Shown piece after piece: positions 1 to 64,000 of a stretch of DNA of 64,000 nt. The notes beneath the pieces were generated by a model, which was not told the origin of the DNA, searched no databases, and saw nothing but the letters and a program-made list of their open reading frames with translations. Position 1 is the first letter of the stretch; every line of letters begins with the position of its first letter. The position numbers and the translations under genes were made by a program. The stretch spans positions 124,001-188,000 of the forward strand of contig CAINNJ010000046.1 of assembly GCA_903851195.1 (NCBI GenBank). The letters run 5' to 3'. The stretch is from an uncultured Acidobacteriia bacterium (GTDB lineage Bacteria; Acidobacteriota; Terriglobia; Bryobacterales; Bryobacteraceae).

Positions 1-854
1 CCGCGATGGAGAAGGGCGACGAAAACGACTCCATCCGCCTGATGCATGCGGCCCTCGACGAAGGCATCAATTTCTTCGATAATGCGTGGGATTATCACGA
101 CGGGTATGCGGAAGAGGTGATGGGCAAGGCGCTCGCGATGGATGGCAAGCGCAACCAGGTCTTCCTCATGACCAAGAACTGCGAACGGGACTACGCCGGT
201 TCCCTGCGGAATCTCGACGACAGTCTGCGCCGCCTGCAAACCGACCGGCTGGATCTCTGGATGTTCCACGAGTGCAATTACGACAACGATCCGGACTGGA
301 TCTTCGAGCGCGGGGCGATTCGCGCGGCCATCGAAGCGCAGCAGGCCGGCAAGGTTCGTTATATCGGCTTCACCGGGCATAAAGACCCGCGGATCCACAC
401 GAAAATGCTGCGCAAGCCGCACGCGTGGGATGCGTCGCTGATGCCGATCAATCTGATGGACGCGCATTACCGGAGCTTTCTCAACGAAGTGGTGCCGGTT
501 TGTCATGAACTGGGCGCGGCGCCCATCGGCATGAAGGGTTTCGGCGGCGGCTGGCCGAACGGCCGGATTCTGGAGCGCATGGGCGACCGCCCGGGGATCG
601 ATCCCGCTACGCTGTTGCGATTCAATCTCAGTCAGCCGGTGGTGAGCCAGGTGGTGGGAATTAAGAATATGGAGCAACTGCGGGCGGCGGTGGCGGTGGC
701 GCGGGATTTCGTGCCCATGCCGGACGCCGAACAGGACGCGCTGCTGCATTCGGTTCGGGAAGAAGCGGGCGACGGGCGGTATGAGACATTCAAATCCACC
801 AATGAGCACGATGGCCCGCATCACCGGAAACAACATGCTTTCGCGGTAGCCTAA
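1..854 (+). CDS. Aldo/keto reductase, 5'-truncated by window edge
   Basis: The visible 282+ residues are the body of an aldo/keto reductase, an NAD(P)H-dependent oxidoreductase with a TIM-barrel fold. The family Asp/Tyr region is seen in FFDNAWDYHDG, a Lys in FLMTKN and a His in LWMFHECN, matching the Asp-Tyr-Lys-His catalytic tetrad. The reading frame stays open to the first base of the window, and the usual N-terminal strands (the R.LG.TG..VS region) are missing, so the true start lies upstream; the ATG at 6 is internal. The C-terminus runs into a low-complexity His/Ala tail. The substrate cannot be told from sequence. A secreted hydrolase follows after 5 bases. Confidence 0.85.
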   Translation, partial: AMEKGDENDSIRLMHAALDEGINFFDNAWDYHDGYAEEVMGKALAMDGKRNQVFLMTKNCERDYAGSLRNLDDSLRRLQTDRLDLWMFHECNYDNDPDWIFERGAIRAAIEAQQAGKVRYIGFTGHKDPRIHTKMLRKPHAWDASLMPINLMDAHYRSFLNEVVPVCHELGAAPIGMKGFGGGWPNGRILERMGDRPGIDPATLLRFNLSQPVVSQVVGIKNMEQLRAAVAVARDFVPMPDAEQDALLHSVREEAGDGRYETFKSTNEHDGPHHRKQHAFAVA

Positions 855-859
855 CTGGT

Positions 860-2251
860 TTGGTGATAGGCTGGGGCCTGACTCTGCGAGCCCTCATTCT
901 CATCTTGCTGCCGATCTCCGCGGCCCTGGGCGCGTCCCCCGAATACCGGGCGGGGACCGCTGTCGCGGATATCACGCCGGAGAGTCCGATTCGTCTCTCC
1001 GGCTACGGCAGCCGGACGAAACCTTCGGAAGGCGTGCTCACCCGTCTGCATGCCAAAGCGCTGGCGATTTCGCGCGGGAAACAGGAACGCGTCGTGATCG
1101 TCACGACGGACCTGATCGGTCTGCCTCGCAGCATCACGGATGTGGTGGCCGCGCGGGTGCTGCAGCAGTACGGGCTGGAGCGGTCAGCACTTTGGTTCAA
1201 CTCTTCTCATACCCACACCGGGCCTTACATCAAAGGCAACCTGCCGTTGCTGTTTCAGTTGAGCGCCGAGGACCAGACCGCGGTGGACGCTTATGCCGGG
1301 CGGTTGCAAGCGGCGCTGACCGGCGTGATCGGGGAAGCCCTGAGCGCGATGCAACCGGCCAGCCTGGGGATCGCGCACGGGGAGGCGAATTTCGCCATCA
1401 ATCGCCGGGAAGCAGCGGGGGGAACGATGAAGATCGGCCTGAATCCGGCTGGACCCGTGGACTTCGACGTTCCTGTGCTGCGCGTCACCGGCGCTGACGG
1501 CAAGACGCTGGCGATCCTTTTCGGCTATGCCTGCCACAACACCACACTGACGGGCGAATTCAACGTGATCAGCGGCGATTATGCGGGTTTCGCGCAGGAA
1601 GCCATCGAGAAAGCGGCGCAGGCGGCGAATCCTGGCGCGGTGGCGATGTTCGTTATGTTGTGCGGCGCGGATCAGAATCCGAATCCGCGTGGCACGGTGG
1701 AACTGGCGCGCCGGCACGGTGAAGCCCTGGCGGCCGCAGTGAACCGCGTGCTCGCGGGCGGCATGACGCCGGTGAAGGGCCGTATCCGGACTGCGTTCCG
1801 CATCGTGGAACTGGAGTTTCGGCCCAATGACCGCGCCGGTTTCGAAGCGATTGTGAACGACCCCAATCCGCAGGTGCGCACCTCCGCGCGGGGGCTTCAT
1901 GCCGAGGCCATGCTGCGGGCGATGGATCGGGGACAGACGGTGCGTCGTTATCCGTATCCGGTGCAGGCCATCTCTTTCGGGGGCGATTTCACGATCGTCA
2001 CGCTGGGCGGCGAAGTGCTGGTGGATTATGCGCTGCGGCTCAAGCGCGAGTCGCCTGGCAGGAAGCTCTTCTTCGTAGCCGGATATTCGAACGATGTGAT
2101 GGCGTACATCCCGACGCTGCGCGCGTCGAAAGAGGGCGGGTATGAGGTGCTGGATTCCATGTATTATTACGGGCTGCCGGCGCCCTGGGCCGATGACACG
2201 GAAGAGCGGATTATCGCCGCCGCCCGCGATGTGCTGAATCGCGTCCGTTAA
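860..2251 (+). CDS. Neutral/alkaline ceramidase-like secreted hydrolase (N-terminal domain only)
   Basis: 463 residues. A hydrophobic signal segment (about residues 8-25) precedes the neutral/alkaline non-lysosomal ceramidase N-terminal domain. Zinc-site His residues are visible in NSSHTHTGP (H117, H119) and in FGYACHNTTL (H226). True neutral ceramidases are longer, with a C-terminal Ig-like domain, and hold the nucleophilic serine in a GD(V/I)SPN motif; here the equivalent stretch (about 269-276) reads GADQNPNP, with no serine. It is better called ceramidase-like than a proven ceramidase. The start is TTG at 860 (GTG at 863 also possible). Its stop overlaps the convergent gene at 2248 by 4 bases. 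Confidence 0.8.
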   Translation: MVIGWGLTLRALILILLPISAALGASPEYRAGTAVADITPESPIRLSGYGSRTKPSEGVLTRLHAKALAISRGKQERVVIVTTDLIGLPRSITDVVAARVLQQYGLERSALWFNSSHTHTGPYIKGNLPLLFQLSAEDQTAVDAYAGRLQAALTGVIGEALSAMQPASLGIAHGEANFAINRREAAGGTMKIGLNPAGPVDFDVPVLRVTGADGKTLAILFGYACHNTTLTGEFNVISGDYAGFAQEAIEKAAQAANPGAVAMFVMLCGADQNPNPRGTVELARRHGEALAAAVNRVLAGGMTPVKGRIRTAFRIVELEFRPNDRAGFEAIVNDPNPQVRTSARGLHAEAMLRAMDRGQTVRRYPYPVQAISFGGDFTIVTLGGEVLVDYALRLKRESPGRKLFFVAGYSNDVMAYIPTLRASKEGGYEVLDSMYYYGLPAPWADDTEERIIAAARDVLNRVR

Positions 2252-3069
2252 TTTCCAACGGAATCGAAGTCCACGCGGGTGGTGACGTCGGCCTTATGGA
2301 AGCCGGAATTCCGCGCGCTGAACGCCACCGTTCGGGCGTACAGGAAAAGCACGCGGAACTTCAGTTCGCCGCCGCAGGTGACCGGAAACCAGACATCTTT
2401 GGCAAAGCGCTGGTAGGTGATTTTCGCGCCTACCTGCGACACGTTGGTGCCGAGCAGCATCTTTACCGCCCCTGGAATTTTGCAGTCCCAGGAGGTTGTG
2501 ACCAGCACCGGCTGAAACTCGTTTTTCTCGATCAGCGCTTCACCGGTCCAGCACTCCTCGTCGCCGTCGCGCCACACCCAGTTGACCTTGTAAACGTCGA
2601 AATCGCGATAGCGCTCTTCACCCGCCAGTTCGACGCTGGAATCTTTCTGGCCTTCCGCGGTGAGAGGAAACCAGTCCACGATGGGGCCGTTTCCATTTAT
2701 TTTCCAGAGAAGGTCGTTGGCGAGAGATTCGGTGATGGCGCCGTCCGCATCGAGTTTGTTGACGCGGAACTTCGGATCCGTGTAAGGAATTACCTTGCCG
2801 CCTTCCTGCACTTTGCCTTCGACTTTGAGCAGTTTCCGCTCGGAGCCCCGCGCGCCCGGCGCCACCACGTAATCCCGGGACTCCTCGCGGGCGGGTTTGC
2901 CGTTCGCTTTCTTCAACCGGACGAAGACGTTCATGTCGTACACGTAGGCGGTGCGCTCCATCCGTGCGCGCTTCTGGTTTTCCGCGACCCGGCACATGAT
3001 TTCTTCCGCGGTGGGAGTGGTTCCCGGCAGAACCGGGAGCAACATCAGGAAGGGCACGGCACAGATCAT
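2248..3069 (-). CDS. Secreted protein of unknown function, outer-membrane lipoprotein-carrier-like
   Basis: 273 residues with an N-terminal signal peptide (about 1-20), then an all-beta-looking sequence rich in charged residues and aromatic pairs (DVYKVNWVWRDG, KDVWFPVT). The overall look resembles LolA/LolB-like half-barrels common in acidobacteria, but no signature motif is decisive. The ATG has a strong ribosome site, AAGGAG six bases upstream, just after the stop of the DUF4252 gene, so it is the last gene of the sigma-factor cluster. An envelope role is inferred from the export signal and the neighbours. Confidence 0.7.
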   Translation of the reverse strand: MICAVPFLMLLPVLPGTTPTAEEIMCRVAENQKRARMERTAYVYDMNVFVRLKKANGKPAREESRDYVVAPGARGSERKLLKVEGKVQEGGKVIPYTDPKFRVNKLDADGAITESLANDLLWKINGNGPIVDWFPLTAEGQKDSSVELAGEERYRDFDVYKVNWVWRDGDEECWTGEALIEKNEFQPVLVTTSWDCKIPGAVKMLLGTNVSQVGAKITYQRFAKDVWFPVTCGGELKFRVLFLYARTVAFSARNSGFHKADVTTRVDFDSVGN

Positions 3070-3079
3070 GGTTCGCTCC

Positions 3080-3640
3080 TTACTCGTCGTCTTTCTTTGC
3101 TTTTGCTTTCCGGTCTTTCCGCCCGGACCCGATGTCTGGGATACCCATGTTGCCGCTGAGCTTCGCGATATCCTCCGGCTTCAGGTTGCCGCTGATGTAG
3201 ACGACCGTGACTTCTCTCGGTTCGGAAGAGATGATCGCGACTCCGCCGAGACGGTTCGCGCCGGCGGGCTGCAGATAGACCTCGGAGGACTCTTCATCGG
3301 ACTTCGATTCCACGATGCGGTTCCACTGCGCCTGCTTCAGATATGCCCGGAGCGGTTCCAGATCGCTTTCGTTGTACTGGCCGGTTTTGGTGAACTCGTA
3401 GGAACGGACATAGATGCCCTTCAGTCCGTCTACCAGCGACCGGAGGGGTTCGCTTTCTTTGTCGTCACCCAGAAAGCCCGCGGCCATTTTGAGCATGTTG
3501 CTGTCGAGGGTGATATTCGTCCTGTTTTTCGCGTTAACGCCCAGTTTGTCCAGGGTTTTGAAGTCAAACCCGTCTTGTGCCGCCAGAGGCAGTGGCGCTA
3601 AAGACAGAACCAGTGTGAGCAAAAGCCAAATCTTTTTCAT
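3080..3640 (-). CDS. DUF4252 domain protein, exported
   Basis: 186 residues: signal peptide (1-21, ending LPLAAQ), then a DUF4252-type domain of unknown function. The C-terminus is a short Lys/Asp-rich tail (RKDRKAKAKKDDE). The ATG at 3640 overlaps the stop of the upstream membrane-protein gene in an ATGA, so the two are probably translationally coupled; longer in-frame starts would run through that gene and are rejected. DUF4252 genes are often found next to ECF sigma factors and their membrane partners, as here. Its function is unknown; it may be a target of, or act in, the sigma-factor pathway. Confidence 0.8.
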   Translation of the reverse strand: MKKIWLLLTLVLSLAPLPLAAQDGFDFKTLDKLGVNAKNRTNITLDSNMLKMAAGFLGDDKESEPLRSLVDGLKGIYVRSYEFTKTGQYNESDLEPLRAYLKQAQWNRIVESKSDEESSEVYLQPAGANRLGGVAIISSEPREVTVVYISGNLKPEDIAKLSGNMGIPDIGSGRKDRKAKAKKDDE

Positions 3641-3987
3641 AGAATGCGTCTCGTATTTTTTTGCACCCGTTCCCGGGTTTGCCTCAGTTTCGCCCGCGTG
3701 ATGGAGAGCGCCAGCAGAAGTTCGCGCCTGGCTTCGAGCGCCCGCAGTTCCCTTCTCCGCTGGTATTCGGAAGCCGCCGGCGGAATCACCGCGGCCACCG
3801 CCAGGCCCGCAGCCAATGCCCATGCCGCCGGTTTGCGCCACAACGGAATCGCGATCACCTGGGGCTTTGGCGAAAGCGCAGCGGCACGGGCCAGAACCTT
3901 TGCCGCGAAATCTTCCGGCGGGGCCTCTGCCCGGAGCGCTGCCCGCAACTCGCTCTCAAAATCTTCCTCGTGAATCTTCACGAACAA
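3637..3987 (-). CDS. Putative anti-sigma-factor-like membrane protein
   Basis: 116 residues: an acidic cytoplasmic N-terminus (1-50), one membrane helix (about 54-70) and an Arg/Glu-rich C-terminal segment (74-110) likely to form a coiled coil. It starts inside the end of the ECF sigma gene (10-base overlap) and ends overlapping the DUF4252 start, so the three genes form a tight unit. Position and topology suggest an anti-sigma factor or sigma partner, but no zinc-binding HxxxCxxC motif is present, so this is inference from context. Confidence 0.65.
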   Translation of the reverse strand: MFVKIHEEDFESELRAALRAEAPPEDFAAKVLARAAALSPKPQVIAIPLWRKPAAWALAAGLAVAAVIPPAASEYQRRRELRALEARRELLLALSITRAKLRQTRERVQKNTRRIL

Positions 3988-4469
3988 ACCTCCTGTTTCT
4001 GCAGCTTGCCCCGCAGCAGCGTGAGCGAGCGATGCAGGTGACTCTTCACCGTGCTGACGGGCATGGCCAGCGTCTCCGCGATCTCCGACGGATCCAGATC
4101 TTCCTGATAGCGCAGCAACACCACCATGCGGGCCTTCTCCGGCAGCAGGCCCACCAGTTTGCGCAGGCGGTCCTGCAGCAGCAGGTCCGGCGTGGCTGTT
4201 TTGTCCGCCGGTTCCGGCGCGCTTTCAAGGCCCACGCGGGGCCGCAGCTTCCGCTTTCGAACTTCGTCGATGGAGCGGTGGCACACGGCGCGACGCAGCC
4301 ACCAGGTCGCGTGCGCCGGGCTCTCGATCCGGCTCAACTGCCGATAGAGCTGCAGGAAGACATCCTGCGCAAGTTCCTCCGCCCCGGCGCGGTCGCGGAC
4401 AAAGCGCAACGCCAGGCTGAAGACCATCGACTGGTTGTCCCGGACGATCTCCGGAAAATCAAGCCCCAC
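3978..4469 (-). CDS. RNA polymerase ECF sigma factor
   Basis: 163 residues from the preferred GTG start at 4469. Region 2 is seen in AEELAQDVFLQLYRQL and WWLRRAVCHRSIDEVRKR; region 4 in LPEKARMVVLLRYQEDLD, followed by a helix-turn-helix (SEIAETLAMPVSTVKSHLHR). Longer in-frame starts (up to 4604) would run into the kinase gene and add residues that do not look like sigma region 2, so the GTG is favoured, although its ribosome site is weak. It lies downstream of a Ser/Thr kinase and upstream of a membrane protein and DUF4252. It probably controls an envelope response. Confidence 0.85.
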   Translation of the reverse strand: MGLDFPEIVRDNQSMVFSLALRFVRDRAGAEELAQDVFLQLYRQLSRIESPAHATWWLRRAVCHRSIDEVRKRKLRPRVGLESAPEPADKTATPDLLLQDRLRKLVGLLPEKARMVVLLRYQEDLDPSEIAETLAMPVSTVKSHLHRSLTLLRGKLQKQEVCS

Positions 4470-4509
4470 ACTCGCTATTACGGACGAGCGGCCGGAGAGA
4501 ATGCAGGTT

Positions 4510-6273
4510 TTATCGGGAAAGCGGGATTCGCAGATAAAACGGGCTCTCGCGCAGCTGAATGCGCTCGGTGCGCGAAATACCGTCCTTCTCGACGGTGACG
4601 GCATAAGCGCCTGGCTTGAGGGGCAGTTCGGCGGGTGTGACTTTCGGAAGCAGTTCCCCGTTGATCCGGATGCTCGCGCCCGCCGGGCTGCTGGCCAGCA
4701 TCAGCGTGCCGACGGGCTGGCGAAGAGAGATCAGGCCCATGTCCAGAGCCGAATCGCCGAGGTGAATCTCGCGGGTTTCGTTGAGATAACCGGGCAGGGA
4801 GATCGCCAGCCGGTGCACTCCCGGCATCGCGTGGAACTGGCAGGGGGTAAGGCAGGAGAAGCCGTCGTTCTCGTCGAGCACGACGCGCGCGCCGGACGGA
4901 GTGGTGGCGATCCAGACGTCCTGGAGGCGGGAGGCCGGGTTCCGCCGCGTCACCGGTGGCGGTTCTTCGAATCGGGCGCGGACGGAATCGGGCGCGGACG
5001 GTTTTGCCGCGATCCCCCGTTCAGGAGCCGTGGTTTCCGGAGCGGTCGTTTCCGTCTTCGGGGTCTCCGGCCGCGGGGTCTCCGTCTTCGGTGCTTCCGG
5101 TTTCGGGGCTTCGGGTGTCGGCTGCTCCGGTTTCGAAAGAGGATCCGGCGCCGCCACGGCTCCCGGCGTTTGCTCGGGACGGTTTTGCACCGGCCGGTCC
5201 GGCGTGGCTTCCGTGCTGTTTCCGGTCAGACCGGATTCGTACACCAGAATTCCGCCGGCGCCACACACCACCAGCAAACTCAGCAGCACCGGAACCAGGC
5301 CCCCGCGCTTTTTGGCCACTGGAGCCCTCTCCGGCCGGGCGAGTGCCGCAGCCGGGGCGGCATGCAGCGGATGCTCCACGGCGATGGTCGGCTGTTCGGC
5401 TGCTGCGCCCGCGGCCAACGTCTGCCAACCACGCGATTCCGCGCACGCCAACTCCAGCGCGCCCACGAAATTCGAGCAGTTCGGAAACCGGTCCCCGGGA
5501 TTCTTCGACAGCGCCTTGCGCAATACTTCGTCAATACGCGGGGTCAGCGTGCCGTTGATCCGGTGCGCCGGCGGCGGTTCTTCCGCGACGATTTTGTAGA
5601 CCACCGTGCTCAGATGTTCGCCCGCGAACGGCCGCTCGCCCGTCAGGATCTCCCAGGCGATCACGGCCAGCGAGAACTGATCGGAACGCCCGTCCACGGC
5701 GAGACCCTGCACCTGCTCGGGCGACATGTAGTTCGGCGTGCCGGAGATCGTTTTCGTCTCGTTACCCGTCGACGCCGCAGTCGCGATACGGGCGATTCCG
5801 AAATCGGTGATCTTGACGGAACCGTCTTCGTCGGTCATCAGATTGCCGGGCTTGATGTCCCGGTGCACGATGCCCTTGCCGTGCGCGTAGTCGAGCGCGG
5901 AAGCGGCCTGGCGGAGAATTCGCAGCATCCGCGCCCCGGAAAGCGGCTCGTCGGACGCCAGAATCTTTTCGAGGGTGGGCCCGTTCACGTAGGCCATCGC
6001 GATATAGGCGAGGCCATCGTCCTCGTCCATGTCGTAGATCGTCACGATATTCGGGTGCGAGAGGACGCCCGCCGAACGCGCTTCCACGAACAGCCTTTCG
6101 CGCAGCTTTTCGCGGTGCCGTTCCTCGTGAATATCGCGGATGCGGATCGTTTTAATGGCAACGGTGCGGCCGATGACCGGGTCGGTAGCGCGATACACCA
6201 CGCCCATGGCGCCGCGGCCCAGTTCGCCCGCGATCCGGTAGCGCCCGATCCGTTCCCCGATTGCCTGTTCCAT
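4510..6273 (-). CDS. Membrane-anchored Ser/Thr protein kinase with C-terminal PEGA repeats
   Basis: 587 residues. A Hanks-type kinase domain fills about 10-275: Gly loop LGRGAMGVV (18-26), catalytic Lys in VAIK (K41), HRDIKPGN (137-144, Asp139), DFG (157-159) and GTPNYMSPEQ (178-187), so it should be active. A single membrane helix follows (about 325-345), then a Pro/Glu/Thr/Lys-rich spacer of degenerate pentapeptide repeats (about 360-425), and two PEGA-type beta modules (about 445-587, with TTPSGARVVLD and SSPAGASIRING). The kinase is cytoplasmic and the PEGA part probably periplasmic. The gene precedes the ECF sigma factor by 40 bases, so a kinase-to-sigma link is plausible but unproven. 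Confidence 0.92.
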   Translation of the reverse strand: MEQAIGERIGRYRIAGELGRGAMGVVYRATDPVIGRTVAIKTIRIRDIHEERHREKLRERLFVEARSAGVLSHPNIVTIYDMDEDDGLAYIAMAYVNGPTLEKILASDEPLSGARMLRILRQAASALDYAHGKGIVHRDIKPGNLMTDEDGSVKITDFGIARIATAASTGNETKTISGTPNYMSPEQVQGLAVDGRSDQFSLAVIAWEILTGERPFAGEHLSTVVYKIVAEEPPPAHRINGTLTPRIDEVLRKALSKNPGDRFPNCSNFVGALELACAESRGWQTLAAGAAAEQPTIAVEHPLHAAPAAALARPERAPVAKKRGGLVPVLLSLLVVCGAGGILVYESGLTGNSTEATPDRPVQNRPEQTPGAVAAPDPLSKPEQPTPEAPKPEAPKTETPRPETPKTETTAPETTAPERGIAAKPSAPDSVRARFEEPPPVTRRNPASRLQDVWIATTPSGARVVLDENDGFSCLTPCQFHAMPGVHRLAISLPGYLNETREIHLGDSALDMGLISLRQPVGTLMLASSPAGASIRINGELLPKVTPAELPLKPGAYAVTVEKDGISRTERIQLRESPFYLRIPLSR

Positions 6274-6302
6274 TGCCTCTGTCTGCTATTCTCGCCCGGC
6301 CG

Positions 6303-7289
6303 TCACCGGAAATAAACAGATGTTTCGCGGGCGGCGATTTCCGCCACGAACTGCAGCGCCACTTCATCCACCCAAAAACGCGGTCCGCGCCGCGACAGAA
6401 AGCCCACGTGGCCGCCGTGATCCGTGGCCAGCAGCGTCAGATGAGGATTTCCGGCGATGGAGGGATGGTGAAAGATATCGAACGGAATAAAGGTATCGTC
6501 TTTGGCCTGAATTAATAAACCTGGCACCCGGATTTTATCCAGAAAATTCATGGCCGATTGCGTGGCGTAATAATGATCGGCATCGCGAAAACCGAACGAC
6601 GGCGCGGTAATCCGGTTATCGATTTCGTAAACGGACCGAACGCCCGCGAAATCGCTTTCCCGGTATCTGCCGGTCCCGATCAGCCGGGCTTTCATGCGGG
6701 AGACGAAGCGCCGCTGATAAAAAACGTTGTCCCGCCGGGAGATGCGCCGGGCGCAGGCGGCGAGATCGATGGGAGTCGAAATCGCGCAGACGCCCTGGAT
6801 CAGTTCGGTCTCGCCCAGTTCTCCGGCCATCTTCAGGGACACGTTGCCGCCGAGGGAGAAGCCGATCAGGAACACCGGCAGGCGCCGGTCCCGCGCCTTC
6901 TGCAACTGGACCGTCTGTTCCAGGAAGGCCCGCAAATCCGAGGTCAATCCGGCGTGATAGAGAGTCTTGCAGAGCTTCTCCGTGCCGCCGCAGGTGCGCA
7001 TGTGAAAGCGATGGACGATGAAACCCGACTGCAGCGCGTGCCAGGCCATGCTGACGATATAACCGGAATCGCCGCCGCCTTCAAGACCATGCAGCAGCAC
7101 AACTTCGCCCACCGGCGTGCCGGAAGGCTGCTGGGTAAGGACCAGAACCTGGGTATCGGGATCCGTCCGGATGAGACGGCCTTCAGAGGGGTGAGCCGCG
7201 AAATCGAACTCGCGCGGCCAGAAGTTGCCTAAAACAGTAAGAACGTGCGGGTTGCGGGAAAGAGGCTCGAATGGCCGGAAGCGCTTCAA
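6303..7289 (-). CDS. YheT-family alpha/beta hydrolase
   Basis: 328 residues, the usual length for the YheT/ABHD1-3 family of alpha/beta hydrolases. Seen are the oxyanion-region HGLEGGGDSGYI, the nucleophile elbow GFSLGGN, the acid in AKDDTFIP and the catalytic His in DHGGHVGF, together with the family N-terminus NPHVLTVLGNFW. No signal peptide: cytoplasmic. Family members are esterases or lipases of poorly known substrate. The start is TTG at 7289. It sits between the GAF-ANTAR regulator and the kinase, 24-30 bases from each. Confidence 0.9.
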   Translation of the reverse strand: MKRFRPFEPLSRNPHVLTVLGNFWPREFDFAAHPSEGRLIRTDPDTQVLVLTQQPSGTPVGEVVLLHGLEGGGDSGYIVSMAWHALQSGFIVHRFHMRTCGGTEKLCKTLYHAGLTSDLRAFLEQTVQLQKARDRRLPVFLIGFSLGGNVSLKMAGELGETELIQGVCAISTPIDLAACARRISRRDNVFYQRRFVSRMKARLIGTGRYRESDFAGVRSVYEIDNRITAPSFGFRDADHYYATQSAMNFLDKIRVPGLLIQAKDDTFIPFDIFHHPSIAGNPHLTLLATDHGGHVGFLSRRGPRFWVDEVALQFVAEIAARETSVYFR

Positions 7290-7312
7290 GCCTCAATTCT
7301 CGCAGACGGGAA

Positions 7313-8590
7313 TTACATGATCTCGCTGTCGTCGCGAACGGGCGCCCGCGAACCTTCTTTGGACATCGCGCCGTCTTTCCGGTTCAGATCGTCCGCCAGA
7401 ATCACGGCTTCCGCCAGATCCCGCATGGAACGGCGCAGGCGGCGGCTTTCATTCCGCAGCCGCAGGTACGCCTCTTCTTCGGTCAGATTGTGCTTGAACT
7501 GCAGGATGCCTTTGGCGCGCTCCACCATCTTGCGGGCTTCGAGCGTCCGCTTCATGTCGAGCGTTTCCGACATCAGCCGCGCATTCTGAATCGCGATGGC
7601 CGCCTGACCCGCCACCACCTTCAGGAAGCCCACCTCTTCGTCACCGAAGACGCGGAGTTCGCGGGTGTAAATATTGATGGAGCCGATGACTTTGCCCTGC
7701 GAAAGCAGCGGGGCCGAAAGCACGGTCGCCAGGCCCGATTTGCGCGCCAGTTCCGGATAGCGGTACTGCTTTTCTTCGTGAATATTCGGAATAATTACGG
7801 GCTGCGCTTCGCGGATGACGTGTTCGATCAGCGAGCCTTCCATGCGGATCGGCATGCGGTGCATGTAATCCGGCGAGGAGCAGCGGGCCGCGCTGACGGT
7901 GAGTTCCTTCTTTTCCTCATCCACCAGCAGGATGGAGCAGACTGCCGAATCCAGCGTCTCGGCAACCATTTCGGAGATCGCCTGCAGAATTCGTTCGAGG
8001 TAGCCTTCGGCCGAAATCGTCTGGGCAACCGCGGCCAGCGTTTCCAGCCGGCGCACCGCGCTCTGGGACTGCTCGGCGAGGCGGGCGCGACCAATCACGC
8101 CGCCCATCTGTTCACCGATGAAGGTCACCAGCGCCACTTCATCCGAAGAGTGCCGGTGCGGTTCCCGGTGGTGCACGTTGATGACGCCGATCAGTTCGCC
8201 GGAATTGACCAGCGGCACCGAGAGAAATGCCTCGTGGGTATCTTCCTGCAGGGAGCTGAACCGCTTAAACCGGGCGTCCTGCGACGCGTTTTTCGGCAGC
8301 GCCACAACGGAGTTGTGCACGGCGACCCAACCCGTGATACCTTCGCCCATCTTCAGGCGAACTTTCCCGATTTCCGCGTCGTGGGGGAGTTGCGATGCGC
8401 GCAACACAATTTCATTCGACCCGTGGTCAATCAGATAAACCAGGCACGCGTCGGAATGGGTAACGTTCATGGTTAGACTGACAAGCTCACGAAGAATAGC
8501 TTCGAGATCCTGATCGGAACTCACAATGCTGCTGATGCGATGCAGCAAAGCGACCTGGCTGCCTGTGCTTTCCGCCATAGTTGGTGTCAT
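7313..8590 (-). CDS. GAF-GAF-ANTAR sensory regulator
   Basis: 425 residues with two GAF domains (about 20-165 and 190-335) and a C-terminal ANTAR domain (about 345-405; MVERAKGILQ and the EAYLRLRN helix). ANTAR domains bind paired hairpins in RNA and prevent transcription termination, so this is probably a signal-controlled antiterminator; the GAF ligand is unknown. The ATG at 8590 is 4 bases from a -10-like TACAAT (8595-8600 on the complementary strand); if that promoter is real, initiation may be at the in-frame ATG 8578 (MAEST). The tail after the ANTAR domain is charged and disordered. Confidence 0.85.
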   Translation of the reverse strand: MTPTMAESTGSQVALLHRISSIVSSDQDLEAILRELVSLTMNVTHSDACLVYLIDHGSNEIVLRASQLPHDAEIGKVRLKMGEGITGWVAVHNSVVALPKNASQDARFKRFSSLQEDTHEAFLSVPLVNSGELIGVINVHHREPHRHSSDEVALVTFIGEQMGGVIGRARLAEQSQSAVRRLETLAAVAQTISAEGYLERILQAISEMVAETLDSAVCSILLVDEEKKELTVSAARCSSPDYMHRMPIRMEGSLIEHVIREAQPVIIPNIHEEKQYRYPELARKSGLATVLSAPLLSQGKVIGSINIYTRELRVFGDEEVGFLKVVAGQAAIAIQNARLMSETLDMKRTLEARKMVERAKGILQFKHNLTEEEAYLRLRNESRRLRRSMRDLAEAVILADDLNRKDGAMSKEGSRAPVRDDSEIM

Positions 8591-8768
8591 CTTAATTGTA
8601 GTGATCCGCCCTCAACCCGTAGTTTAGCGGCCTGCGGAAAGGGGGTCCAATTGATTTTTTGGATGGATGGCATCGCCCGAAGGTAAACGATTGGCGGGAT
8701 TTATTTACATCCGGCCGAACGTTTTCGACATCCAGAAAGACTTCGCCGCGTGGAGCCGGGGTTCCCGG

Positions 8769-10079
8769 TTATTCTCCGAAAACGCGGAGGAATATAGCGT
8801 CGACGTGCTTCAGTTGCCGTTCCACGGAGAATGTTTCCGCGAGTTTTTCCCGGCTGACCAGTTTCCCGATCTCGGGATCGGCCTCAATGGCGGCGCGGAA
8901 ATCGCTCTCGTTGTCCCAGGCGTCCATGGCCTGCTTTTGCACCAGGGCGTAAGCCTGTTCCCGCAGCATTCCCGCAGCCGCCAGATCGAGCAGCAGTTGG
9001 CCGGAAAAGACCAGACCCTTCGTCAGATCGAGATTGCGCCGCATCCGCTCCGGATAAACGAACATGGTGTCCACCAGATTCGTCGTTTTCTCCAGCAGAT
9101 AATCGGCCAGAATCGTGGAATCGGGCAGAATCACGCGCTCCACCGAAGAATGCGAGATGTCGCGTTCGTGCCACAAAGCGATATCTTCAAACGCCGCCTG
9201 CGCGTTGGCCCGGACCACCCGCGCCAGTCCGCAGATCTGCTCGCTGACGATGGGATTCTTCTTGTGCGGCATCGCCGAGGAGCCCTTCTGGCCCCGCGCG
9301 AAATACTCGCTCGCTTCGCGTACTTCGGTCCGCTGCAGATGGCGGACTTCGAGCGCGATCTTCTCGCACAGCGCCGTCGTGGTAGCCAGCGTCGCCACGA
9401 AATGGGCGTGCCGGTCCCGCTGGATCACCTGCGATGCCACCGGCGCCGGTTCCAGACCGAGTTTCGCGCAGATGCGCTCTTCGGCGGCCGGTCCGATATG
9501 CGCGAACGTGCCCACCGCGCCCGAGATCTTGCCGACGCGCAGATCTTCCGCCGCCGCCTTCAGACGTTTCAGATTGCGGCCGGCTTCTTCGTACCAGATG
9601 GCCAGTTTGAGCCCGAACGTGATGGGCTCGGCATGCACTCCGTGCGTGCGCCCGATCTGCACGGCGTGTTTAAATTCCAGCGCCCGGCGCTTCAGCACCG
9701 CGCGGAGTTTTTCGAGATCCCGCAGCAGAATCTTCGAGGCCTGCACCAGTTGCAGCGCCTGCGCGGTATCGACAACGTCGTTCGACGTCATGCCATAGTG
9801 GAACCAGCGCGAGGCTTCCGCGTGTCCCGCCGCCGCCATCGATTCCGCCACGGCCGTGGTGAACGCAATCACGTCATGCCGCGTGGTGCGCTCGATTTCA
9901 AAAACTCTTTCGACGTTGAAACCGGCGTGCTGCCGCAACACAACCGCGTCGGCGGCGGGCACCACGCCCATTTCCGCCAGCGCTTCCGACGCCGCCAGCT
10001 CCACTTCCAGCCACTGTTGAAACTTGTTCTGATCGGTCCAGACGGCGCCCATTTCCGGGCGGGTGTAACGGGGGATCAA
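8769..10079 (-). CDS. purB: Adenylosuccinate lyase
   Basis: 436 residues of the fumarase/aspartase superfamily. It catalyses two steps of purine synthesis: SAICAR to AICAR plus fumarate, and adenylosuccinate to AMP plus fumarate. Seen are the substrate-loop signature GSSAMPHKKNP (266-276), TSND (98-101) and QIGRTHG (141-147). Start is TTG at 10079, which overlaps the TGA stop of the upstream MBL gene in TTGA, indicating coupling. There is a 178-base gap to the GAF-ANTAR gene downstream, holding no gene I can see. Confidence 0.96.
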   Translation of the reverse strand: MIPRYTRPEMGAVWTDQNKFQQWLEVELAASEALAEMGVVPAADAVVLRQHAGFNVERVFEIERTTRHDVIAFTTAVAESMAAAGHAEASRWFHYGMTSNDVVDTAQALQLVQASKILLRDLEKLRAVLKRRALEFKHAVQIGRTHGVHAEPITFGLKLAIWYEEAGRNLKRLKAAAEDLRVGKISGAVGTFAHIGPAAEERICAKLGLEPAPVASQVIQRDRHAHFVATLATTTALCEKIALEVRHLQRTEVREASEYFARGQKGSSAMPHKKNPIVSEQICGLARVVRANAQAAFEDIALWHERDISHSSVERVILPDSTILADYLLEKTTNLVDTMFVYPERMRRNLDLTKGLVFSGQLLLDLAAAGMLREQAYALVQKQAMDAWDNESDFRAAIEADPEIGKLVSREKLAETFSVERQLKHVDAIFLRVFGE

Positions 10080-10930
10080 TATGCAAAAACCTCAGTCTGT
10101 GTTTTTTGTTCGGCGATTACCAGACGCGGCGCGAGGCCGCGGCGTAACAGCGATTGTTCCGCGCTGATGCGCACGATCTCCGGGTGGTTATTGTGCTCGC
10201 TCAGATGCCCCAGAATCAGCGTCTGTACGCCGCCGTCCAGATCGTTCTCCACATAATCGCACGTCACCGCGTTCGAGAGGTGCCCGTTGCGGCCCATCAC
10301 CCGCTGCTTCACGCTCCACGGGTAAGGTCCCACTTTCAGCATTTCCAGATCGTGATTCGATTCCAGCAGCAGAATCTGCACGCGGCGCAGGTGGACTTTG
10401 ATGGAATCGGGCACGTATCCCAGATCTGTGGCCACGCCGATCTTGACGCCTTCGGCATGGAAGCAGAACCCCACTGGATCGATGGCATCGTGCGGAATCG
10501 TGAAGCTCTGCACCGCGATGTTCCCGATCATCCAGCCGGAACCGGCCTGAAACTGTTCCACCGGCGGCGGCGCTTCGAAACCTTCCCACTCGATCATCGG
10601 CGTGGTGAGGCGGGACGCATAAACAGCCACGGGCTTCTTCTGCCTGGTCCGCCAGCGCATGAAGCGCGCCAGGCCGAGAACGTGGTCGCAATGCTCGTGC
10701 GTGATCAGCACGGCGTCGATATCTTCGGGTTTTTCGCCGATTGCAGCCAGACGGCGCGTCAGATCCCGCACGCTCAGGCCGCAATCCACCAGAACGCGCG
10801 TCTGCTTGCCCTTCACGCCCGTGGTGGAAAGGAAGGCCGCATTACCCGCGCTGCCACTGGCCAGTACGCAGAATCTGACGATGACAATTCTCCCTGCATT
10901 TGTTTTAGCAGGTGCGGGGCATCCGGACAA
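10076..10930 (-). CDS. MBL-fold metallo-hydrolase, YycJ/WalJ-like
   Basis: 284 residues in the longest form. Metallo-beta-lactamase fold with the metal motif THEHCDH, a downstream HDAID and ESNHD, and the N-terminal signature FCVLASGSAGN typical of the YycJ/WalJ subgroup, linked elsewhere to cell-wall or DNA-repair functions. Only TTG at 10930 is a standard start, but the family usually begins right at the FCVLASGS strand, where the codons are ATT, GTC, ATC, GTC; the SD-like AGGGAG lies just before these. The start is therefore uncertain. It lies between mdh and purB. Confidence 0.85.
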   Translation of the reverse strand: MSGCPAPAKTNAGRIVIVRFCVLASGSAGNAAFLSTTGVKGKQTRVLVDCGLSVRDLTRRLAAIGEKPEDIDAVLITHEHCDHVLGLARFMRWRTRQKKPVAVYASRLTTPMIEWEGFEAPPPVEQFQAGSGWMIGNIAVQSFTIPHDAIDPVGFCFHAEGVKIGVATDLGYVPDSIKVHLRRVQILLLESNHDLEMLKVGPYPWSVKQRVMGRNGHLSNAVTCDYVENDLDGGVQTLILGHLSEHNNHPEIVRISAEQSLLRRGLAPRLVIAEQKTQTEVFAY

Positions 10931-10967
10931 TGCCCCGCCTGGGAAACAAACGCTACTACGGAAAGAA

Positions 10968-11903
10968 CTACTCGGCCATTTTGGCTTTAATGATGTCGAC
11001 CAGTTCCTTCACCGCGCCGGAACTCTTGTGCAGAGCCGCCGTTTCGGCTTCCGTCAGCTTGATCTCGAAAATCTTCTCGATACCGCCCGCGCCGATCTTG
11101 CAGGGAACCCCGACATACAGCCCGTCGATTCCGTACTCGCCTTCCAGATACGCCGCGCAGGGCAGCACTTTCTTGCGATCCCGCAGAATCGATTCCGCCA
11201 TCTCGACCGCCGAAGCCGCCGGCGCATAGTACGCGCTGGTGCCCTGCAGTTTCACCACTTCCGCGCCGCCATTGCGGGTGCGGTCCACAATCGCGTTCAG
11301 GCGATCTTCCGGGATCAGTTCCGTCAGCGGAATGCCGGCCACGCTGGAGAGCCGAACCACCGGCACCATGGTGTCGCCATGTCCGCCGAGCACGACGGCC
11401 GTGACATTGTCCACCGAGACATTCAGTTCCTGCGCGATAAAGGTGCGGAAGCGAGCCGAGTCCAGCACGCCGGCCATGCCAATCACGCGGTTCTTCGGGA
11501 ATTTCGAGACCATCATGGCCACCTGCGCCATGGCATCCAGCGGATTTGTCACCACGATGATGATGGCGTTCGGCGATACCGCTACGGCCTTCTCGGTGGC
11601 GGTCTTCACCACCTGATAGTTGGCCAGCAGCAAGTCGTCACGGCTCATGCCGGGCTTGCGCGGGAAGCCGGCGGTAATGATCACCACATCGGAGTTCGCC
11701 GTGGTCGCGTAATCCGTGGTCCCGGTGACGGAGACGTCGAAGCCTTCCACCGGTCCGGTCTGCAGCAAATCGAGCGATTTGCCCTGCGGAACGCCGTCCG
11801 CGATATCCACCAGGACGATATCTCCCAGTTCCTTTTTTGCCGCCCAGACGGCACAGTTCGCACCGACGTTTCCGGCGCCGATCACCGTGATTTTATTTCG
11901 CAA
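10968..11903 (-). CDS. mdh: Malate dehydrogenase
   Basis: 311 residues, the normal length for the LDH-like malate dehydrogenases. NAD-binding [12 protein letters not shown] near the N-terminus, substrate-loop [32 protein letters not shown] and the active-site His in GGHGDTMVP are visible. It interconverts malate and oxaloacetate in the TCA cycle. The start is TTG at 11903, preceded by AAAGGA nine bases upstream; the frame is open for 41 more codons toward the permease gene, but those residues are not family-like. Confidence 0.95.
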
Positions 11904-11952
11904 CGATGTAAGTCCTTTCTGAAGTGCTTGAGGTATGAAATAAGGGGAAGAT

Positions 11953-13287
11953 TCAGTATATCGTTGAACCCGTTTTCGCCAGCGCGGGGGCGCTCTCACG
12001 GGCGGACCGTCGACGCCAGACGGCATAGAACGGGATGCCGGCGAGCGCGATGCCGATGGCGATCAGCGACGTTGCGGTCTGCGTGATCAGCGCGTCGATC
12101 AGGAACCAGACCGAGACCGCGAGGAACAGCCAGAGGGTCACCGGATAGCCCCACATTCGGTAAGGCCGGACGGCCTCCGGCATTTTTCGCCGCAGCACCA
12201 GCACGCCGAGTACGCTCAGGGAGTAAAAGATCCAGGCGGAGAGCATCGCGTAAGACGAGAGGGATTCGTAAGAGCCCGTCAGCATCACCACCACCGCCCA
12301 GACAGCCTGCACGACAATGGCGAACGACGGCGTTCGGAAGCGCGGATGGACCGTCGCGAAACGACGGAAAAAGAGCCCGTCGCGCGCCTGAGCGAACGGG
12401 ATGCGCGCCCCGGTCAGGATGCAGCCGTTGATGGCGCCGGCCACCGAAAGCAAGACCGTAGCCGAGACGAGCGTGGCGCCGAGGGGCCCCATGGTTCGTT
12501 CCGCCACCGCCGCGCCGACTCGTTCCGCCCCGGCGATCTGCGCCAGCGACATCACATTCATGTACCCCAGATTCGCGCCGATATAGAGCGCCATCACGAG
12601 CGCCATTCCCAGCGCCAGCGCGCGGGGCAGATTGCGCTCCGGGTCTTTCACTTCGCCGGCGACAAAGCTGACGTAGCTCCAGCCGTTATAGGCCATCAGA
12701 CAGGCGGTCATCGCGAAGCCGATGCCACCGTAGGTGAGCGGACGCGCGACCGCCGCTGGAGCCGTGTGCGGCGACAGCAGCGCCGCCGCAATCACCAGCG
12801 CGAGGCCGCCCAGCTTGGCGAACGTGAGGACACGCTGCACCCAGGCGCTCTCCCGCACGCCGATGTAATTGATGGCGGAAAGCACGACCACCAGACTGAC
12901 GGAGACCACCTTCCGCAGAACCGGCGTGAGCGGAATGAAATGGTCGAGATAAATCGAGAAGCCCACGGCGAGGAAGCCCGTGCCGCCGGGCAGCACGGCG
13001 AGCACGAAAACCCAGCCGCACAGAAAGGCGCAGAGCGGTCCGTAGGCTTCCCGCAGATACACGTACTGGCCGCCCGTAGCGGGCATCATGGCGCCCAGTT
13101 CCGCGTAGGCCAGCGCGCCGAAGAACGACAGAATACCGGCGACAATCCAGATGGCGAGTATCGCCGCGCCGGTCTCCACCCGCTGCGCGATGAGGTTTGG
13201 CAGCAGAAAAATGCCGGAGCCGATCACGATGCCGATGACGATCGCGGTCGCATCCGCGAGGCCGAGTTTGCGGGGAAGCTGGTCCAT
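11953..13287 (-). CDS. APC-family amino-acid permease
   Basis: 444 residues with about 12 membrane helices. The first helix carries [13 protein letters not shown], the unwound glycine-rich substrate-binding segment of the amino acid-polyamine-organocation family; [14 protein letters not shown] and [14 protein letters not shown] are also family hallmarks. Inner-membrane amino-acid transporter; substrate not predictable. It ends 49 bases before mdh and begins 10 bases after the PIG-L gene. Confidence 0.92.
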
Positions 13288-13297
13288 GGAAACCGGT

Positions 13298-14242
13298 TCA
13301 GCGGAGCGGCACGGCGTGCTCTTTGACGTACTGCTCCACGCGCGAAACCGCCGGCCCGATGTAGTGAAAGCCCTCCGCGTACGCGACGCCGTACTGCTGC
13401 CCGAGTTGGCGGTCGCGCGCCAGCACGAACTCGCGGATGAAGTTGCGGTCCGCCGTGCGGTCGTCGTCGCCCAAAAGCGGCAGTTTCCTGCCCTGTTTGG
13501 CCAGTTCGGCGCGCAGGGCGGAACCGTGATGGCCGCCCGGTCCCTTGGCGATGTTCACCAGATTGGCGTCGATCTTCTTCTCCACATGGTCGCTGATATC
13601 CACCACGCGCGTGATCACCGGATGGCGGACGTAATAGTATTTCTCTGAAACCGCGTGGGTCTGCAGCCCGACAATGAACTGCTCGGGATAATCCTGCGGA
13701 CGGCCCGCCATCCAGCAGGCCGCTTCCACGCAGTGGCCCAGCACGTAGTGATCGGGATTCTCTTCGTCGACTCCCCAGGGGTCATAGCAAAACACGGTGT
13801 CGATTTTCAGCGCCCGGATCAGAAAGATCAGCCGGCAGATCAGTTCGTTGCGCGAGATATCGCTCATCCGGTGATTGCCGTAATCGAGGCTGAAGTGTTT
13901 CTTCAGGCCGAGCACGCTGGTCTGCTCATCCACCTCGCGTTCATTGCGCAGAACGTGCTCGCCGATGGTGCCCGGCTGCCCGACGTCGTCCCCCATGTCG
14001 TCGTTCGTGGCGCGGATCATGTAACCGGTGTAGCCCTCCGCGATCAGCTTAGCGACGGTGCCGGCGCACAGCAGCGCCACGTCGTCGGAATGTGGCTGGA
14101 TGGCCGCGAGGACTTTGCCCTTGTGCGGCTGGCCCGCGACCGAACGTTCGAGCGGAATGGCGGGCGTCTGCGCCTCGATTCTCCGCACCTGGAGAAAGGC
14201 GGCACTGCCCAGCAGGGTGTTGATGAAGTCACGCCGTTGCAT
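13298..14242 (-). CDS. PIG-L family (LmbE-like) deacetylase, exported
   Basis: 314 residues from ATG 14242. The N-terminus MQRRDFINTLLGSAAFLQ is Tat-like. The metal-binding motif is PHSDDVAL (the family PHPDD with Ser for Pro), followed by ENPDHYVLGH. Members remove acetyl groups from N-acetylglucosaminyl or related amide substrates using zinc. The substrate is unknown; the Tat-type leader suggests a periplasmic role. A -10-like TGTAAT lies 7 bases upstream of the ATG. Starts further upstream (14278) add a non-family Cys-rich leader and are rejected. Confidence 0.88.
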   Translation of the reverse strand: MQRRDFINTLLGSAAFLQVRRIEAQTPAIPLERSVAGQPHKGKVLAAIQPHSDDVALLCAGTVAKLIAEGYTGYMIRATNDDMGDDVGQPGTIGEHVLRNEREVDEQTSVLGLKKHFSLDYGNHRMSDISRNELICRLIFLIRALKIDTVFCYDPWGVDEENPDHYVLGHCVEAACWMAGRPQDYPEQFIVGLQTHAVSEKYYYVRHPVITRVVDISDHVEKKIDANLVNIAKGPGGHHGSALRAELAKQGRKLPLLGDDDRTADRNFIREFVLARDRQLGQQYGVAYAEGFHYIGPAVSRVEQYVKEHAVPLR

Positions 14243-14294
14243 GACGGGCATTACACAGCATGCGGCGTTGCGGGTCAAGCGGAGAAATCAGTTC

Positions 14295-15737
14295 TTAGTA
14301 TTTCGGCCCGACATATTCCAGATTCATCAGCCCATCGCGGTAATTGATCTGCATGCGAAAATTTGCCAGCGTCGTAACGCCGAAGATTCCGGTGATACGC
14401 GGGGAGTCATGGCCCATCTTCGTCAGAGGAACAGCCAGAACGCCCGGCACTCTTTGCCGATAGTGGGCGAACTGGAAAGTCAGATATCCGGTGCTCTGTA
14501 CCTTGTTGACTTTACCGGAAACTCCCTTCACGCTCATCAAATCTTCGCTGCGAACGCCCGTGAACCGGGCGGCGTAATCCGGGTCGATCAGCGAGGATGA
14601 ACTGCCCGTATCCACCACGAAAAGTACCGGGGGCGCATCGTTCACGCGCACCGGAAGAAGAATGTCGTGCCCCACGCGCCAAAAGGGTGAGAAATCCGCG
14701 AATGCGGGCGAGTTTTCGGCATCCTGCCACGCCTCATCCGCGGCAGCAGTTTTGTGCGGAGGCAGCGGATCCAGCCGGAGCACCAGTTTCCGCAGATCGA
14801 TGGTCACCAGAAACTTCGCGAAGATGTCGGGCCCGATCAGCCCGTCCTCATCCGTGAGGAATTTCTTCTCGGATACCCCGATCGGGCACTCCGTGAAAGA
14901 AACGCCTCCGATCCGAACCGTTTCCGCAAAAGCCATGTAACCGGTCCTGTCGCCTTCGTCCCCGATGCCCCCGAACTTCAGGTCCGCAATTTTCGGCAGC
15001 CCCGCCGCTTCCGCGAGTTTCCGGTTCAGCAGAATGCCCGATGCGCCGGTGTCCATCAGCAGGTGCAAAGTCCTGCCTCCGTTGATGCTCACCGGCAGCG
15101 CGAAGCCACTGATCTCCCGGGTGTTGAGGAGCAACCACGATAACTTCACCTCGGTGCGTTCCGGCGCTGCCACGGCGAACAACTTCCGGTTGGCTGTCCA
15201 CTTCAGTTCGTCGATCTGCCGGCGCAAACGATCTGTCTTCTCCTTATCGAGGCCCGGAACCTCGGCAGCGAACCGCTGCAGCGCGGCGAGGCGATCCGCG
15301 GCGGGCAAAGTGCGCAAATAATAGGTCCGAATTTCCGGGTCGTCGGGGTTTTCCTTCCAGGCCTTTTGGTAGCAGATCTTCGCCTTGGCACGGAGCGAGG
15401 CCGCTTCGAAGACGCGGCCCAGGCCGAGCCAGGCGCTTCCGTAGTTATCCTTCATCCGGATCGCTTTTTTGAATTCCATTTCCGCGTCCGCCATGTCGCC
15501 GCGAAAATAGTCCGCAAGACCCAGAAAGGCGGGAAATTCGGGCAGATCCGGATTCTTCTCCGCCGCCCGGCTCAGCAGGTCCCGGGCGCCATTCAGATCG
15601 GACGCGGCCATCATCTTCCTGGCCTGCTCCAGGGTTTCTTCGGGCTTCTGCCCCAGGAGAAGGGTTAAAGCCGGTGTCAAGAACAGGAGGACCGGAACGA
15701 TCCGGCGCACGGAGTGTGACATGGAGAACACCATCAT
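14295..15737 (-). CDS. Exported TPR protein with two retropepsin-like aspartyl protease domains
   Basis: 480 residues. Signal segment (about 10-29), a TPR-like helical region (about 33-140, e.g. AEMEFKKAIRMKDNYGSAW), and two aspartyl-protease folds, each with its own active-site motif: LLMDTGASG and FVVDTGSSS. Retropepsin-type domains normally dimerise; here both halves are on one chain, which could form an intramolecular active site. Start may be 15737, 15734 or 15722 (MSHSVRR); none has a clear ribosome site. Probably a periplasmic peptidase or a degenerate binding protein; the target is unknown. Confidence 0.85.
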   Translation of the reverse strand: MMVFSMSHSVRRIVPVLLFLTPALTLLLGQKPEETLEQARKMMAASDLNGARDLLSRAAEKNPDLPEFPAFLGLADYFRGDMADAEMEFKKAIRMKDNYGSAWLGLGRVFEAASLRAKAKICYQKAWKENPDDPEIRTYYLRTLPAADRLAALQRFAAEVPGLDKEKTDRLRRQIDELKWTANRKLFAVAAPERTEVKLSWLLLNTREISGFALPVSINGGRTLHLLMDTGASGILLNRKLAEAAGLPKIADLKFGGIGDEGDRTGYMAFAETVRIGGVSFTECPIGVSEKKFLTDEDGLIGPDIFAKFLVTIDLRKLVLRLDPLPPHKTAAADEAWQDAENSPAFADFSPFWRVGHDILLPVRVNDAPPVLFVVDTGSSSSLIDPDYAARFTGVRSEDLMSVKGVSGKVNKVQSTGYLTFQFAHYRQRVPGVLAVPLTKMGHDSPRITGIFGVTTLANFRMQINYRDGLMNLEYVGPKY

Positions 15738-15795
15738 GAGGGATGGTGCGTGACACGGATCGGGCGTTACGCGTAGCCGATCAATTACAAACGGT

Positions 15796-16824
15796 TTACC
15801 GGGTATAGCGAAACTCGCGCCAGGGACTCGGATTTCCGCGTTGCCCCGCCGAATTCACCGGCCAGACACGCCACCGGCCCGGCTGCGCGCCAACGAAATC
15901 GAAACGGAATTCGGTGCCGGTGACGCGATAGGCGAAGCCCGGCATGTGGTTCGCTTCGGCATGCCAGACGCCGTTGTAACTGTAGTCCGATTCCAGCAGG
16001 TACCCGGTCGCGCCCGGCACCGGCTCCCACTTACAGACGGTGGTGCGCGGGTAAATGGAAAACACGGCGTGATCGGCGGGCAGCAATTGGACTGGCGGCG
16101 GCAGAGACGGGTCCTCCGGTATCTGGTTGGCGATGGTCACGAGTTGCGGTCGCGCCCCCTCGGTACGCAGTTCGGTACCGGTACGCAGTTCGCTACCGGT
16201 ACGGAGTTCAAAGATCCCCTTCATCTCCCAGGGTTGGCCGCCGATGGCGCCCGGCTGGAACCGCCAGCCCGCCACCTCGCGCAGCACGTCCGCCTGCCAG
16301 ACGCCCGGTGAGGCATCCAGTATGGAGACGCTGACGGGCAAACCCTCCGCGCTTACGGTGATGCCGACGCGGACATGCTGCGGACCAGCCTCCAGCGGAT
16401 TCGCCGGAATCTTCCCCTGCTGCAACCGCGGCCGTTGCCCGCCGGGCGGGACAGAGAAAACCAGGCTCGCCGTCTGTCCGTCATGTTCCGGCGCCAGCAG
16501 ACGAAAGTTCACCTCGATGGTGCTCTGTACACTCACCGGGGTGCCGCCGCTGGTGCCCGGTTCGAAACGCCAGCCCCGTACGGATTCCATCGCGCTCTCA
16601 TCCAGCCCGAAGCCCGCCCCGCGTGTAACCCGCACGTCCGCGGGTGTGCCGTCGGCGCCGACGGTGACGCCCAGCAACACGGTCGTATTGACGGCCGCCC
16701 GGCGAGCTTCTTCGGAATAGGGCGGGTCGATTCTGGAAATCACCTTCGGATACGTTCGGGCGGGCGACTGCGCCCAAAGCACCATCCCGCCCGCCAGGAA
16801 GAACATCCCGCTCCAGCGCGTCAT
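15796..16824 (-). CDS. Exported protein with two TonB C-terminal-like domains
   Basis: 342 residues. Signal peptide (1-19, ending LWAQ), then two TonB-C-like modules: PPYSEEARRAAVNTTV...GWRFEPG (about 34-110) and the weaker VRVGITVSAEG...GWRFQPG (about 150-205). The C-terminal part (about 250-342) looks like a fibronectin-like beta domain. No N-terminal membrane anchor plus Pro-rich spacer of a classical TonB is present, so it is more likely a secreted TonB-C-domain protein than an energy transducer. A triple 18-bp repeat encodes ELRTGS-type hexapeptides between the modules. Its ATG overlaps the stop of the CCA-adding enzyme gene. Confidence 0.8.
   Translation of the reverse strand: MTRWSGMFFLAGGMVLWAQSPARTYPKVISRIDPPYSEEARRAAVNTTVLLGVTVGADGTPADVRVTRGAGFGLDESAMESVRGWRFEPGTSGGTPVSVQSTIEVNFRLLAPEHDGQTASLVFSVPPGGQRPRLQQGKIPANPLEAGPQHVRVGITVSAEGLPVSVSILDASPGVWQADVLREVAGWRFQPGAIGGQPWEMKGIFELRTGSELRTGTELRTEGARPQLVTIANQIPEDPSLPPPVQLLPADHAVFSIYPRTTVCKWEPVPGATGYLLESDYSYNGVWHAEANHMPGFAYRVTGTEFRFDFVGAQPGRWRVWPVNSAGQRGNPSPWREFRYTR
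16161..16213. repeat. Triple 18-bp tandem repeat inside the TonB-C gene
   Basis: Units of 18 bp starting at 16161, 16179 and 16197 share CGGTACGCAGTTCG with one or two changes each. They are in frame and encode, on the minus strand, three ELRTGx hexapeptides in a probable linker. Confidence 0.9.
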
Positions 16825-18140
16825 GTTTGTTTGAACCTTTCTTCGGCCAACTGCAGCGCCTGTTCGCGGGTCGCGATCCGGCCTTCCAGTTGCGCGTCCT
16901 CCACCTCGGTCAGCACCAGTCCGAACGCCGGCCCGGGACGGTGCCCCGCCGCGATCAGATCCCGGCCGGTGATCAGTGGCGCGGGCTTCAGCTGATCCGG
17001 CGGCAGTTCCCGCTGCTTCTGCCGCACGAAATGATAGTTGTCGAGGCCCCCGTGGCTCGACAAACAGTCGAGACGGTGCAGTTCCATGTGCTCTTCGAAA
17101 TCCGGCATGCGGAGGAAGCGCTTGAGGCGGCTCTCGCGCATGTGGGGCGCGTCCCGGAATTTCATGTGGTTGTCCACCAGCGCTTCCACCGCTTCCACGG
17201 TGGAATTGGAAAACCGCAGGCGCGTCAACAGCGCGCGCGCGATGGTCACGCCCAGTTCCACGTGGCCGTCGAATCGTATTCGCTCCGCCACGCGGAAGGT
17301 GCCGGGCTTCCCTACATCATGCAGCAGCACGCCCAGGGCGAGTTCCGCGGAAGGCTGCCGCAGTCCGTCGAGCATGAGGAGCGTGTGCGTCCAGACATCG
17401 CCCTCGGGATGGTATTCCGGAGGTTGCTCCACGCCTTTCATCGCCTCGATCTCGGGGAGGATCTCGTGCAGCAGACCGGTCTGGTCCACCAGTTCCATGC
17501 CCCGCCGCGCGCCGCCTTCCGTCAGGATGCGGACCAGTTCATCCCGCACGCGTTCCGCCGACACGCTCGCGATGGCGGGAGCGAGCAGGCGGATGGCTTC
17601 GAACGTGCGCTCTTCAATGGTGAAGCCGAGCCGCGCGGCGAAGCGCACGGCACGAAGAAGGCGCAGATGATCCTCCCGAAAGCGCGTCTCCGGATCGCCG
17701 ATCGCGCGGATGATGCCGGCCTGCAGATCCGCCCGCCCGTTGGCGTAATCCAGCACCTCGCGCGTATCCGGATCGAGCAGCAGGGCGTTAATGGTGAAGT
17801 CGCGCCGCTGCACGTCCTGGCGCGGGTCCTGCTCGAAGCGAACGCCCTCGGGATGCCGCCCGTCACGATACTCCAGATCGCTGCGAAAGGTGGCTACCTC
17901 AACCTGCGCGCCGCCCTCGTGCACCAGCACGACGCCGAAGTGCGCGCCGACCTGGTCGCCATGAGGAAACAATCGAAGGAGTTCGGCGGGGGGCGCGGAG
18001 GTCGCGACATCGAAATCCTTCGGAACCCGCCCCAGCAGCAGGTCCCGCACGCAGCCGCCTACAAGGTAAGCCGGGTGGCCGGCGCCGCGGAGTTGTCGCA
18101 CGATCTGCCCGGCCAGCGCCGCGGAACTCATGGTTTTCAT
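16821..18140 (-). CDS. CCA tRNA nucleotidyltransferase / poly(A) polymerase family
   Basis: 439 residues. The class II nucleotidyltransferase head shows YLVGGCVRDLLLG and the metal-binding PKDFDVATSA, then RRDFTINALLLD and the RNA-binding domain; a phosphohydrolase-like HD motif (LLHDVGKPGTF) follows at about 265-275. It adds or repairs the 3' CCA of tRNA, though some relatives only add A or CC. The ATG at 18140 has AGGGA six bases upstream, which decides it over longer frames. It is divergent from the polysaccharide-lyase-like gene with 58 bases between. Confidence 0.92.
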   Translation of the reverse strand: MKTMSSAALAGQIVRQLRGAGHPAYLVGGCVRDLLLGRVPKDFDVATSAPPAELLRLFPHGDQVGAHFGVVLVHEGGAQVEVATFRSDLEYRDGRHPEGVRFEQDPRQDVQRRDFTINALLLDPDTREVLDYANGRADLQAGIIRAIGDPETRFREDHLRLLRAVRFAARLGFTIEERTFEAIRLLAPAIASVSAERVRDELVRILTEGGARRGMELVDQTGLLHEILPEIEAMKGVEQPPEYHPEGDVWTHTLLMLDGLRQPSAELALGVLLHDVGKPGTFRVAERIRFDGHVELGVTIARALLTRLRFSNSTVEAVEALVDNHMKFRDAPHMRESRLKRFLRMPDFEEHMELHRLDCLSSHGGLDNYHFVRQKQRELPPDQLKPAPLITGRDLIAAGHRPGPAFGLVLTEVEDAQLEGRIATREQALQLAEERFKQT

Positions 18141-18198
18141 GGTATTCCCTGGCGTGGCACACTGGAATCCGGGATATTTCCCGCGCGGGTGCATCGCA

Positions 18199-18933
18199 GT
18201 GAAAATTCTGTGGCGAGTGGTGTGTGTCGGGCTAAGCTTTCTGGCGGCGCCCGCGCCGGCCAAGGTCCTCTTCCGGGCGAATTTCGAGACCGGCGATTTG
18301 AGCGAGTGGAATCAGACTGGCACCAAAGGCCAGAACGCGACACCGCGTAATGTGCAGGTGGTGAGCGACATCGTGCAGCAGGGCAAGTACGCGGGCAAGT
18401 TCACCATCCATGAGGACGACGTGTTCAACGCGCAGCAACTGCGTGTGCAGGTGGGCGGGCCGAAGGTTACGGTGGAGGAGGGATCCGACACCTACATGTC
18501 GTTCTGGCTCTACATGGCGGAAGCGCCGAAGGATCGCGACAACTTCTTTTATTGGGAAGGCACCCCGCCACCCAAATACGACAATGTGATGACCTGGTGG
18601 GTGGAACCGAAAGAAGGCGGCGGGACCATGATCCGCTACGGCACCGGCAACCTGGGGCGCAACGGCACGGAGTGGGAGGCGGAGTTCACCACCGGCAAAT
18701 GGCATCGCCTCGCGATGCATATCCACTGGTCGGAAGATAAAGACAAGGGAAATACGCGGCTTTGGTTCGACGATGCGCTGGTGCTGGACAGAAAGCTGAA
18801 AACGAAGGGGCCGGAGGCGATTTATTTCTGCCAGCCGGGCATTCATCGCAGTCCGCACCGGCCTTCGGTGGACACGATTTACTTCGATAATTTTATTCTT
18901 GCCGACACCCTTGAAGAGATCATGAGCAAATGA
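18199..18933 (+). CDS. Secreted polysaccharide-lyase-like (heparin-lyase I type fold) protein
   Basis: 244 residues from the GTG at 18199: signal peptide (about 1-21, ending APAPA) followed by a beta-jelly-roll sequence (FRANFETGDLSEWNQ, SFWLYMAEAP, TGKWHRLAMHIHWS, TIYFDNF) typical of the Pfam polysaccharide-lyase family that includes heparinase I-like and alginate-lyase-like proteins. Substrate is unknown and catalytic residues cannot be assigned. Its TGA overlaps the next ATG (ATGA). Confidence 0.75.
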   Translation: MKILWRVVCVGLSFLAAPAPAKVLFRANFETGDLSEWNQTGTKGQNATPRNVQVVSDIVQQGKYAGKFTIHEDDVFNAQQLRVQVGGPKVTVEEGSDTYMSFWLYMAEAPKDRDNFFYWEGTPPPKYDNVMTWWVEPKEGGGTMIRYGTGNLGRNGTEWEAEFTTGKWHRLAMHIHWSEDKDKGNTRLWFDDALVLDRKLKTKGPEAIYFCQPGIHRSPHRPSVDTIYFDNFILADTLEEIMSK

Positions 18934-20033
18934 GAATCCTGCTGTTCGCGACCGTGTGCCTGGGTTTACCTGGGCAGAGCTTATTGGCGCAGAGTTTACC
19001 GGCACGGAGTCCGCTGGCCGGCGTGCGGCACGAGTTCGTCATCCGGGAGTTTCGCACCGAGAGCGGCGTCACGCTGCCGAACGCGCGGGTGGTGTACGGA
19101 ACTTACGGAAAGCTGAATGCAGCGAAGAGCAACGCCGTGCTGCTGCCGTCGCATTACATGGCGAATTTTCACGGCTATGAATGGCTGATGGGGCCGGACA
19201 AGGCGCTGAATCCGGCGGACCTTTTTCTGGTGACCAGCGAGTTGTTCGGAAACGGCAGTTCGTCTTCGCCCAGCAATACGCCGGAACCGTTTCACGGGCC
19301 GCGTTTTCCCGTGACCACCATCCGGGACAACGTGGAGGCCGTGCACCGGCTGCTGACGGAAGAACTGGGAATTCAGCACCTGCGCGCGGTGATCGGGTTT
19401 TCCATGGGGGCGCAACAGGCGTTCCAATGGGCGGTGAGTTATCCGGATTTCGCGGACCGCATTGTCGCCACATCGGGCACCGCGAAGACGTATCCGCATG
19501 GCGTGGTGCGCCTCGAAGGGCAGATCGCGGCGCTCACCGCCGACGTGGCTTTCGAGGGCGGCGATTATAAGTCGCCACCCGTGAAAGGTCTGGAGGCGTT
19601 CGGCATGGTGTGGGCCGGATGGCTTTACTCGCAGGAGTGGTGGCGCCGGGAGCTTTGGAAGCAGAGCGCGCCGGCGGGTACGACCTTTGAGCAGTATTCG
19701 GGGCGGTTCAAAAAGCGGTTCAGCGCGGATGCCAACGATTACATTCTGCAGGCGCGGACCTGGGAAAAGCACGATATCGGGACCACGCCCGGCTTCGGCG
19801 GCGATACAGAGCGCGCGCTGCGATCCATTAAAGTGCCGTTTTTGTATATGCCGTCGGAAACCGATCTGTATTTTCCGGTGGGCGACGCGCGTTACGAAGC
19901 GCCGTTTATTCCGCATGGCACGCTGCTGCCGATTCCGTCTTTGTGGGGACACACGGCGGGCGCGGCGAGCAATCCGGCCGATGCGAAGTTTCTGAACGAA
20001 AATATCGCGCGGTTTTTAGCGGAAAGCCGGTAA
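18930..20033 (+). CDS. Exported homoserine O-acetyltransferase-like alpha/beta hydrolase
   Basis: 367 residues with the MetX-like alpha/beta-hydrolase fold: LPSHYMANFHGYEWL, the nucleophile elbow GFSMGAQQAFQWA, the acid near PSETDLYFP and the final His in LWGHTAGA. Cytoplasmic MetX acetylates homoserine in methionine synthesis, but this protein has a signal peptide (1-20) and lacks the strict MetX GGPNGSTGP motif (it has GNGSSSSPSN), so it is probably a periplasmic hydrolase or acyltransferase of other function. A 15-bp tandem repeat lies at the signal-peptide junction. The NmrA-like gene starts on the base after its stop. Confidence 0.8.
   Translation: MRILLFATVCLGLPGQSLLAQSLPARSPLAGVRHEFVIREFRTESGVTLPNARVVYGTYGKLNAAKSNAVLLPSHYMANFHGYEWLMGPDKALNPADLFLVTSELFGNGSSSSPSNTPEPFHGPRFPVTTIRDNVEAVHRLLTEELGIQHLRAVIGFSMGAQQAFQWAVSYPDFADRIVATSGTAKTYPHGVVRLEGQIAALTADVAFEGGDYKSPPVKGLEAFGMVWAGWLYSQEWWRRELWKQSAPAGTTFEQYSGRFKKRFSADANDYILQARTWEKHDIGTTPGFGGDTERALRSIKVPFLYMPSETDLYFPVGDARYEAPFIPHGTLLPIPSLWGHTAGAASNPADAKFLNENIARFLAESR
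18972..19016. repeat. Imperfect 15-bp tandem repeat (three units) at a signal-peptide junction
   Basis: Units at 18972, 18987 and 19002 encode QSLLA, QSLPA and RSPLA in frame in the MetX-like gene. The repeat sits exactly where the signal peptide would be cleaved. Confidence 0.75.
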
Positions 20034-20879
20034 ATGCCGGGGCGCGTTCTGGTTATCGGCGCGAGCGGGCCGGTGGGCAGGCAGGTGGTCTCGCAATTGG
20101 TTTCGGCGGGTGCTGACGTGCGGGCGCTCAGTCGCGATCCGGAGGCGGCCGGCATTCCGGGCGGGGTCCGTGGGGATCTCACGCAGCCGGAAACTCTGGA
20201 CGCCGCTCTCGCCGGCGTGGAGGCGGTCTTCCTGGTGTGGACCGCGCCGGCAACCGCCGTTCCCGCGGCGCTGGCCCGGATCGCGAAACACACGCCGCGC
20301 ATCGTCTTTCTTTCGTCGCCCTACCAGAATCCGCACCCGCTGTTTCAGGGCGCGCAGCCGAACGCCATGTCGGCGATGCATGCGGAGATCGAGCGGCACA
20401 TACGGGCTTCAGGCATGGAGTGGACCTTCCTGCGGCCTGGCATGTTCGCGTCCAATGCGGCACCGTGGTGGGCGGCGCAGATTCGCGCGGGCGACGTGGT
20501 TCGCTGGCCTTACGCGGATGTGCCCACGGCGCCGATCGACGTGGCCGACATCGCGGCAGTGGCGGTACGGGCCTTGTGCGACGAAGGTCATTCCGGCGCG
20601 GAGTATGTCCTCACGGGCCGGGAATCGCTGAGCCAGCGTGCGCAGATCGAAATCATCGGCGAGGTGCTGGGGCGGCCGCTGCGATGTGAAGAGATCACTC
20701 CCGAAGCGTGGATCGAAGTCGGCCTGATGCCGCCGCCGATCGGGAGGATGCTGCTGGCGGCGTGGTCCGCGGCGCGGGGGCAACCGGCGTTGGTGACCTC
20801 CACTGTGCAGGACCTTACCGGGCGGCCGCAGCGCACGTTTCGCGACTGGGCCGCCGCGCACGCCGCGGCGTTCCGCTAA
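20034..20879 (+). CDS. NmrA-like NAD(P)-binding oxidoreductase
   Basis: 281 residues with an N-terminal Rossmann motif VLVIGASGPVGRQVV and the atypical short-chain dehydrogenase layout of the NmrA/azoreductase group (VFLSSPYQNPHP, TFLRPGMFASN, VDVADIAAVAV-type PIDVADIAAVAV). It lacks the YxxxK catalytic pair in the classical place, as usual for the group. Role: NAD(P)-dependent reductase or redox sensor. Its TAA overlaps the convergent SGNH gene stop by 4 bases. Confidence 0.85.
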   Translation: MPGRVLVIGASGPVGRQVVSQLVSAGADVRALSRDPEAAGIPGGVRGDLTQPETLDAALAGVEAVFLVWTAPATAVPAALARIAKHTPRIVFLSSPYQNPHPLFQGAQPNAMSAMHAEIERHIRASGMEWTFLRPGMFASNAAPWWAAQIRAGDVVRWPYADVPTAPIDVADIAAVAVRALCDEGHSGAEYVLTGRESLSQRAQIEIIGEVLGRPLRCEEITPEAWIEVGLMPPPIGRMLLAAWSAARGQPALVTSTVQDLTGRPQRTFRDWAAAHAAAFR

Positions 20880-22168
20880 TCGAAAAGCGCCATCAGAGCG
20901 TCGGCGAATAGGGTCATCCCGCGGGCGTTCGGATGGTTGATGGCGTTCACGAGCAGCGTGCTGTAGGGAATGCCCTGACGCCAGAGCCGGCCCCAGCGAA
21001 GCGAAGCATCCGCAAGCGCGACATCGTGCCGGGCCGCGAATTCCCGCAGCCCCGCCACGTAAGGCCGGGGATCCTCATCGATATCCCGTTCGCGGGTCAG
21101 ATTCATCCAGTCCGGGCGGACATAATGCGGCGTCAAAATCATCCATTCCGCGCCGATTTCCCGGAAATCCGCCAGCAGTTTCGAATAACGCTCCTCCACC
21201 TGCGCGGGCTGCAGATTCGCGTCGTTGACGAACTCCGAGATGATCAGGTCGGGCTTCATGGCCAGCACGGTTTCACGATAATTGTGCGGACTGCCGGGCG
21301 GCTCGGCCAGATAAGTCGCGGTGTTGCGCCCGCCCCAGGCCTGCGTCAGCAGTTCGATGCGGGCTTTCGGAAAACGCCGGCGCAGGCGCGCGACGAACTG
21401 TTCCTGCCAGCGCTGGGTGGATTGGTCGGTGAGGTACGCGCCGTCCGTCACGCTGTCGCCCCAGGCGAGAATTCGCAGCGTTTCCCCGGCATTCAGTTTC
21501 CGCGCCAGGCGCGTCACCGTCGCGCTCGGCGCGGACTTCGCCGGTTCCGGATAAGACGTTTCCAGAACGGGGAACAGATGTTCCGGTGCAAGCCTCGCCA
21601 CTGGCCCCGGCAAATAGATATTTCCGAGCAACCGCTCGCCGTCATGGAGAGCAGGCGCGGCGGGTGCCGCGGCGCGGGGCTCGCCCTGGCGCACCACGAT
21701 TTTGTTATCCGCCGTGAGCACCACCGAATCGAGCCGCATGGGCGAGTACCGGTAACTCGCGAAGACCGGCTGTTCGGGCTGGATCGAACTCCCGGCGAGG
21801 CGTCCGAAAGTGCCCCAGTTCGGATCGAGTTCGTAATCCGTGCCCGGTGTAAACACCGGCGAATCCGCCTGGGAACCGCCTCGCAGCGTGAAACTGCCGG
21901 GCTCGAGCAGATGTGGACTGGTGGTTTCCTGCGCTTTCACGCCGTTCAGTTGCGCGCCTCGGACCCAGCCGCCTGCTTTCGGATTAAAGACCGGAATTGC
22001 GGTGTATTTTTCGGCCTTCACCTGGATCGCCACGGGCGGCGCAATGTGCAGCGTCTGGCCGGTAACCGTAACCTCCCAGTCTCCGGAAATCGTGAACGCC
22101 GGCGGTTGTGCCGGGGCGGCGGCGGCGAGAACGGCAAGCAGGACGGGCAGGCCCGCGCGGGGAAACAT
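20876..22168 (-). CDS. Secreted two-domain SGNH/GDSL hydrolase
   Basis: 430 residues: signal peptide (1-20), an N-terminal beta domain (about 22-215), then the SGNH fold. Block I is LAWGDSVTDGAYL, block II/III AWGGRN and EFVNDANLQ; the final block reads NAINHPNARGM, with the catalytic His but not the Asp normally three residues before it. Probably an esterase for carbohydrate or other esters in the periplasm. The ATG at 22168 lies 6 bases after a -10-like TACACT on the minus strand, so the message may be leaderless. Divergent from the DinB-like gene (32-base gap). Confidence 0.85.
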   Translation of the reverse strand: MFPRAGLPVLLAVLAAAAPAQPPAFTISGDWEVTVTGQTLHIAPPVAIQVKAEKYTAIPVFNPKAGGWVRGAQLNGVKAQETTSPHLLEPGSFTLRGGSQADSPVFTPGTDYELDPNWGTFGRLAGSSIQPEQPVFASYRYSPMRLDSVVLTADNKIVVRQGEPRAAAPAAPALHDGERLLGNIYLPGPVARLAPEHLFPVLETSYPEPAKSAPSATVTRLARKLNAGETLRILAWGDSVTDGAYLTDQSTQRWQEQFVARLRRRFPKARIELLTQAWGGRNTATYLAEPPGSPHNYRETVLAMKPDLIISEFVNDANLQPAQVEERYSKLLADFREIGAEWMILTPHYVRPDWMNLTRERDIDEDPRPYVAGLREFAARHDVALADASLRWGRLWRQGIPYSTLLVNAINHPNARGMTLFADALMALFD

Positions 22169-22194
22169 GTCAAAAGTGTATTCCAGGCGATAAT
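22167..22194 (+). promoter_or_regulatory. Promoter of the DinB-like gene; overlapping divergent -10 for the SGNH gene
   Basis: Plus strand: -35-like ATGTCA (22167-22172), 16-base spacer, -10 GATAAT (22189-22194), then exactly 6 bases to ATG 22201. Minus strand: -10-like TACACT (22180-22175), 6 bases, ATG 22168. Both starts look leaderless. Confidence 0.55.
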
Positions 22195-22200
22195 CCTCTT

Positions 22201-22737
22201 ATGCTGATCTCCCGATTTACCGCAACCGCGGCCCTGTTTGTGTTCGCCGCCGCATCCGCCATGGCCCAGTCCGGCGCCGCTCCTTCGGCCAGCCCGCTGA
22301 TCGCCAGTTCCCAGATTCTTTTTAACAACGCGAAGAACGACGTCATGAAGTCCGTGGACAAGATTCCGAACGACCTGTGGGACTGGCGTCCGACGCCGAA
22401 AGTTCGTACGTTCGCCGAACTCTTCGCGCACATCGCCGACGGCCAGTATGAGTTCTGCGGCGCGGCGGTCGAAGGCAAGCCGCTCGACAAGGGCATCGAA
22501 AAGACCGCTAAGACAAAGGCGGAAATCGTGGCCGCGCTGAATAAGGGCTTCGAATATTGCGAAGCGGGTTATAAGGGCCTGACCAACGCCTCGGCGGTTG
22601 AGATGGTGACGTTCGGCCGTCCCATGACGCGCATTGCCGTGATGGATTTCAATGCCGCGCACACCATGGAGCACTACGGCAACCTGGTGACTTACATGCG
22701 GCTCAAGGACATCGTTCCGCCCACCAGCAAACAGTAA
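22201..22737 (+). CDS. DinB-like four-helix protein, exported
   Basis: 178 residues: signal peptide (1-22, ending SAMAQ), then a DinB/YfiT-type four-helix bundle (PNDLWDWRPTPKVRTFAELFAHIADGQ; AHTMEHYGNLVTYMRLKDIVPP). The metal-binding His pattern of the fold is partly visible (H in AHIADG and HTMEHYG). Cytoplasmic relatives are thiol-dependent transferases; this exported one is of unknown function. ATG 22201 is chosen because of the signal peptide and because the -10 hexamer ends 6 bases before it. Confidence 0.8.
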   Translation: MLISRFTATAALFVFAAASAMAQSGAAPSASPLIASSQILFNNAKNDVMKSVDKIPNDLWDWRPTPKVRTFAELFAHIADGQYEFCGAAVEGKPLDKGIEKTAKTKAEIVAALNKGFEYCEAGYKGLTNASAVEMVTFGRPMTRIAVMDFNAAHTMEHYGNLVTYMRLKDIVPPTSKQ

Positions 22738-22748
22738 TTTTCCGCCTT

Positions 22749-22788
22749 GCGGGGTCGGGGTCTCTCCCGATCCCGCGATGTTATTTTT
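22749..22788 (+). terminator. Intrinsic terminator after the DinB-like gene
   Basis: An 11-bp stem with one G.U wobble (22749-22759 with 22766-22776; GCGGGGTCGGG / CCCGATCCCGC), 6-base loop, followed by TTATTTTTG. It begins 11 bases after the stop and also lies at the end of the convergent isomerase gene. Confidence 0.75.
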
Positions 22789-22789
22789 G

Positions 22790-23707
22790 TCAGACCTGTT
22801 TCACCACTTCGAGCAGCGCCGTCAGCGACTTCCTGGTGGCCGCCGCTTTGCCGTCCGGGTGTTTGGCATGCGTTTCCAGCGTGAAATTTTCTTTGTAGCC
22901 GGTCTTGAGCAGCGCGCGGATCTGGTGCAGATTATCGAAGGTGCCTTCGCCGACGAACGTCCAGTCCACTTTGCCGTCCGGGCCTTTCTTCCAGTCGCGC
23001 AGATGCACGTGGAAGATGCGGTGCGGGTCGAGCTTGCCGAACCCTTCGGGATAAGAGTTTTCCCCCGCCATGCCGGCGTTGTTCGGATCCCAGGTAAGTC
23101 CGAAGTTGTCTTCTTTGACGTTGGCGAGCAGCCTGGCGGAATCGGCGCCGGTGGCAAAATAACTGCCCACCAGGTTTTCCACCGCGAGCCGCATATGGCG
23201 CTTTTTCGCGCGCCGGGCCGCTTCGGTCTCCAGTTCATAGACGCGAGCCAGAGTTTTCTCCGAGGCGGTCTCACCCGGCTTCATCAGGAATCCGAAGATG
23301 CGGAGTTTGTCCGTGCCCAGAATCTCCGCGCGATCGAACGCGTCGTTCAATAACTTCCATTCCGAATCGAGCGCGGCATCACTCTCCGGTAATGTCCCGC
23401 GGAAAAACGGCGTGCCGAGAATCGAAGTCCGGATCTTCTGCGCGTCAAGCAGAGCGCGGGCTTCTTTGATCTTTTCCAGTGGTTGGGACGTGTTGTATTT
23501 GCCCCAAACATTACGGATTTCCGCATAACCGACACCGAAGTCACGCAGGAACTTCGCCGCCACCGCGACATCCTCATCGATTTCATCGCTGGTGACGCCG
23601 AGGCGTACCTGCTCCAGTGTCGCGCCGTCGAGCGCACCTTCCAGTAAGAAGGGCGCGGCCCCGAGCAGGCTGAGAAATCCGCGGCGTCCCGTCGTGGAAT
23701 CGCTCAT
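22790..23707 (-). CDS. Sugar phosphate isomerase/epimerase-like TIM-barrel protein, exported
   Basis: 305 residues. Leader MSDSTTGRRGFLSLLG is Tat-like. The rest matches the xylose isomerase-like TIM-barrel family: LTWDPNNAGMAGE, IFHVHLRDWKK and a terminal Glu in FTLETHAKHPDG supply the metal-binding Asp/His/Glu set. Such proteins isomerise or epimerise sugars or related hydroxy-ketones; the substrate is not predictable. Many genes in this window carry similar leaders, pointing to a rich periplasmic carbohydrate metabolism. Confidence 0.85.
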   Translation of the reverse strand: MSDSTTGRRGFLSLLGAAPFLLEGALDGATLEQVRLGVTSDEIDEDVAVAAKFLRDFGVGYAEIRNVWGKYNTSQPLEKIKEARALLDAQKIRTSILGTPFFRGTLPESDAALDSEWKLLNDAFDRAEILGTDKLRIFGFLMKPGETASEKTLARVYELETEAARRAKKRHMRLAVENLVGSYFATGADSARLLANVKEDNFGLTWDPNNAGMAGENSYPEGFGKLDPHRIFHVHLRDWKKGPDGKVDWTFVGEGTFDNLHQIRALLKTGYKENFTLETHAKHPDGKAAATRKSLTALLEVVKQV

Positions 23708-23784
23708 GAACGCACTACCGGCTTCAATTCCACGGAAACCAGACAGAGGAAGAGGAGTTCGCGCATGTGAGGATTGTACATGAG

Positions 23785-24681
23785 ATGAACGCGAATCAGG
23801 TCATTCTGATCACCGGAGCCAGCACCGGTTTTGGGCGCGAAGCCGCCGAAACTCTGGCGCGCCGCGGTTACACCGTCTTCGCCACCATGCGCGACCCGGC
23901 CGGGCGCAACGCCTCTCACAGCGAAGCCCTGCGGAGAGCCGCGGCGCAGGAGCAATGGGCACTGCACGTTGTGGAGATGGATGTGACGCAGGATGCCTCC
24001 GTCGACCAGTGCGTGCGGCAGGTGCTGGCGCAGGCTGGGCACATCAATGTCGTGATCAACAATGCGGGCATCGGCGCCATCGGCGTAACCGAAGCCTACA
24101 CAGTCGAGCAGTTCCAGGGGCTTTTCGACGTGAATGTCTTTGGCGTGGTGCGCGTGAATCGCGCCGTGCTGCCCGCCATGCGCGCGCAACGCAGCGGGCT
24201 GCTGATCCACGTGAGTTCCGGCGCGGGCCGGATTGCAATCCCCTACATGGCGGCTTACTGCGCGAGTAAGTTCGCGCTGGAAGCGATCGCGGACGCCTGC
24301 CGGTTTGAACTCAGTCCGTTTGGCGTCGATTCCGTGATCGTGGAACCGGGCGCGCACAAGACGCCGATACTGGAAAAATTCATCCAACCCGACGATGCCG
24401 GACGCGTGGCCGATTATGGCGAAGCGCAATATGCGGGACGCATTCGGCAGCGCTTCGACGACGTGGCAGCATCGCCTGACGCGCCCGGGCCCGAACTGGT
24501 TGTCGATGCGTTCGTGCAACTCATCGAAATGCCGGCGGGCACGCGCCCTTTCCGGACGGTGCCCACCGCGGGACTGCAGCCGGTCCTCGAGCAGTACAAC
24601 GCGATGGCGCTGCAGATCCGGGAGAACACGGCGCAGCGATATAACGTGGGCGAACTGCTGGTCCTGCGAACGAGCGATTAA
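23785..24681 (+). CDS. Short-chain dehydrogenase/reductase
   Basis: 298 residues from ATG 23785 (GTG 23767 also in frame). Classical SDR: cofactor motif ITGASTGFGREAA near the N-terminus, NNAGIG, a catalytic Ser in VSSGAGR and YCASK (Tyr and Lys in YxxxK). NAD(P)-dependent oxidation or reduction of an alcohol or ketone; substrate unknown. Cytoplasmic. It ends in a 4-base overlap with the convergent SGNH gene. Confidence 0.92.
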   Translation: MNANQVILITGASTGFGREAAETLARRGYTVFATMRDPAGRNASHSEALRRAAAQEQWALHVVEMDVTQDASVDQCVRQVLAQAGHINVVINNAGIGAIGVTEAYTVEQFQGLFDVNVFGVVRVNRAVLPAMRAQRSGLLIHVSSGAGRIAIPYMAAYCASKFALEAIADACRFELSPFGVDSVIVEPGAHKTPILEKFIQPDDAGRVADYGEAQYAGRIRQRFDDVAASPDAPGPELVVDAFVQLIEMPAGTRPFRTVPTAGLQPVLEQYNAMALQIRENTAQRYNVGELLVLRTSD

Positions 24682-25418
24682 TTTCCCAGAGCCTGCGCGA
24701 TGGCTTTCTCCGCCAGCGGGTTCATGATCTCGTAGCCTTTGCTGGTCGGATGCAGGCCGTCTTCAGTGAGTTCCGCGCGCAGGAAGCCTTTGGCGTCCAC
24801 CGTGGCCGAATAGTAATCCAGAAAGACCAGGTTATGGCTGGCCGCGTAGTCTTTAATCCAGCGGTTCAGCGCGACGATGCTCTCGGGCGGGCGTCCCGGG
24901 GTCATGGGAGGCTTGCCAGGGATGTCGCAGACCGGAGTCACGGCAGCCAGAATAACTTTGATGTTATTGGCCCTTGCCATATCCGACATCGCGGCGAGAT
25001 TGTTTTCGATGGTTTCGAGCGAAATCGGCCCCACATTTCCGCCAATGTCATTGGTGCCGCCGAAAATGATCACCGCTTTCGGCTTCAGCGCGATCACGTC
25101 CGGATAAAAGCGCAGCAGCATCTGCCCGGTCACCTGCCCGCTGATGCCCCGGTTCAGATAGGGTTTCCCGGGGAAAAAGGGACCGAAACGCTGAGCGTTG
25201 TGCAGATTGTCGGTGATCGAATCGCCCATCAGGACAACCCGCTGTTCGCCAGGCGCGGGCGGACGGACGGCGGCATTCTCGGCAGCATAGCGGCGCGTGT
25301 TGCCGAAATCGTTGATCAGCGCGGCGGCCTGGCGCAGCGCAGGCGGGAGGACTGTCGGGGCTGCAGGCGGCTGGGCTAATGCAGCCAGCGGCACGAACAG
25401 GAAGGGGGCAAATCGCAT
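24678..25418 (-). CDS. Secreted SGNH/GDSL esterase
   Basis: 246 residues: short signal peptide (about 1-16), then a complete SGNH set: VVLMGDSITDN (Ser), NRGISGQVTGQM (Gly), IIFGGTNDIGGN (Asn) and DGLHPTSKG (Asp and His). This resembles the platelet-activating-factor acetylhydrolase-like GDSL family, probably a periplasmic acyl esterase. The ATG has no ribosome site but a -10-like TAGAAT (complement of 25425-25430) lies exactly 6 bases upstream, so the mRNA may be leaderless. Confidence 0.92.
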   Translation of the reverse strand: MRFAPFLFVPLAALAQPPAAPTVLPPALRQAAALINDFGNTRRYAAENAAVRPPAPGEQRVVLMGDSITDNLHNAQRFGPFFPGKPYLNRGISGQVTGQMLLRFYPDVIALKPKAVIIFGGTNDIGGNVGPISLETIENNLAAMSDMARANNIKVILAAVTPVCDIPGKPPMTPGRPPESIVALNRWIKDYAASHNLVFLDYYSATVDAKGFLRAELTEDGLHPTSKGYEIMNPLAEKAIAQALGN

Positions 25419-25424
25419 GCGGCC

Positions 25425-25430
25425 ATTCTA
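25425..25430 (-). promoter_or_regulatory. -10-like hexamer 6 bases before the SGNH start
   Basis: TAGAAT on the minus strand (5 of 6 consensus), then GGCCGC, then ATG 25418. No convincing -35. Confidence 0.45.
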
Positions 25431-25487
25431 CACGCGGCCTGTTCTGTTTGGCCGGTTGGAAGCGAGCGTGCAAATCCCGCGAACAGT

Positions 25488-26027
25488 ATGCGATTTTTTC
25501 ATACCCTGGCCATCGCCGCACTTCTTCTACATACCGCCGTCGCTCAAACTCCCCCGAACGACCAGATTCCCATCAATTCTCCGTTCGTCGCCAGCCCGCC
25601 GCAAATTATCGGCGCCATGCTGCAACTGGCGGGCGTGAAGAACACCGATACCGTCTATGACCTCGGCTGTGGCGATGGCCGCATTGTGATCTTCGCCGCG
25701 AAACAGTACGGCGCCCGCGGCGTGGGTATCGATCTGAATCCCGTCCGCATCGACGAAGCCCGCGCCAACGCCAGGTCCGCAGGCGTCACTGATCGGGTCA
25801 GCTTTGAAGTAAACGATCTGTTCGACGCGGACATCAGCGGCGCGTCCGTGGTCGCGCTGTATCTCCTGCCGGAAGCCAATCTGAGGCTGCGTGAGCGGTT
25901 ACTCCGGGAATTGAAGCCTGGCACACGGGTGGTATCACACAGTTTCGCCATGGGCGACTGGAAGCCGGACCGGGAAGCACTTGTTGATGGCGATCGTATT
26001 TTTCTCTGGACCATTCCGCCGCGATAG
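25488..26027 (+). CDS. Exported class I SAM-dependent methyltransferase
   Basis: 179 residues. Residues 1-19 form a signal-like hydrophobic leader; the rest has the SAM-binding motif VYDLGCGDGRIVIFAA, then GVGIDLNPVRI and VSFEVNDLFDAD, which is the class I methyltransferase fold. Coupling of an export leader with a SAM-dependent enzyme is odd, since SAM is cytoplasmic; the leader may instead be a membrane anchor facing the cytoplasm. The target is unknown. Confidence 0.85.
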   Translation: MRFFHTLAIAALLLHTAVAQTPPNDQIPINSPFVASPPQIIGAMLQLAGVKNTDTVYDLGCGDGRIVIFAAKQYGARGVGIDLNPVRIDEARANARSAGVTDRVSFEVNDLFDADISGASVVALYLLPEANLRLRERLLRELKPGTRVVSHSFAMGDWKPDREALVDGDRIFLWTIPPR

Positions 26028-26056
26028 TTCACGCAGCCCTGGTTCACGCAGCAATA
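26027..26056. repeat. 15-bp tandem duplication after the methyltransferase stop
   Basis: GTTCACGCAGCCCTG (26027-26041) is followed directly by GTTCACGCAGCAATA and GTTC. A -35-like TTGACG follows at 26063. Confidence 0.8.
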
Positions 26057-26102
26057 GTTCTGTTGACGGAGACCCCCGAAAAATGATATCCATCATGGCC
26101 AG

Positions 26103-29100
26103 ATGAATCGCTTCCTGGTCTTCGCCGGAGTGTGTCTGCTCTCCCTCTGCACTTCCCTGCCCGCCCAAACGGAGCGCGGCAATATCACGGGTCTCGTTAC
26201 CGACGGCAGCGGCGCGGGCGTTCCCAATCAGGAGGTGGTGATTGTGAACACGGCCACCAACACCGCCGAACGGGTCAGCACCACGGGCACGGGCGAATAC
26301 AACGCCGCGAACCTCGCGCCTGGCGCCTATCGCGTGGAAATCAGCGCGACGGGTTTTAAGCGCTTCGTCGAAAGCGGTATCGTACTGACAGCGGCGAAAA
26401 CCGTCCGCGTGGACGCAAAGCTCGAACTCGGACAGATCAGCGATTCCGTGCAGGTGACCGCGCAGGCGGCGCAGATGCAGACCGAGGACGCCAAGATTTC
26501 GACGGCGGTTGAGAACAAACTGGTGGATCAACTGCCGCTCGTGGTCGGCGGCGCGCTGCGAAGTCCGTTCGATCTGGTTTCCATTACGCCGGAAGCGAAG
26601 GGGACCGGTAACGCGGTCTCGCTCGGAGGCGGCCAGGCGGCTTCCTGGAGCGCCACGCTGGATGGTTTGCCGGTAAACACGAACCGCTCGGCGGACGCCG
26701 GCGAGACGGCTTACATGACGCCTTCGGTCGAATCCATCACGGAGTTCGCGGTGGATACCAACGGCTTCAAAGCGGAGTTCGGCCAGGCGGGCGGCGGCGT
26801 GATCACCTTCGTTTCGAAATCCGGCACCAACGATTATCACGGAACCGGCTACGATTTTCTGCGCAATCAGGATCTGGATGCGCGCAATTTCTTTGCTGCC
26901 ACGCGCTCCATCTATAAGCAAAACGATTTCGGCGCTTCCTTCGGCGGCCCGGTGCGGATCCCGAAACTCTATGACGGCAAAAACCGGACGTTCTTTTTCG
27001 TGAACTACGAAGGTTTCCGCAACCGCATCGGCGCGAACGGGGCTATCGCCAGCGTGCCCACGCCGGAGATGTACAAGGGCGATTTCTCCAACTGGGTGAA
27101 CTCCGGCAATAAACAGATTCCGATCTACGATCCCGACAGCACGGCCACGGTCAACGGATCGTTCGTGCGCAATGCCTTCCCGAATAACCAGATTCCGGCC
27201 TCGCGTTTCAGCCCCACCAGCGCTTCCATTATTCCGTTCGCGCAAAGTGTCATGCCGAACCGTGCGGGCCTGGTGGCGGGCACATCCGGATACGTACGAA
27301 ACAATTACGCCACGCAGAGCGGCGTGACCGTGACGCCCACGGACAAGGGCAGCGTGAAGGTGGATCAGAACTTCGGCAACAGTCACCACGTGGCCTTCTT
27401 TTATAACCGCACGGCCTACACGAGTGAGCCGGGCGCGAGCGGTCCGGCGGGCCTTCCCGAGCCGCTCTGGAACGGCCAGATCGTGACCTATGACTCATCG
27501 GCTTACCGAATGAGTTATGACTGGACCATCTCTCCCCGGCTGCTCAATCACCTCGCGGTGGGCGGGAATAAGTTCTTCAAAGACAGTTACTCGCCGAACG
27601 TGGGCGGACCCTGGAAGGGCAAGGTCTGTATTAAGAACGCGGTCGATTGCACCGTCAATTTCCCGAGTATTTCCTTCAGCGATTTCACAGGCTGGGGCGG
27701 CGCGGCGGATAACGGCACCGAACAGCCCATGTGGTCCATTAAAGACGATCTCAGTTATGTGCGCGGCGCGCATACGCTGAAATTCGGCTACGATTACCAG
27801 AGTCAGCGCGCGAACGGTTTCGGGGAACAGAATATTGCCGGACAGGCCACCTTCAGCTTCCTCGAAACCGCCGTCCCCGGAGTCACCAACGGCAGCAGCG
27901 GCAGTTCGTTCGCGTCCTTCCTTTTGGGGACCGCAGACAGCGGCGCGACCGAGACCATTCGATACCTGCCGCAGACTTATCGCTACACCGGCCTGTATGC
28001 GCAGGACGACTGGCGCGTGAACAAACGTCTGGTGCTGAATATCGGCCTGCGCTATGAATTCACCCGGCCGCCGGTCTCGATGGGCGATCAGTATTCGGAC
28101 TTCGCGCCGGACGTTCCGAATCCCGCGGTGAACAACTATCCCGGCGCCCTGCGCTTCGCGGGCAACGGCGCGGGACGCACGGGAACGCGGAGTCTGATTC
28201 CGTCCTGGTGGGGAGCGATCGGGCCGCGCCTGGGCGCCGCTTATTCGCTCGACAGTAAGACCACCATCCGCGCGGGCGCGGGACGCACTTTCAGCCGCGT
28301 CACGGTCGTCTCCGGCACCACGCACTACTCGGGTTTTATCGGCCAGTACAACTTCGCCTCCACCAACCAGGGCATCACGCCGGCATTCAACTGGGATCAG
28401 GGGCTGCCTTCTTATCCGCTTCCCCCGCAGATCAATCCCGCGTTTCAGAACAACCAGAACGTCGACTGGTGGCAGGGCCAGGAAGCTTCGCGCGCGCCGG
28501 AGATCGACTACTGGACGCTCTCCGTACAGCGCCAGCTTTCGGGCAAGATGATCCTCGAAGCGACCTATAACGGAACCTCGGGGAGTCATCTGCAGTCGGG
28601 CCTCGTGAACATCAACCAGACGCCCATGTCGGTGGTGAACGGGCTGATCGCGAAATACGGCGCGGCCCAGGCGATTACGCTGCTGAACTCGAACGTCACG
28701 TCACCGGCGGCCGTCGCGGCAGGCATTCCGATTCCCTACGCGAACTTCACCAACGCAAGTGTGCAACGGACCATGACCGTGGCCCAGGCGCTGCGGCCGT
28801 ATCCTCAATACCTCACCATCGACACCAGCCAGGGCGGCGGCGACAAGAGCGGCCATTCGATGTACAACGCGGCGATTCTCAAGCTTGAGCGCCGCTCCAC
28901 CGCGGGGCTGACCTTCCAGTGGAGTTATGTATTTTCGAAAATCCTGACGGATTCCGATACCTACTATGCCAACGGCGGCATGGCCGAGGATCAGGCGAAC
29001 CGGCGTCTGGAAAAATCGATCGGCGCCTACGACCAGACCCACGTGCTGAAGATGAACACGCTGTACGAACTGCCCTTCGGCCCGGGCAAGCGGTGGCTCT

Positions 29101-29591
29101 CCAGCGGGTTCGCCGGGCGGATGCTGGGCGGCTGGCGGCTGAGCGGGATTCAGGTGTATTCGAGCGGTTTCCCGCTGGGCGTTACCAGAAACGCGCCGCT
29201 GCCGATCTTCAATGGCCGTAACCCGGCGGTGATCACCACGTATGACGGCTGGCGCGCGACTACGGGGTCCGGCGGCTTTGACCCGAATGCCGGTCTTTTC
29301 TTTAATCCGGCGGTCTTTCCGGCCCAACCGGTGGGTGTTCTCGGGAATGCCACGCGCTTTAATCCGAAAGTGCGGGCATTTCCGAATCTGAACGAAAACG
29401 TAAGTCTGGGAAAGTCGTTCCGGCTGACGGAGCGGTTCCGGCTCGACTTCCGGGCGGAAGCCTTTAACATCCTGAACCGTGTCGTCTTCGGGTCGCCGAA
29501 CTCGAACCTGAACAGCAATTCCTTCGGGCTGGTAACGGGTCAATCGAACTCGGCGAGGCAGATGCAGGGAGCGCTGAAGCTCTACTGGTAG
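26103..29591 (+). CDS. Oar-like TonB-dependent receptor with carboxypeptidase-regulatory N-terminal domain
   Basis: 1162 residues. Signal peptide (1-21), a carboxypeptidase-regulatory-like beta domain (about 24-105; ERGNITGLVTDGSGAGVPNQ), a plug-like region (about 110-260) and a large outer-membrane beta-barrel ending in the typical aromatic C-terminus KLYW. The Oar/TonB receptor group is greatly expanded in Acidobacteria, where members import large or complex nutrients. Tyr, Asn and Gly are rich in the barrel as expected. No paired SusD gene is present. A -35-like TTGACG at 26063 and a weak CATCAT hexamer six bases before the ATG are the only promoter-like signals. Confidence 0.93.
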   Translation: MNRFLVFAGVCLLSLCTSLPAQTERGNITGLVTDGSGAGVPNQEVVIVNTATNTAERVSTTGTGEYNAANLAPGAYRVEISATGFKRFVESGIVLTAAKTVRVDAKLELGQISDSVQVTAQAAQMQTEDAKISTAVENKLVDQLPLVVGGALRSPFDLVSITPEAKGTGNAVSLGGGQAASWSATLDGLPVNTNRSADAGETAYMTPSVESITEFAVDTNGFKAEFGQAGGGVITFVSKSGTNDYHGTGYDFLRNQDLDARNFFAATRSIYKQNDFGASFGGPVRIPKLYDGKNRTFFFVNYEGFRNRIGANGAIASVPTPEMYKGDFSNWVNSGNKQIPIYDPDSTATVNGSFVRNAFPNNQIPASRFSPTSASIIPFAQSVMPNRAGLVAGTSGYVRNNYATQSGVTVTPTDKGSVKVDQNFGNSHHVAFFYNRTAYTSEPGASGPAGLPEPLWNGQIVTYDSSAYRMSYDWTISPRLLNHLAVGGNKFFKDSYSPNVGGPWKGKVCIKNAVDCTVNFPSISFSDFTGWGGAADNGTEQPMWSIKDDLSYVRGAHTLKFGYDYQSQRANGFGEQNIAGQATFSFLETAVPGVTNGSSGSSFASFLLGTADSGATETIRYLPQTYRYTGLYAQDDWRVNKRLVLNIGLRYEFTRPPVSMGDQYSDFAPDVPNPAVNNYPGALRFAGNGAGRTGTRSLIPSWWGAIGPRLGAAYSLDSKTTIRAGAGRTFSRVTVVSGTTHYSGFIGQYNFASTNQGITPAFNWDQGLPSYPLPPQINPAFQNNQNVDWWQGQEASRAPEIDYWTLSVQRQLSGKMILEATYNGTSGSHLQSGLVNINQTPMSVVNGLIAKYGAAQAITLLNSNVTSPAAVAAGIPIPYANFTNASVQRTMTVAQALRPYPQYLTIDTSQGGGDKSGHSMYNAAILKLERRSTAGLTFQWSYVFSKILTDSDTYYANGGMAEDQANRRLEKSIGAYDQTHVLKMNTLYELPFGPGKRWLSSGFAGRMLGGWRLSGIQVYSSGFPLGVTRNAPLPIFNGRNPAVITTYDGWRATTGSGGFDPNAGLFFNPAVFPAQPVGVLGNATRFNPKVRAFPNLNENVSLGKSFRLTERFRLDFRAEAFNILNRVVFGSPNSNLNSNSFGLVTGQSNSARQMQGALKLYW

Positions 29592-29602
29592 GCTGTTCGC
29601 TT

Positions 29603-30088
29603 ATGGTCAATCTGCACGCGGTGCCGCTCACGATTCCGGAAAACACGAACATCGTGCTCGGCCAGAGCCACTTCATTAAAACCGTGGAAGACGTCTACGA
29701 AGCGATGGTGAACACGGTGCCGGGCGCGAAGTTCGGCGTCGCCTTTAACGAAGCTTCCGGGCCGTGTCTGACGCGCAGCGGCGGCACGGATCCGGAACTG
29801 CAAAAGGCGGCTGTGGATATTGCCGGGGCCGTGGGCGCCGGGCACTTCTTCGCGCTGGTGATGCGCGGCGTGTTTCCGATCAATATACTGGGCCGGATCA
29901 AAGACGTGCCGGAAGTCTGCAATATTTTCTGCGCCACGGCGAATCCGGTCGAAGTCATCGTCGCGCAGACAGCGCAGGGCCGGGGCGTGCTCGGAGTCAT
30001 CGACGGGTCCTCACCGAAGGGTCTGGAGACGGAAGCGGACGGCGTGCACCGGCACGAGTTTTTGAGGAAAATCGGCTATAAACGGTAA
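29603..30088 (+). CDS. Adenosine-specific kinase family protein (PF04008)
   Basis: 161 residues, full length for the family. Conserved features seen are NIVLGQSHFIKTVEDVYEAM, KFGVAFNEASG, and the long C-terminal IFCATANPVEVIVAQT...GVIDG block. Archaeal members bind AMP/adenosine and have been described as adenosine-specific kinases, although the activity is weakly documented. Cytoplasmic. It is alone between the receptor and a terminator; it may be co-transcribed with the receptor, whose stop is 11 bases upstream. Confidence 0.9.
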   Translation: MVNLHAVPLTIPENTNIVLGQSHFIKTVEDVYEAMVNTVPGAKFGVAFNEASGPCLTRSGGTDPELQKAAVDIAGAVGAGHFFALVMRGVFPINILGRIKDVPEVCNIFCATANPVEVIVAQTAQGRGVLGVIDGSSPKGLETEADGVHRHEFLRKIGYKR

Positions 30089-30116
30089 AAGGCCGGGGAG
30101 GAAATCCCCGGCCTTT
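30088..30116. terminator. Bidirectional intrinsic terminator between the adenosine-kinase-like gene and rho
   Basis: Perfect 12-bp stem: AAAGGCCGGGGA (30088-30099) with TCCCCGGCCTTT (30105-30116), 5-base loop GGAAA. T-runs flank both arms. It starts at the last base of the plus-strand stop and lies 24 bases beyond the end of rho on the other strand. Confidence 0.9.
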
Positions 30117-30140
30117 CGTTAACGGACTGAGAGCGGCTGT

Positions 30141-32204
30141 TTACCGGCTCATGGAAGCCAGGAATTCCCCGTTGGTGCGGGTCTTGGCCAGCTTGTCGAG
30201 CAGCAGTTCCATCGTTTCCACGGGCGACAACGGACTCAGCACGCGGCGCAGAATATAGACGCGGTTGAGTTCGTCCGGCGGCATCAGCAGTTCTTCCTTG
30301 CGGGTGCCGCTCTTGTTGATATCGATGGCAGGGAACACGCGCTTCTCGATCAGCTTGCGGTCGAGATGAATTTCCATGTTGCCCGTGCCCTTGAACTCTT
30401 CGAAGATCACGTCGTCCATACGGCTGCCCGTATCCACCAGCGCGGTGGCGATGATGGTGAGCGAGCCGCCTTCTTCGATATTGCGCGCCGCGCCGAAGAA
30501 CCGCTTCGGACGCTGCAGAGCGTTGGAATCGACGCCGCCCGAGAGCACCTTGCCGGAGGGCGGCACGATGGTGTTGTAAGCGCGCGCCAGACGGGTGATG
30601 GAGTCGAGCAGGATGACGACATCCTTCTTGTGCTCCACCAGACGCTTGGCCTTTTCGATCACCATTTCGGCCACCTGCACGTGGCGGGTAGCGGGTTCGT
30701 CGAACGTGGAACTGATGACTTCGCCGCGCACCGAACGCTGCATATCGGTGACTTCTTCCGGGCGTTCGTCGATCAGCAGCACGATCAGCGTGACTTCCGG
30801 ATGGTTGGTCGTCACGGAGTTCGCGATGTTCTGCAGCAGCATCGTCTTGCCGGTGCGCGGCGGCGCCACGATCAGGCCACGCTGGCCCTTGCCGATAGGC
30901 GTAACCAGATCCATCACGCGGCCCGAGAAGTTCTCTTTGACCGTTTCGAGTTTCAGACGGCCGTTCGGATAAAGCGGCGTCAGATTGTCGAAGAAGATCT
31001 TATTGCGCGCTTCCTCCGGCGGTTCGAAGTTGATGGCGTCGACTTTGATCAGCGCGAAGTAACGTTCGCCTTCCTTGGGGGGGCGAATCTGACCGGAGAC
31101 CGTGTCGCCGGTGCGCAGGTCGAAGCGGCGGATCTGCGAGGGCGAGACGTACACGTCGTCAGGACCCGGCAGGTAGTTGTATTCGGGAGCGCGCAGGAAG
31201 CCGAACCCGTCCGGCAGGCATTCGAGCACGCCTTCCGAGAAAATAAGCCCGCTTTTTTCGGCCTGCGTCTGCAGGATCTTGAAAATCAGTTCCTGTTTGC
31301 GGAAACCGGCCGCGTTCTGAACGCCCATCTCTTTGGCGATGTTGTTCAGATCGACGATGCTCTTGTCTTTGAGTTCCACCAGATCGAGCCGTTCGCCCGT
31401 TCTGCCCTGCTGCTGGGGTTTATTGCGGCGCTGCTGATTGTTCTGATGGCCACCACCGGCCTGATTGCCCGGATTCCCCTGATTGCCGCCGCCCTGATTG
31501 CCCGGATTTCCACCACCCTGATTCTGCTGGTGGTGTTGCGGAGCCTGCTGCTGTCCGCCGCCGCCCTGCTGGGACGGCTGTTGCTGCTGCGGTCTCGGCT
31601 GTTGCTGTCCGCCATGCTGCGGATTGCCGGTCGCCTGATTGCCCGGATTGGCCGACGCGGAAGTATTCGCGGGCGCCGAAGTACCTGCCGCCGGAGGCGC
31701 TTCATTCACCGGCGCCGAGTTCCCGTCGGCCTGCGCGACCGGAGCGGGTGAAGCGGCCGGGGCTGCGACGGGTGGCGCTGAAGCGGGAGGCGCTGAATTG
31801 GAAGGTGTTGGAGCAGGAGGTGTTGAAGCGGGAGGTGTTGACGCGGGAGCCTGCGCGCTCACGCCCGGCAGTTCCGCCTGAACGGGCGCAACTTCCGCTT
31901 TTGGGGCTTCCGCTTTCGGGGCTTCGGCCCTGGGCGCTTCAGACCCTCTGGAGGCTTCCGCCTGCCGTGCCGCCTCGGCGGCCTTGGCGGCGTCCTGCTG
32001 CCGGGTGGCGCGAGGCGCGCGGGGCGGCCTTTCATGATGCGCGGGCCGGGCTTCCGAAGCCGGTTTCTGCGCTCCGTCTTCGCCCTTATCGGGTGTCTTC
32101 TCGGACTGCGCTTCCCGGGCGGGCTGCTCAGCCGTCTTCTCCGGAGCCGATTGCTCCTGAGGCGGTGTGTCTATGATTGGTGTGTTTTCGTTATCGCTTG
32201 CCAA
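30141..32204 (-). CDS. rho: Transcription termination factor Rho with long disordered, prion-like N-terminal extension
   Basis: 687 residues against about 420 in E. coli. From about 271 the standard Rho begins: Rho-N helices ([22 protein letters not shown]), the RNA-binding OSB domain ([22 protein letters not shown]), Walker A APPRTGKT (447-454), Walker B VVILLDS (529-535) and the R-loop/Q-loop region [10 protein letters not shown] (554-563). It is an RNA-dependent hexameric ATPase that ends transcription. The first 270 residues are disordered: charged (1-90), Pro/Ala repeats (90-180), then a Gln/Asn/Gly-rich stretch (about 186-267). Start is TTG at 32204 with GAGGG five bases upstream, inside the end of engB (34-base overlap). 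Confidence 0.95.
31780..31854. repeat. 15-bp repeats encoding the Pro/Ala segment of Rho
   Basis: Five 15-bp units beginning at 31780, 31795, 31810, 31825 and 31840, related to GAAGCGGGAGGTGTT, encode pentapeptides of the type (S/T)PPA(S/P) on the minus strand. Confidence 0.8.
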
Positions 32205-32731
32205 ATTTCCCTCACTCCCCGGCCGGTAACGGCCGAGAACGGCAGCGGCTCGGCATGTTGCCGGATGGCCTTCAAACCGCGCTGCTGCTCTGCCTGGTTC
32301 AGTTTGTCTATCTTGGACGCCACGACAAGGTACGGATGGTTATTCACTTCGAGCCAGTTCTTCAGGTCGAGGTCTTTATCCATCCAGCCGCGCCGCGCGT
32401 CCAGGATCAGAAATGATAATTGCAGAGTCTTTCGCTCCCGCAAGTAATGTTCAATGAGTACGGCCCATTCGCCTTTGGCCGCGACCGGCACACGCGCATA
32501 CCCGTAACCAGGTAAGTCAACGAAGTAGAGTTTGCCGTCCAGCCGGTAAAAGTTAATCGACTGTGTACGACCGGGCGTGTTACTGGTGAACGCCAGCCCT
32601 TTATGCCCTGTGATTGCATTAATCAGGCTGGATTTGCCGACGTTGCTTCTCCCCAGAAAAGCGATCTCGGGCATTCCATCGGCGGGGAACTGCTCCGGAC
32701 TGTTGGCGCTTAAGATGAATTCTGATTTCAA
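32171..32731 (-). CDS. engB: Ribosome biogenesis GTPase EngB (YihA/YsxC)
   Basis: 186 residues. The small TRAFAC GTPase shows G1 [13 protein letters not shown]2/G3 with [11 protein letters not shown] and [10 protein letters not shown]4 SKIDK and G5-like PFSAVTGRG. It assists 50S subunit assembly. Start is TTG at 32731. Its 3' end overlaps the start of rho by 34 bases, so the two genes are probably one transcript. Confidence 0.95.
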
Positions 32732-32900
32732 TTTTACTACACCGGAAGAAGGGAGGGAAGCAAGCGGGTGAAACCATAGTGTACCCTGGTTTCGCTACAC
32801 GATGTGCGCGCCGCGTTTTGATCCCTCTTCATGGTGCCCGAGGAACGCCTTCCCGTGCGTCGCCGGACACTTCGCATTCCTTAACTCCACTTCTGGCGTG

Positions 32901-32920
32901 TATACTCCAGATATGGAGTC
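32901..32920 (+). promoter_or_regulatory. Promoter -10 and inverted repeat over the antitoxin start
   Basis: TATACT (32901-32906) ends 6 bases before ATG 32913. CTCCA-GATA-TGGAG (32905-32918) is an inverted repeat that covers the start codon, a natural place for autorepression by the antitoxin. A convincing -35 is not seen. The preceding 170 bases, back to engB, hold no gene. Confidence 0.5.
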
Positions 32921-33353
32921 AGTCCCCGTATCCCCCGTCTATCTGGAACCCGTGCCGCCCGATCGCCGCAGCGATCCGAAGGTGCGCCGTCAGATGTCCG
33001 GCCCGGCCATCCGCGCGTTTCTGAATGTGGCCAAAGCCTGGGAACTCGACAGCGAGGAACGCCGCTGTCTGCTTGGCTGGCCCGCTCCTTCCACGTTCTT
33101 TAAATACCAGGCCGGCGATCACGGTACCCTCTCGTACGACATGCTGATGCGCATCTCCCTCGTGCTCGGCATCTACAAAGACCTCCACATTCTTTATCCC
33201 GAACCCGACCTCGCCGATCGCTGGGTCAAACTCCCCAACAGCAACCCGTTATTCGGTGGCCGGCCGGCCCTGGCTCTGATGTCGGAGAGCGGCATGGACG
33301 GCCTTTACCAGGTGCGGCGTCTGCTCGACGCCAGGCGGGGGGCATGGAGCTGA
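32913..33353 (+). CDS. Xre/MbcA/ParS-type antitoxin of a RES toxin-antitoxin pair
   Basis: 146 residues. An N-terminal all-helical domain (about 25-75; GPAIRAFLNVAKAWELDSEERRCLLGW) looks like the Xre-like helix-turn-helix of MbcA/ParS antitoxins, and the C-terminal part (WVKLPNSNPLFGGRPALALM) is the toxin-binding domain of that family (the NPLF.G..PL.LM motif). It should neutralise the RES protein encoded next, which it overlaps by 10 bases, and repress the operon. The ATG is preferred over an upstream in-frame ATG (32802) because of the promoter position and the family's usual length. Confidence 0.88.
   Translation: MESVPVSPVYLEPVPPDRRSDPKVRRQMSGPAIRAFLNVAKAWELDSEERRCLLGWPAPSTFFKYQAGDHGTLSYDMLMRISLVLGIYKDLHILYPEPDLADRWVKLPNSNPLFGGRPALALMSESGMDGLYQVRRLLDARRGAWS
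33344..33353 (+). other. 10-base overlap of antitoxin and toxin genes
   Basis: The toxin ATG (33344) lies inside the antitoxin end, which supports translational coupling and the correct pairing of the two genes. Confidence 0.8.
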
Positions 33354-34012
33354 CATCCCCGATACCGCTGGTCCGGCTCCGCTGGAAGAACACCTGCCGC
33401 CTGATTCCGAGCCGCTTTCCTTCCACCGGCATTCTGGACCGCGTGGCGCGCCCCGAAGACCTCCCGCACATCTTCGAACTGGAATCCTGGACCAACGACC
33501 GTATTTCGAGCGAACTTGGTGTACTCCACCGCGTGCCGCCCGAAGAGTGGGTCACCGGTCCGCAGGCCACCGTGATCATGGCCGCCTTCTGTCATCCCCG
33601 GCCCGATGGCGGCCGCTTCAACGGGGCGGATCGCGGCGCCTGGTACACCGCGCGCCGGCTCGACACCGCGCATGCCGAGATCATCTACCACCGTACGCGG
33701 GAACTGGCCGAAGTCGGCGTTTTCGAAACGCGCGTGCAGATGCGGCTGTATCTTTCCGACCTGAGCGCATCTTTCCATGACATGCGGCCCGATCCGCGCG
33801 TGCGCGATCCCGACAGTTATACCGAATCGCAGAAGCTGGCGCGTGGACTCTTCGATTCCGGCTCCAACGGCATCGTCTACCGGAGTGTGCGGGATGCCGG
33901 CGGCGAGTGTGTCGCCTGCTTCCGCCCCCGGCTCGTCGGCAACGTCCGGCCGGACGCGCACTTCGAATACAGATGGTCCGGCACGTCCACGCCGTCCGTT
34001 CGGCAGTTGTAG
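33344..34012 (+). CDS. RES-domain toxin (NAD+ phosphorylase family)
   Basis: 222 residues with the RES fold: the N-terminal Arg region (RLIPSRFPSTGILDRVA), GAWYTARRLDTAHAE in the middle and a conserved Ser/Asn near ARGLFDSGSNGIVYRS. RES toxins of type II systems degrade NAD+ (phosphorolysis or glycohydrolysis), halting growth. The protein is longer than the smallest RES toxins (about 150 aa), with an insert at about 50-85. Base composition is like its neighbours, so no sign of recent transfer is evident. Confidence 0.87.
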   Translation: MELTSPIPLVRLRWKNTCRLIPSRFPSTGILDRVARPEDLPHIFELESWTNDRISSELGVLHRVPPEEWVTGPQATVIMAAFCHPRPDGGRFNGADRGAWYTARRLDTAHAEIIYHRTRELAEVGVFETRVQMRLYLSDLSASFHDMRPDPRVRDPDSYTESQKLARGLFDSGSNGIVYRSVRDAGGECVACFRPRLVGNVRPDAHFEYRWSGTSTPSVRQL

Positions 34013-34027
34013 TCGGGCCGGGTTGGC

Positions 34028-34033
34028 TACGAT
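34028..34033 (+). promoter_or_regulatory. -10-like hexamer 6 bases before the membrane-protein start
   Basis: TACGAT (34028-34033), then AGTTTC, then ATG 34040. It suggests an independent leaderless transcript for the next two genes. Confidence 0.45.
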
Positions 34034-34039
34034 AGTTTC

Positions 34040-35194
34040 ATGACTGCTAACGGCCTCCTCCCGCGGTCTCGCGAGGAAGGCATTCCCTGGTTTGTCTGGC
34101 TCGCCGTGGTCGGCGTCACCTCGGCCATGATCGGCGTCCATTGGGACATCTCCTGGCACCGCTCGATCGGCCGCGACACCTTCTGGACTCCCGCCCATAT
34201 CGCGATTCAGCTCTGCGGCGTGATTGCCGGAATCACCTGCGGATATCTGATTCTGCGCACCACCTTCAGCCGTTCGGAAATGCGCGATGTTTCCGTCCAG
34301 GTGCTCGGCTTTCGCGGACCGCTGGGCGCGTTCATCACGGCTTGGGGCGGTTTCACCATGATCACCTCCGCGCCTTTCGATGACTGGTGGCACAACGCGT
34401 ACGGCCTCGATGTGAAGATCTTAAGTCCGCCGCACGTGGTGCTGGCGCTGGGCATGTTCGGCGTGGAGATCGGAGCGCTGGTGCTGATCGCCGCGCGCAT
34501 GAACCGGGCTTCCGGCCAGGCGAAGAAGCGGCTCGAATACCTGTTTTTCTTTGTTGCCGCCATGATTCTGGTCGCCGCGCTCGTGCTGGTTCTGGAATTC
34601 ACCAGCCGCATCTTTCTGCACAGCGCTGTCTGTTACCGAACCGTTTGCATGATGGTTCCGGTCACCCTTCTGATGGCCGCCGGCGCGACCGGAAAGCGCT
34701 GGGGCGGCACCATCGTCGCGGGCATTTATACGCTGTTCGTACTCGGCATGGAATGGATTCTGCCGCTCTTCCCCGCGCAGCCGAAACTGGGCCCGGTGCT
34801 GCATGAAACCACGCAGTTCGTGCCCAACGGCTTTCCGTTGCTGATCCTCGTGCCTGCTTTGGCGATGGATCTGGCACGCCCTTTCCTCGCCGGATGGAAC
34901 AAGTGGCTGCAGGCGCTGGTGCAGGGGCCGCTGTTCCTCGTGACGTTCCTTGCCGTGGAATGGCCGTTCGGTTCGTTTTTGCAGACGCCCGCCGCGCGCA
35001 ACGCGATCTTCGGCAGCAACTATTTCGAGTACTGGGCGAGTCCGCGGAGTTACGCCATGCAGTATGTGTTCATTCCGTTCGAGAAGACGCCCGCGGAGTT
35101 CTGGACCAACATGGCGCTTGCGCTGCTGGCTGCCGTGCTGGCCTGCAGAATCGGCCTGGCGCGCGGGGAATGGCTGAGCCGTGTCCGCCGTTAA
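34040..35194 (+). CDS. Polytopic membrane protein with conserved-looking His/Trp motif, unknown function
   Basis: 384 residues with about ten membrane helices (roughly 15-35, 52-72, 93-112, 128-151, 166-188, 198-217, 223-243, 260-280, 290-312, 360-380). Between helices 1 and 2 lies HWDISWHRSIGRDTFW followed by PAH, and another loop has DDWWHN and PPH; these His/Trp clusters at the membrane surface look like a metal or haem site. I do not recognise a named family. The next gene overlaps it by 14 bases and encodes a His-rich exported protein, so they probably work together in the envelope. Confidence 0.8.
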   Translation: MTANGLLPRSREEGIPWFVWLAVVGVTSAMIGVHWDISWHRSIGRDTFWTPAHIAIQLCGVIAGITCGYLILRTTFSRSEMRDVSVQVLGFRGPLGAFITAWGGFTMITSAPFDDWWHNAYGLDVKILSPPHVVLALGMFGVEIGALVLIAARMNRASGQAKKRLEYLFFFVAAMILVAALVLVLEFTSRIFLHSAVCYRTVCMMVPVTLLMAAGATGKRWGGTIVAGIYTLFVLGMEWILPLFPAQPKLGPVLHETTQFVPNGFPLLILVPALAMDLARPFLAGWNKWLQALVQGPLFLVTFLAVEWPFGSFLQTPAARNAIFGSNYFEYWASPRSYAMQYVFIPFEKTPAEFWTNMALALLAAVLACRIGLARGEWLSRVRR

Positions 35195-36593
35195 GGTTCT
35201 TGTTCTCTCTCTGGCCGCGGCGGCCGGCGCGTTCGCGCATGTCGGCAGTCCCGATGTCTTCTTTCAGGGCAAGGCCGGGCCGTATCCGGTGCTGGTCTCC
35301 ATCCGCCCTCCGGACGTGATCCCGGGCATTGCCCACGTGCAGGTGCGCGCCCTCGCCGCCGGAGTTCAGAAGGTGGAACTGGCGCCCACGCCCATGACCG
35401 GCGAAGCCTCGAAACATCCGCCCGTGGCCGACGTGGCGGAGCGGACACCGGGAGATCCGAACGGCTTCGAAGGCGCCGTCTGGCTGATGGGCTTCGGCTC
35501 CTGGGAGGTGCATGTGCGCGTCTCCGGCCCCGCGGGCGCGGGTGAACTCGCGGTGCCCGTTCCGGCGATCGCCACGAAAGCGAGCGCGATGCAGAGCGGG
35601 ACCGGCTACTTCCTCTTCGGCATGATGCTGTTTCTCTCCGTGGGTCTGGTCGCGATGGTGGGCGCCGCCGTGCGCGAAGCGAGGCTCGAACCGGGCGTCG
35701 CCGCGCCCGCCTGGGATCGCCAGGCAGTCCTGTGGATGAGCTTTGCAGCCGTCGTGGTCACGGCCCTTCTCTGGTTCGGGAAAAACTGGTGGGCGGACGA
35801 CGCGGCCACCTATGCGCGCCGGCTCTACAAGCCGCTCGGCGCCTCTGCCTCCGTGGACGGCGCGGGCCACATGGAACTGCGCCTCACCGATCCCGGCTGG
35901 ATGGCCATGCGGAAACTCGACGATCTGGCGCCCGACCATGGCCACCTGATGCACCTGTTCCTGATTCGGTGGCCCGCCATGGATCAGGTTTTCCATCTGC
36001 ATCCGGACCAGATGGCGACCGGTTACTTCGGGCAGGATCTGCCCGAAGTATCGGCCGGTCAATACCGGATCTACGCGGATATCGTGCATGAGAACGGGCT
36101 CGCGGAAACGGCTGTCGGAGAGGTCGCACTGCCGGATGTGTCCGGCAAACCGCTGTCCGGTGACGATGCCGGAGGCGCCGCGATTCCCACCGGCAACAGC
36201 TTCGCTCTGCCCGACGGCTACCGCATGGTCTGGCGCCACGATCCGGCCGATAAGGTGACCTCGAAAAAGTTGCTGTTATTCCGCTTCGCCATCGAAGACG
36301 CAGAGGGACGCCCCGCTGGAGACCTGGAGCCTTACATGGGAATGGGCGGCCACGCGGAGTTCGTGAAATGCGATGGCTCAGTCTTCGCGCATGTCCACCC
36401 CACCGGTTCGGTGCCGATGGCCTCGGTCAACGTCGCCTCTCCCGAAGCCATGATGGCCATGCACCAGATGGAGGTCGGCCCGGAGGTCTCGTTTCCCTAC
36501 GGTATTCCAACGCCGGGCGACTACCGGATTTTCGTGCAGATGAAACGCGCAGGGAAAGTGCTCACCGGTGCCTTCGATCTCACCGTGAAGTAA
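35181..36593 (+). CDS. Exported/membrane protein with two His/Met-rich domains, putative metal handling
   Basis: 470 residues from GTG 35181. Signal segment (1-19), an Ig-like domain (about 20-130; VSIRPPDVIPGIAHVQV, reminiscent of FixH/YtkA-type folds), two membrane helices (about 138-160 and 188-208), and a C-terminal region with two similar modules: DHGHLMHLFLI...FHLHPDQ (about 252-280) and YMGMGGHAEFV...FAHVHPTG (about 385-412), then MMAMHQME. Paired His/Met clusters of this kind occur in periplasmic copper-binding proteins, so copper or other metal handling is inferred, not shown. Confidence 0.78.
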   Translation: MSAVKVLVLSLAAAAGAFAHVGSPDVFFQGKAGPYPVLVSIRPPDVIPGIAHVQVRALAAGVQKVELAPTPMTGEASKHPPVADVAERTPGDPNGFEGAVWLMGFGSWEVHVRVSGPAGAGELAVPVPAIATKASAMQSGTGYFLFGMMLFLSVGLVAMVGAAVREARLEPGVAAPAWDRQAVLWMSFAAVVVTALLWFGKNWWADDAATYARRLYKPLGASASVDGAGHMELRLTDPGWMAMRKLDDLAPDHGHLMHLFLIRWPAMDQVFHLHPDQMATGYFGQDLPEVSAGQYRIYADIVHENGLAETAVGEVALPDVSGKPLSGDDAGGAAIPTGNSFALPDGYRMVWRHDPADKVTSKKLLLFRFAIEDAEGRPAGDLEPYMGMGGHAEFVKCDGSVFAHVHPTGSVPMASVNVASPEAMMAMHQMEVGPEVSFPYGIPTPGDYRIFVQMKRAGKVLTGAFDLTVK

Positions 36594-36609
36594 CCGGATC
36601 GCACACCGG

Positions 36610-37521
36610 TCAGGGCAGCAAAAAGCGGTCGCCGCGCCCCCTGGCGTCGGCCACATACAGCGCCGCGCCGGTCACGGCCAGCAAGGCAGGCGCACGATGA
36701 GGCTGCCCGGGTTCGCAGCTGTAGGTCGCGAGAATATGCCCTCGTTTATCGACTTTGAAAACAGTCGCGGCATTCGCTCCAGGGTCGTCGCGCAGAAGAT
36801 ACAGGAACCCCGAATCTGTGGCCGCCGCGGCGATGCGATGCGGGCTGCTCAACGGCACACCAGCGCTGATCTTTGCCTGCTGGTCGAAGATCAGCAGTTC
36901 GCCGGAGAGTCTGTTCACGAAAACGACGTCGCCGTTTTCCGACAGCAGCGGAATCGCAACCCGGTTATTCAATGCAGGTACATCGCCCTGAGTTGTTCGT
37001 CTGGACAACGCGGATACCTCTTCGAGGCGCCCGCCGCTGACTCTGTCGAAATGGAGCGCGCCGGAACCATAGAAAACGATTTCATCATTTCCTGCCGTGA
37101 CAATCCGCCGCAACGGATCAGTCTCCACCACGCGCAGCCCGGATTTGATCCGGACCCCTGCCGGGTCGTACTGGTCCAGCCAGATGGATTCGCCCCCCAC
37201 AACACACCAGATACTTCCGTTGGGTGTGGGAAGCACGGCCAGGGGACCGGCATGAAGATAGAAAACATTCTCGGTCGATTTGCGAATCTGTCCGTCCGGG
37301 CCGCCGGACACAAACGCCGCAGTCGGCAGTTGCATGCCCGATCTTCGAATCACCGCATAAGTGATGCCGCCTGACGAAGGGGAGAGGGCCGACTGGATAA
37401 TCTTACCGGATCTGTCCCGTTGAAGATCCGCGCCGAGATCAAATGCGGCCACAGACTGCAACGGTACGGTTTGCGCCGTGAGCCCCTCGGAAAACAGGAT
37501 TAAAGCCGCGATGACCAACAC
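36610..37521 (-). CDS. Secreted beta-propeller-like protein of unknown function
   Basis: 303 residues: GTG start, signal peptide (1-17, ending LTAQ) and repeated strand patterns with Gly-Asp turns (DGQIRKSTENVFYLHAGP, GDVVFVNRLSGELLIFDQQ, DKRGHILATYSC) suggestive of a beta-propeller. It lies 66 bases downstream of rbfA on the same strand and ends near the convergent His-rich gene. Function unknown. Confidence 0.7.
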   Translation of the reverse strand: MLVIAALILFSEGLTAQTVPLQSVAAFDLGADLQRDRSGKIIQSALSPSSGGITYAVIRRSGMQLPTAAFVSGGPDGQIRKSTENVFYLHAGPLAVLPTPNGSIWCVVGGESIWLDQYDPAGVRIKSGLRVVETDPLRRIVTAGNDEIVFYGSGALHFDRVSGGRLEEVSALSRRTTQGDVPALNNRVAIPLLSENGDVVFVNRLSGELLIFDQQAKISAGVPLSSPHRIAAAATDSGFLYLLRDDPGANAATVFKVDKRGHILATYSCEPGQPHRAPALLAVTGAALYVADARGRGDRFLLP

Positions 37522-37587
37522 TTCCCAGCTTATGGCAAGACCGGAAGCACCGGTTCGCCATGACGCCGTTCCTTTGTGAAGAAACTG

Positions 37588-37938
37588 CTAATCGCGCGCT
37601 TTGGTGCGTTTGGCGCGGCGCAGCAGAAAATCGATCCGCCCGTCCGCGTCCGGATGCGAATCCACGCCGAAGTGCAGTTCGGGAACGCGGCGCAGGTTCA
37701 GCCGCGAAGCGAGTTCATGACGCAGGAAATTCTCCGCGTGCTGCAACGCCGTCAGAGCCTTCTTCTCTTCCCCGCTGTCCACGGCCACTTTCACATGGGC
37801 ATGGCGCATATCGGGGGAAACCTCGACAATCGTGACCTGTACATTGGCGACGCGGGGGTCGTCCATCTCAAAACCAATCAGTTCCGACAGTTCCTCTTTG
37901 ACGGCTTCGGAAACCCGCCGGGAACGATGCTCATCCAT
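37588..37938 (-). CDS. rbfA: Ribosome-binding factor A
   Basis: 116 residues, normal for RbfA, a KH-type protein needed for 30S maturation and 16S rRNA 5'-end processing. SRRVSEAVKEELSELI and the RVANVQVTIVEVSPDMRHA...VKVAVDSG pattern are typical. It is the last gene of rimP-nusA-infB-DUF503-rbfA, 12 bases after DUF503. Confidence 0.95.
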   Translation of the reverse strand: MDEHRSRRVSEAVKEELSELIGFEMDDPRVANVQVTIVEVSPDMRHAHVKVAVDSGEEKKALTALQHAENFLRHELASRLNLRRVPELHFGVDSHPDADGRIDFLLRRAKRTKARD

Positions 37939-37950
37939 TTTCGCTCTTCT

Positions 37951-38235
37951 CTACAACCACTCGACATCCGCCCGCACCAGCATCGGGCCCAACTGGCTGG
38001 CGGCTTCATCCTCGACAGACTGCAATACTTTCGCCGCGAACTCGCGGCTGGAAGACACGGTAACGGCCGCCAGAACCGCGCTGTTGTGCAGATCCTGATC
38101 GACGATCTCGGCGACCGCCACGTTGAATTTGTTGCGCAGCCGGTCCTTCAGACTCTTCACAACGTGCCGCTTCTCTTTCAGCGAATGGGCGTGCTCGATG
38201 CGGATTTCCATCGTGAGCACGCCCACCGCCGCCAT
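37951..38235 (-). CDS. DUF503 family protein
   Basis: 94 residues, full length. MEIRIEHAHSLKEKRHVVKS and RLRNKFNVAVAEIVDQDLH match the small ferredoxin-like DUF503 family. Its function is unknown, but it is repeatedly found between infB and rbfA, so a link with translation is likely. Confidence 0.92.
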   Translation of the reverse strand: MAAVGVLTMEIRIEHAHSLKEKRHVVKSLKDRLRNKFNVAVAEIVDQDLHNSAVLAAVTVSSSREFAAKVLQSVEDEAASQLGPMLVRADVEWL

Positions 38236-38244
38236 GACCGGATT

Positions 38245-41706
<3,462 letters not shown>

Positions 41707-41796
41707 ATTCAAGCGATTAATTTACCTGCCTGCCCACCTGGCCGGACGGCCGGCGCAAGTCACCACTACCAACAACATTTGCAACAAAAACCGGAG

Positions 41797-43287
41797 TTAA
41801 CGAGCCGATTCTTTAACGGAATCGATGCCCGTTTCGGTCACCGGCGCCGACTCCGCGCCAACCTCTGCCGATTCCAACATGGTATCAGAACCCGGATCCT
41901 CAACGTTTTCATTCAGGTCCGGCGTGCCGGCCGCTGCCTCGGCCGCGGGTTCCGCCGCCCCGCCGGAGGAATTTGCGTCGCCTCCACCACGCGATTCCTC
42001 CGCAAACTCACCGGGGTTATCCGTATATTCCTGCCCGTAATAACCGTTGATCGCCTGCTGGATCCGGCCAACCGCCTCGTCATCGATACCGGGGATCGAC
42101 TCCAGCTGCTCCGGCGTCATGCCGCCGAGCCGTTCCACAGTCCCGATGTCGCCCTTCACCAGCGCGTCGACGGTCGCTTCGGCCAAACCGTACTCGATGA
42201 GCGCCGATACCGGAGCGCCCGTGGACAACTGGTTGATGGCGTTCTGGACTTCCTGGCGCTTCTCTTCTTCGCTCTTTATGTCGATTTTCCAACCAAGCAA
42301 TTTCGCGGCCAGCCGCACGTTCTGGCCCTTCTTGCCGATCGCGAGAGACAGCTGCGAATCGTCCACAATCACTTCCATGTGGTGTTCCAGCGGGTCCAGC
42401 ACGGTCACGCGGCTGATTTTTGCCGGACTCAGCGCATGCGTCGCAAATTGTACCGGATCGTCGGAAAATTCGATGATATCGATCTTTTCCCCGCGCAGTT
42501 CGCGGATAATCGACTGCACCCGCATCCCCTTCATGCCGACGCAGGCGCCCACGCTGTCCACGTCCCGGTCGCGGCTGAAGACGGCGATTTTCGTGCGCTC
42601 GCCGGCCTCGCGGGCGCATCCCTTGATCAGAACCGTGCCGTCGTAGATTTCCGGTACTTCCTGCTCGAAAAGCCGTTTGACCAGTTCGGAATCCGCCCGC
42701 GAGACCACCACGCCCGGACCTTTCGACGACTTGTCCACAATCCGGATCACACACCTTACGCGGTCGCCCACGCTGTAGCTTTCGAGGCGGGACTGCTCGC
42801 GTTTTGGCAGGCGCGCTTCGGTCTTGCCAAGATCCACCACCAGATCCAGACCTTCCACGCGTTTAATCGTCGTGTTGACCAGTTCGCCGACGCGGTCGGA
42901 ATACTCGCGGTAAATCGTATCCCGCTCCGCTTCCCGAACCTTCTGGAAAATCACCTGTTTCGCGGTCTGCGCGGAGATCCGGCCCAGAGCGTCGGTCGGC
43001 TTCGGAATCCGGACCACGGAACCAACTTCGGCGCCCGGATCGACGCGGCGCGCTTCGGCGAGAGTCATCTCGAGCGCCGGATCGCTGACCACCTCCGTAA
43101 CCGTCTTCACGGCAAAGAGTTTAAGTCCGCCGGACTTCTCGTCGAACACGGCATCGTAGTTTTCGGTCGTGCGAAAGTGCTTGCGGGCCGCGATAAGCAT
43201 CGCGTCCTTCACCGCGTCGAGAACGATTTGGGCGTCGATGCCCTTTTCTTTACTGAGAATTTCAATCGACTGAAAAATGCTGTCCAC
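41797..43287 (-). CDS. nusA: Transcription elongation/termination factor NusA
   Basis: 496 residues. N-terminal RNA-polymerase-binding domain (1-125), S1 domain (about 135-200), two KH domains (about 230-345; CVGMKGMRVQSIIREL, IGKKGQNVRLAAKL), a helix-hairpin-helix-like C-terminal region (about 370-425; TPEQLESIPGIDDEA) and an acidic Gly/Ala/Glu-rich tail (430-496). It modulates pausing, intrinsic termination and antitermination. GTG start with GAGG nine bases upstream. Confidence 0.95.
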   Translation of the reverse strand: MDSIFQSIEILSKEKGIDAQIVLDAVKDAMLIAARKHFRTTENYDAVFDEKSGGLKLFAVKTVTEVVSDPALEMTLAEARRVDPGAEVGSVVRIPKPTDALGRISAQTAKQVIFQKVREAERDTIYREYSDRVGELVNTTIKRVEGLDLVVDLGKTEARLPKREQSRLESYSVGDRVRCVIRIVDKSSKGPGVVVSRADSELVKRLFEQEVPEIYDGTVLIKGCAREAGERTKIAVFSRDRDVDSVGACVGMKGMRVQSIIRELRGEKIDIIEFSDDPVQFATHALSPAKISRVTVLDPLEHHMEVIVDDSQLSLAIGKKGQNVRLAAKLLGWKIDIKSEEEKRQEVQNAINQLSTGAPVSALIEYGLAEATVDALVKGDIGTVERLGGMTPEQLESIPGIDDEAVGRIQQAINGYYGQEYTDNPGEFAEESRGGGDANSSGGAAEPAAEAAAGTPDLNENVEDPGSDTMLESAEVGAESAPVTETGIDSVKESAR

Positions 43288-43371
43288 GGAATTATGCCTC
43301 GATCCTGAAAGAGAACAATTGAAATAACAAGGGTCGTATCAGCCTGTCGTAAGGAACCGGAGGGGTCGGCG

Positions 43372-43959
43372 CTACCACTCAAACTTCAGGTTGGCCCGGC
43401 TCACCAGTTCAAAGGGGAACGTGACCTCCGCGCCGTCGGATAAGGTGACGGTCACGGTTTGATTTTGCGCGGCCGCGATCGCGCCGTCGAAAGTCTTCAG
43501 TTCCAACGACTTTGCCGGATTTCGGGAAGGTGTCTTTTGCGCCCGAACTCCCGGCGTCCGAACTCCCGGCGTCCCGGACCTGACTTCCGGAGTCTCCGAT
43601 CCAACCGCCGCCAGTTCCCTGCCCGCGCCCACCGGTTCCCTGAGAACCACTTTCACCTTCTGTCCAACGAAGCGCTCCCAGTCCTGCCACTTCTTCAGAG
43701 GGCGCTCCACGCCGGGGGAACTGACTTCCAGTTCATACGGACCGCTGATCGGGTCCACCGCGTCCAGTTCGTCGCCGGCTTCGCGGGTGATGAGTTCACA
43801 ATCCGCGTGCGTGATGCCCCCCGGTTTATCGATCACGATACGCAACATCTGATGACGCCCGGAACCTTTCAGTTCGACATCGACGACTTCGAGACCCGCG
43901 GCTTCCGCCACGCGTTCGGTGATCTGCCGGATTTTCGAGAGCGCTTCATCCCGTTTCAT
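43372..43959 (-). CDS. rimP: Ribosome maturation factor RimP with a repeat-derived insertion
   Basis: 195 residues from ATG 43959 (about 150-160 is usual). The N-terminal domain (LEVVDVELKGSG, LRIVIDKPGGITHADCE, YELEVSSPGVERPL) is typical of RimP, which helps 30S assembly. The C-terminal SH3-like domain is split by about 38 extra residues (SGTPGVRTPGVRAQK region) encoded by 15-bp repeats. First gene of the nusA-infB operon; a TTG at 43989 is also in frame. Confidence 0.92.
   Translation of the reverse strand: MKRDEALSKIRQITERVAEAAGLEVVDVELKGSGRHQMLRIVIDKPGGITHADCELITREAGDELDAVDPISGPYELEVSSPGVERPLKKWQDWERFVGQKVKVVLREPVGAGRELAAVGSETPEVRSGTPGVRTPGVRAQKTPSRNPAKSLELKTFDGAIAAAQNQTVTVTLSDGAEVTFPFELVSRANLKFEW
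43543..43572. repeat. Perfect 15-bp tandem duplication inside rimP
   Basis: CCGAACTCCCGGCGT occurs twice without a break (43543-43557, 43558-43572); a degenerate third copy follows. It encodes TPGVR-type pentapeptides on the minus strand. Confidence 0.92.
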
Positions 43960-43990
43960 ATCTGCTGCCGTCTGATCGGGCACGTGCAAT

Positions 43991-44013
43991 AAAAAAGTGG
44001 GCTTGCGCCCACT
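43991..44013 (-). terminator. Intrinsic terminator in the leader of the rimP-nusA-infB operon
   Basis: On the minus strand AGTGGGC-GCAA-GCCCACT (44013 to 43996) is followed at once by TTTTT (43995-43991). It is a 7-bp perfect GC-rich stem with a GNRA-type loop, located 32 bases upstream of the rimP ATG and downstream of the apparent promoter, so it can act as an attenuator. A second small hairpin (CTTTGG/CCAAAG, 44032-44037 and 44015-44020) lies just before it. Confidence 0.8.
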
Positions 44014-44039
44014 GCTTTGGTCCGTCCCTGTCCAAAGAC

Positions 44040-44067
44040 AGTATAACAGAATGAAAACTTATGTAAC
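44040..44067 (-). promoter_or_regulatory. Promoter for the rimP operon
   Basis: Minus strand: -35-like GTTACA (44067-44062), 16-base spacer, -10 TATACT (44045-44040). The predicted RNA would start near 44033 and meet the terminator hairpin within about 20 bases. Confidence 0.6.
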
Positions 44068-44270
44068 AGAGGCGTTCACGCCCGCAGCCGGGTGAATCGG
44101 ACGGAGCCGTCCCGCGAGGGAACGGGATCCACCGCTCGCTTCAGGAATCCGGCGTTTGGTTCCGCCTGTTCGTACTAAGCGCTCGTGCCGGCGAGTCCGG
44201 CAACTGCGGTTTCCGCGCCGGAGAAGCTCGCGAATCCGCGCCAAATGCGCTTTCAAACCGCAACCCTCAT
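44068..44270 (-). other. Hairpin-rich non-coding stretch, candidate structured RNA
   Basis: Part of a 544-base gap between rimP and the glycosyltransferase that holds no convincing gene. Read on the minus strand it has several short perfect hairpins in series: GCGGTTT/AAACCGC closing a ~50-base domain, TGCCGG-ACTCG-CCGGCA, TCCCG/CGGGA, GGACG-GCTC-CGTCC and GGCG-TGAA-CGCC. I do not recognise a known RNA family (not 6S, tmRNA, SRP or RNase P by eye). The remaining piece (44271-44503) is AT-rich then GC-rich, with no gene. Confidence 0.35.
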
Positions 44271-44362
44271 TTTTCCTCTAACATAACCAAAGAATACAGT
44301 TGTGATTGATAATCGGTGCGCTAGAATACTTATTTGAAATTTATAATTCAAGGTTGCGGTTT
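44255..44362. repeat. 11-bp inverted repeat flanking an AT-rich promoter-like patch
   Basis: AAACCGCAACC (44255-44265) and GGTTGCGGTTT (44352-44362) are perfect reverse complements. TGCGGTTTCCG also occurs at 44205-44215 and 44355-44365 as a direct repeat. The segment between is about 65% A+T in a GC-rich region. Confidence 0.7.
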
Positions 44363-44503
44363 CCGGTATTTTCATTCGTTCCTTCGGGCCGGAGGCGTGT
44401 TTTGCTGACGTGCTGGTTTGCCGGCTTTTCCACAGGCGCTTCGCGCCCGCATCGCCGCGCTCCGGCGCAGTGAGTACGGAGACAGACGTTTTCACGTTGC
44501 CCC

Positions 44504-45652
44504 ATGCAAATTCTGTTTGTAGGCTATAACCTTTTTCCGGAATCGGGCGGCGTTTTCAATTCCGTCACCCGCTTTATCCGGGCTATGCAGATGTATGGGC
44601 ACGATACCAAATGCATTTCTTTCACGGATTGCCTTGTCAGTTCTCCGCATTCGGATCCAAACTGGCTCAATCTGCCCGTGCCAGGATCCATGCTGGGTAA
44701 ATCCTACGGCTACATCCGGCGCTCTGAACTGCAGCCGGGCGAAGAACTGATTCGGGAAGCGGACGTGGTGTTCGTCCACCTCCTGTATCGCTACCACTGC
44801 ATCTGGGCCGCGCGTGTCGCGCGGGACCAAGGTAAACCGGTGATTGTGGTTCCGCACGGCACGCTGGATCCCTGGGTTTTTACGTATCGCGGTCTGCGGA
44901 AGCGCGCCTGGCTGCATATGCACCGAAACCTGCTTTTTGGCGACGGCAACACGGTCCTGTTTGCCACCCAGGCGGAATCGCTCAAGGCGAAAGCCGTGGT
45001 GACGTCCGCGCGCGAACGCGTAATCTCCTGGTCGGCCGAGCGCCTTACCTGCGGCGGTAAGCCCGACAGACGCCCCGACGGCCAACGTAAACTCCTGATG
45101 GTGGGAAGGCTTCACCCCATGAAGCGCGTCATCGAAACCATCCAGGCACTCCGGCGCGTGGGCGGGTCCCACTGGACTCTGACCGTTGCCGGCCCTCCTA
45201 CCACCGAGATTTCCCCCGACGACCTGCGGAAAGCCGCCGGACCTCTGTGGGACAGTCAGATCCGTTACGTGGGACATCTGGATCGTGAGCAGTTGTTTCC
45301 CCTCTATGCGGAATCCGACGCTCTGCTGCAGTTGTCGCACCGGGAAAACTTTGGCTACGCCGTGGCCGAGGCGATGTGTGAAGGTCTGCCGGTCGTCGTC
45401 TCGGAGGGCGTCGACATCAGTCCGATCGTGTCGAACTGGGATTGCGGTCTGGTTCGGGCAATCCGGTCCGACACCGACATCGACCGGATCCTGGCGGATC
45501 TTCTGGCGCTGTCCACGGAGCGGCTGGGCGCCATGGGCCTCGCCGCCGCCGCCGCCGCGCGAAGCGAGTTCAGCTTCGAACGCTTCGCGGGGTCCGTCAA
45601 CGATCTGGTCGTCAGCACCGTCCGGCAGCGCTCGTTAACCCTTGTAAGCTGA
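44504..45652 (+). CDS. Glycosyltransferase family 4-type enzyme
   Basis: 382 residues, GT-B fold. The N-terminal domain begins MQILFVGYNLFPESGGV, with PHGTLDPWVF; the C-terminal donor-binding domain has LLMVGRLHPMKRVIETI and the family motif HRENFGYAVAEAMCEGLP with two Glu. It transfers a sugar from a nucleotide donor, perhaps to an exopolysaccharide or glycolipid; no other biosynthetic genes are adjacent, so it is an orphan. No clear ribosome site. Confidence 0.92.
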   Translation: MQILFVGYNLFPESGGVFNSVTRFIRAMQMYGHDTKCISFTDCLVSSPHSDPNWLNLPVPGSMLGKSYGYIRRSELQPGEELIREADVVFVHLLYRYHCIWAARVARDQGKPVIVVPHGTLDPWVFTYRGLRKRAWLHMHRNLLFGDGNTVLFATQAESLKAKAVVTSARERVISWSAERLTCGGKPDRRPDGQRKLLMVGRLHPMKRVIETIQALRRVGGSHWTLTVAGPPTTEISPDDLRKAAGPLWDSQIRYVGHLDREQLFPLYAESDALLQLSHRENFGYAVAEAMCEGLPVVVSEGVDISPIVSNWDCGLVRAIRSDTDIDRILADLLALSTERLGAMGLAAAAAARSEFSFERFAGSVNDLVVSTVRQRSLTLVS

Positions 45653-45688
45653 ACGGATTGCCGTCTGCAACCCGGCCCTTCCGCCGTT

Positions 45689-46573
45689 TCAGACCCCGCG
45701 AAACAGTTCGGTGCTGAAATAGCGCTCCATACGGTCCGGAAACACCGTGACCACGGCCGCATCCGGCCCCAACCGGCCGGCCACCGCAACCGCGGCACAA
45801 TAATTGAGTCCGGAACTCGGACCTACCGGAAAGCCGGCCGCGATAATCCGGCGAGTGGTCGCGAGGGCATCTTCGGCACGGACTTCCACGGTTTCGAGCC
45901 CGGGCAGCGCGGTCTCATCGAAAAGGCCGGACACCCGATCCGCCACGCCCGGTATGCGCCCGCTGAAACTGCAGCACTCCGGGTCGGACGTCAGGAAGTC
46001 CACCGGCCTTGCGAATACGGGTACGGAACCGGGGCAGCCCTCGAACAGCCCGACCAGCGTGCCGCCCGTCCCCACGCCGCTCACCACCGCCGCCACGTGC
46101 GGAACCACGGCCAGGATCTCCGGCGCGGTGCCGGTCCGGTGCGCTTCCACATTGAGCCGGTTGGAGAACTGCCGGGGCAGAAAGCCGCCAAGTTCCGCGC
46201 CCAGGCGTTCGGATTCCCGCAGCGCCCCGCCGATACCCAGAGCGCCCGCCGTCATCCGGATCTCCCCGCCAAACGCCCGGATCATCAGAGTGCGTTCATT
46301 GCTGACGCCATCCGGCATGACAGCCAGGAAACGATACCCGCGCTGCGCGCAGGCGAGCGCCATGGCGATGCTGGTGGACCCGCTGGAAGCCTCGATCACC
46401 AGATCGCCCGGATGCAGCATCCCGCGCCGTCCCGCGTCGTCCAGAATGTAGCGCGCCACGCGGTCCTTCGTGGAACCGCTGGGATTTAGGAACTCCAGCT
46501 TGCACCAGATGCCGGGGCCGGATTCGAGCGCTACCCGGACGGTCGGAGTGGTCGATACGGAGTAAGGTGTCAT
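45689..46573 (-). CDS. Cysteine-synthase-like PLP-dependent enzyme
   Basis: 294 residues, fold type II PLP family. The PLP lysine is K36 in NPSGSTKDR; SSGSTSIAMALA binds substrate and VGTGGTLVGL the phosphate. It resembles O-acetylserine/O-phosphoserine sulfhydrylase or SbnA-type synthases, but the first motif has GSTKDR and a short N-terminus, so the exact reaction (cysteine, cystathionine or another beta-replacement) is open. It is divergent from a double-AbrB regulator with a palindrome between them. Confidence 0.88.
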   Translation of the reverse strand: MTPYSVSTTPTVRVALESGPGIWCKLEFLNPSGSTKDRVARYILDDAGRRGMLHPGDLVIEASSGSTSIAMALACAQRGYRFLAVMPDGVSNERTLMIRAFGGEIRMTAGALGIGGALRESERLGAELGGFLPRQFSNRLNVEAHRTGTAPEILAVVPHVAAVVSGVGTGGTLVGLFEGCPGSVPVFARPVDFLTSDPECCSFSGRIPGVADRVSGLFDETALPGLETVEVRAEDALATTRRIIAAGFPVGPSSGLNYCAAVAVAGRLGPDAAVVTVFPDRMERYFSTELFRGV

Positions 46574-46604
46574 TGATCAGGTTAACCTGGATCATGCTAA
46601 CCTG
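46574..46604. promoter_or_regulatory. Palindromic operator candidate between the PLP enzyme and the AbrB-like gene
   Basis: TGATC-AGGTTAACCT-GGATCA (46574-46594) is a near-perfect palindrome around AGGTTAACCT; the half-site AACCTG recurs at 46599-46604. It fills most of the 37-base divergent gap. Confidence 0.6.
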
Positions 46605-46610
46605 CCGAAC

Positions 46611-46982
46611 GTGGATCCCCGTACAGATACGTCGGCGAACTTGCACCAACCCGCGGGAACTTTCCTCGCCAGCGTCCGGGGCGGCGCCATTCAGTTCCCC
46701 CCTCCCATTCAGCGTTATTGCAGCGCGAATGGCTGGACCTTATTCCACGTTGTGATGTTGGATGACGACCGTCTCGAAATCGTTCCGGTGTTACCGGGCG
46801 ATGACGCCGACGTGATGAAGGAATATCATTCGAGTCTTTCTTCCGATGGCCGCCTGTGGATACCAGCGTCTCTCCGGGAAATGGTCTCGCTCCGGGAACA
46901 AAGCGTGATGATGCGGATGGAAGATCGTGCCATTCGCATCTACCTCCGAAAGGTATTTGATACGCTCGGCTTCCGACCCTGA
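46611..46982 (+). CDS. Small protein with two SpoVT/AbrB-like repeats (MraZ-like layout)
   Basis: 123 residues from GTG. Two similar beta-hairpin units are seen: GGAIQFPPPIQRYCS...LEIVPV (about 24-60) and SDGRLWIPASLREMV...IRIYL (about 78-115). The second carries the DGR..IP..LR pattern of AbrB and MraZ. The tandem arrangement is that of MraZ, but the protein is shorter and not near a division cluster. Probably a DNA-binding regulator, perhaps of the divergent PLP-enzyme gene. Confidence 0.65.
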   Translation: MDPRTDTSANLHQPAGTFLASVRGGAIQFPPPIQRYCSANGWTLFHVVMLDDDRLEIVPVLPGDDADVMKEYHSSLSSDGRLWIPASLREMVSLREQSVMMRMEDRAIRIYLRKVFDTLGFRP

Positions 46983-47013
46983 CGGATAACACCCGATTAC
47001 AAAAGAGAATTGC

Positions 47014-47054
47014 GGCGGGAATGCGCACGGTAACGAAGGGAGCGCATTCCCGCC
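47014..47054. terminator. 13-bp hairpin between convergent genes
   Basis: GGCGGGAATGCGC (47014-47026) pairs perfectly with GCGCATTCCCGCC (47042-47054), loop 15 bases. The minus-strand side is followed by a weak T-rich run (TTCTCTTTTG). It separates the AbrB-like gene (+) from the small secreted protein gene (-). Confidence 0.6.
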
Positions 47055-47076
47055 GGTCATTCCGGTCAGCGGCGAC

Positions 47077-47277
47077 CTACTTTGCGGCGGGGGGATTGAC
47101 GGCGGGAGAAGGCGTGGCCGCCGGTTTCGCCGTCGTGTCGGCGCCCTTCTTCACGTGTTTCTTCACGTGCTTTTTCGCCGGCGTCGCGCTCGCGCCGTCT
47201 TTGGCGGGTGCCGGGGTGGCCGCGGTCTGCGCGAAGGTCATGGCAACTGCTGCGAACATCAGAGTAATGGTTTTCAT
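47077..47277 (-). CDS. Small exported Ala/Pro/Lys-rich protein
   Basis: 66 residues: signal peptide (1-17, ending TFAQ) then low-complexity sequence with KKHVKKHVKKG in the centre and Ala/Pro on both sides. The mature 49 residues are strongly basic and probably disordered. AGAGGA lies eleven bases before the ATG. Small, secreted, basic proteins of this type are frequent but uncharacterised in acidobacteria. Confidence 0.65.
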   Translation of the reverse strand: MKTITLMFAAVAMTFAQTAATPAPAKDGASATPAKKHVKKHVKKGADTTAKPAATPSPAVNPPAAK

Positions 47278-47570
47278 GGCGTTTTTTATCCTCTTCAGAA
47301 GGCTTTCTTTCGGGAAGCTTGTTCGCTTCCGGCCTCTGTTGACTAAGACGCAACCAACTATTAACCCGCTGTGAACGCACCATTAAATCGGATTCACGCC
47401 GGCATGTTTCACCGCGCGGCATAACTGTGCTCAACGGAATGGAACATAATGAACGTTGGTTAAATACACTGGAAATCGGACCACGCCTGTGGGATAGTGA
47501 GTCCAGTGATCTGCGCCGGATCACAGCTAACTCCAGGCAGAGGAGAGACCTCAAACTTCAAGGAGCTCCC
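47278..47570. other. Divergent intergenic region without a gene
   Basis: About 290 bases between the small basic protein (-) and the pseudo-receiver (+). It is AT-richer than the neighbouring genes (e.g. GTTAAATACACTGG near 47458). An in-frame ATG at 47427 extends the pseudo-receiver but gives residues unlike a receiver; the strong AGGAG at 47561 points to 47571 instead. Confidence 0.6.
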
Positions 47571-47936
47571 ATGGCGAAAATCGCTTTAATCGGACTTGAC
47601 CCCGCCGCCGCCACGCAAATCGCGCGCGCTCTGGACGGGGGATTTCACCAGATCGAACAAAAACCCGTGACCGCGCGCGTCGGCGAACTCAGCGACTGCG
47701 ACGTGGTTTTTGCAAACGGGGAGGGCAAGAAGTACCTCCCGCTCCTCCGCGGCATTCGCGCGGAGCGTCCCGGGCTTCCGTTTGTCGTCGTTACGCGGAT
47801 TCCCGAAACCTCGGACTGGCTGGACGCGCTGGAAGCCGGCGCCACCGACTACTGTTCCGCCCCGTTCGAGCCTCGCCAGATGAACTGGCTGATGCAGTCC
47901 GCGCTTTCCGCCAGACCCCGCATGGCAGCTGCGTAA
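47571..47936 (+). CDS. Degenerate receiver-like protein (pseudo-receiver)
   Basis: 121 residues with the alpha/beta order of a response-regulator receiver: IALIGLDPAAATQIARAL, a strand CDVVFANGEG, FVVVTRIPETSDWL and GATDYCSAPFE. The phosphorylatable Asp position reads Asn/Gly (FANG) and the conserved Lys before the last Pro is missing (SAPF in place of KPF), so it cannot be phosphorylated in the usual way. AGGAG five bases before ATG 47571 fixes the start. Probably a phosphorylation-independent adaptor. Confidence 0.8.
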   Translation: MAKIALIGLDPAAATQIARALDGGFHQIEQKPVTARVGELSDCDVVFANGEGKKYLPLLRGIRAERPGLPFVVVTRIPETSDWLDALEAGATDYCSAPFEPRQMNWLMQSALSARPRMAAA

Positions 47937-47980
47937 CCGCAAGCCTGTCCTGTTTCCGGTTGCGCAGCTTTTCTGCTCTC

Positions 47981-48008
47981 TTAACGTCGGCCAGGAGGTA
48001 GCTATAAT
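47981..48008 (+). promoter_or_regulatory. Promoter of the M14 peptidase gene
   Basis: -35-like TTAACG (47981-47986), 16-base spacer, -10 TATAAT (48003-48008, perfect). The ATG at 48018 is 9 bases beyond the -10. AGGAG (47993-47997) and CTCCT (48009-48013) form an inverted repeat around the -10. Confidence 0.75.
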
Positions 48009-48017
48009 CTCCTCTAC

Positions 48018-50402
48018 ATGCAAACGTCTTCCCGCTTCGGAAAAGCCAGGCTCGCGAGCCTGGCTTTTGTGTACTTTGCGACCTTCTGCATCCCGTTGCA
48101 GGCAGCGGGAACCGTCACGCCGCCCGAGGTTTTCTTCGGACATAAAATCGGCGCGGACCGCGAACTACTCGACTGGGACAAGGTCGTCGCGTATTTTCGG
48201 TTGCTCGCCAAATCGAGCGACAAGATTCGCGTCGCCGAGTACGGGCGCACGGCGGAGAACCGCCCCCTGATCGTCGCCACCATCGCGGCGCCGGAGACGC
48301 TGCGCAATCTGGACCGTTACCGCGACATCCAGCGCCGCCTGGCCGACCCGCGGCTCACCACGCCCGTGCAGGCCGAACCCCTCTTCAGGGAAGGCAAAAA
48401 CATCGTTCTGATGACGTGCTCCATCCACGCGACGGAAGTGGCGTCCACTCACAGCGCGGTCGAGTTCGCCTACCGGCTGGTGACGGAAAACAATCCGAAA
48501 TTCGACGCGATTCTGCGCAACGACATCCTGCTGCTCGCCCCTTCCATCAATCCTGACGGTGTGGACATCGTGACCAGCTGGTATCGCAAAACGCTCGGCA
48601 CCAAATGGGAAGGCACCAGCCCGCCGGAGCTTTACCAAAAGTACGTTGGCCACGATAACAACCGGGACTGGTACATCTTCTCGCAGCCGGAAACGCGCGC
48701 CACCATCTCGCAACTGCACAATGTGTGGCATCCGGAAATCGTTTACGACGTGCACCAGCAGGGCGCCGGCGGCTCGCGTATCTTCATTCCGCCGTGGCTC
48801 GATCCGATCGAGCCGAATATCGATCCCATCCTTTCCCAGGAAATGAACATGATGGGGACGTCGATCGCGAGCGATCTGACCACGGCCGGAAAGGACGGCA
48901 TCGCGATCCATGCGGCTTATGATTTCTGGACGCCCTCCCGTCATTACCAGGCGTTTCACGCCGGCATCCGGATCCTGACCGAATCGGCCAGCGCCCGTCT
49001 GGCCACGCCCATTACCATCAAACCGGAAAATATCGACACCACTGCCCTCGGCTATGACCCGCGTCAGCGCAGCTGGAACTACCTGGAACCCTGGAAGGGC
49101 GGAACCTGGCGGATTCGGGACATCATCGATTACCAGGAGATCGCCTATGAATCCCTGCTCTACAATGCGGCCATTCATCGCGAAGACATGCTCCGCGCCT
49201 TCTATAAAGTGGGACAGCATCAGGTGGCCAGAAACGCTCCCTGGGGCGCGGTGATTCCGAAGAATCAGCGTGACCCCGGCGCAACGCGCAAAATGCTGGA
49301 AACCCTCGCGTTCGGACAGGTGGAGATCAGTCAGGCGGCCAACGGCGACTATGTGATCCCGTTTCAGCAGCCGTACTCTGGCTACGCGAAGGCGCTCCTC
49401 GAACGACAGCAGTATCCCCTCGATCTTCTCTATCCGGGCGGGCCTCCGAAACGGCCTTACGATGTGACCGCGCACACGCTGCCCCTGCTTTTCGGCGTGG
49501 AGTCCCGGTTCGTAACCGAACCCGTCGCCGGGCCGTTGACGAAAGCGAACTACAGTACGCCGCCTCCCGCGCAGACCTACAAAGCCTCCGATACCGACGC
49601 CTGGAAAGCCGCTAACGCGCGCTGGGCGCGAGGCCAATCGGTGTGGCGCAATGAGGCGGGCGATTTCGCTCTCGCCAGCGGAGGCGCCAATTGGCATGAG
49701 CTGAAAGCCCCGCGCATCGGTCTCTACAAGAGTTGGAACGCGAACATGGACGAAGGCTGGACTCGCTGGCTGCTGGAGCAATTCGGCTTCTCCTATACCT
49801 CACTCCGCAACGCCGATATCCAGGCGGGCGGTTTGAAAGCGAAGTTCGACACCATCGTCTTTGCGGATGAACTGCCCCGTGCCATGGAGAGCGGCCACGC
49901 CGCCGGCTCCATGCCGCCCGAGTATACCGGCGGCCTGGGCGATAACGGAGCGGCGGCTCTGAAGGATTTCGCTGCGGCCGGAGGCACCCTGGTCTTCCTC
50001 AACCGCGCGTCGGGATATGCGATCGATCACCTCGGCGTCCAGGCGAAGAATGTTCTGGCCGGCGTGGCAGCGAAGGATTTCTACTGCCCCGGTTCGCTGC
50101 TCAATGTCCGGCTCGATCCCGCCAGTCCGCTCACCCGCGGGCTCCCGGCCGACGTCGCCATATGGGATGAAGCGAGCCCTGCCTGGGAAGCCACCACGGG
50201 TTCGGTCGCCACGTTCACCGACAGGAATGTGCTCGCCTCCGGCTGGCTGCTCGGTGAGAGCCGCATCGCGGGCAAGAGTGCCCTGGTGGATGCGAAATCC
50301 GGCAGCGGCCACATCATCCTGTTTGGCATGCGCCCGCAGTATCGCGCGCAGAGTTACCTGACCTTCAAACTGTTCTTCAATGCGCTGGTGAGCAATTTAT
50401 GA
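48018..50402 (+). CDS. Exported M14-family zinc carboxypeptidase
   Basis: 794 residues. Signal peptide (1-30, hydrophobic core 12-25), then the M14 peptidase domain: zinc ligands in SIHATEVAS (H137, E140) and a later His in YDVHQQGAGG; NNRDWY and the catalytic Glu in the RILTESAS region. A large C-terminal part (about 560-794) looks like a class I glutamine-amidotransferase/ThuA-like fold, common in this M14 subgroup. It should cleave C-terminal residues from peptides in the periplasm. The next gene overlaps by ATGA. Confidence 0.9.
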   Translation: MQTSSRFGKARLASLAFVYFATFCIPLQAAGTVTPPEVFFGHKIGADRELLDWDKVVAYFRLLAKSSDKIRVAEYGRTAENRPLIVATIAAPETLRNLDRYRDIQRRLADPRLTTPVQAEPLFREGKNIVLMTCSIHATEVASTHSAVEFAYRLVTENNPKFDAILRNDILLLAPSINPDGVDIVTSWYRKTLGTKWEGTSPPELYQKYVGHDNNRDWYIFSQPETRATISQLHNVWHPEIVYDVHQQGAGGSRIFIPPWLDPIEPNIDPILSQEMNMMGTSIASDLTTAGKDGIAIHAAYDFWTPSRHYQAFHAGIRILTESASARLATPITIKPENIDTTALGYDPRQRSWNYLEPWKGGTWRIRDIIDYQEIAYESLLYNAAIHREDMLRAFYKVGQHQVARNAPWGAVIPKNQRDPGATRKMLETLAFGQVEISQAANGDYVIPFQQPYSGYAKALLERQQYPLDLLYPGGPPKRPYDVTAHTLPLLFGVESRFVTEPVAGPLTKANYSTPPPAQTYKASDTDAWKAANARWARGQSVWRNEAGDFALASGGANWHELKAPRIGLYKSWNANMDEGWTRWLLEQFGFSYTSLRNADIQAGGLKAKFDTIVFADELPRAMESGHAAGSMPPEYTGGLGDNGAAALKDFAAAGGTLVFLNRASGYAIDHLGVQAKNVLAGVAAKDFYCPGSLLNVRLDPASPLTRGLPADVAIWDEASPAWEATTGSVATFTDRNVLASGWLLGESRIAGKSALVDAKSGSGHIILFGMRPQYRAQSYLTFKLFFNALVSNL
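48041..48068. promoter_or_regulatory. 28-bp perfect palindrome (terminator-like) within the signal-peptide codons
   Basis: AAAAGCCAGGCTCG followed directly by its reverse complement CGAGCCTGGCTTTT. As RNA it is a 12-bp stem with tetraloop and U-run, about 26 bases downstream of the predicted transcription start; it codes for KARLASLAF-type signal-peptide residues. Confidence 0.8.
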
Positions 50403-51358
50403 AATCACTCATCCTGCTGCTGGCCTTCGCTCTCGCCGCGGGGGCGCAGACACGGCCCGTTCCGGTCATTTTCGATACCGACATCGGGGACGACATCGAC
50501 GACGCTCTGGCGCTGGCTCTTCTCCTCCAGTCGCCGGAACTGGATCTGAAGCTGGTCACCACCGTGACCGACGATGTCTACAGCCGCACGCGCCTGGTCT
50601 GGAAAGAGCTCAGCCTGTTCGGGCGTACCGATATCCCCATCGCTACCGGCGCGCCTGAGCCCTTTCTCGATCCGAAGCACGAAGGTCTGGCCCCCCAATT
50701 CCAGGTGCTGACCGCGCAGGACCAGCCGCCCGCCGCAGCCCGTCAGCGGGCTGCCGGCAAGATCGTGGAAATGCTGCTGGCCTCGCCGGTGAAGATGACG
50801 CTGATTCCGGTCGGTCCGCTGACGAACATCGCGCTCGCCCTGCGCGAAGAGCCGCGCATCAAAGACAAGATCGAGCGCATTGTGCTGATGGGCGGAGCTT
50901 TTTACCCGGCAAGGCGCGAGTACAACATCTATCGCGACCGCGTTGCCGCTGAAATCGTGTTCACCTCCGGAGTGCCTATCACGGCAGTGGGGCTGGACGT
51001 GACCGAGAAATGCAAACTGGAAGGCGCCGATCTAGCGCGCATCCGGGATGCAAAGAACCCGGCTTCCCAGTTTCTGTACCAGCTGATTCAGCTTTGGCAG
51101 AAGGGCGAACCGACGCACTTCCCTACTCTGCACGATCCCCTGGCTGTCGCGGCGGCACTCCGCGCCTCTCTGGTCGAAACGCAACTGGGGAAAATCGATG
51201 TCGAGATTACCAGCCCGGCCTTTTACGGCGCGACCATCTTTACTCCTGAAGCCCGGCTGGCCAAAACGGAGAAAGCGACCTCGCAGGCAGCCCGCAACGT
51301 GAATGTCCGGGCGTTTCTCGATCTCTTCGTTGAAAGGCTTTCCGCACCGCCGCGTTAA
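50399..51358 (+). CDS. Exported inosine-uridine-preferring nucleoside hydrolase family protein
   Basis: 319 residues: signal peptide (1-16, ending AAGAQ), then the family Asp cluster DTDIGDDIDDALAL (26-39) that binds calcium and the ribose, with PVGPLTNIALAL and LMGGAF following, and a His/Asp near LHDPLAVAAAL. It hydrolyses the N-glycosidic bond of nucleosides, here probably in the periplasm. It is coupled to the M14 gene by a 4-base overlap. Confidence 0.92.
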   Translation: MKSLILLLAFALAAGAQTRPVPVIFDTDIGDDIDDALALALLLQSPELDLKLVTTVTDDVYSRTRLVWKELSLFGRTDIPIATGAPEPFLDPKHEGLAPQFQVLTAQDQPPAAARQRAAGKIVEMLLASPVKMTLIPVGPLTNIALALREEPRIKDKIERIVLMGGAFYPARREYNIYRDRVAAEIVFTSGVPITAVGLDVTEKCKLEGADLARIRDAKNPASQFLYQLIQLWQKGEPTHFPTLHDPLAVAAALRASLVETQLGKIDVEITSPAFYGATIFTPEARLAKTEKATSQAARNVNVRAFLDLFVERLSAPPR

Positions 51359-51379
51359 CTCTGGCGCGTTAACCCTGGC
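51352..51379. repeat. 14-bp tandem duplication carrying the stop codons of two convergent genes
   Basis: GCGTTAACTCTGGC (51352-51365) and GCGTTAACCCTGGC (51366-51379). The TAA in the first unit (51356-51358) ends the nucleoside hydrolase; the TTA in the second (51369-51371) is the stop of uvrA on the other strand. Confidence 0.92.
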
Positions 51380-54194
51380 GCAGAAACCGGCCGGTGTGCG
51401 AGTCCTCGATCGCGGCGATATCGTCGGGCGTTCCTTCCCCCACGATGCGGCCGCCCCCGGCGCCGCCTTCCGGGCCCATGTCGATAATCCAGTCCGCCGC
51501 GCGAATGACGTCCAGATTGTGCTCGATGACGAGCAGCGAGCCGCCATTGTCGATGAGCCGTTCGAACGCGGTGAGCAGCTTCGTGATGTCGTCGAAATGC
51601 AGTCCCGTGGTCGGCTCGTCGCAGATGAACAGGGTCCCGCGATTGGAAGCCTGCGCGAGGTGCGCGGCCAGTTTCACGCGCTGGGCTTCGCCGCCGGAAA
51701 GCGTGGTGGCGGACTGCCCCAGGCGAAGATAACCGAGTCCGACCTCGTCCAACAGTTTCAGCTTCGTCACCAGGCGCGGCGTGTCGCTGAAGAAGCCGAT
51801 GCCCTCGCGGATGGTCAGGCCCAGAACCTCATGGACGTTCAGGCCCTTGTATTTGACGTCGAGAACCGAGCTTTTGAAGCGCGTGCCCTTACACTCCTCG
51901 CACGTCAGCTCCACATCGGCGAGGAACTGCATCTCCACCGTCACGGTGCCGTCGCCCTGGCAGACCTCGCAGCGGCCGCCCGGGACGTTGAAGGAGAAAT
52001 GTCCGGCGGTGTAGCCGCGTTTCTCGGCCTGCGGCGTGGCGGCGAACAGGCCGCGGATCACGTCGAACGCTTTGATGTACGTGACGGGATTCGAGCGCGG
52101 CGTGCGGCCGATCGGCGTCTGGTCGATCATGACCAGGTCGCTGATGAGATCCGCGCCTTCCATACTGGTGCAGGTCATGCGCGGGGCTTCGGCAGCCTCG
52201 CCGGCCTCTTCGGCATCCTCGGAAGCGGCTTTGCCGTGCAGTCTCGCCTGCAGCGACTTATAAATCACGTCATGCACAAGCGTGGACTTACCGGAGCCGG
52301 AGACGCCCGTGACCACCGTGAGCAGGTTCAGAGGGATGGCGGCATCCACGCCCTTCAGGTTGTGCATGTGGGCGCCGAAGAAGCGGACGGTCTTGCGTGG
52401 GTCCGGCTCCCGGCGGTGGCGGCGCTGCGCGACATGCTTTTCGCCGCGCAGGTATTGCGAAGTGAGTGAGCCGTCGCGGTCCGCGAGAAGCGCCGCGTAA
52501 CTGCCCTGGAAGATGATATTGCCGCCGTGCTCGCCGGCGCCGGGACCCATGTCGATGATACGGTCCGCGGCCTTCATGACGTCGGGATCGTGCTCCACGA
52601 CCAGGATCGTGTTTCCCAGATCCCGCAGTTCTGCGAGGATGCGCAGCAGACGGGCGGTGTCGCGCGAATGCAGGCCGATTGAGGGCTCGTCGAGCACATA
52701 GCAGGCGCCGACAAGCCGGGAGCCAAGGCAGGTGGCGAGCTGGATGCGCTGGGCTTCGCCGCCGGAGAGCGTGGCGGACAGGCGGTCGAGCGTGAGGTAT
52801 TCCAGTCCGACGTCGTTCAGGAACTTGAGGCGCTGCTGAATCTCGACGAGGATCTTGCCGGCGATGCCGCTTTCCTCCGGCGTGAGTTCGAGCGAGTCGA
52901 AAAAGGCGTGGGCCTCGGCGATATTGAGGCGGACGGCCTGCGCGATGGTCTTGCCGCCCACGAAGACGTTGAGCGCTTCTTTGCGCACGCGGGAGCCGTG
53001 GCATTCCGGGCAGCGCGCGTAGCCACGGTAACGGCTCAGGAAGACGCGGACGTGGAGTTTGTACTTCTTCGTCTCGAGAAAATTGAAGAACTGCCGGACG
53101 CCATCCACCTTCCTGCCGCCTTCGAGCACCAGATTCTGTTCGTCCTCGGTAAGATCGCAGAACGGCACGTCCATGCGGACGCGGCCCTGCACCTGCGCTT
53201 TGAAATCGGCAAACCACTCTTTGCCTTTGGGCTTGGTCCAGGGCTCCACAGCGCCGCCGTTGAGCGAAAGGCCGCGGTTGGGGACGACGAGGTCGACGGA
53301 GTAGTCGATTGTATTGCCGAAGCCCTGGCAGCGCGGGCAGGCGCCGGCGGGGCTGTTGAAGCTGAAGAGAATGGGCTCGGGCTCGCGGAACTCCGTGTTG
53401 TCGTACTTGCACATGAAGCGCTCGCTGAAGAGCAGGCGCTCACCGGTTTTGGCGTCTTCAAAGACCGCGTCGCCGGACTCGCGATAACAGACTTCCACGC
53501 TGTCGACGATGCGCTGGTGCAGGTCGGGCGAGATCGCGATGCGGTCGGCGAGGATGAAGACGGGCTGGTTCCAGTCGATATCGAGGAGCGATTCGGGGGT
53601 GGAGAATTCGAAGATCTTGCCGTGCTGCCAGAGGCGGTTGAAGCCGCGCGCGCGCAGTTCCACCAGCTTCTCTTTGGGCGGTTGCCCTTCCTCGTGCTTT
53701 ACCGGGAAAAGCACCAGATAACGCGTGCCGGCCGGTTGCGCGAGCATCGCTTTCGCGACGTGGTCGACGGTGTCTTTTTCCACGCGTCGTCCGCAGGCGG
53801 GGCAGAAGGTGCGTCCGGCGCGCGCCCAGAGAAGGCGCATAAAGTCGTAGACTTCGGTGGAGGTCGCGACCGTGGAGCGGGGGTTGCGCGTACTGTTCTT
53901 CTGCCGGATGGCGATACCGGGAGCGATGCCCTCGATCTCATCGACAGCGGGCTTTTCCATACGCTCCAGGAACTGTCGCGCGTAGGCGGAAAGCGATTCG
54001 ACGTAGCGGCGCTGGCCTTCGGCGTAGATGGTGTCGAAAGCGAGCGAGGACTTGCCGGAGCCGGAGACGCCCGTGATCACGGTGAGCTGATTGTGCGGTA
54101 TCGAGACGGTGAGGTTCTTCAGGTTATGAAGACGCGCGCCTTTGACAACGATCTCTCCGAACTCGCTTGGACCTGAACTGGCTGGGGGATTCAA
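51369..54194 (-). CDS. uvrA: Excinuclease ABC subunit UvrA
   Basis: 941 residues, full length. Two ABC ATPase halves: Walker A GVSGSGKSS at 43-51 and GVSGSGKSTLVHD at about 640; signature motifs LSGGEAQRIQLA and LSGGEAQRVKLA; zinc fingers CPACGRRVEKD, CPRCQGFGN, CPECHGSRV and CEVCQGDG...CEECKG. UvrA finds bulky DNA damage and loads UvrB in nucleotide excision repair. The best in-frame start is TTG at 54194, without a Shine-Dalgarno sequence, right after a hairpin. No uvrB or uvrC nearby. Confidence 0.97.
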   Translation of the reverse strand: MNPPASSGPSEFGEIVVKGARLHNLKNLTVSIPHNQLTVITGVSGSGKSSLAFDTIYAEGQRRYVESLSAYARQFLERMEKPAVDEIEGIAPGIAIRQKNSTRNPRSTVATSTEVYDFMRLLWARAGRTFCPACGRRVEKDTVDHVAKAMLAQPAGTRYLVLFPVKHEEGQPPKEKLVELRARGFNRLWQHGKIFEFSTPESLLDIDWNQPVFILADRIAISPDLHQRIVDSVEVCYRESGDAVFEDAKTGERLLFSERFMCKYDNTEFREPEPILFSFNSPAGACPRCQGFGNTIDYSVDLVVPNRGLSLNGGAVEPWTKPKGKEWFADFKAQVQGRVRMDVPFCDLTEDEQNLVLEGGRKVDGVRQFFNFLETKKYKLHVRVFLSRYRGYARCPECHGSRVRKEALNVFVGGKTIAQAVRLNIAEAHAFFDSLELTPEESGIAGKILVEIQQRLKFLNDVGLEYLTLDRLSATLSGGEAQRIQLATCLGSRLVGACYVLDEPSIGLHSRDTARLLRILAELRDLGNTILVVEHDPDVMKAADRIIDMGPGAGEHGGNIIFQGSYAALLADRDGSLTSQYLRGEKHVAQRRHRREPDPRKTVRFFGAHMHNLKGVDAAIPLNLLTVVTGVSGSGKSTLVHDVIYKSLQARLHGKAASEDAEEAGEAAEAPRMTCTSMEGADLISDLVMIDQTPIGRTPRSNPVTYIKAFDVIRGLFAATPQAEKRGYTAGHFSFNVPGGRCEVCQGDGTVTVEMQFLADVELTCEECKGTRFKSSVLDVKYKGLNVHEVLGLTIREGIGFFSDTPRLVTKLKLLDEVGLGYLRLGQSATTLSGGEAQRVKLAAHLAQASNRGTLFICDEPTTGLHFDDITKLLTAFERLIDNGGSLLVIEHNLDVIRAADWIIDMGPEGGAGGGRIVGEGTPDDIAAIEDSHTGRFLRQG

Positions 54195-54196
54195 AG

Positions 54197-54225
54197 GGGG
54201 TTGGAAATTTCAGTTTACCAACCCC
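54197..54225 (-). promoter_or_regulatory. Hairpin immediately before the uvrA start
   Basis: GGGGTTGG (54197-54204) pairs with CCAACCCC (54218-54225), loop 13. It ends 2 bases before the uvrA TTG and 21 bases after the upstream isomerase gene. It may be a terminator without U-run or a translational control element. No SOS box-like GAAC/GTTC pair was recognised. Confidence 0.5.
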
Positions 54226-54246
54226 GTTCGGGCTATGAGGCCGGGC

Positions 54247-55098
<852 letters not shown>

Positions 55099-55151
55099 TT
55101 GTCAGCATCGTATCAGACTTGGCGGGGTGCTGGTTCGCCGCTGTGCCGGAA

Positions 55152-55170
55152 CTGTAAAACAGTTGTAAAA
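55152..55170 (+). promoter_or_regulatory. Direct-repeat operator upstream of the winged-helix gene
   Basis: CTGTAAAA-CAG-TTGTAAAA: two 8-bp units with 11-bp period, the spacing used by OmpR/PhoB-type regulators. Also contains the palindrome AACTGT-AAA-ACAGTT (55150-55164). A -10-like TATTTT (55209-55214) follows, with the ATG 8 bases later and no good -35. Confidence 0.65.
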
Positions 55171-55222
55171 TCGGGCTTTTGCTGTTCCCCGCGGGGCGCC
55201 GGGACTGCTATTTTCACACTGA

Positions 55223-55567
55223 ATGGCTACCGCGGTAACAGTTCACAATTTCGCGCCTGAGAGCGACTATATTCTCCGTTTCGGGGAGATTGAGATCAAC
55301 TTCGACCGGAACACCGTGTCGCGGGCGGGAAAAGCAATCGTCCTGTCGCCGGCGGAATATGAGCTGGTGACTTACTTTGCTCTGAATCCGGGTAAGGAAC
55401 TGACCCGCGACATGATTCTGGATTCGGTCTGGAGCTATCTGCCTTCGCCCAATACCCGAACGGTGGATGCGCACGTTCTGCGGCTGCGGCAGAAGCTGGA
55501 GCGCGACCCCAACCAGCCGCGTCATTTTCTGACGATATATCGCGTTGGATACAGCTTTAAACCCTGA
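55223..55567 (+). CDS. Stand-alone winged-helix (OmpR/PhoB-type) DNA-binding regulator
   Basis: 114 residues. It is only the C-terminal effector domain of an OmpR/PhoB regulator: RFGEIEINFDRNTVSRAG, LSPAEYELVTYFALNPGKELTRDMILDSVW, the recognition helix around RTVDAHVLRLRQKLE and the wing FLTIYRVGYSFKP. No receiver domain is present and the N-terminus (1-15) is too short for one, so its activity cannot be set by phosphorylation in the usual way. It precedes an ECF sigma gene, with matching direct repeats before each gene. Confidence 0.9.
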   Translation: MATAVTVHNFAPESDYILRFGEIEINFDRNTVSRAGKAIVLSPAEYELVTYFALNPGKELTRDMILDSVWSYLPSPNTRTVDAHVLRLRQKLERDPNQPRHFLTIYRVGYSFKP

Positions 55568-55587
55568 TTTTACAGACAATTTACAAC
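55568..55587 (-). promoter_or_regulatory. Second direct-repeat operator, upstream of the ECF sigma gene
   Basis: On the minus strand TTGTAAAT-TGT-CTGTAAAA: the same two units as at 55152, again 11 bp apart, in opposite orientation and order. It ends about 30 bases before a -10-like TATCAT (55617-55622), placing it near the -35 region. Confidence 0.65.
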
Positions 55588-55616
55588 TTCAGGACCACCT
55601 CATTCCGCGCCGCGCC

Positions 55617-55622
55617 TATCAT
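55617..55622 (+). promoter_or_regulatory. -10-like hexamer 6 bases before the ECF sigma start
   Basis: TATCAT then CGCAAC then ATG 55629. No ribosome site is present between, so the message may be leaderless. Confidence 0.5.
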
Positions 55623-55628
55623 CGCAAC

Positions 55629-56294
55629 ATGTGGACTTACAGCCTGCCTGCAACCGATGAAGCCGCGAGCCTGAGCGACGCCGAACTGATGGCGGAGTTG
55701 CAGACTTCCACGCTGGAGCAACGGTCGGAGTATCTGTTCGCCGAGTTGTTCCGGCGTTATCGGCAGCGGGTTACGGCGTGGTGTTTCCGGATCGCGCGGG
55801 ACCGGGAAACAGCGCATGACCTGTCGCAGGAAGTGTTTCTGAAGGCCTATCGTCACCTGCACTCGTTCCGCGGGGAATCGAGCCTTTCCACGTGGCTGTA
55901 TGCAGTGGCGCGGAATCATTGCCTGACGGCGCTGAAGCGCCAGGGGCAGGAGGATGTCCCGCTGGATCTGGTGCCTCACGCGACGCTGCGGGATTCGTCC
56001 GCGCCCAATCCCGTCATGACCGCCGAGCGGGCTGAACTGAACCGGCAGATGCTGCAGCTGATGACGCGCACGCTGGATCCGCTGGAGGTCCGGGTGATGA
56101 TGCTGCACTACGGCCATGAAGTGCCTCTGGCGGCGATTACGCGCCAACTGGCGCTGGATAATCCGAGCGGGGCGAAGGCCTACATCGTCAATGCGCGGCG
56201 GAAGCTGCAGGCGGTGATCCGGCGGCGGGGCTGGGAGGTCGTGCTGGGCTCGGCTTCGGCGTCGGAACACTGGCGCAAGGCCGCGGCGGCCTGA
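55629..56294 (+). CDS. RNA polymerase ECF sigma factor
   Basis: 221 residues. Region 2: AYRQRV-like RRYRQRVTAWCFRIAR, HDLSQEVFLKAYRHLHSF and STWLYAVARNHCLTALKR. Region 4 is weaker but present (LDPLEVRVMMLHYGHEV, ITRQLALDNPSGAKAYIVNARRKL), with an insertion of Asn-Pro-Ser in the turn of the helix-turn-helix. No anti-sigma gene follows; 211 gene-free bases separate it from the next stop, so control probably comes from the upstream winged-helix protein. Confidence 0.87.
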   Translation: MWTYSLPATDEAASLSDAELMAELQTSTLEQRSEYLFAELFRRYRQRVTAWCFRIARDRETAHDLSQEVFLKAYRHLHSFRGESSLSTWLYAVARNHCLTALKRQGQEDVPLDLVPHATLRDSSAPNPVMTAERAELNRQMLQLMTRTLDPLEVRVMMLHYGHEVPLAAITRQLALDNPSGAKAYIVNARRKLQAVIRRRGWEVVLGSASASEHWRKAAAA

Positions 56295-56505
56295 GACGCG
56301 CGTCAGGGCGCGGCGGGGTGGCCGAGGTATGTCCGGCCTTCCGAGAATTGAATAGCGGCCTCCCGGCGGGCTTCACGCGGGTTGTACACGGCGTGCAGCG
56401 GGGCCGGGAGCCGGGATACCGAGGAGACGGGTTTTGCTCCGGTGGGTGGGCGATTGCGTTCGCGGAGCCAGACGAACCCGAACCTGGCGGATCACTCCCG
56501 GTAGA

Positions 56506-57144
56506 TCAGTCGCGGCGGATGATGCGGAAGGCGAATTCGCGTCCGTAGCCGCGGGTGAAGGCCAGGCTGATCCAGAGGTGAGCGAGAGGCTCGAGGAGGC
56601 GGGCCTGGGTGAGCGGGCCGGCGTCCTGCGCGTCGAAGCCAAGTTCGGCGATCAACTGGTGGACCGTGTGTTTGGCGGCTTCGTCGTCGCCGCAATAGAA
56701 CAAGACGGCGCTCTGGCCGGCGAGGACGGGGTCGGCCATGATCGAGTTGCCGACCGAGTTGAACGCCTTGACCACTTTGGCGCCGGGAGCCCAGCCGGCG
56801 ACCAGTTCGCCACCGGAATTCGTGGTGCCGACTTCGAGGCCGGAGAGGTTCGGAAGCAAAGGGTTGGTAGCGTCGATCAGGATTTTGCCGTCGAGCGAGC
56901 CGGCGGATTCGAGGATCGATTTGGTGGCGGGCCAGGGCGTCGCGAGGAGCAGTACGTCGCTGGCCGCGACGACGTCCGTGATGAGGGCGGCGCTGGCGTG
57001 GGGGCCAGAGTCCGCGACGAGTTTCCGCATTTCGTCCGACGCCGGATTGCGGGAACTGAAGACCACCGTGTGTCCGGCCTGGGCCCAGCGCTTGCCGAGG
57101 ACGCCGCCGACGTTACCCGATCCGAGGATGCCGATGTTCATCAT
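56506..57144 (-). CDS. NADPH-dependent F420 reductase-like oxidoreductase
   Basis: 212 residues. Rossmann motif IGILGSGNVGGVLGKRWAQ with SSRNP for NADP binding, then LIDATNPLLPN and KAFNSVG, as in the Npdp/F420:NADP+ oxidoreductase family. Whether the organism makes F420 cannot be judged here; many relatives use other cofactors. It is the last gene of the five-gene minus-strand operon, 6 bases after the esterase. Confidence 0.87.
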   Translation of the reverse strand: MMNIGILGSGNVGGVLGKRWAQAGHTVVFSSRNPASDEMRKLVADSGPHASAALITDVVAASDVLLLATPWPATKSILESAGSLDGKILIDATNPLLPNLSGLEVGTTNSGGELVAGWAPGAKVVKAFNSVGNSIMADPVLAGQSAVLFYCGDDEAAKHTVHQLIAELGFDAQDAGPLTQARLLEPLAHLWISLAFTRGYGREFAFRIIRRD

Positions 57145-57150
57145 CTGATT

Positions 57151-58287
57151 CTACCGGAAGAGGCGGGGGGCGAAATCGGCCAGGGCGTGACGCCAGACCT
57201 TCCACTCGTGCGCGCCGGGCGTGGGGAACCAGACGGCGTTGATGTTGTGGGCTTTCAGGTCGTCGAGGAGATCGAGGTGTCCGGGGATGCGGGGGTCTTC
57301 GGTGCCGCAACTCAGGTAGAGCAGGCGGAGTTCGCGGTTGATGGCGGCGGGATCGTTATAGAAGCCGGGGACGTGTTTGTCGAGTTTAAATTCAGCGTCG
57401 CTGATGAGGCCGGAGCTGAACTCGCCGACCCACGCGAAGAGTTCCCGATGCCGGAGGCCGGTGGTGAAGGCCTGACCGCCGCCCATGGAGAGTCCCGTGA
57501 TGGCGCGGTTTTCGCGGCCGGGGGCGACGCGGTAGTTCGATTCGATGAGCGGGATGATGTCGGTGAGAAGTTCCTGGCCGGTAAGTTCGAGACCGCGCGG
57601 CGTGCTGCCGTTCAGGATGTTGTTATCGATGTCGCCGTTCGGCATCACGATCAGCATGGGCTGCGCTTTGTGTTCGGCGATGAGGTTGTCCAGGATGACG
57701 CCGGCGCGGCCGGTATCGCTCCAGTTCTCTTCGCTGTCGCCGCTGCCGTGCTTCAGGTAGAGCACAGGGAATTTGCGGTTGGGCTCGGTGTCGTACTGCG
57801 GCGGCGTGTAGACATAGAGGTGCCGCAGGATGTGGAGCGGCGTCGACGTGTATGTCCGGATGCCGAGGGCGCCGTGCGGCACGTTGCGCACCTCATCGAA
57901 TCGGGGCGGATTGCCGGGGATCTCGAAGGCGCTGGCGTCGAGGAAGTGTCCGTTCTTAATGAAGTTGGTGCCGGGGTCGAGGGTGCGCACGCCATCGACG
58001 ACGAAATTGTAGGTGTAGATTTCGGGTTCGACCGGACCGACCGTGATGGACCAGAGGCCGGAGGCGTCTTTCGCCATCGGCTTGGTGCCATTCCACGAGA
58101 GCGCCACGGTATTCGCCTGTGGGGCAAGAAGGCGGAAGGTGACGGTGCGGTCCGGGTGGATTTCCGGGGAGACGGGGCGCGCGGGCGCGGTGGGAGTGCC
58201 CGCGCCCGGTCCACGATAGGTGTTCTTCGGGCGCACCTGTCCCGTGGCCAGCGATGCGGTTAACATCAGGCCGACAAGGAATCTCAT
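57151..58287 (-). CDS. Secreted feruloyl-esterase-like alpha/beta hydrolase with N-terminal E-set domain
   Basis: 378 residues: signal peptide (1-16), an early-set beta domain (about 40-115; VTFRLLAPQANTVALSWNG) and an esterase D/feruloyl-esterase-type alpha/beta hydrolase (about 130-378). Nucleophile in GLSMGGGQA, acid near CGTEDPRIPG and His in PGAHEWKVWR. Such enzymes release ferulic or acetyl esters from plant polysaccharides. It sits in the operon between the ankyrin gene and the reductase. Confidence 0.9.
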   Translation of the reverse strand: MRFLVGLMLTASLATGQVRPKNTYRGPGAGTPTAPARPVSPEIHPDRTVTFRLLAPQANTVALSWNGTKPMAKDASGLWSITVGPVEPEIYTYNFVVDGVRTLDPGTNFIKNGHFLDASAFEIPGNPPRFDEVRNVPHGALGIRTYTSTPLHILRHLYVYTPPQYDTEPNRKFPVLYLKHGSGDSEENWSDTGRAGVILDNLIAEHKAQPMLIVMPNGDIDNNILNGSTPRGLELTGQELLTDIIPLIESNYRVAPGRENRAITGLSMGGGQAFTTGLRHRELFAWVGEFSSGLISDAEFKLDKHVPGFYNDPAAINRELRLLYLSCGTEDPRIPGHLDLLDDLKAHNINAVWFPTPGAHEWKVWRHALADFAPRLFR

Positions 58288-58299
58288 CTGTTCGTTACC

Positions 58300-59649
58300 T
58301 CAGCGCTTGGTTTTGACGTGCGGTTCGGCGCCGGTCGCCTTGATCAGCTTCGTGAGCAGATCGACGGCGTTATCGATGGGCAGAACGTCGGCGATGATGA
58401 TGGGCGTGCGACCGTTGGCGTCCACGGGGTCGAGATCCGCGCCTTTGTCGGCGAGGAACTGGACGACTTTGCAGATTTCCGGCTGGGTGGAGGTCTGCAT
58501 GGAACCGGTGACCGAGGCGTGCATGACAGCCTGTTTGGTGTCCGTCACGGCTTTAATGGCCGGGGGATCGAGTTCGTAAGCGTAGCTGACGGCATCGAGG
58601 TGGCCGCTGTTGGCGGCTGCCATGAGAAGCGTGCTGCCATCCTGGGCGCGGAGTTTGGGGTCGGCTCCGGCATCGACGAGGGCCTTCATGACGGCTGGTT
58701 TATCGGCGCGGGCGGCCAGCATAAGCGGAGTCTGTTCGCCGGAGGGTCCACGGAAGAAGCCACCACCACCGCCACGTCCGCCAGCGGCGGGAGTTTTGTT
58801 GGTTTTGGCGTTGACGTCCGCGCCTTTCGCGATGAGCTGTTTGGTGAGTTCGAGATCGCCCAACTGCGCGGCGATATGGAGCGCCGTGTTGCCGGTGCGG
58901 TCCTTCGAGGTGACAGCCGCGCCTTTGTCGATGAGGACGGCGGCGACTGCAGGCTTCTTCGCGGTGACGGCAACGAGCAGGGCGTTCAGGCCGGCGGGGA
59001 GCGTGTAGTTCACGTCGGCACCCGCGTTCAAGAGAAGGGCGACAGATTTTTCGTCGCCCTTTTCGGCGGCAAAGATGACCGGAGTGAAGCCGCTTTTCGA
59101 GGCGGCGTTCGGGTTGGCGCCGGCTTTCAGAAGGACATCGACCGCTTCGGAATGACCGTTGGCGGCCGCCCACATGAGGGCGTTCTGCCCTTTACGGCTC
59201 TCGACGGCGGCGACTTTCGCGTCCTTATCGATGAGGGATTTCAGGACTTTGGGATTGCCGGAACCGGCGGCGATCATGAGAGCGGTTTCGCCGCTCCAGC
59301 GCGCGGCATTGACGTCCGCGCCGGCGGCCACCAACTGCGAGACGATTGCCGCGTTGCCGTTCGCCGCGGCGAGGGTCAGGGGCGTTTCGCCATACTCGTC
59401 CGCCACGTTGACTTTGGCGCCCGCTTTGAGGAGCGCCGCGACCATGGCGGCGTCGTCTTCGAACGCAGCCCAGGCGAGCGGTGTGGACCCATCGGGCTGG
59501 AGCGCGTTCACATCGGCGTGCGACGCGATCAGAGCCAGAACCGCGGCGCGGTTCTGGTCTTTGATGGCATCGATCAGGCGGAGTTCGGCGGCAAAGCCGG
59601 GAATTGATAAACAAGTCCCGGCGAGCAGGAAGGAGAGCGCTAGACGCAT
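58300..59649 (-). CDS. Exported ankyrin-repeat protein
   Basis: 449 residues: signal peptide (1-20) and about ten ankyrin repeats (G.TPL..AA..G...VV..LL..GADVN pattern), several of them complete between 30 and 345. A Gly/Arg insertion (GGRGGGGGFFRG, about 290-302) interrupts the array. Ankyrin repeats mediate protein contacts; exported ones are often next to DUF1552/DUF1592 genes, as here. Start lies 1 base after the DUF1552 stop. Confidence 0.92.
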   Translation of the reverse strand: MRLALSFLLAGTCLSIPGFAAELRLIDAIKDQNRAAVLALIASHADVNALQPDGSTPLAWAAFEDDAAMVAALLKAGAKVNVADEYGETPLTLAAANGNAAIVSQLVAAGADVNAARWSGETALMIAAGSGNPKVLKSLIDKDAKVAAVESRKGQNALMWAAANGHSEAVDVLLKAGANPNAASKSGFTPVIFAAEKGDEKSVALLLNAGADVNYTLPAGLNALLVAVTAKKPAVAAVLIDKGAAVTSKDRTGNTALHIAAQLGDLELTKQLIAKGADVNAKTNKTPAAGGRGGGGGFFRGPSGEQTPLMLAARADKPAVMKALVDAGADPKLRAQDGSTLLMAAANSGHLDAVSYAYELDPPAIKAVTDTKQAVMHASVTGSMQTSTQPEICKVVQFLADKGADLDPVDANGRTPIIIADVLPIDNAVDLLTKLIKATGAEPHVKTKR

Positions 59650-59650
59650 A

Positions 59651-61006
59651 TTAGACGTCCGAGAGCTGGTCGACTTTGCCGGTGCTGTCGCCGAGCGTTT
59701 CGCCGGGGACGCCCGCTTTGTCGAGCATGGTCAGCAACAGGTTGGTCATCGGCGTTTCCGGCTTGTAACGGACGTGGCGGCCGCCCTTGATGTTGGCCGT
59801 CTTGCCGCCGACGAGGACGAGCGGAAGGTCGTGATGATCGTGCACGTTGCCGTCGCGGATGCTGCTGCCGTAGAGAACCATCGTGTGGTCAAGCAGCGTG
59901 CCATCGCCATCCTGCGTCTCATTGAGGCGCTTGATGAGGTAAGAGAACGACTTGACGTGCAGTTCGTCGATCTTCTGCGTCTTGGCGATCTTCTCGGGAT
60001 CGAGCTGGTGGTGCGTGACGGAGTGGTGGCCGTCCGGAATGTTGATTTCGCGGTAGCTGCGGTTGGAGCCTTCGCGGGCCATCATGAGGGTGATGACGCG
60101 GGTCATATCCGTCTGGAAGGCGATCACCATGAGGTCCGCCATGAGTTTGGCGTGCTCTTCAAAGGTGTCCGGGATGGCGGTGGGGCGTTCCATGACGGGC
60201 AGCTTCATGGTCGCGCTCTGCTGTTCGGCCTTCTGGATACGGCGTTCGATATCGCGGATGGATTCGAGGTATTCGTCGAGCTTGCTCTTGTCGCGATTGC
60301 CGAGGCCGGGGGTGAGGCGGGCTACGTCGGTGCGGACGAAATCGAGGATGCTGCGGTCCTGCGCCATGCGGGCGAGGCGCGCTTTCGGGTCGGTGGTTTC
60401 GCCGTCGCCGAAGAGGCGTTCGAAGACCGCGCGGGGGCTGATTTCGGACGGGTTCGGGGTGGTGGGTCCGCGCCAGGAGATGGTGTTGGTGTAGGCGCAG
60501 CTATAACCGGAATCGCAGCCGCCGGCGAGGTAGTTTTCTTCGAGGCCGATTTCAAGCGAGCCGAACTGGGTCTCGTTGGCCAGAGCCTTGGCGGCGATCT
60601 GGTCGGCGGAGATGCCGGCGTGGATGTCGGCGCCTTCGGTCTTCTTCGGATGCACGCCGGTCAGCCAGGTGGCGCCAGCACGGGCGTGGTCGCCGGCGCC
60701 GTCACCGAGCGCGCGGCCATTGACCTGGGCGAGGTTGCTGAGGACGACCAGCTTGTCGCGGAACGGCTCCAGCGGCTTCATGGTGGGCATGAACTCGAAG
60801 TTGGCGCCCGTGGTGGTGGGCAGCCAGGCCTTCGGGATGATGCCGTTCGGCACGTAGCAGAACGCCATGCGGATGGCGGGTTTGGCCGCCTTGCTGCCGG
60901 TGGCAGCCATGGCGGGGACCATGGAGTCGAGCAACGGCAGGGCCATGGCCGCTCCGATGCCCCGCAGAAACAGTCTGCGGTCAAGCGCTGTCTTCGTGAT
61001 GATCAT
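59651..61006 (-). CDS. DUF1552 protein, Tat-exported
   Basis: 451 residues. Leader with twin Arg DRRLFLRGIGAAMALPLL. The body matches DUF1552: RMAFCYVPNGIIPKAWLP, LSNLAQVNGRALGDGAGDHARAGATWLTG and DGHHSVTHH, a member of the alkaline-phosphatase-like/sulfatase superfamily found in Planctomycetes, Verrucomicrobia and Acidobacteria. Its function is unknown; it always pairs with a DUF1592-type cytochrome. ATG overlaps the upstream stop (ATGA). Confidence 0.92.
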   Translation of the reverse strand: MIITKTALDRRLFLRGIGAAMALPLLDSMVPAMAATGSKAAKPAIRMAFCYVPNGIIPKAWLPTTTGANFEFMPTMKPLEPFRDKLVVLSNLAQVNGRALGDGAGDHARAGATWLTGVHPKKTEGADIHAGISADQIAAKALANETQFGSLEIGLEENYLAGGCDSGYSCAYTNTISWRGPTTPNPSEISPRAVFERLFGDGETTDPKARLARMAQDRSILDFVRTDVARLTPGLGNRDKSKLDEYLESIRDIERRIQKAEQQSATMKLPVMERPTAIPDTFEEHAKLMADLMVIAFQTDMTRVITLMMAREGSNRSYREINIPDGHHSVTHHQLDPEKIAKTQKIDELHVKSFSYLIKRLNETQDGDGTLLDHTMVLYGSSIRDGNVHDHHDLPLVLVGGKTANIKGGRHVRYKPETPMTNLLLTMLDKAGVPGETLGDSTGKVDQLSDV

Positions 61007-63492
61007 GATTTTTTCGTCCTCTTGCTGTCGGCAGCGGCGCCTTTGGCGGGAACCGCGGGGGATGAAGCAGGTGCTGTATTCTGGCTAACGGTCTGCGCGG
61101 AGATGCGCATCTGGAACTGGGGACTGCGAACGATGGCGCCGATGAAGGCGGGGATGGTGGAGTTTTTGGTGGCCGCTTCCCGGATGATGGAGCGCATGGC
61201 GGGGCGGTCATAAGGTTCGACGCCTCGACCAAGCGCGTAGGTGAGCAGCTTTTCGGTAAAGGTGGAGATGAACTCGTCTTTGTGCGCGGTGAGCAGAGCC
61301 TGACGGAGGCCAGCGGCTCCGCTAAAAGAAGATCCGTCGGGCAGGGTGCCGGAGGGATCGATGGCGGCTCCGTCGTCGTCATTGCGCCACTGACCGATGC
61401 CGTCGTAGTTTTCGAGAGCGAAACCGATGGGATCCATCTTCGAGTGGCAGGAGGCGCAGACCGGGTTGGCGCGGTGCATTTCCATGGCCTGGCGCATCGA
61501 CATTTTCCCGTCTTTGCCGTGGGGATCGAGAGCGGGGACGTTCGGCGGGGGCGCGGGAGGCGGCGTGCCGAGCATGTTTTCGAGAACCCACTTGCCGCGC
61601 TGGACGACCGAGGTGCGGTTCGGGTAGGAAGTCACGGTGAGGATGCTGCCCTGAGAGAGCAGGCCGCCGCGTTTGGTGTCGTTGAGTTCAACCCGGCGGA
61701 ACTGCGGTCCGTAGACGCCTTTGATGCCGTAGAACTCGGCGAGCCGCTGGTTCAAATAGGTGTATTTGGCGTCGAGGAATTCGGTGAGCGGGCGGTTGTC
61801 GCGCAGGATGGCGTTGAAGAAGAGTTGCGTTTCTTCCTGGAACGATTTGCGCAGGGTGGCGTCGAATTCCGGGAAGACGTCGGGATCGGGCTTGACCTGA
61901 TCGAGATTACGAAGGAAGAGCCATTGACCGGAGAAGTTACTGACGAAAGCCTTCGACTTGCGGTCATCGAGCATGCGGGCGACCTGCTGATCGACGACTT
62001 TCTGGTCCCTCAGCTTGCCCTGGTCGGCGAGGGTGAGGAGTTCATCGTCGGGAATGCTGGACCAGAGGAAGAAAGACAGGCGCGAGGCGAGTTCGTAGTC
62101 GTTGACGCGGTGGATGGTACCGGCGGGACTGCCGGCCGGGTCGCGCTCGATGCGGAACAGGAAATCCGGGGAAACCAGCATGGCGCGGAGAGCCATTTCG
62201 ATGCCGTTGCTGAAGTCCTTCTCTTTGCGGCCGGAGGTGTAGAAGGCGAGGAGCGGTTTCAGATCGGAATCGGTGAAGGGGCGGCGGTAGGCGCGGCGTC
62301 CCAGAGTGGAAATGATGCGGCGGGCGCAGGGCAGTTCCTCGGCGGCGCTGGCCGGGTTGCAGACGAAGATCTTTTCGCGGCTGGGCGAGTTGCCGGAACC
62401 GGAGATGTCGTACGGTCCGGCGATGGTGAGTTCGGTGAAGTTGGGGCCATTGCCGCCTTCGTTCACGTCGTAAAGCTTGAGACGCGCGCCGTCGAGACGG
62501 AGGTCGAGGTGAGCGACGGGCGGAGGTCCGCCGGGGCCCCCACGGCCGAAGCCGCCACCGCCGCCGCCACGACCGTTGCCGAGGACGGGAAGCACTTCGG
62601 CCACCGCGCTGGAGCGCATGAAGGTGAGGCCGACGTGATGCACGCCTGCTTTGACGTGCGCTTTGAGTTCGATGGTGGGAGAGACGGGGACCGCGGTGTC
62701 GAGCGGGTTGCCCTGCGGGGCGGGAACCTTCACCTTAAAGATGTAGTCGGCGTCGACCGGGAAGCTGTAGTTGAATGACAGGCCGCCGGTGGAATCGAAA
62801 GGCAGTTCGTCGCTGATGCGTTCGTTGCGGCGGGGGCCACGTCCGCCCGGTTTGACGGGGTAGAAGTAGTCGACGGTCGGTTTCACGTCCGTATCGCCGA
62901 CGGCGAGACGGGCGACCATGCGTCCGGCGGTCATGTAGCGCTCGATCAGGACCGGCGAGAGGGAAAGCACGTCGCCGATATTGTCGAAGCCATAGCCGGT
63001 GTCGTCGATCGGGAGGGTATCGCCGGGTTTGATGTCGAGTGCGAGGAGATCGCGCACCGCGTTGGAGTATTCGTTGCGGTTGAGACGGTGGATGGTGGGA
63101 TGACCGGGGTTCGGGTGGGCGGCGGCGGCGCGGTCGAGTTCGGTTTCGAGGTAGGAAGTGAAGGACTTGAGCGCGGCGGGTTCCGGGTGCGGAAGACCCA
63201 TGGGCGGCATCTGTTTGGCTTCCACTTTGCGGAGGACGCGCTCCCAGAGGCCGGCGTCGGCGGAGATATTGCTGAGGTCGAGGCCTTCGAGCGAGAGGCT
63301 GGCCGATTTCAGTTTGTTGTTGTGGCAGCCCTGGCAGTATTGCTTCGTCAGGGCTTGGGCCGCCTGCGGGTTGGCGGGTGCCGGCTGGAACGGAAACGCG
63401 AGAGGCGCGAACGCCAGGATCGCCGCGGCAAGGGGCAGCGGGCGGCGGGCAGGGTTTCGGGTTTCAAACAGTGCGCAAGTCAAACTTTTCAA
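61003..63492 (-). CDS. DUF1587/1592/1588/1585 cytochrome c-like protein
   Basis: About 829 residues from TTG 63492 (TTG 63483 is an alternative with better distance to the AGGAG at 63499-63495). Signal segment, then a cytochrome c-like CQGCH (C53, C56, H57), DUF1587 (HRLNRNEYSNAVRDLL), a beta/CBM-like region with a Gly/Arg run, DUF1595, DUF1592 (SRLSFFLWSSIPDDELL), DUF1588 (SYPNRTSVVQRGKWVLENMLG) with CASCH as a possible second haem site, and DUF1585 (LLTYALGRGVEPYDRP). This is a secreted haem protein of unknown electron-transfer function. A longer frame to 63840 is not family-like. Confidence 0.92.
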   Translation of the reverse strand: MKSLTCALFETRNPARRPLPLAAAILAFAPLAFPFQPAPANPQAAQALTKQYCQGCHNNKLKSASLSLEGLDLSNISADAGLWERVLRKVEAKQMPPMGLPHPEPAALKSFTSYLETELDRAAAAHPNPGHPTIHRLNRNEYSNAVRDLLALDIKPGDTLPIDDTGYGFDNIGDVLSLSPVLIERYMTAGRMVARLAVGDTDVKPTVDYFYPVKPGGRGPRRNERISDELPFDSTGGLSFNYSFPVDADYIFKVKVPAPQGNPLDTAVPVSPTIELKAHVKAGVHHVGLTFMRSSAVAEVLPVLGNGRGGGGGGFGRGGPGGPPPVAHLDLRLDGARLKLYDVNEGGNGPNFTELTIAGPYDISGSGNSPSREKIFVCNPASAAEELPCARRIISTLGRRAYRRPFTDSDLKPLLAFYTSGRKEKDFSNGIEMALRAMLVSPDFLFRIERDPAGSPAGTIHRVNDYELASRLSFFLWSSIPDDELLTLADQGKLRDQKVVDQQVARMLDDRKSKAFVSNFSGQWLFLRNLDQVKPDPDVFPEFDATLRKSFQEETQLFFNAILRDNRPLTEFLDAKYTYLNQRLAEFYGIKGVYGPQFRRVELNDTKRGGLLSQGSILTVTSYPNRTSVVQRGKWVLENMLGTPPPAPPPNVPALDPHGKDGKMSMRQAMEMHRANPVCASCHSKMDPIGFALENYDGIGQWRNDDDGAAIDPSGTLPDGSSFSGAAGLRQALLTAHKDEFISTFTEKLLTYALGRGVEPYDRPAMRSIIREAATKNSTIPAFIGAIVRSPQFQMRISAQTVSQNTAPASSPAVPAKGAAADSKRTKKS

Positions 63493-64000
63493 TACTCCTG
63501 TGGCGAGGCGTGGCCGAGGGATCGCAGACACATTATATGAGATGTCCGGAACAAGTTTTCGCTGCAATGTCGGGAAGGGTTCCGGCAGGGCGGCGGCGGT
63601 CGCGATATGTGATTGCGTTTTCAAGGGGTTAGGTGGGAGGGGCGAAGGAGATTTCGGCCTTTTCCCCACTGGTGAACAGGGCGCGGAATGGGGCGTTTTG
63701 GTTACAGGCCGATCTTTCGTTAGGGGTGGCGTTAGGGTTGGGGTTCGGTGCGTCGTCAGGGAGCAGGGATTGGTGTGAAATTGGCTTTTTGTGGCAAAAA
63801 ATTGGGTTTCGGGGCTGTTTTGGGGGGGTAGAGAAGCCAAGCAGACCCAATTGGGTTTGTTGATTTCATTGGAGTTAGGCCAGAAAAATTGGGTTCGCTT
63901 GTGGAATTCGCGGGTTTTGGGGCGGAACGGGGCCGGGGAAACGGGGCGAGGAGCGGGTTGGGCGGGTGTTTGGGGCCGGGCGGATTGGGGATTCGTCGTC
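63493..64000. other. G-rich non-coding region at the right edge with spaced AATTGGGTT motifs
   Basis: 508 bases without a convincing gene; short open frames here are low complexity. AATTGGGTT occurs at 63800, 63849 and 63897 (spacing 49 and 48 bases), the middle copy inside the palindrome ACCCAATTGGGT (63845-63856). Telomere-like/G-quadruplex-like runs (GTTAGGGTTGGGG near 63731) and a run of seven G are present. It could hold the control region of a gene beyond the edge. Confidence 0.5.
63532..63537 (-). promoter_or_regulatory. -10 element of the DUF1592 operon
   Basis: TATAAT on the minus strand (63537-63532), 39 bases upstream of TTG 63492, giving a leader of about 33 bases that contains AGGAG. 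No clear -35 at 16-18 bases. Confidence 0.6.

Follow-up and report, generated by a model that had tools for sequence, protein, structure and literature searches.

The Rho protein encoded by the window (the whole stretch of 64,000 nucleotides from a member of Bryobacteraceae that was analyzed here) carries a long N-terminal low-complexity tail in front of its helix bundle, and this architecture, as read from the sequence, is different from that of the published Rho insertions, whose position is taken from their description. Family-wide alignment and counting indicated that the Gln/Asn/Gly-rich block of the tail is a local variation, and that the conserved feature of the tail is its charge pattern. 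The explanation that we favor, with close to even chances, is an electrostatic, RNA-facing low-complexity tail that may adjust the capture of RNA by Rho or its RNA-driven condensation. Rho serves as a model for the regulation of an essential machine by disordered regions, and the focus so far has been on Gln/Asn content. In Bryobacteraceae, the variables come apart: family-wide, both the tail and its charge layout are retained, while the Gln/Asn block varies inside one genus, providing natural matched pairs for composition versus charge pattern. Disordered Rho regions as such are already known, and Bryobacteraceae add a Rho tail located differently from the studied insertions.

The rho ORF occupied positions 30141-32204 on the minus strand and encoded 687 amino acids, starting at a TTG codon (32204). 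The TIGR00767 rho profile matched residues 276-686 (726 bits), and the protein was of full length with Rho_N, Rho_RNA_bind, and ATPase domains, in agreement with the first-pass annotation, which had described a 687-residue Rho with normal Rho-N helices. It was also the single PF07497 match in its own genome. Since solved chains of Escherichia coli Rho aligned only from residue 272-274 (approximately 273) onward, with one 3-residue gap, the tail corresponded to approximately residues 1-272; the core is therefore alike in the two proteins, and E. coli Rho differs in having no tail. The features of the gene are as follows.

31389..32204, minus strand: N-terminal low-complexity tail, residues 1-272 (limit of the E. 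coli alignment, and composition)
31935..32204, minus strand: first part, residues 1-90, charged and net acidic (13 K/R, 17 D/E)
31650..31934, minus strand: Pro/Ala-rich spacer, residues 91-185 (composition)
31892..31925, no strand: 15-bp tandem array of the KAEAP type (TRF)
31769..31849, no strand: 15-bp tandem array, Pro/Ala pentapeptides (TRF, 5.4 copies, 78% match)
31407..31649, minus strand: Gln/Asn/Gly-rich block, residues 186-266 (39 Q+N, log10 P of -17.6)
31467..31524, no strand: 24-bp tandem array within the Gln/Asn block (TRF)
31389..31430, minus strand: basic collar, residues 259-272 (with R259 conserved in 90% or more of 31 aligned Rhos)
31248..31376, minus strand: Rho_N helix bundle, residues 277-319 (PF07498, 62 bits)
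31014..31235, minus strand: Rho_RNA_bind (cold-shock-like) domain, residues 324-397 (PF07497, 116 bits), preceded by no insertion
30309..30920, minus strand: ATPase domain, residues 429-632 (PF00006, 97 bits)

The spacing between anchors in the helix bundle and the cold-shock domain was 52 residues in 91 of 92 measured Bryobacteraceae Rhos and 53 in the other (the pattern was unmatched in 5 of 97), indicating that there is no insertion between these two domains. The variable disordered region of Rho has been described as lying between them (PMC10284900). The likening to published Rho insertions in the first-pass annotation misses the position: those insertions are described as coming after the helix bundle, and the region in the window comes before it. 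An Rfam scan of 29000-33500 gave no match at the gathering score, and an ORF antisense to rho (30366-31751, plus strand) received no support in this analysis. A gene of the PF04008 adenosine-specific kinase family (29603-30088, plus strand) is convergent with rho.

The N-terminus had been described as disordered over 270 residues: a long low-complexity tail of the disordered type was confirmed, while its length was 272 residues. Phe, Trp, Tyr, and Cys were all absent from it, and its net charge was -2 (22 K/R, 24 D/E). The charged block noted at residues 1-90 agreed with the counts listed above. Ala and Pro together accounted for 57% of residues 90-180, a region said to be built from 15-bp units; the arrays were real (TRF), but covered only approximately residues 94-104 and 119-146. 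The Gln/Asn/Gly-rich stretch reported at residues 186-267 was as described, with 33% Q, 15% N, and 26% G; it was Pro-rich too, and contained four K/R and no aromatic, I/L/M/V, or acidic residue. The 39 Q+N of residues 186-266 had a log10 P of -17.6 (from an equal-background binomial test after the scheme outlined in the accessible part of Harrison 2019, in our own implementation and not fLPS), and the best 80-residue stretch of the tail held 38 Q/N. Q/N enrichment at P <= 1e-10 was found in 2 of 332 ORFs of at least 120 aa from the window and 20 other stretches (418 kb of the 7.7-Mb genome); the second of these ORFs (L227:14907-16868) is Q-rich and includes a DUF3300 protein, the repeats of which are of the QQQQYP type. 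A FoldIndex-type score was unfolded for residues 1-90 and approximately 180-270, and near zero to positive over approximately 91-180. An AlphaFold model (31 sequences, mean pLDDT of 52) placed no helix or strand in residues 1-274 and weakly supports disorder of the tail, the folded cold-shock domain also being of low confidence in this model. The Rho tail is very probably disordered. Elsewhere in the window, 15-, 16-, and 30-bp tandem arrays were located at 4969-5135 within a 626-aa ORF (4435-6315, plus strand) that had no Pfam match.

The start of rho lies in the end of the neighboring gene at 32171..32731, which we take to be engB, and the TTG and a Shine-Dalgarno-like site are both out of frame with it.

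32171..32731, minus strand: engB/ysxC-type GTPase gene (MMR_HSR1 match), the last 34 bases of which overlap the rho start
32209..32220, minus strand: GGGGAGTGAGGG, Shine-Dalgarno-like site within engB ahead of the TTG (the same 16-mer occurs in 33 of 90 members)

Among 97 Bryobacteraceae loci, 95 had a start candidate, which was clear in 85 and unclear in 10 (set aside); two had no start. For 92 of 95 loci, a lax test showed a Shine-Dalgarno-like 4-mer ahead of the chosen start, and in 87 of 90 the reading frame ran uninterrupted from the start in engB into the core. Codons of engB were read by the EngB motif alone: an engB match was present in 85 of the 97 loci (absent in 12), of which 76 were read and 9 were unmatched by the motif. 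The codon before a conserved Trp was ATT in 61/61 Ile cases versus 23.6% of other engB Ile codons (p = 5e-39, a nominal value since the loci are related), and the T of this ATT creates the TTG of rho. In the 76 read loci, the rho start codon was TTG in 74 and GTG in two, corresponding to T and G, respectively, at the third position of the engB codon. These patterns suggest that the choice of the engB codon appears to be held by selection to keep the rho start, and, with a start codon seemingly under selection, the tail is very probably translated. It is hardly credible that the tail is untranslated and that translation of Rho begins close to residue 273: the TTG is a weak initiation codon and later in-frame start codons are present, but the Shine-Dalgarno-like sites, open frames, ATT bias, and TTG or GTG in all of the read loci stand against this. 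The weak rho start is possibly coupled to engB translation. A LASD start motif was rejected as a protein motif, being largely an out-of-frame reading of EngB (...REIWQAI). A scan of 114 non-family loci gave 23 with an engB match, and in 16 of these at most 142 nt separated the end of engB from the Rho core, while the gap in 82 Bryobacteraceae loci ranged between 68 and 761 nt (median 299); this difference suggests that the tail lengthened in situ, bounded by a fixed start inside engB on one side and by the core on the other.

A PF07497 match was present in 17 of 19 genomes of the genus and 86 of 101 genomes of the family. All 85 Bryobacteraceae Rhos with a clear start had a tail of 42-272 aa (median 115), the longest being that of the window. 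Q/N richness at 1e-10 was present in only five of these 85 tails (L001, L005, L009, L008, and L013), all from the window's genus; near misses were L011 (same genus) and L120 (another genus), with log10 P values of -9.0 and -8.6, respectively. The first-pass annotation had named absence of the stretch from close relatives as evidence against its proposal, and the stretch was indeed largely absent from the other Rhos of the family. In a tree of the Rho core (19 rows, L003 being omitted as too short), in which some deeper forks were not firm, members of the genus fell into two subclades, so that Q/N richness was gained twice, or gained once with losses. The tail DNA of the three closest relatives aligned best at both ends, with large indels between. 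In a sister family of the same class, ATG was located at the place of residue 273 in 30/30 loci (L270, L272, and L273 also had upstream in-frame candidates). Some other acidobacteria (for example, L135, L278, and L284) had ATG-started, K/E/P/A-rich tails of roughly 90-115 residues, which also precede the core and differ in not being Q/N-rich; a pre-core tail is thus not unique to Bryobacteraceae. At least 60 open residues preceded the core in 28 of 114 non-family loci, and the lowest Q/N log10 P was -3.0 among non-family loci with a long open stretch and -1.9 in 20 loci added later. One genome (G093) had two rho-type matches (L102 and L117); L102 was divergent: its tail was short and Pro-rich, and its locus gave no engB match.

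Charge was counted in 90 Bryobacteraceae tails (L010, L031, L016, L027, L036, L102, and L121 were left out); these family counts cover related genomes and are not independent. Net charge was -0.76 on average (sd 2.18), with K/R following D/E closely (r = 0.93), and the mean without the first 13 residues was +1.4. The first 20 residues were net negative in 90/90, while the last 28 were net positive in 79/90, with a mean of +2.72 versus -0.30 after shuffling (shuffled maximum 0.40). The positive peak was located 9-16 residues before the core and was made by Arg. In 77 of 90 tails, a basic pair was located between 5 and 30 residues ahead of the core, whereas shuffled tails reached 39 at most; outside the window's genus, 62 of 75 tails had the pair, and overall 13 of 90 did not. 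F/W/Y/C amounted to 25 in 11055 residues, 14 of them within the first 10 positions. Part of the acidic tip (D4 and E6) may, judging from the overlapping frames, be a by-product of the engB constraint on the first 11-13 residues, and acidity persisted in tail bins 9-24, beyond this constrained part. Under-dispersion of the net charge was rejected as a signal specific to Rho, because inter-domain linkers of Bryobacteraceae IF-2 (22 of 24 tabulated, 30 loci) were about as tight (z sd of 0.45 versus 0.41 for Rho) around a basic mean of +18; tightness is therefore general, and neutrality is Rho's. The infB gene of the window (39829-41706, minus strand) encodes a basic linker of approximately 524 residues between two IF2_N domains (54 K/R and 32 D/E in 500 counted).

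The tail is thus family-wide, precedes the helix bundle, is near-neutral and poor in stickers, and combines an acidic tip with a collar rich in Arg at the RNA-binding part. Six tails per hexamer would adjoin the primary RNA-binding part at its helix bundle, where the collar may add RNA affinity or steer RNA to the primary site, and the acidic part may be able to compete with RNA for the collar. The P/A/G/Q/N middle would serve as a soluble spacer in which repeat slippage lets length and letters drift, and the Gln/Asn/Gly block would be one recent filling of it. RNA-driven condensation is a possible outcome, and amyloid inheritance would not be expected. The favored electrostatic reading draws on the tail in 85/85, its near-neutral charge, a charge layout beyond that of shuffled tails, R259, the small number of F/W/Y/C, the constant spacing between the helix bundle and cold-shock domain, the apparently selected start, the inserts of Micrococcus and Mycobacterium Rho, and the charged motifs of Bacteroides thetaiotaomicron Rho (BtRho). 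We counted against it the tail-less sister family (30/30 loci), the 13 of 90 tails without a basic pair, the relatedness of the genomes, the tightness of IF-2, the engB constraint that may account for part of the acidic tip, and the weakness of the structure model as evidence for disorder. A more elaborate version appears decidedly unlikely: an electrostatic gate, in which the acidic tip folds onto the Arg collar until RNA or ppGpp displaces it, the six tails set RNA engagement or condensation, and the dose is tied to ribosome assembly through the TTG in engB.

The main rival, which by analogy with BtRho is conceivable but somewhat unlikely, is that the tail drives condensation of Rho with RNA under stress, the Gln/Asn block tuning this condensation. 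The order of the parts resembles that in BtRho, in that a charged block comes first and a Q/N-rich block bearing a basic motif comes next, and disorder in Rho is common across several phyla (PMC10284900). However, the position before the helix bundle differs, stickers are few (residues 186-267 offer no aromatic or acidic residue and four K/R), and family members without Q/N still have the tail. Moreover, in the accessible part of the BtRho report (PMC13269538), RNA-dependent condensation needs the KE-rich part, whereas the prion-like subdomain needs a crowder to form droplets by itself, does not suffice with RNA, and has a motif acting as a negative regulator. The suggestion in the first-pass annotation that Rho is tuned by aggregation or phase separation is plausible for a link with condensation, but an amyloid or prion switch was not supported.

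Ranked third, and unlikely, is the view that the tail is mostly tolerated filler, produced by repeat slippage between the engB-embedded start and the core, with only solubility and frame being selected. The tandem arrays, the large indels among the three closest tails, a composition free to vary, and the short engB-core gaps outside the family (at most 142 nt in 16/23) against the median of 299 nt in Bryobacteraceae all agree with this view; however, every clear-start Rho of the family keeps a tail, and the basic collar and charge layout exceed shuffles. Last is the reading of residues 180-270 as a prion domain through which Rho would alternate between a soluble and an amyloid form; it follows the comparison with Clostridium botulinum in the first-pass annotation and was rejected as very improbable. 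Its prion-like score held for composition, with the 38 Q/N in 80 residues and a PLAAC-like log-odds of 50 over 60 residues (from approximate parameters, not PLAAC itself; above 20 in 8 of 90 tails), but not for PAPA, which gave -0.13, under the threshold of 0.05 (with the scale in our own coding), with 0/90 Bryobacteraceae tails passing. The lack of aromatics, Cys, and I/L/M/V, the richness in Gly and Pro, and the limitation of the block to one genus among the genomes examined also argue against it. The electrostatic tail, on the other hand, ranks first.

Among known systems, BtRho, which in the available part of its report has KE-rich, conserved, and prion-like subdomains and is controlled by short charged motifs (PMC13269538), shares with the window Rho a long N-terminal disordered region, a charged and then Q/N-rich block, a basic motif, and short conserved charged motifs in a fast-changing region (here the collar and the tip, the latter partly from the engB overlap); the remaining length and sequence are unconserved in both. 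No counterpart of the conserved 30-residue domain of BtRho was found in the tail. The BtRho region is inserted after the helix bundle by description (PMC10284900), whereas that of the window precedes it, and condensation is demonstrated in the BtRho report as far as available, whereas for the window Rho it is a possibility. The prion-like Rho of C. botulinum is similar in its Q/N-rich low-complexity stretch and in a sporadic occurrence among relatives; however, according to the accessible portions of its reports, its amyloid-forming core is N/S-rich with Phe and passes PAPA (PMC4703818, PMC6400439), while the stretch in the window is Q/G/N/P-rich, fails PAPA, and has no aromatic or hydrophobic residue for such a core. 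As for actinobacterial Rho, disorder and basic residues in the RNA-binding N-terminal part are common to both, although the parts of the reports available describe R/K-rich insertions (PMC8828861, PMC10284900) inside the RNA-binding N-terminal domain, and the window tail is outside this domain and near-neutral (net -2), with a local basic collar only. In Micrococcus and Mycobacterium Rho, RNA affinity is raised by disordered inserts, as far as the accessible accounts go.
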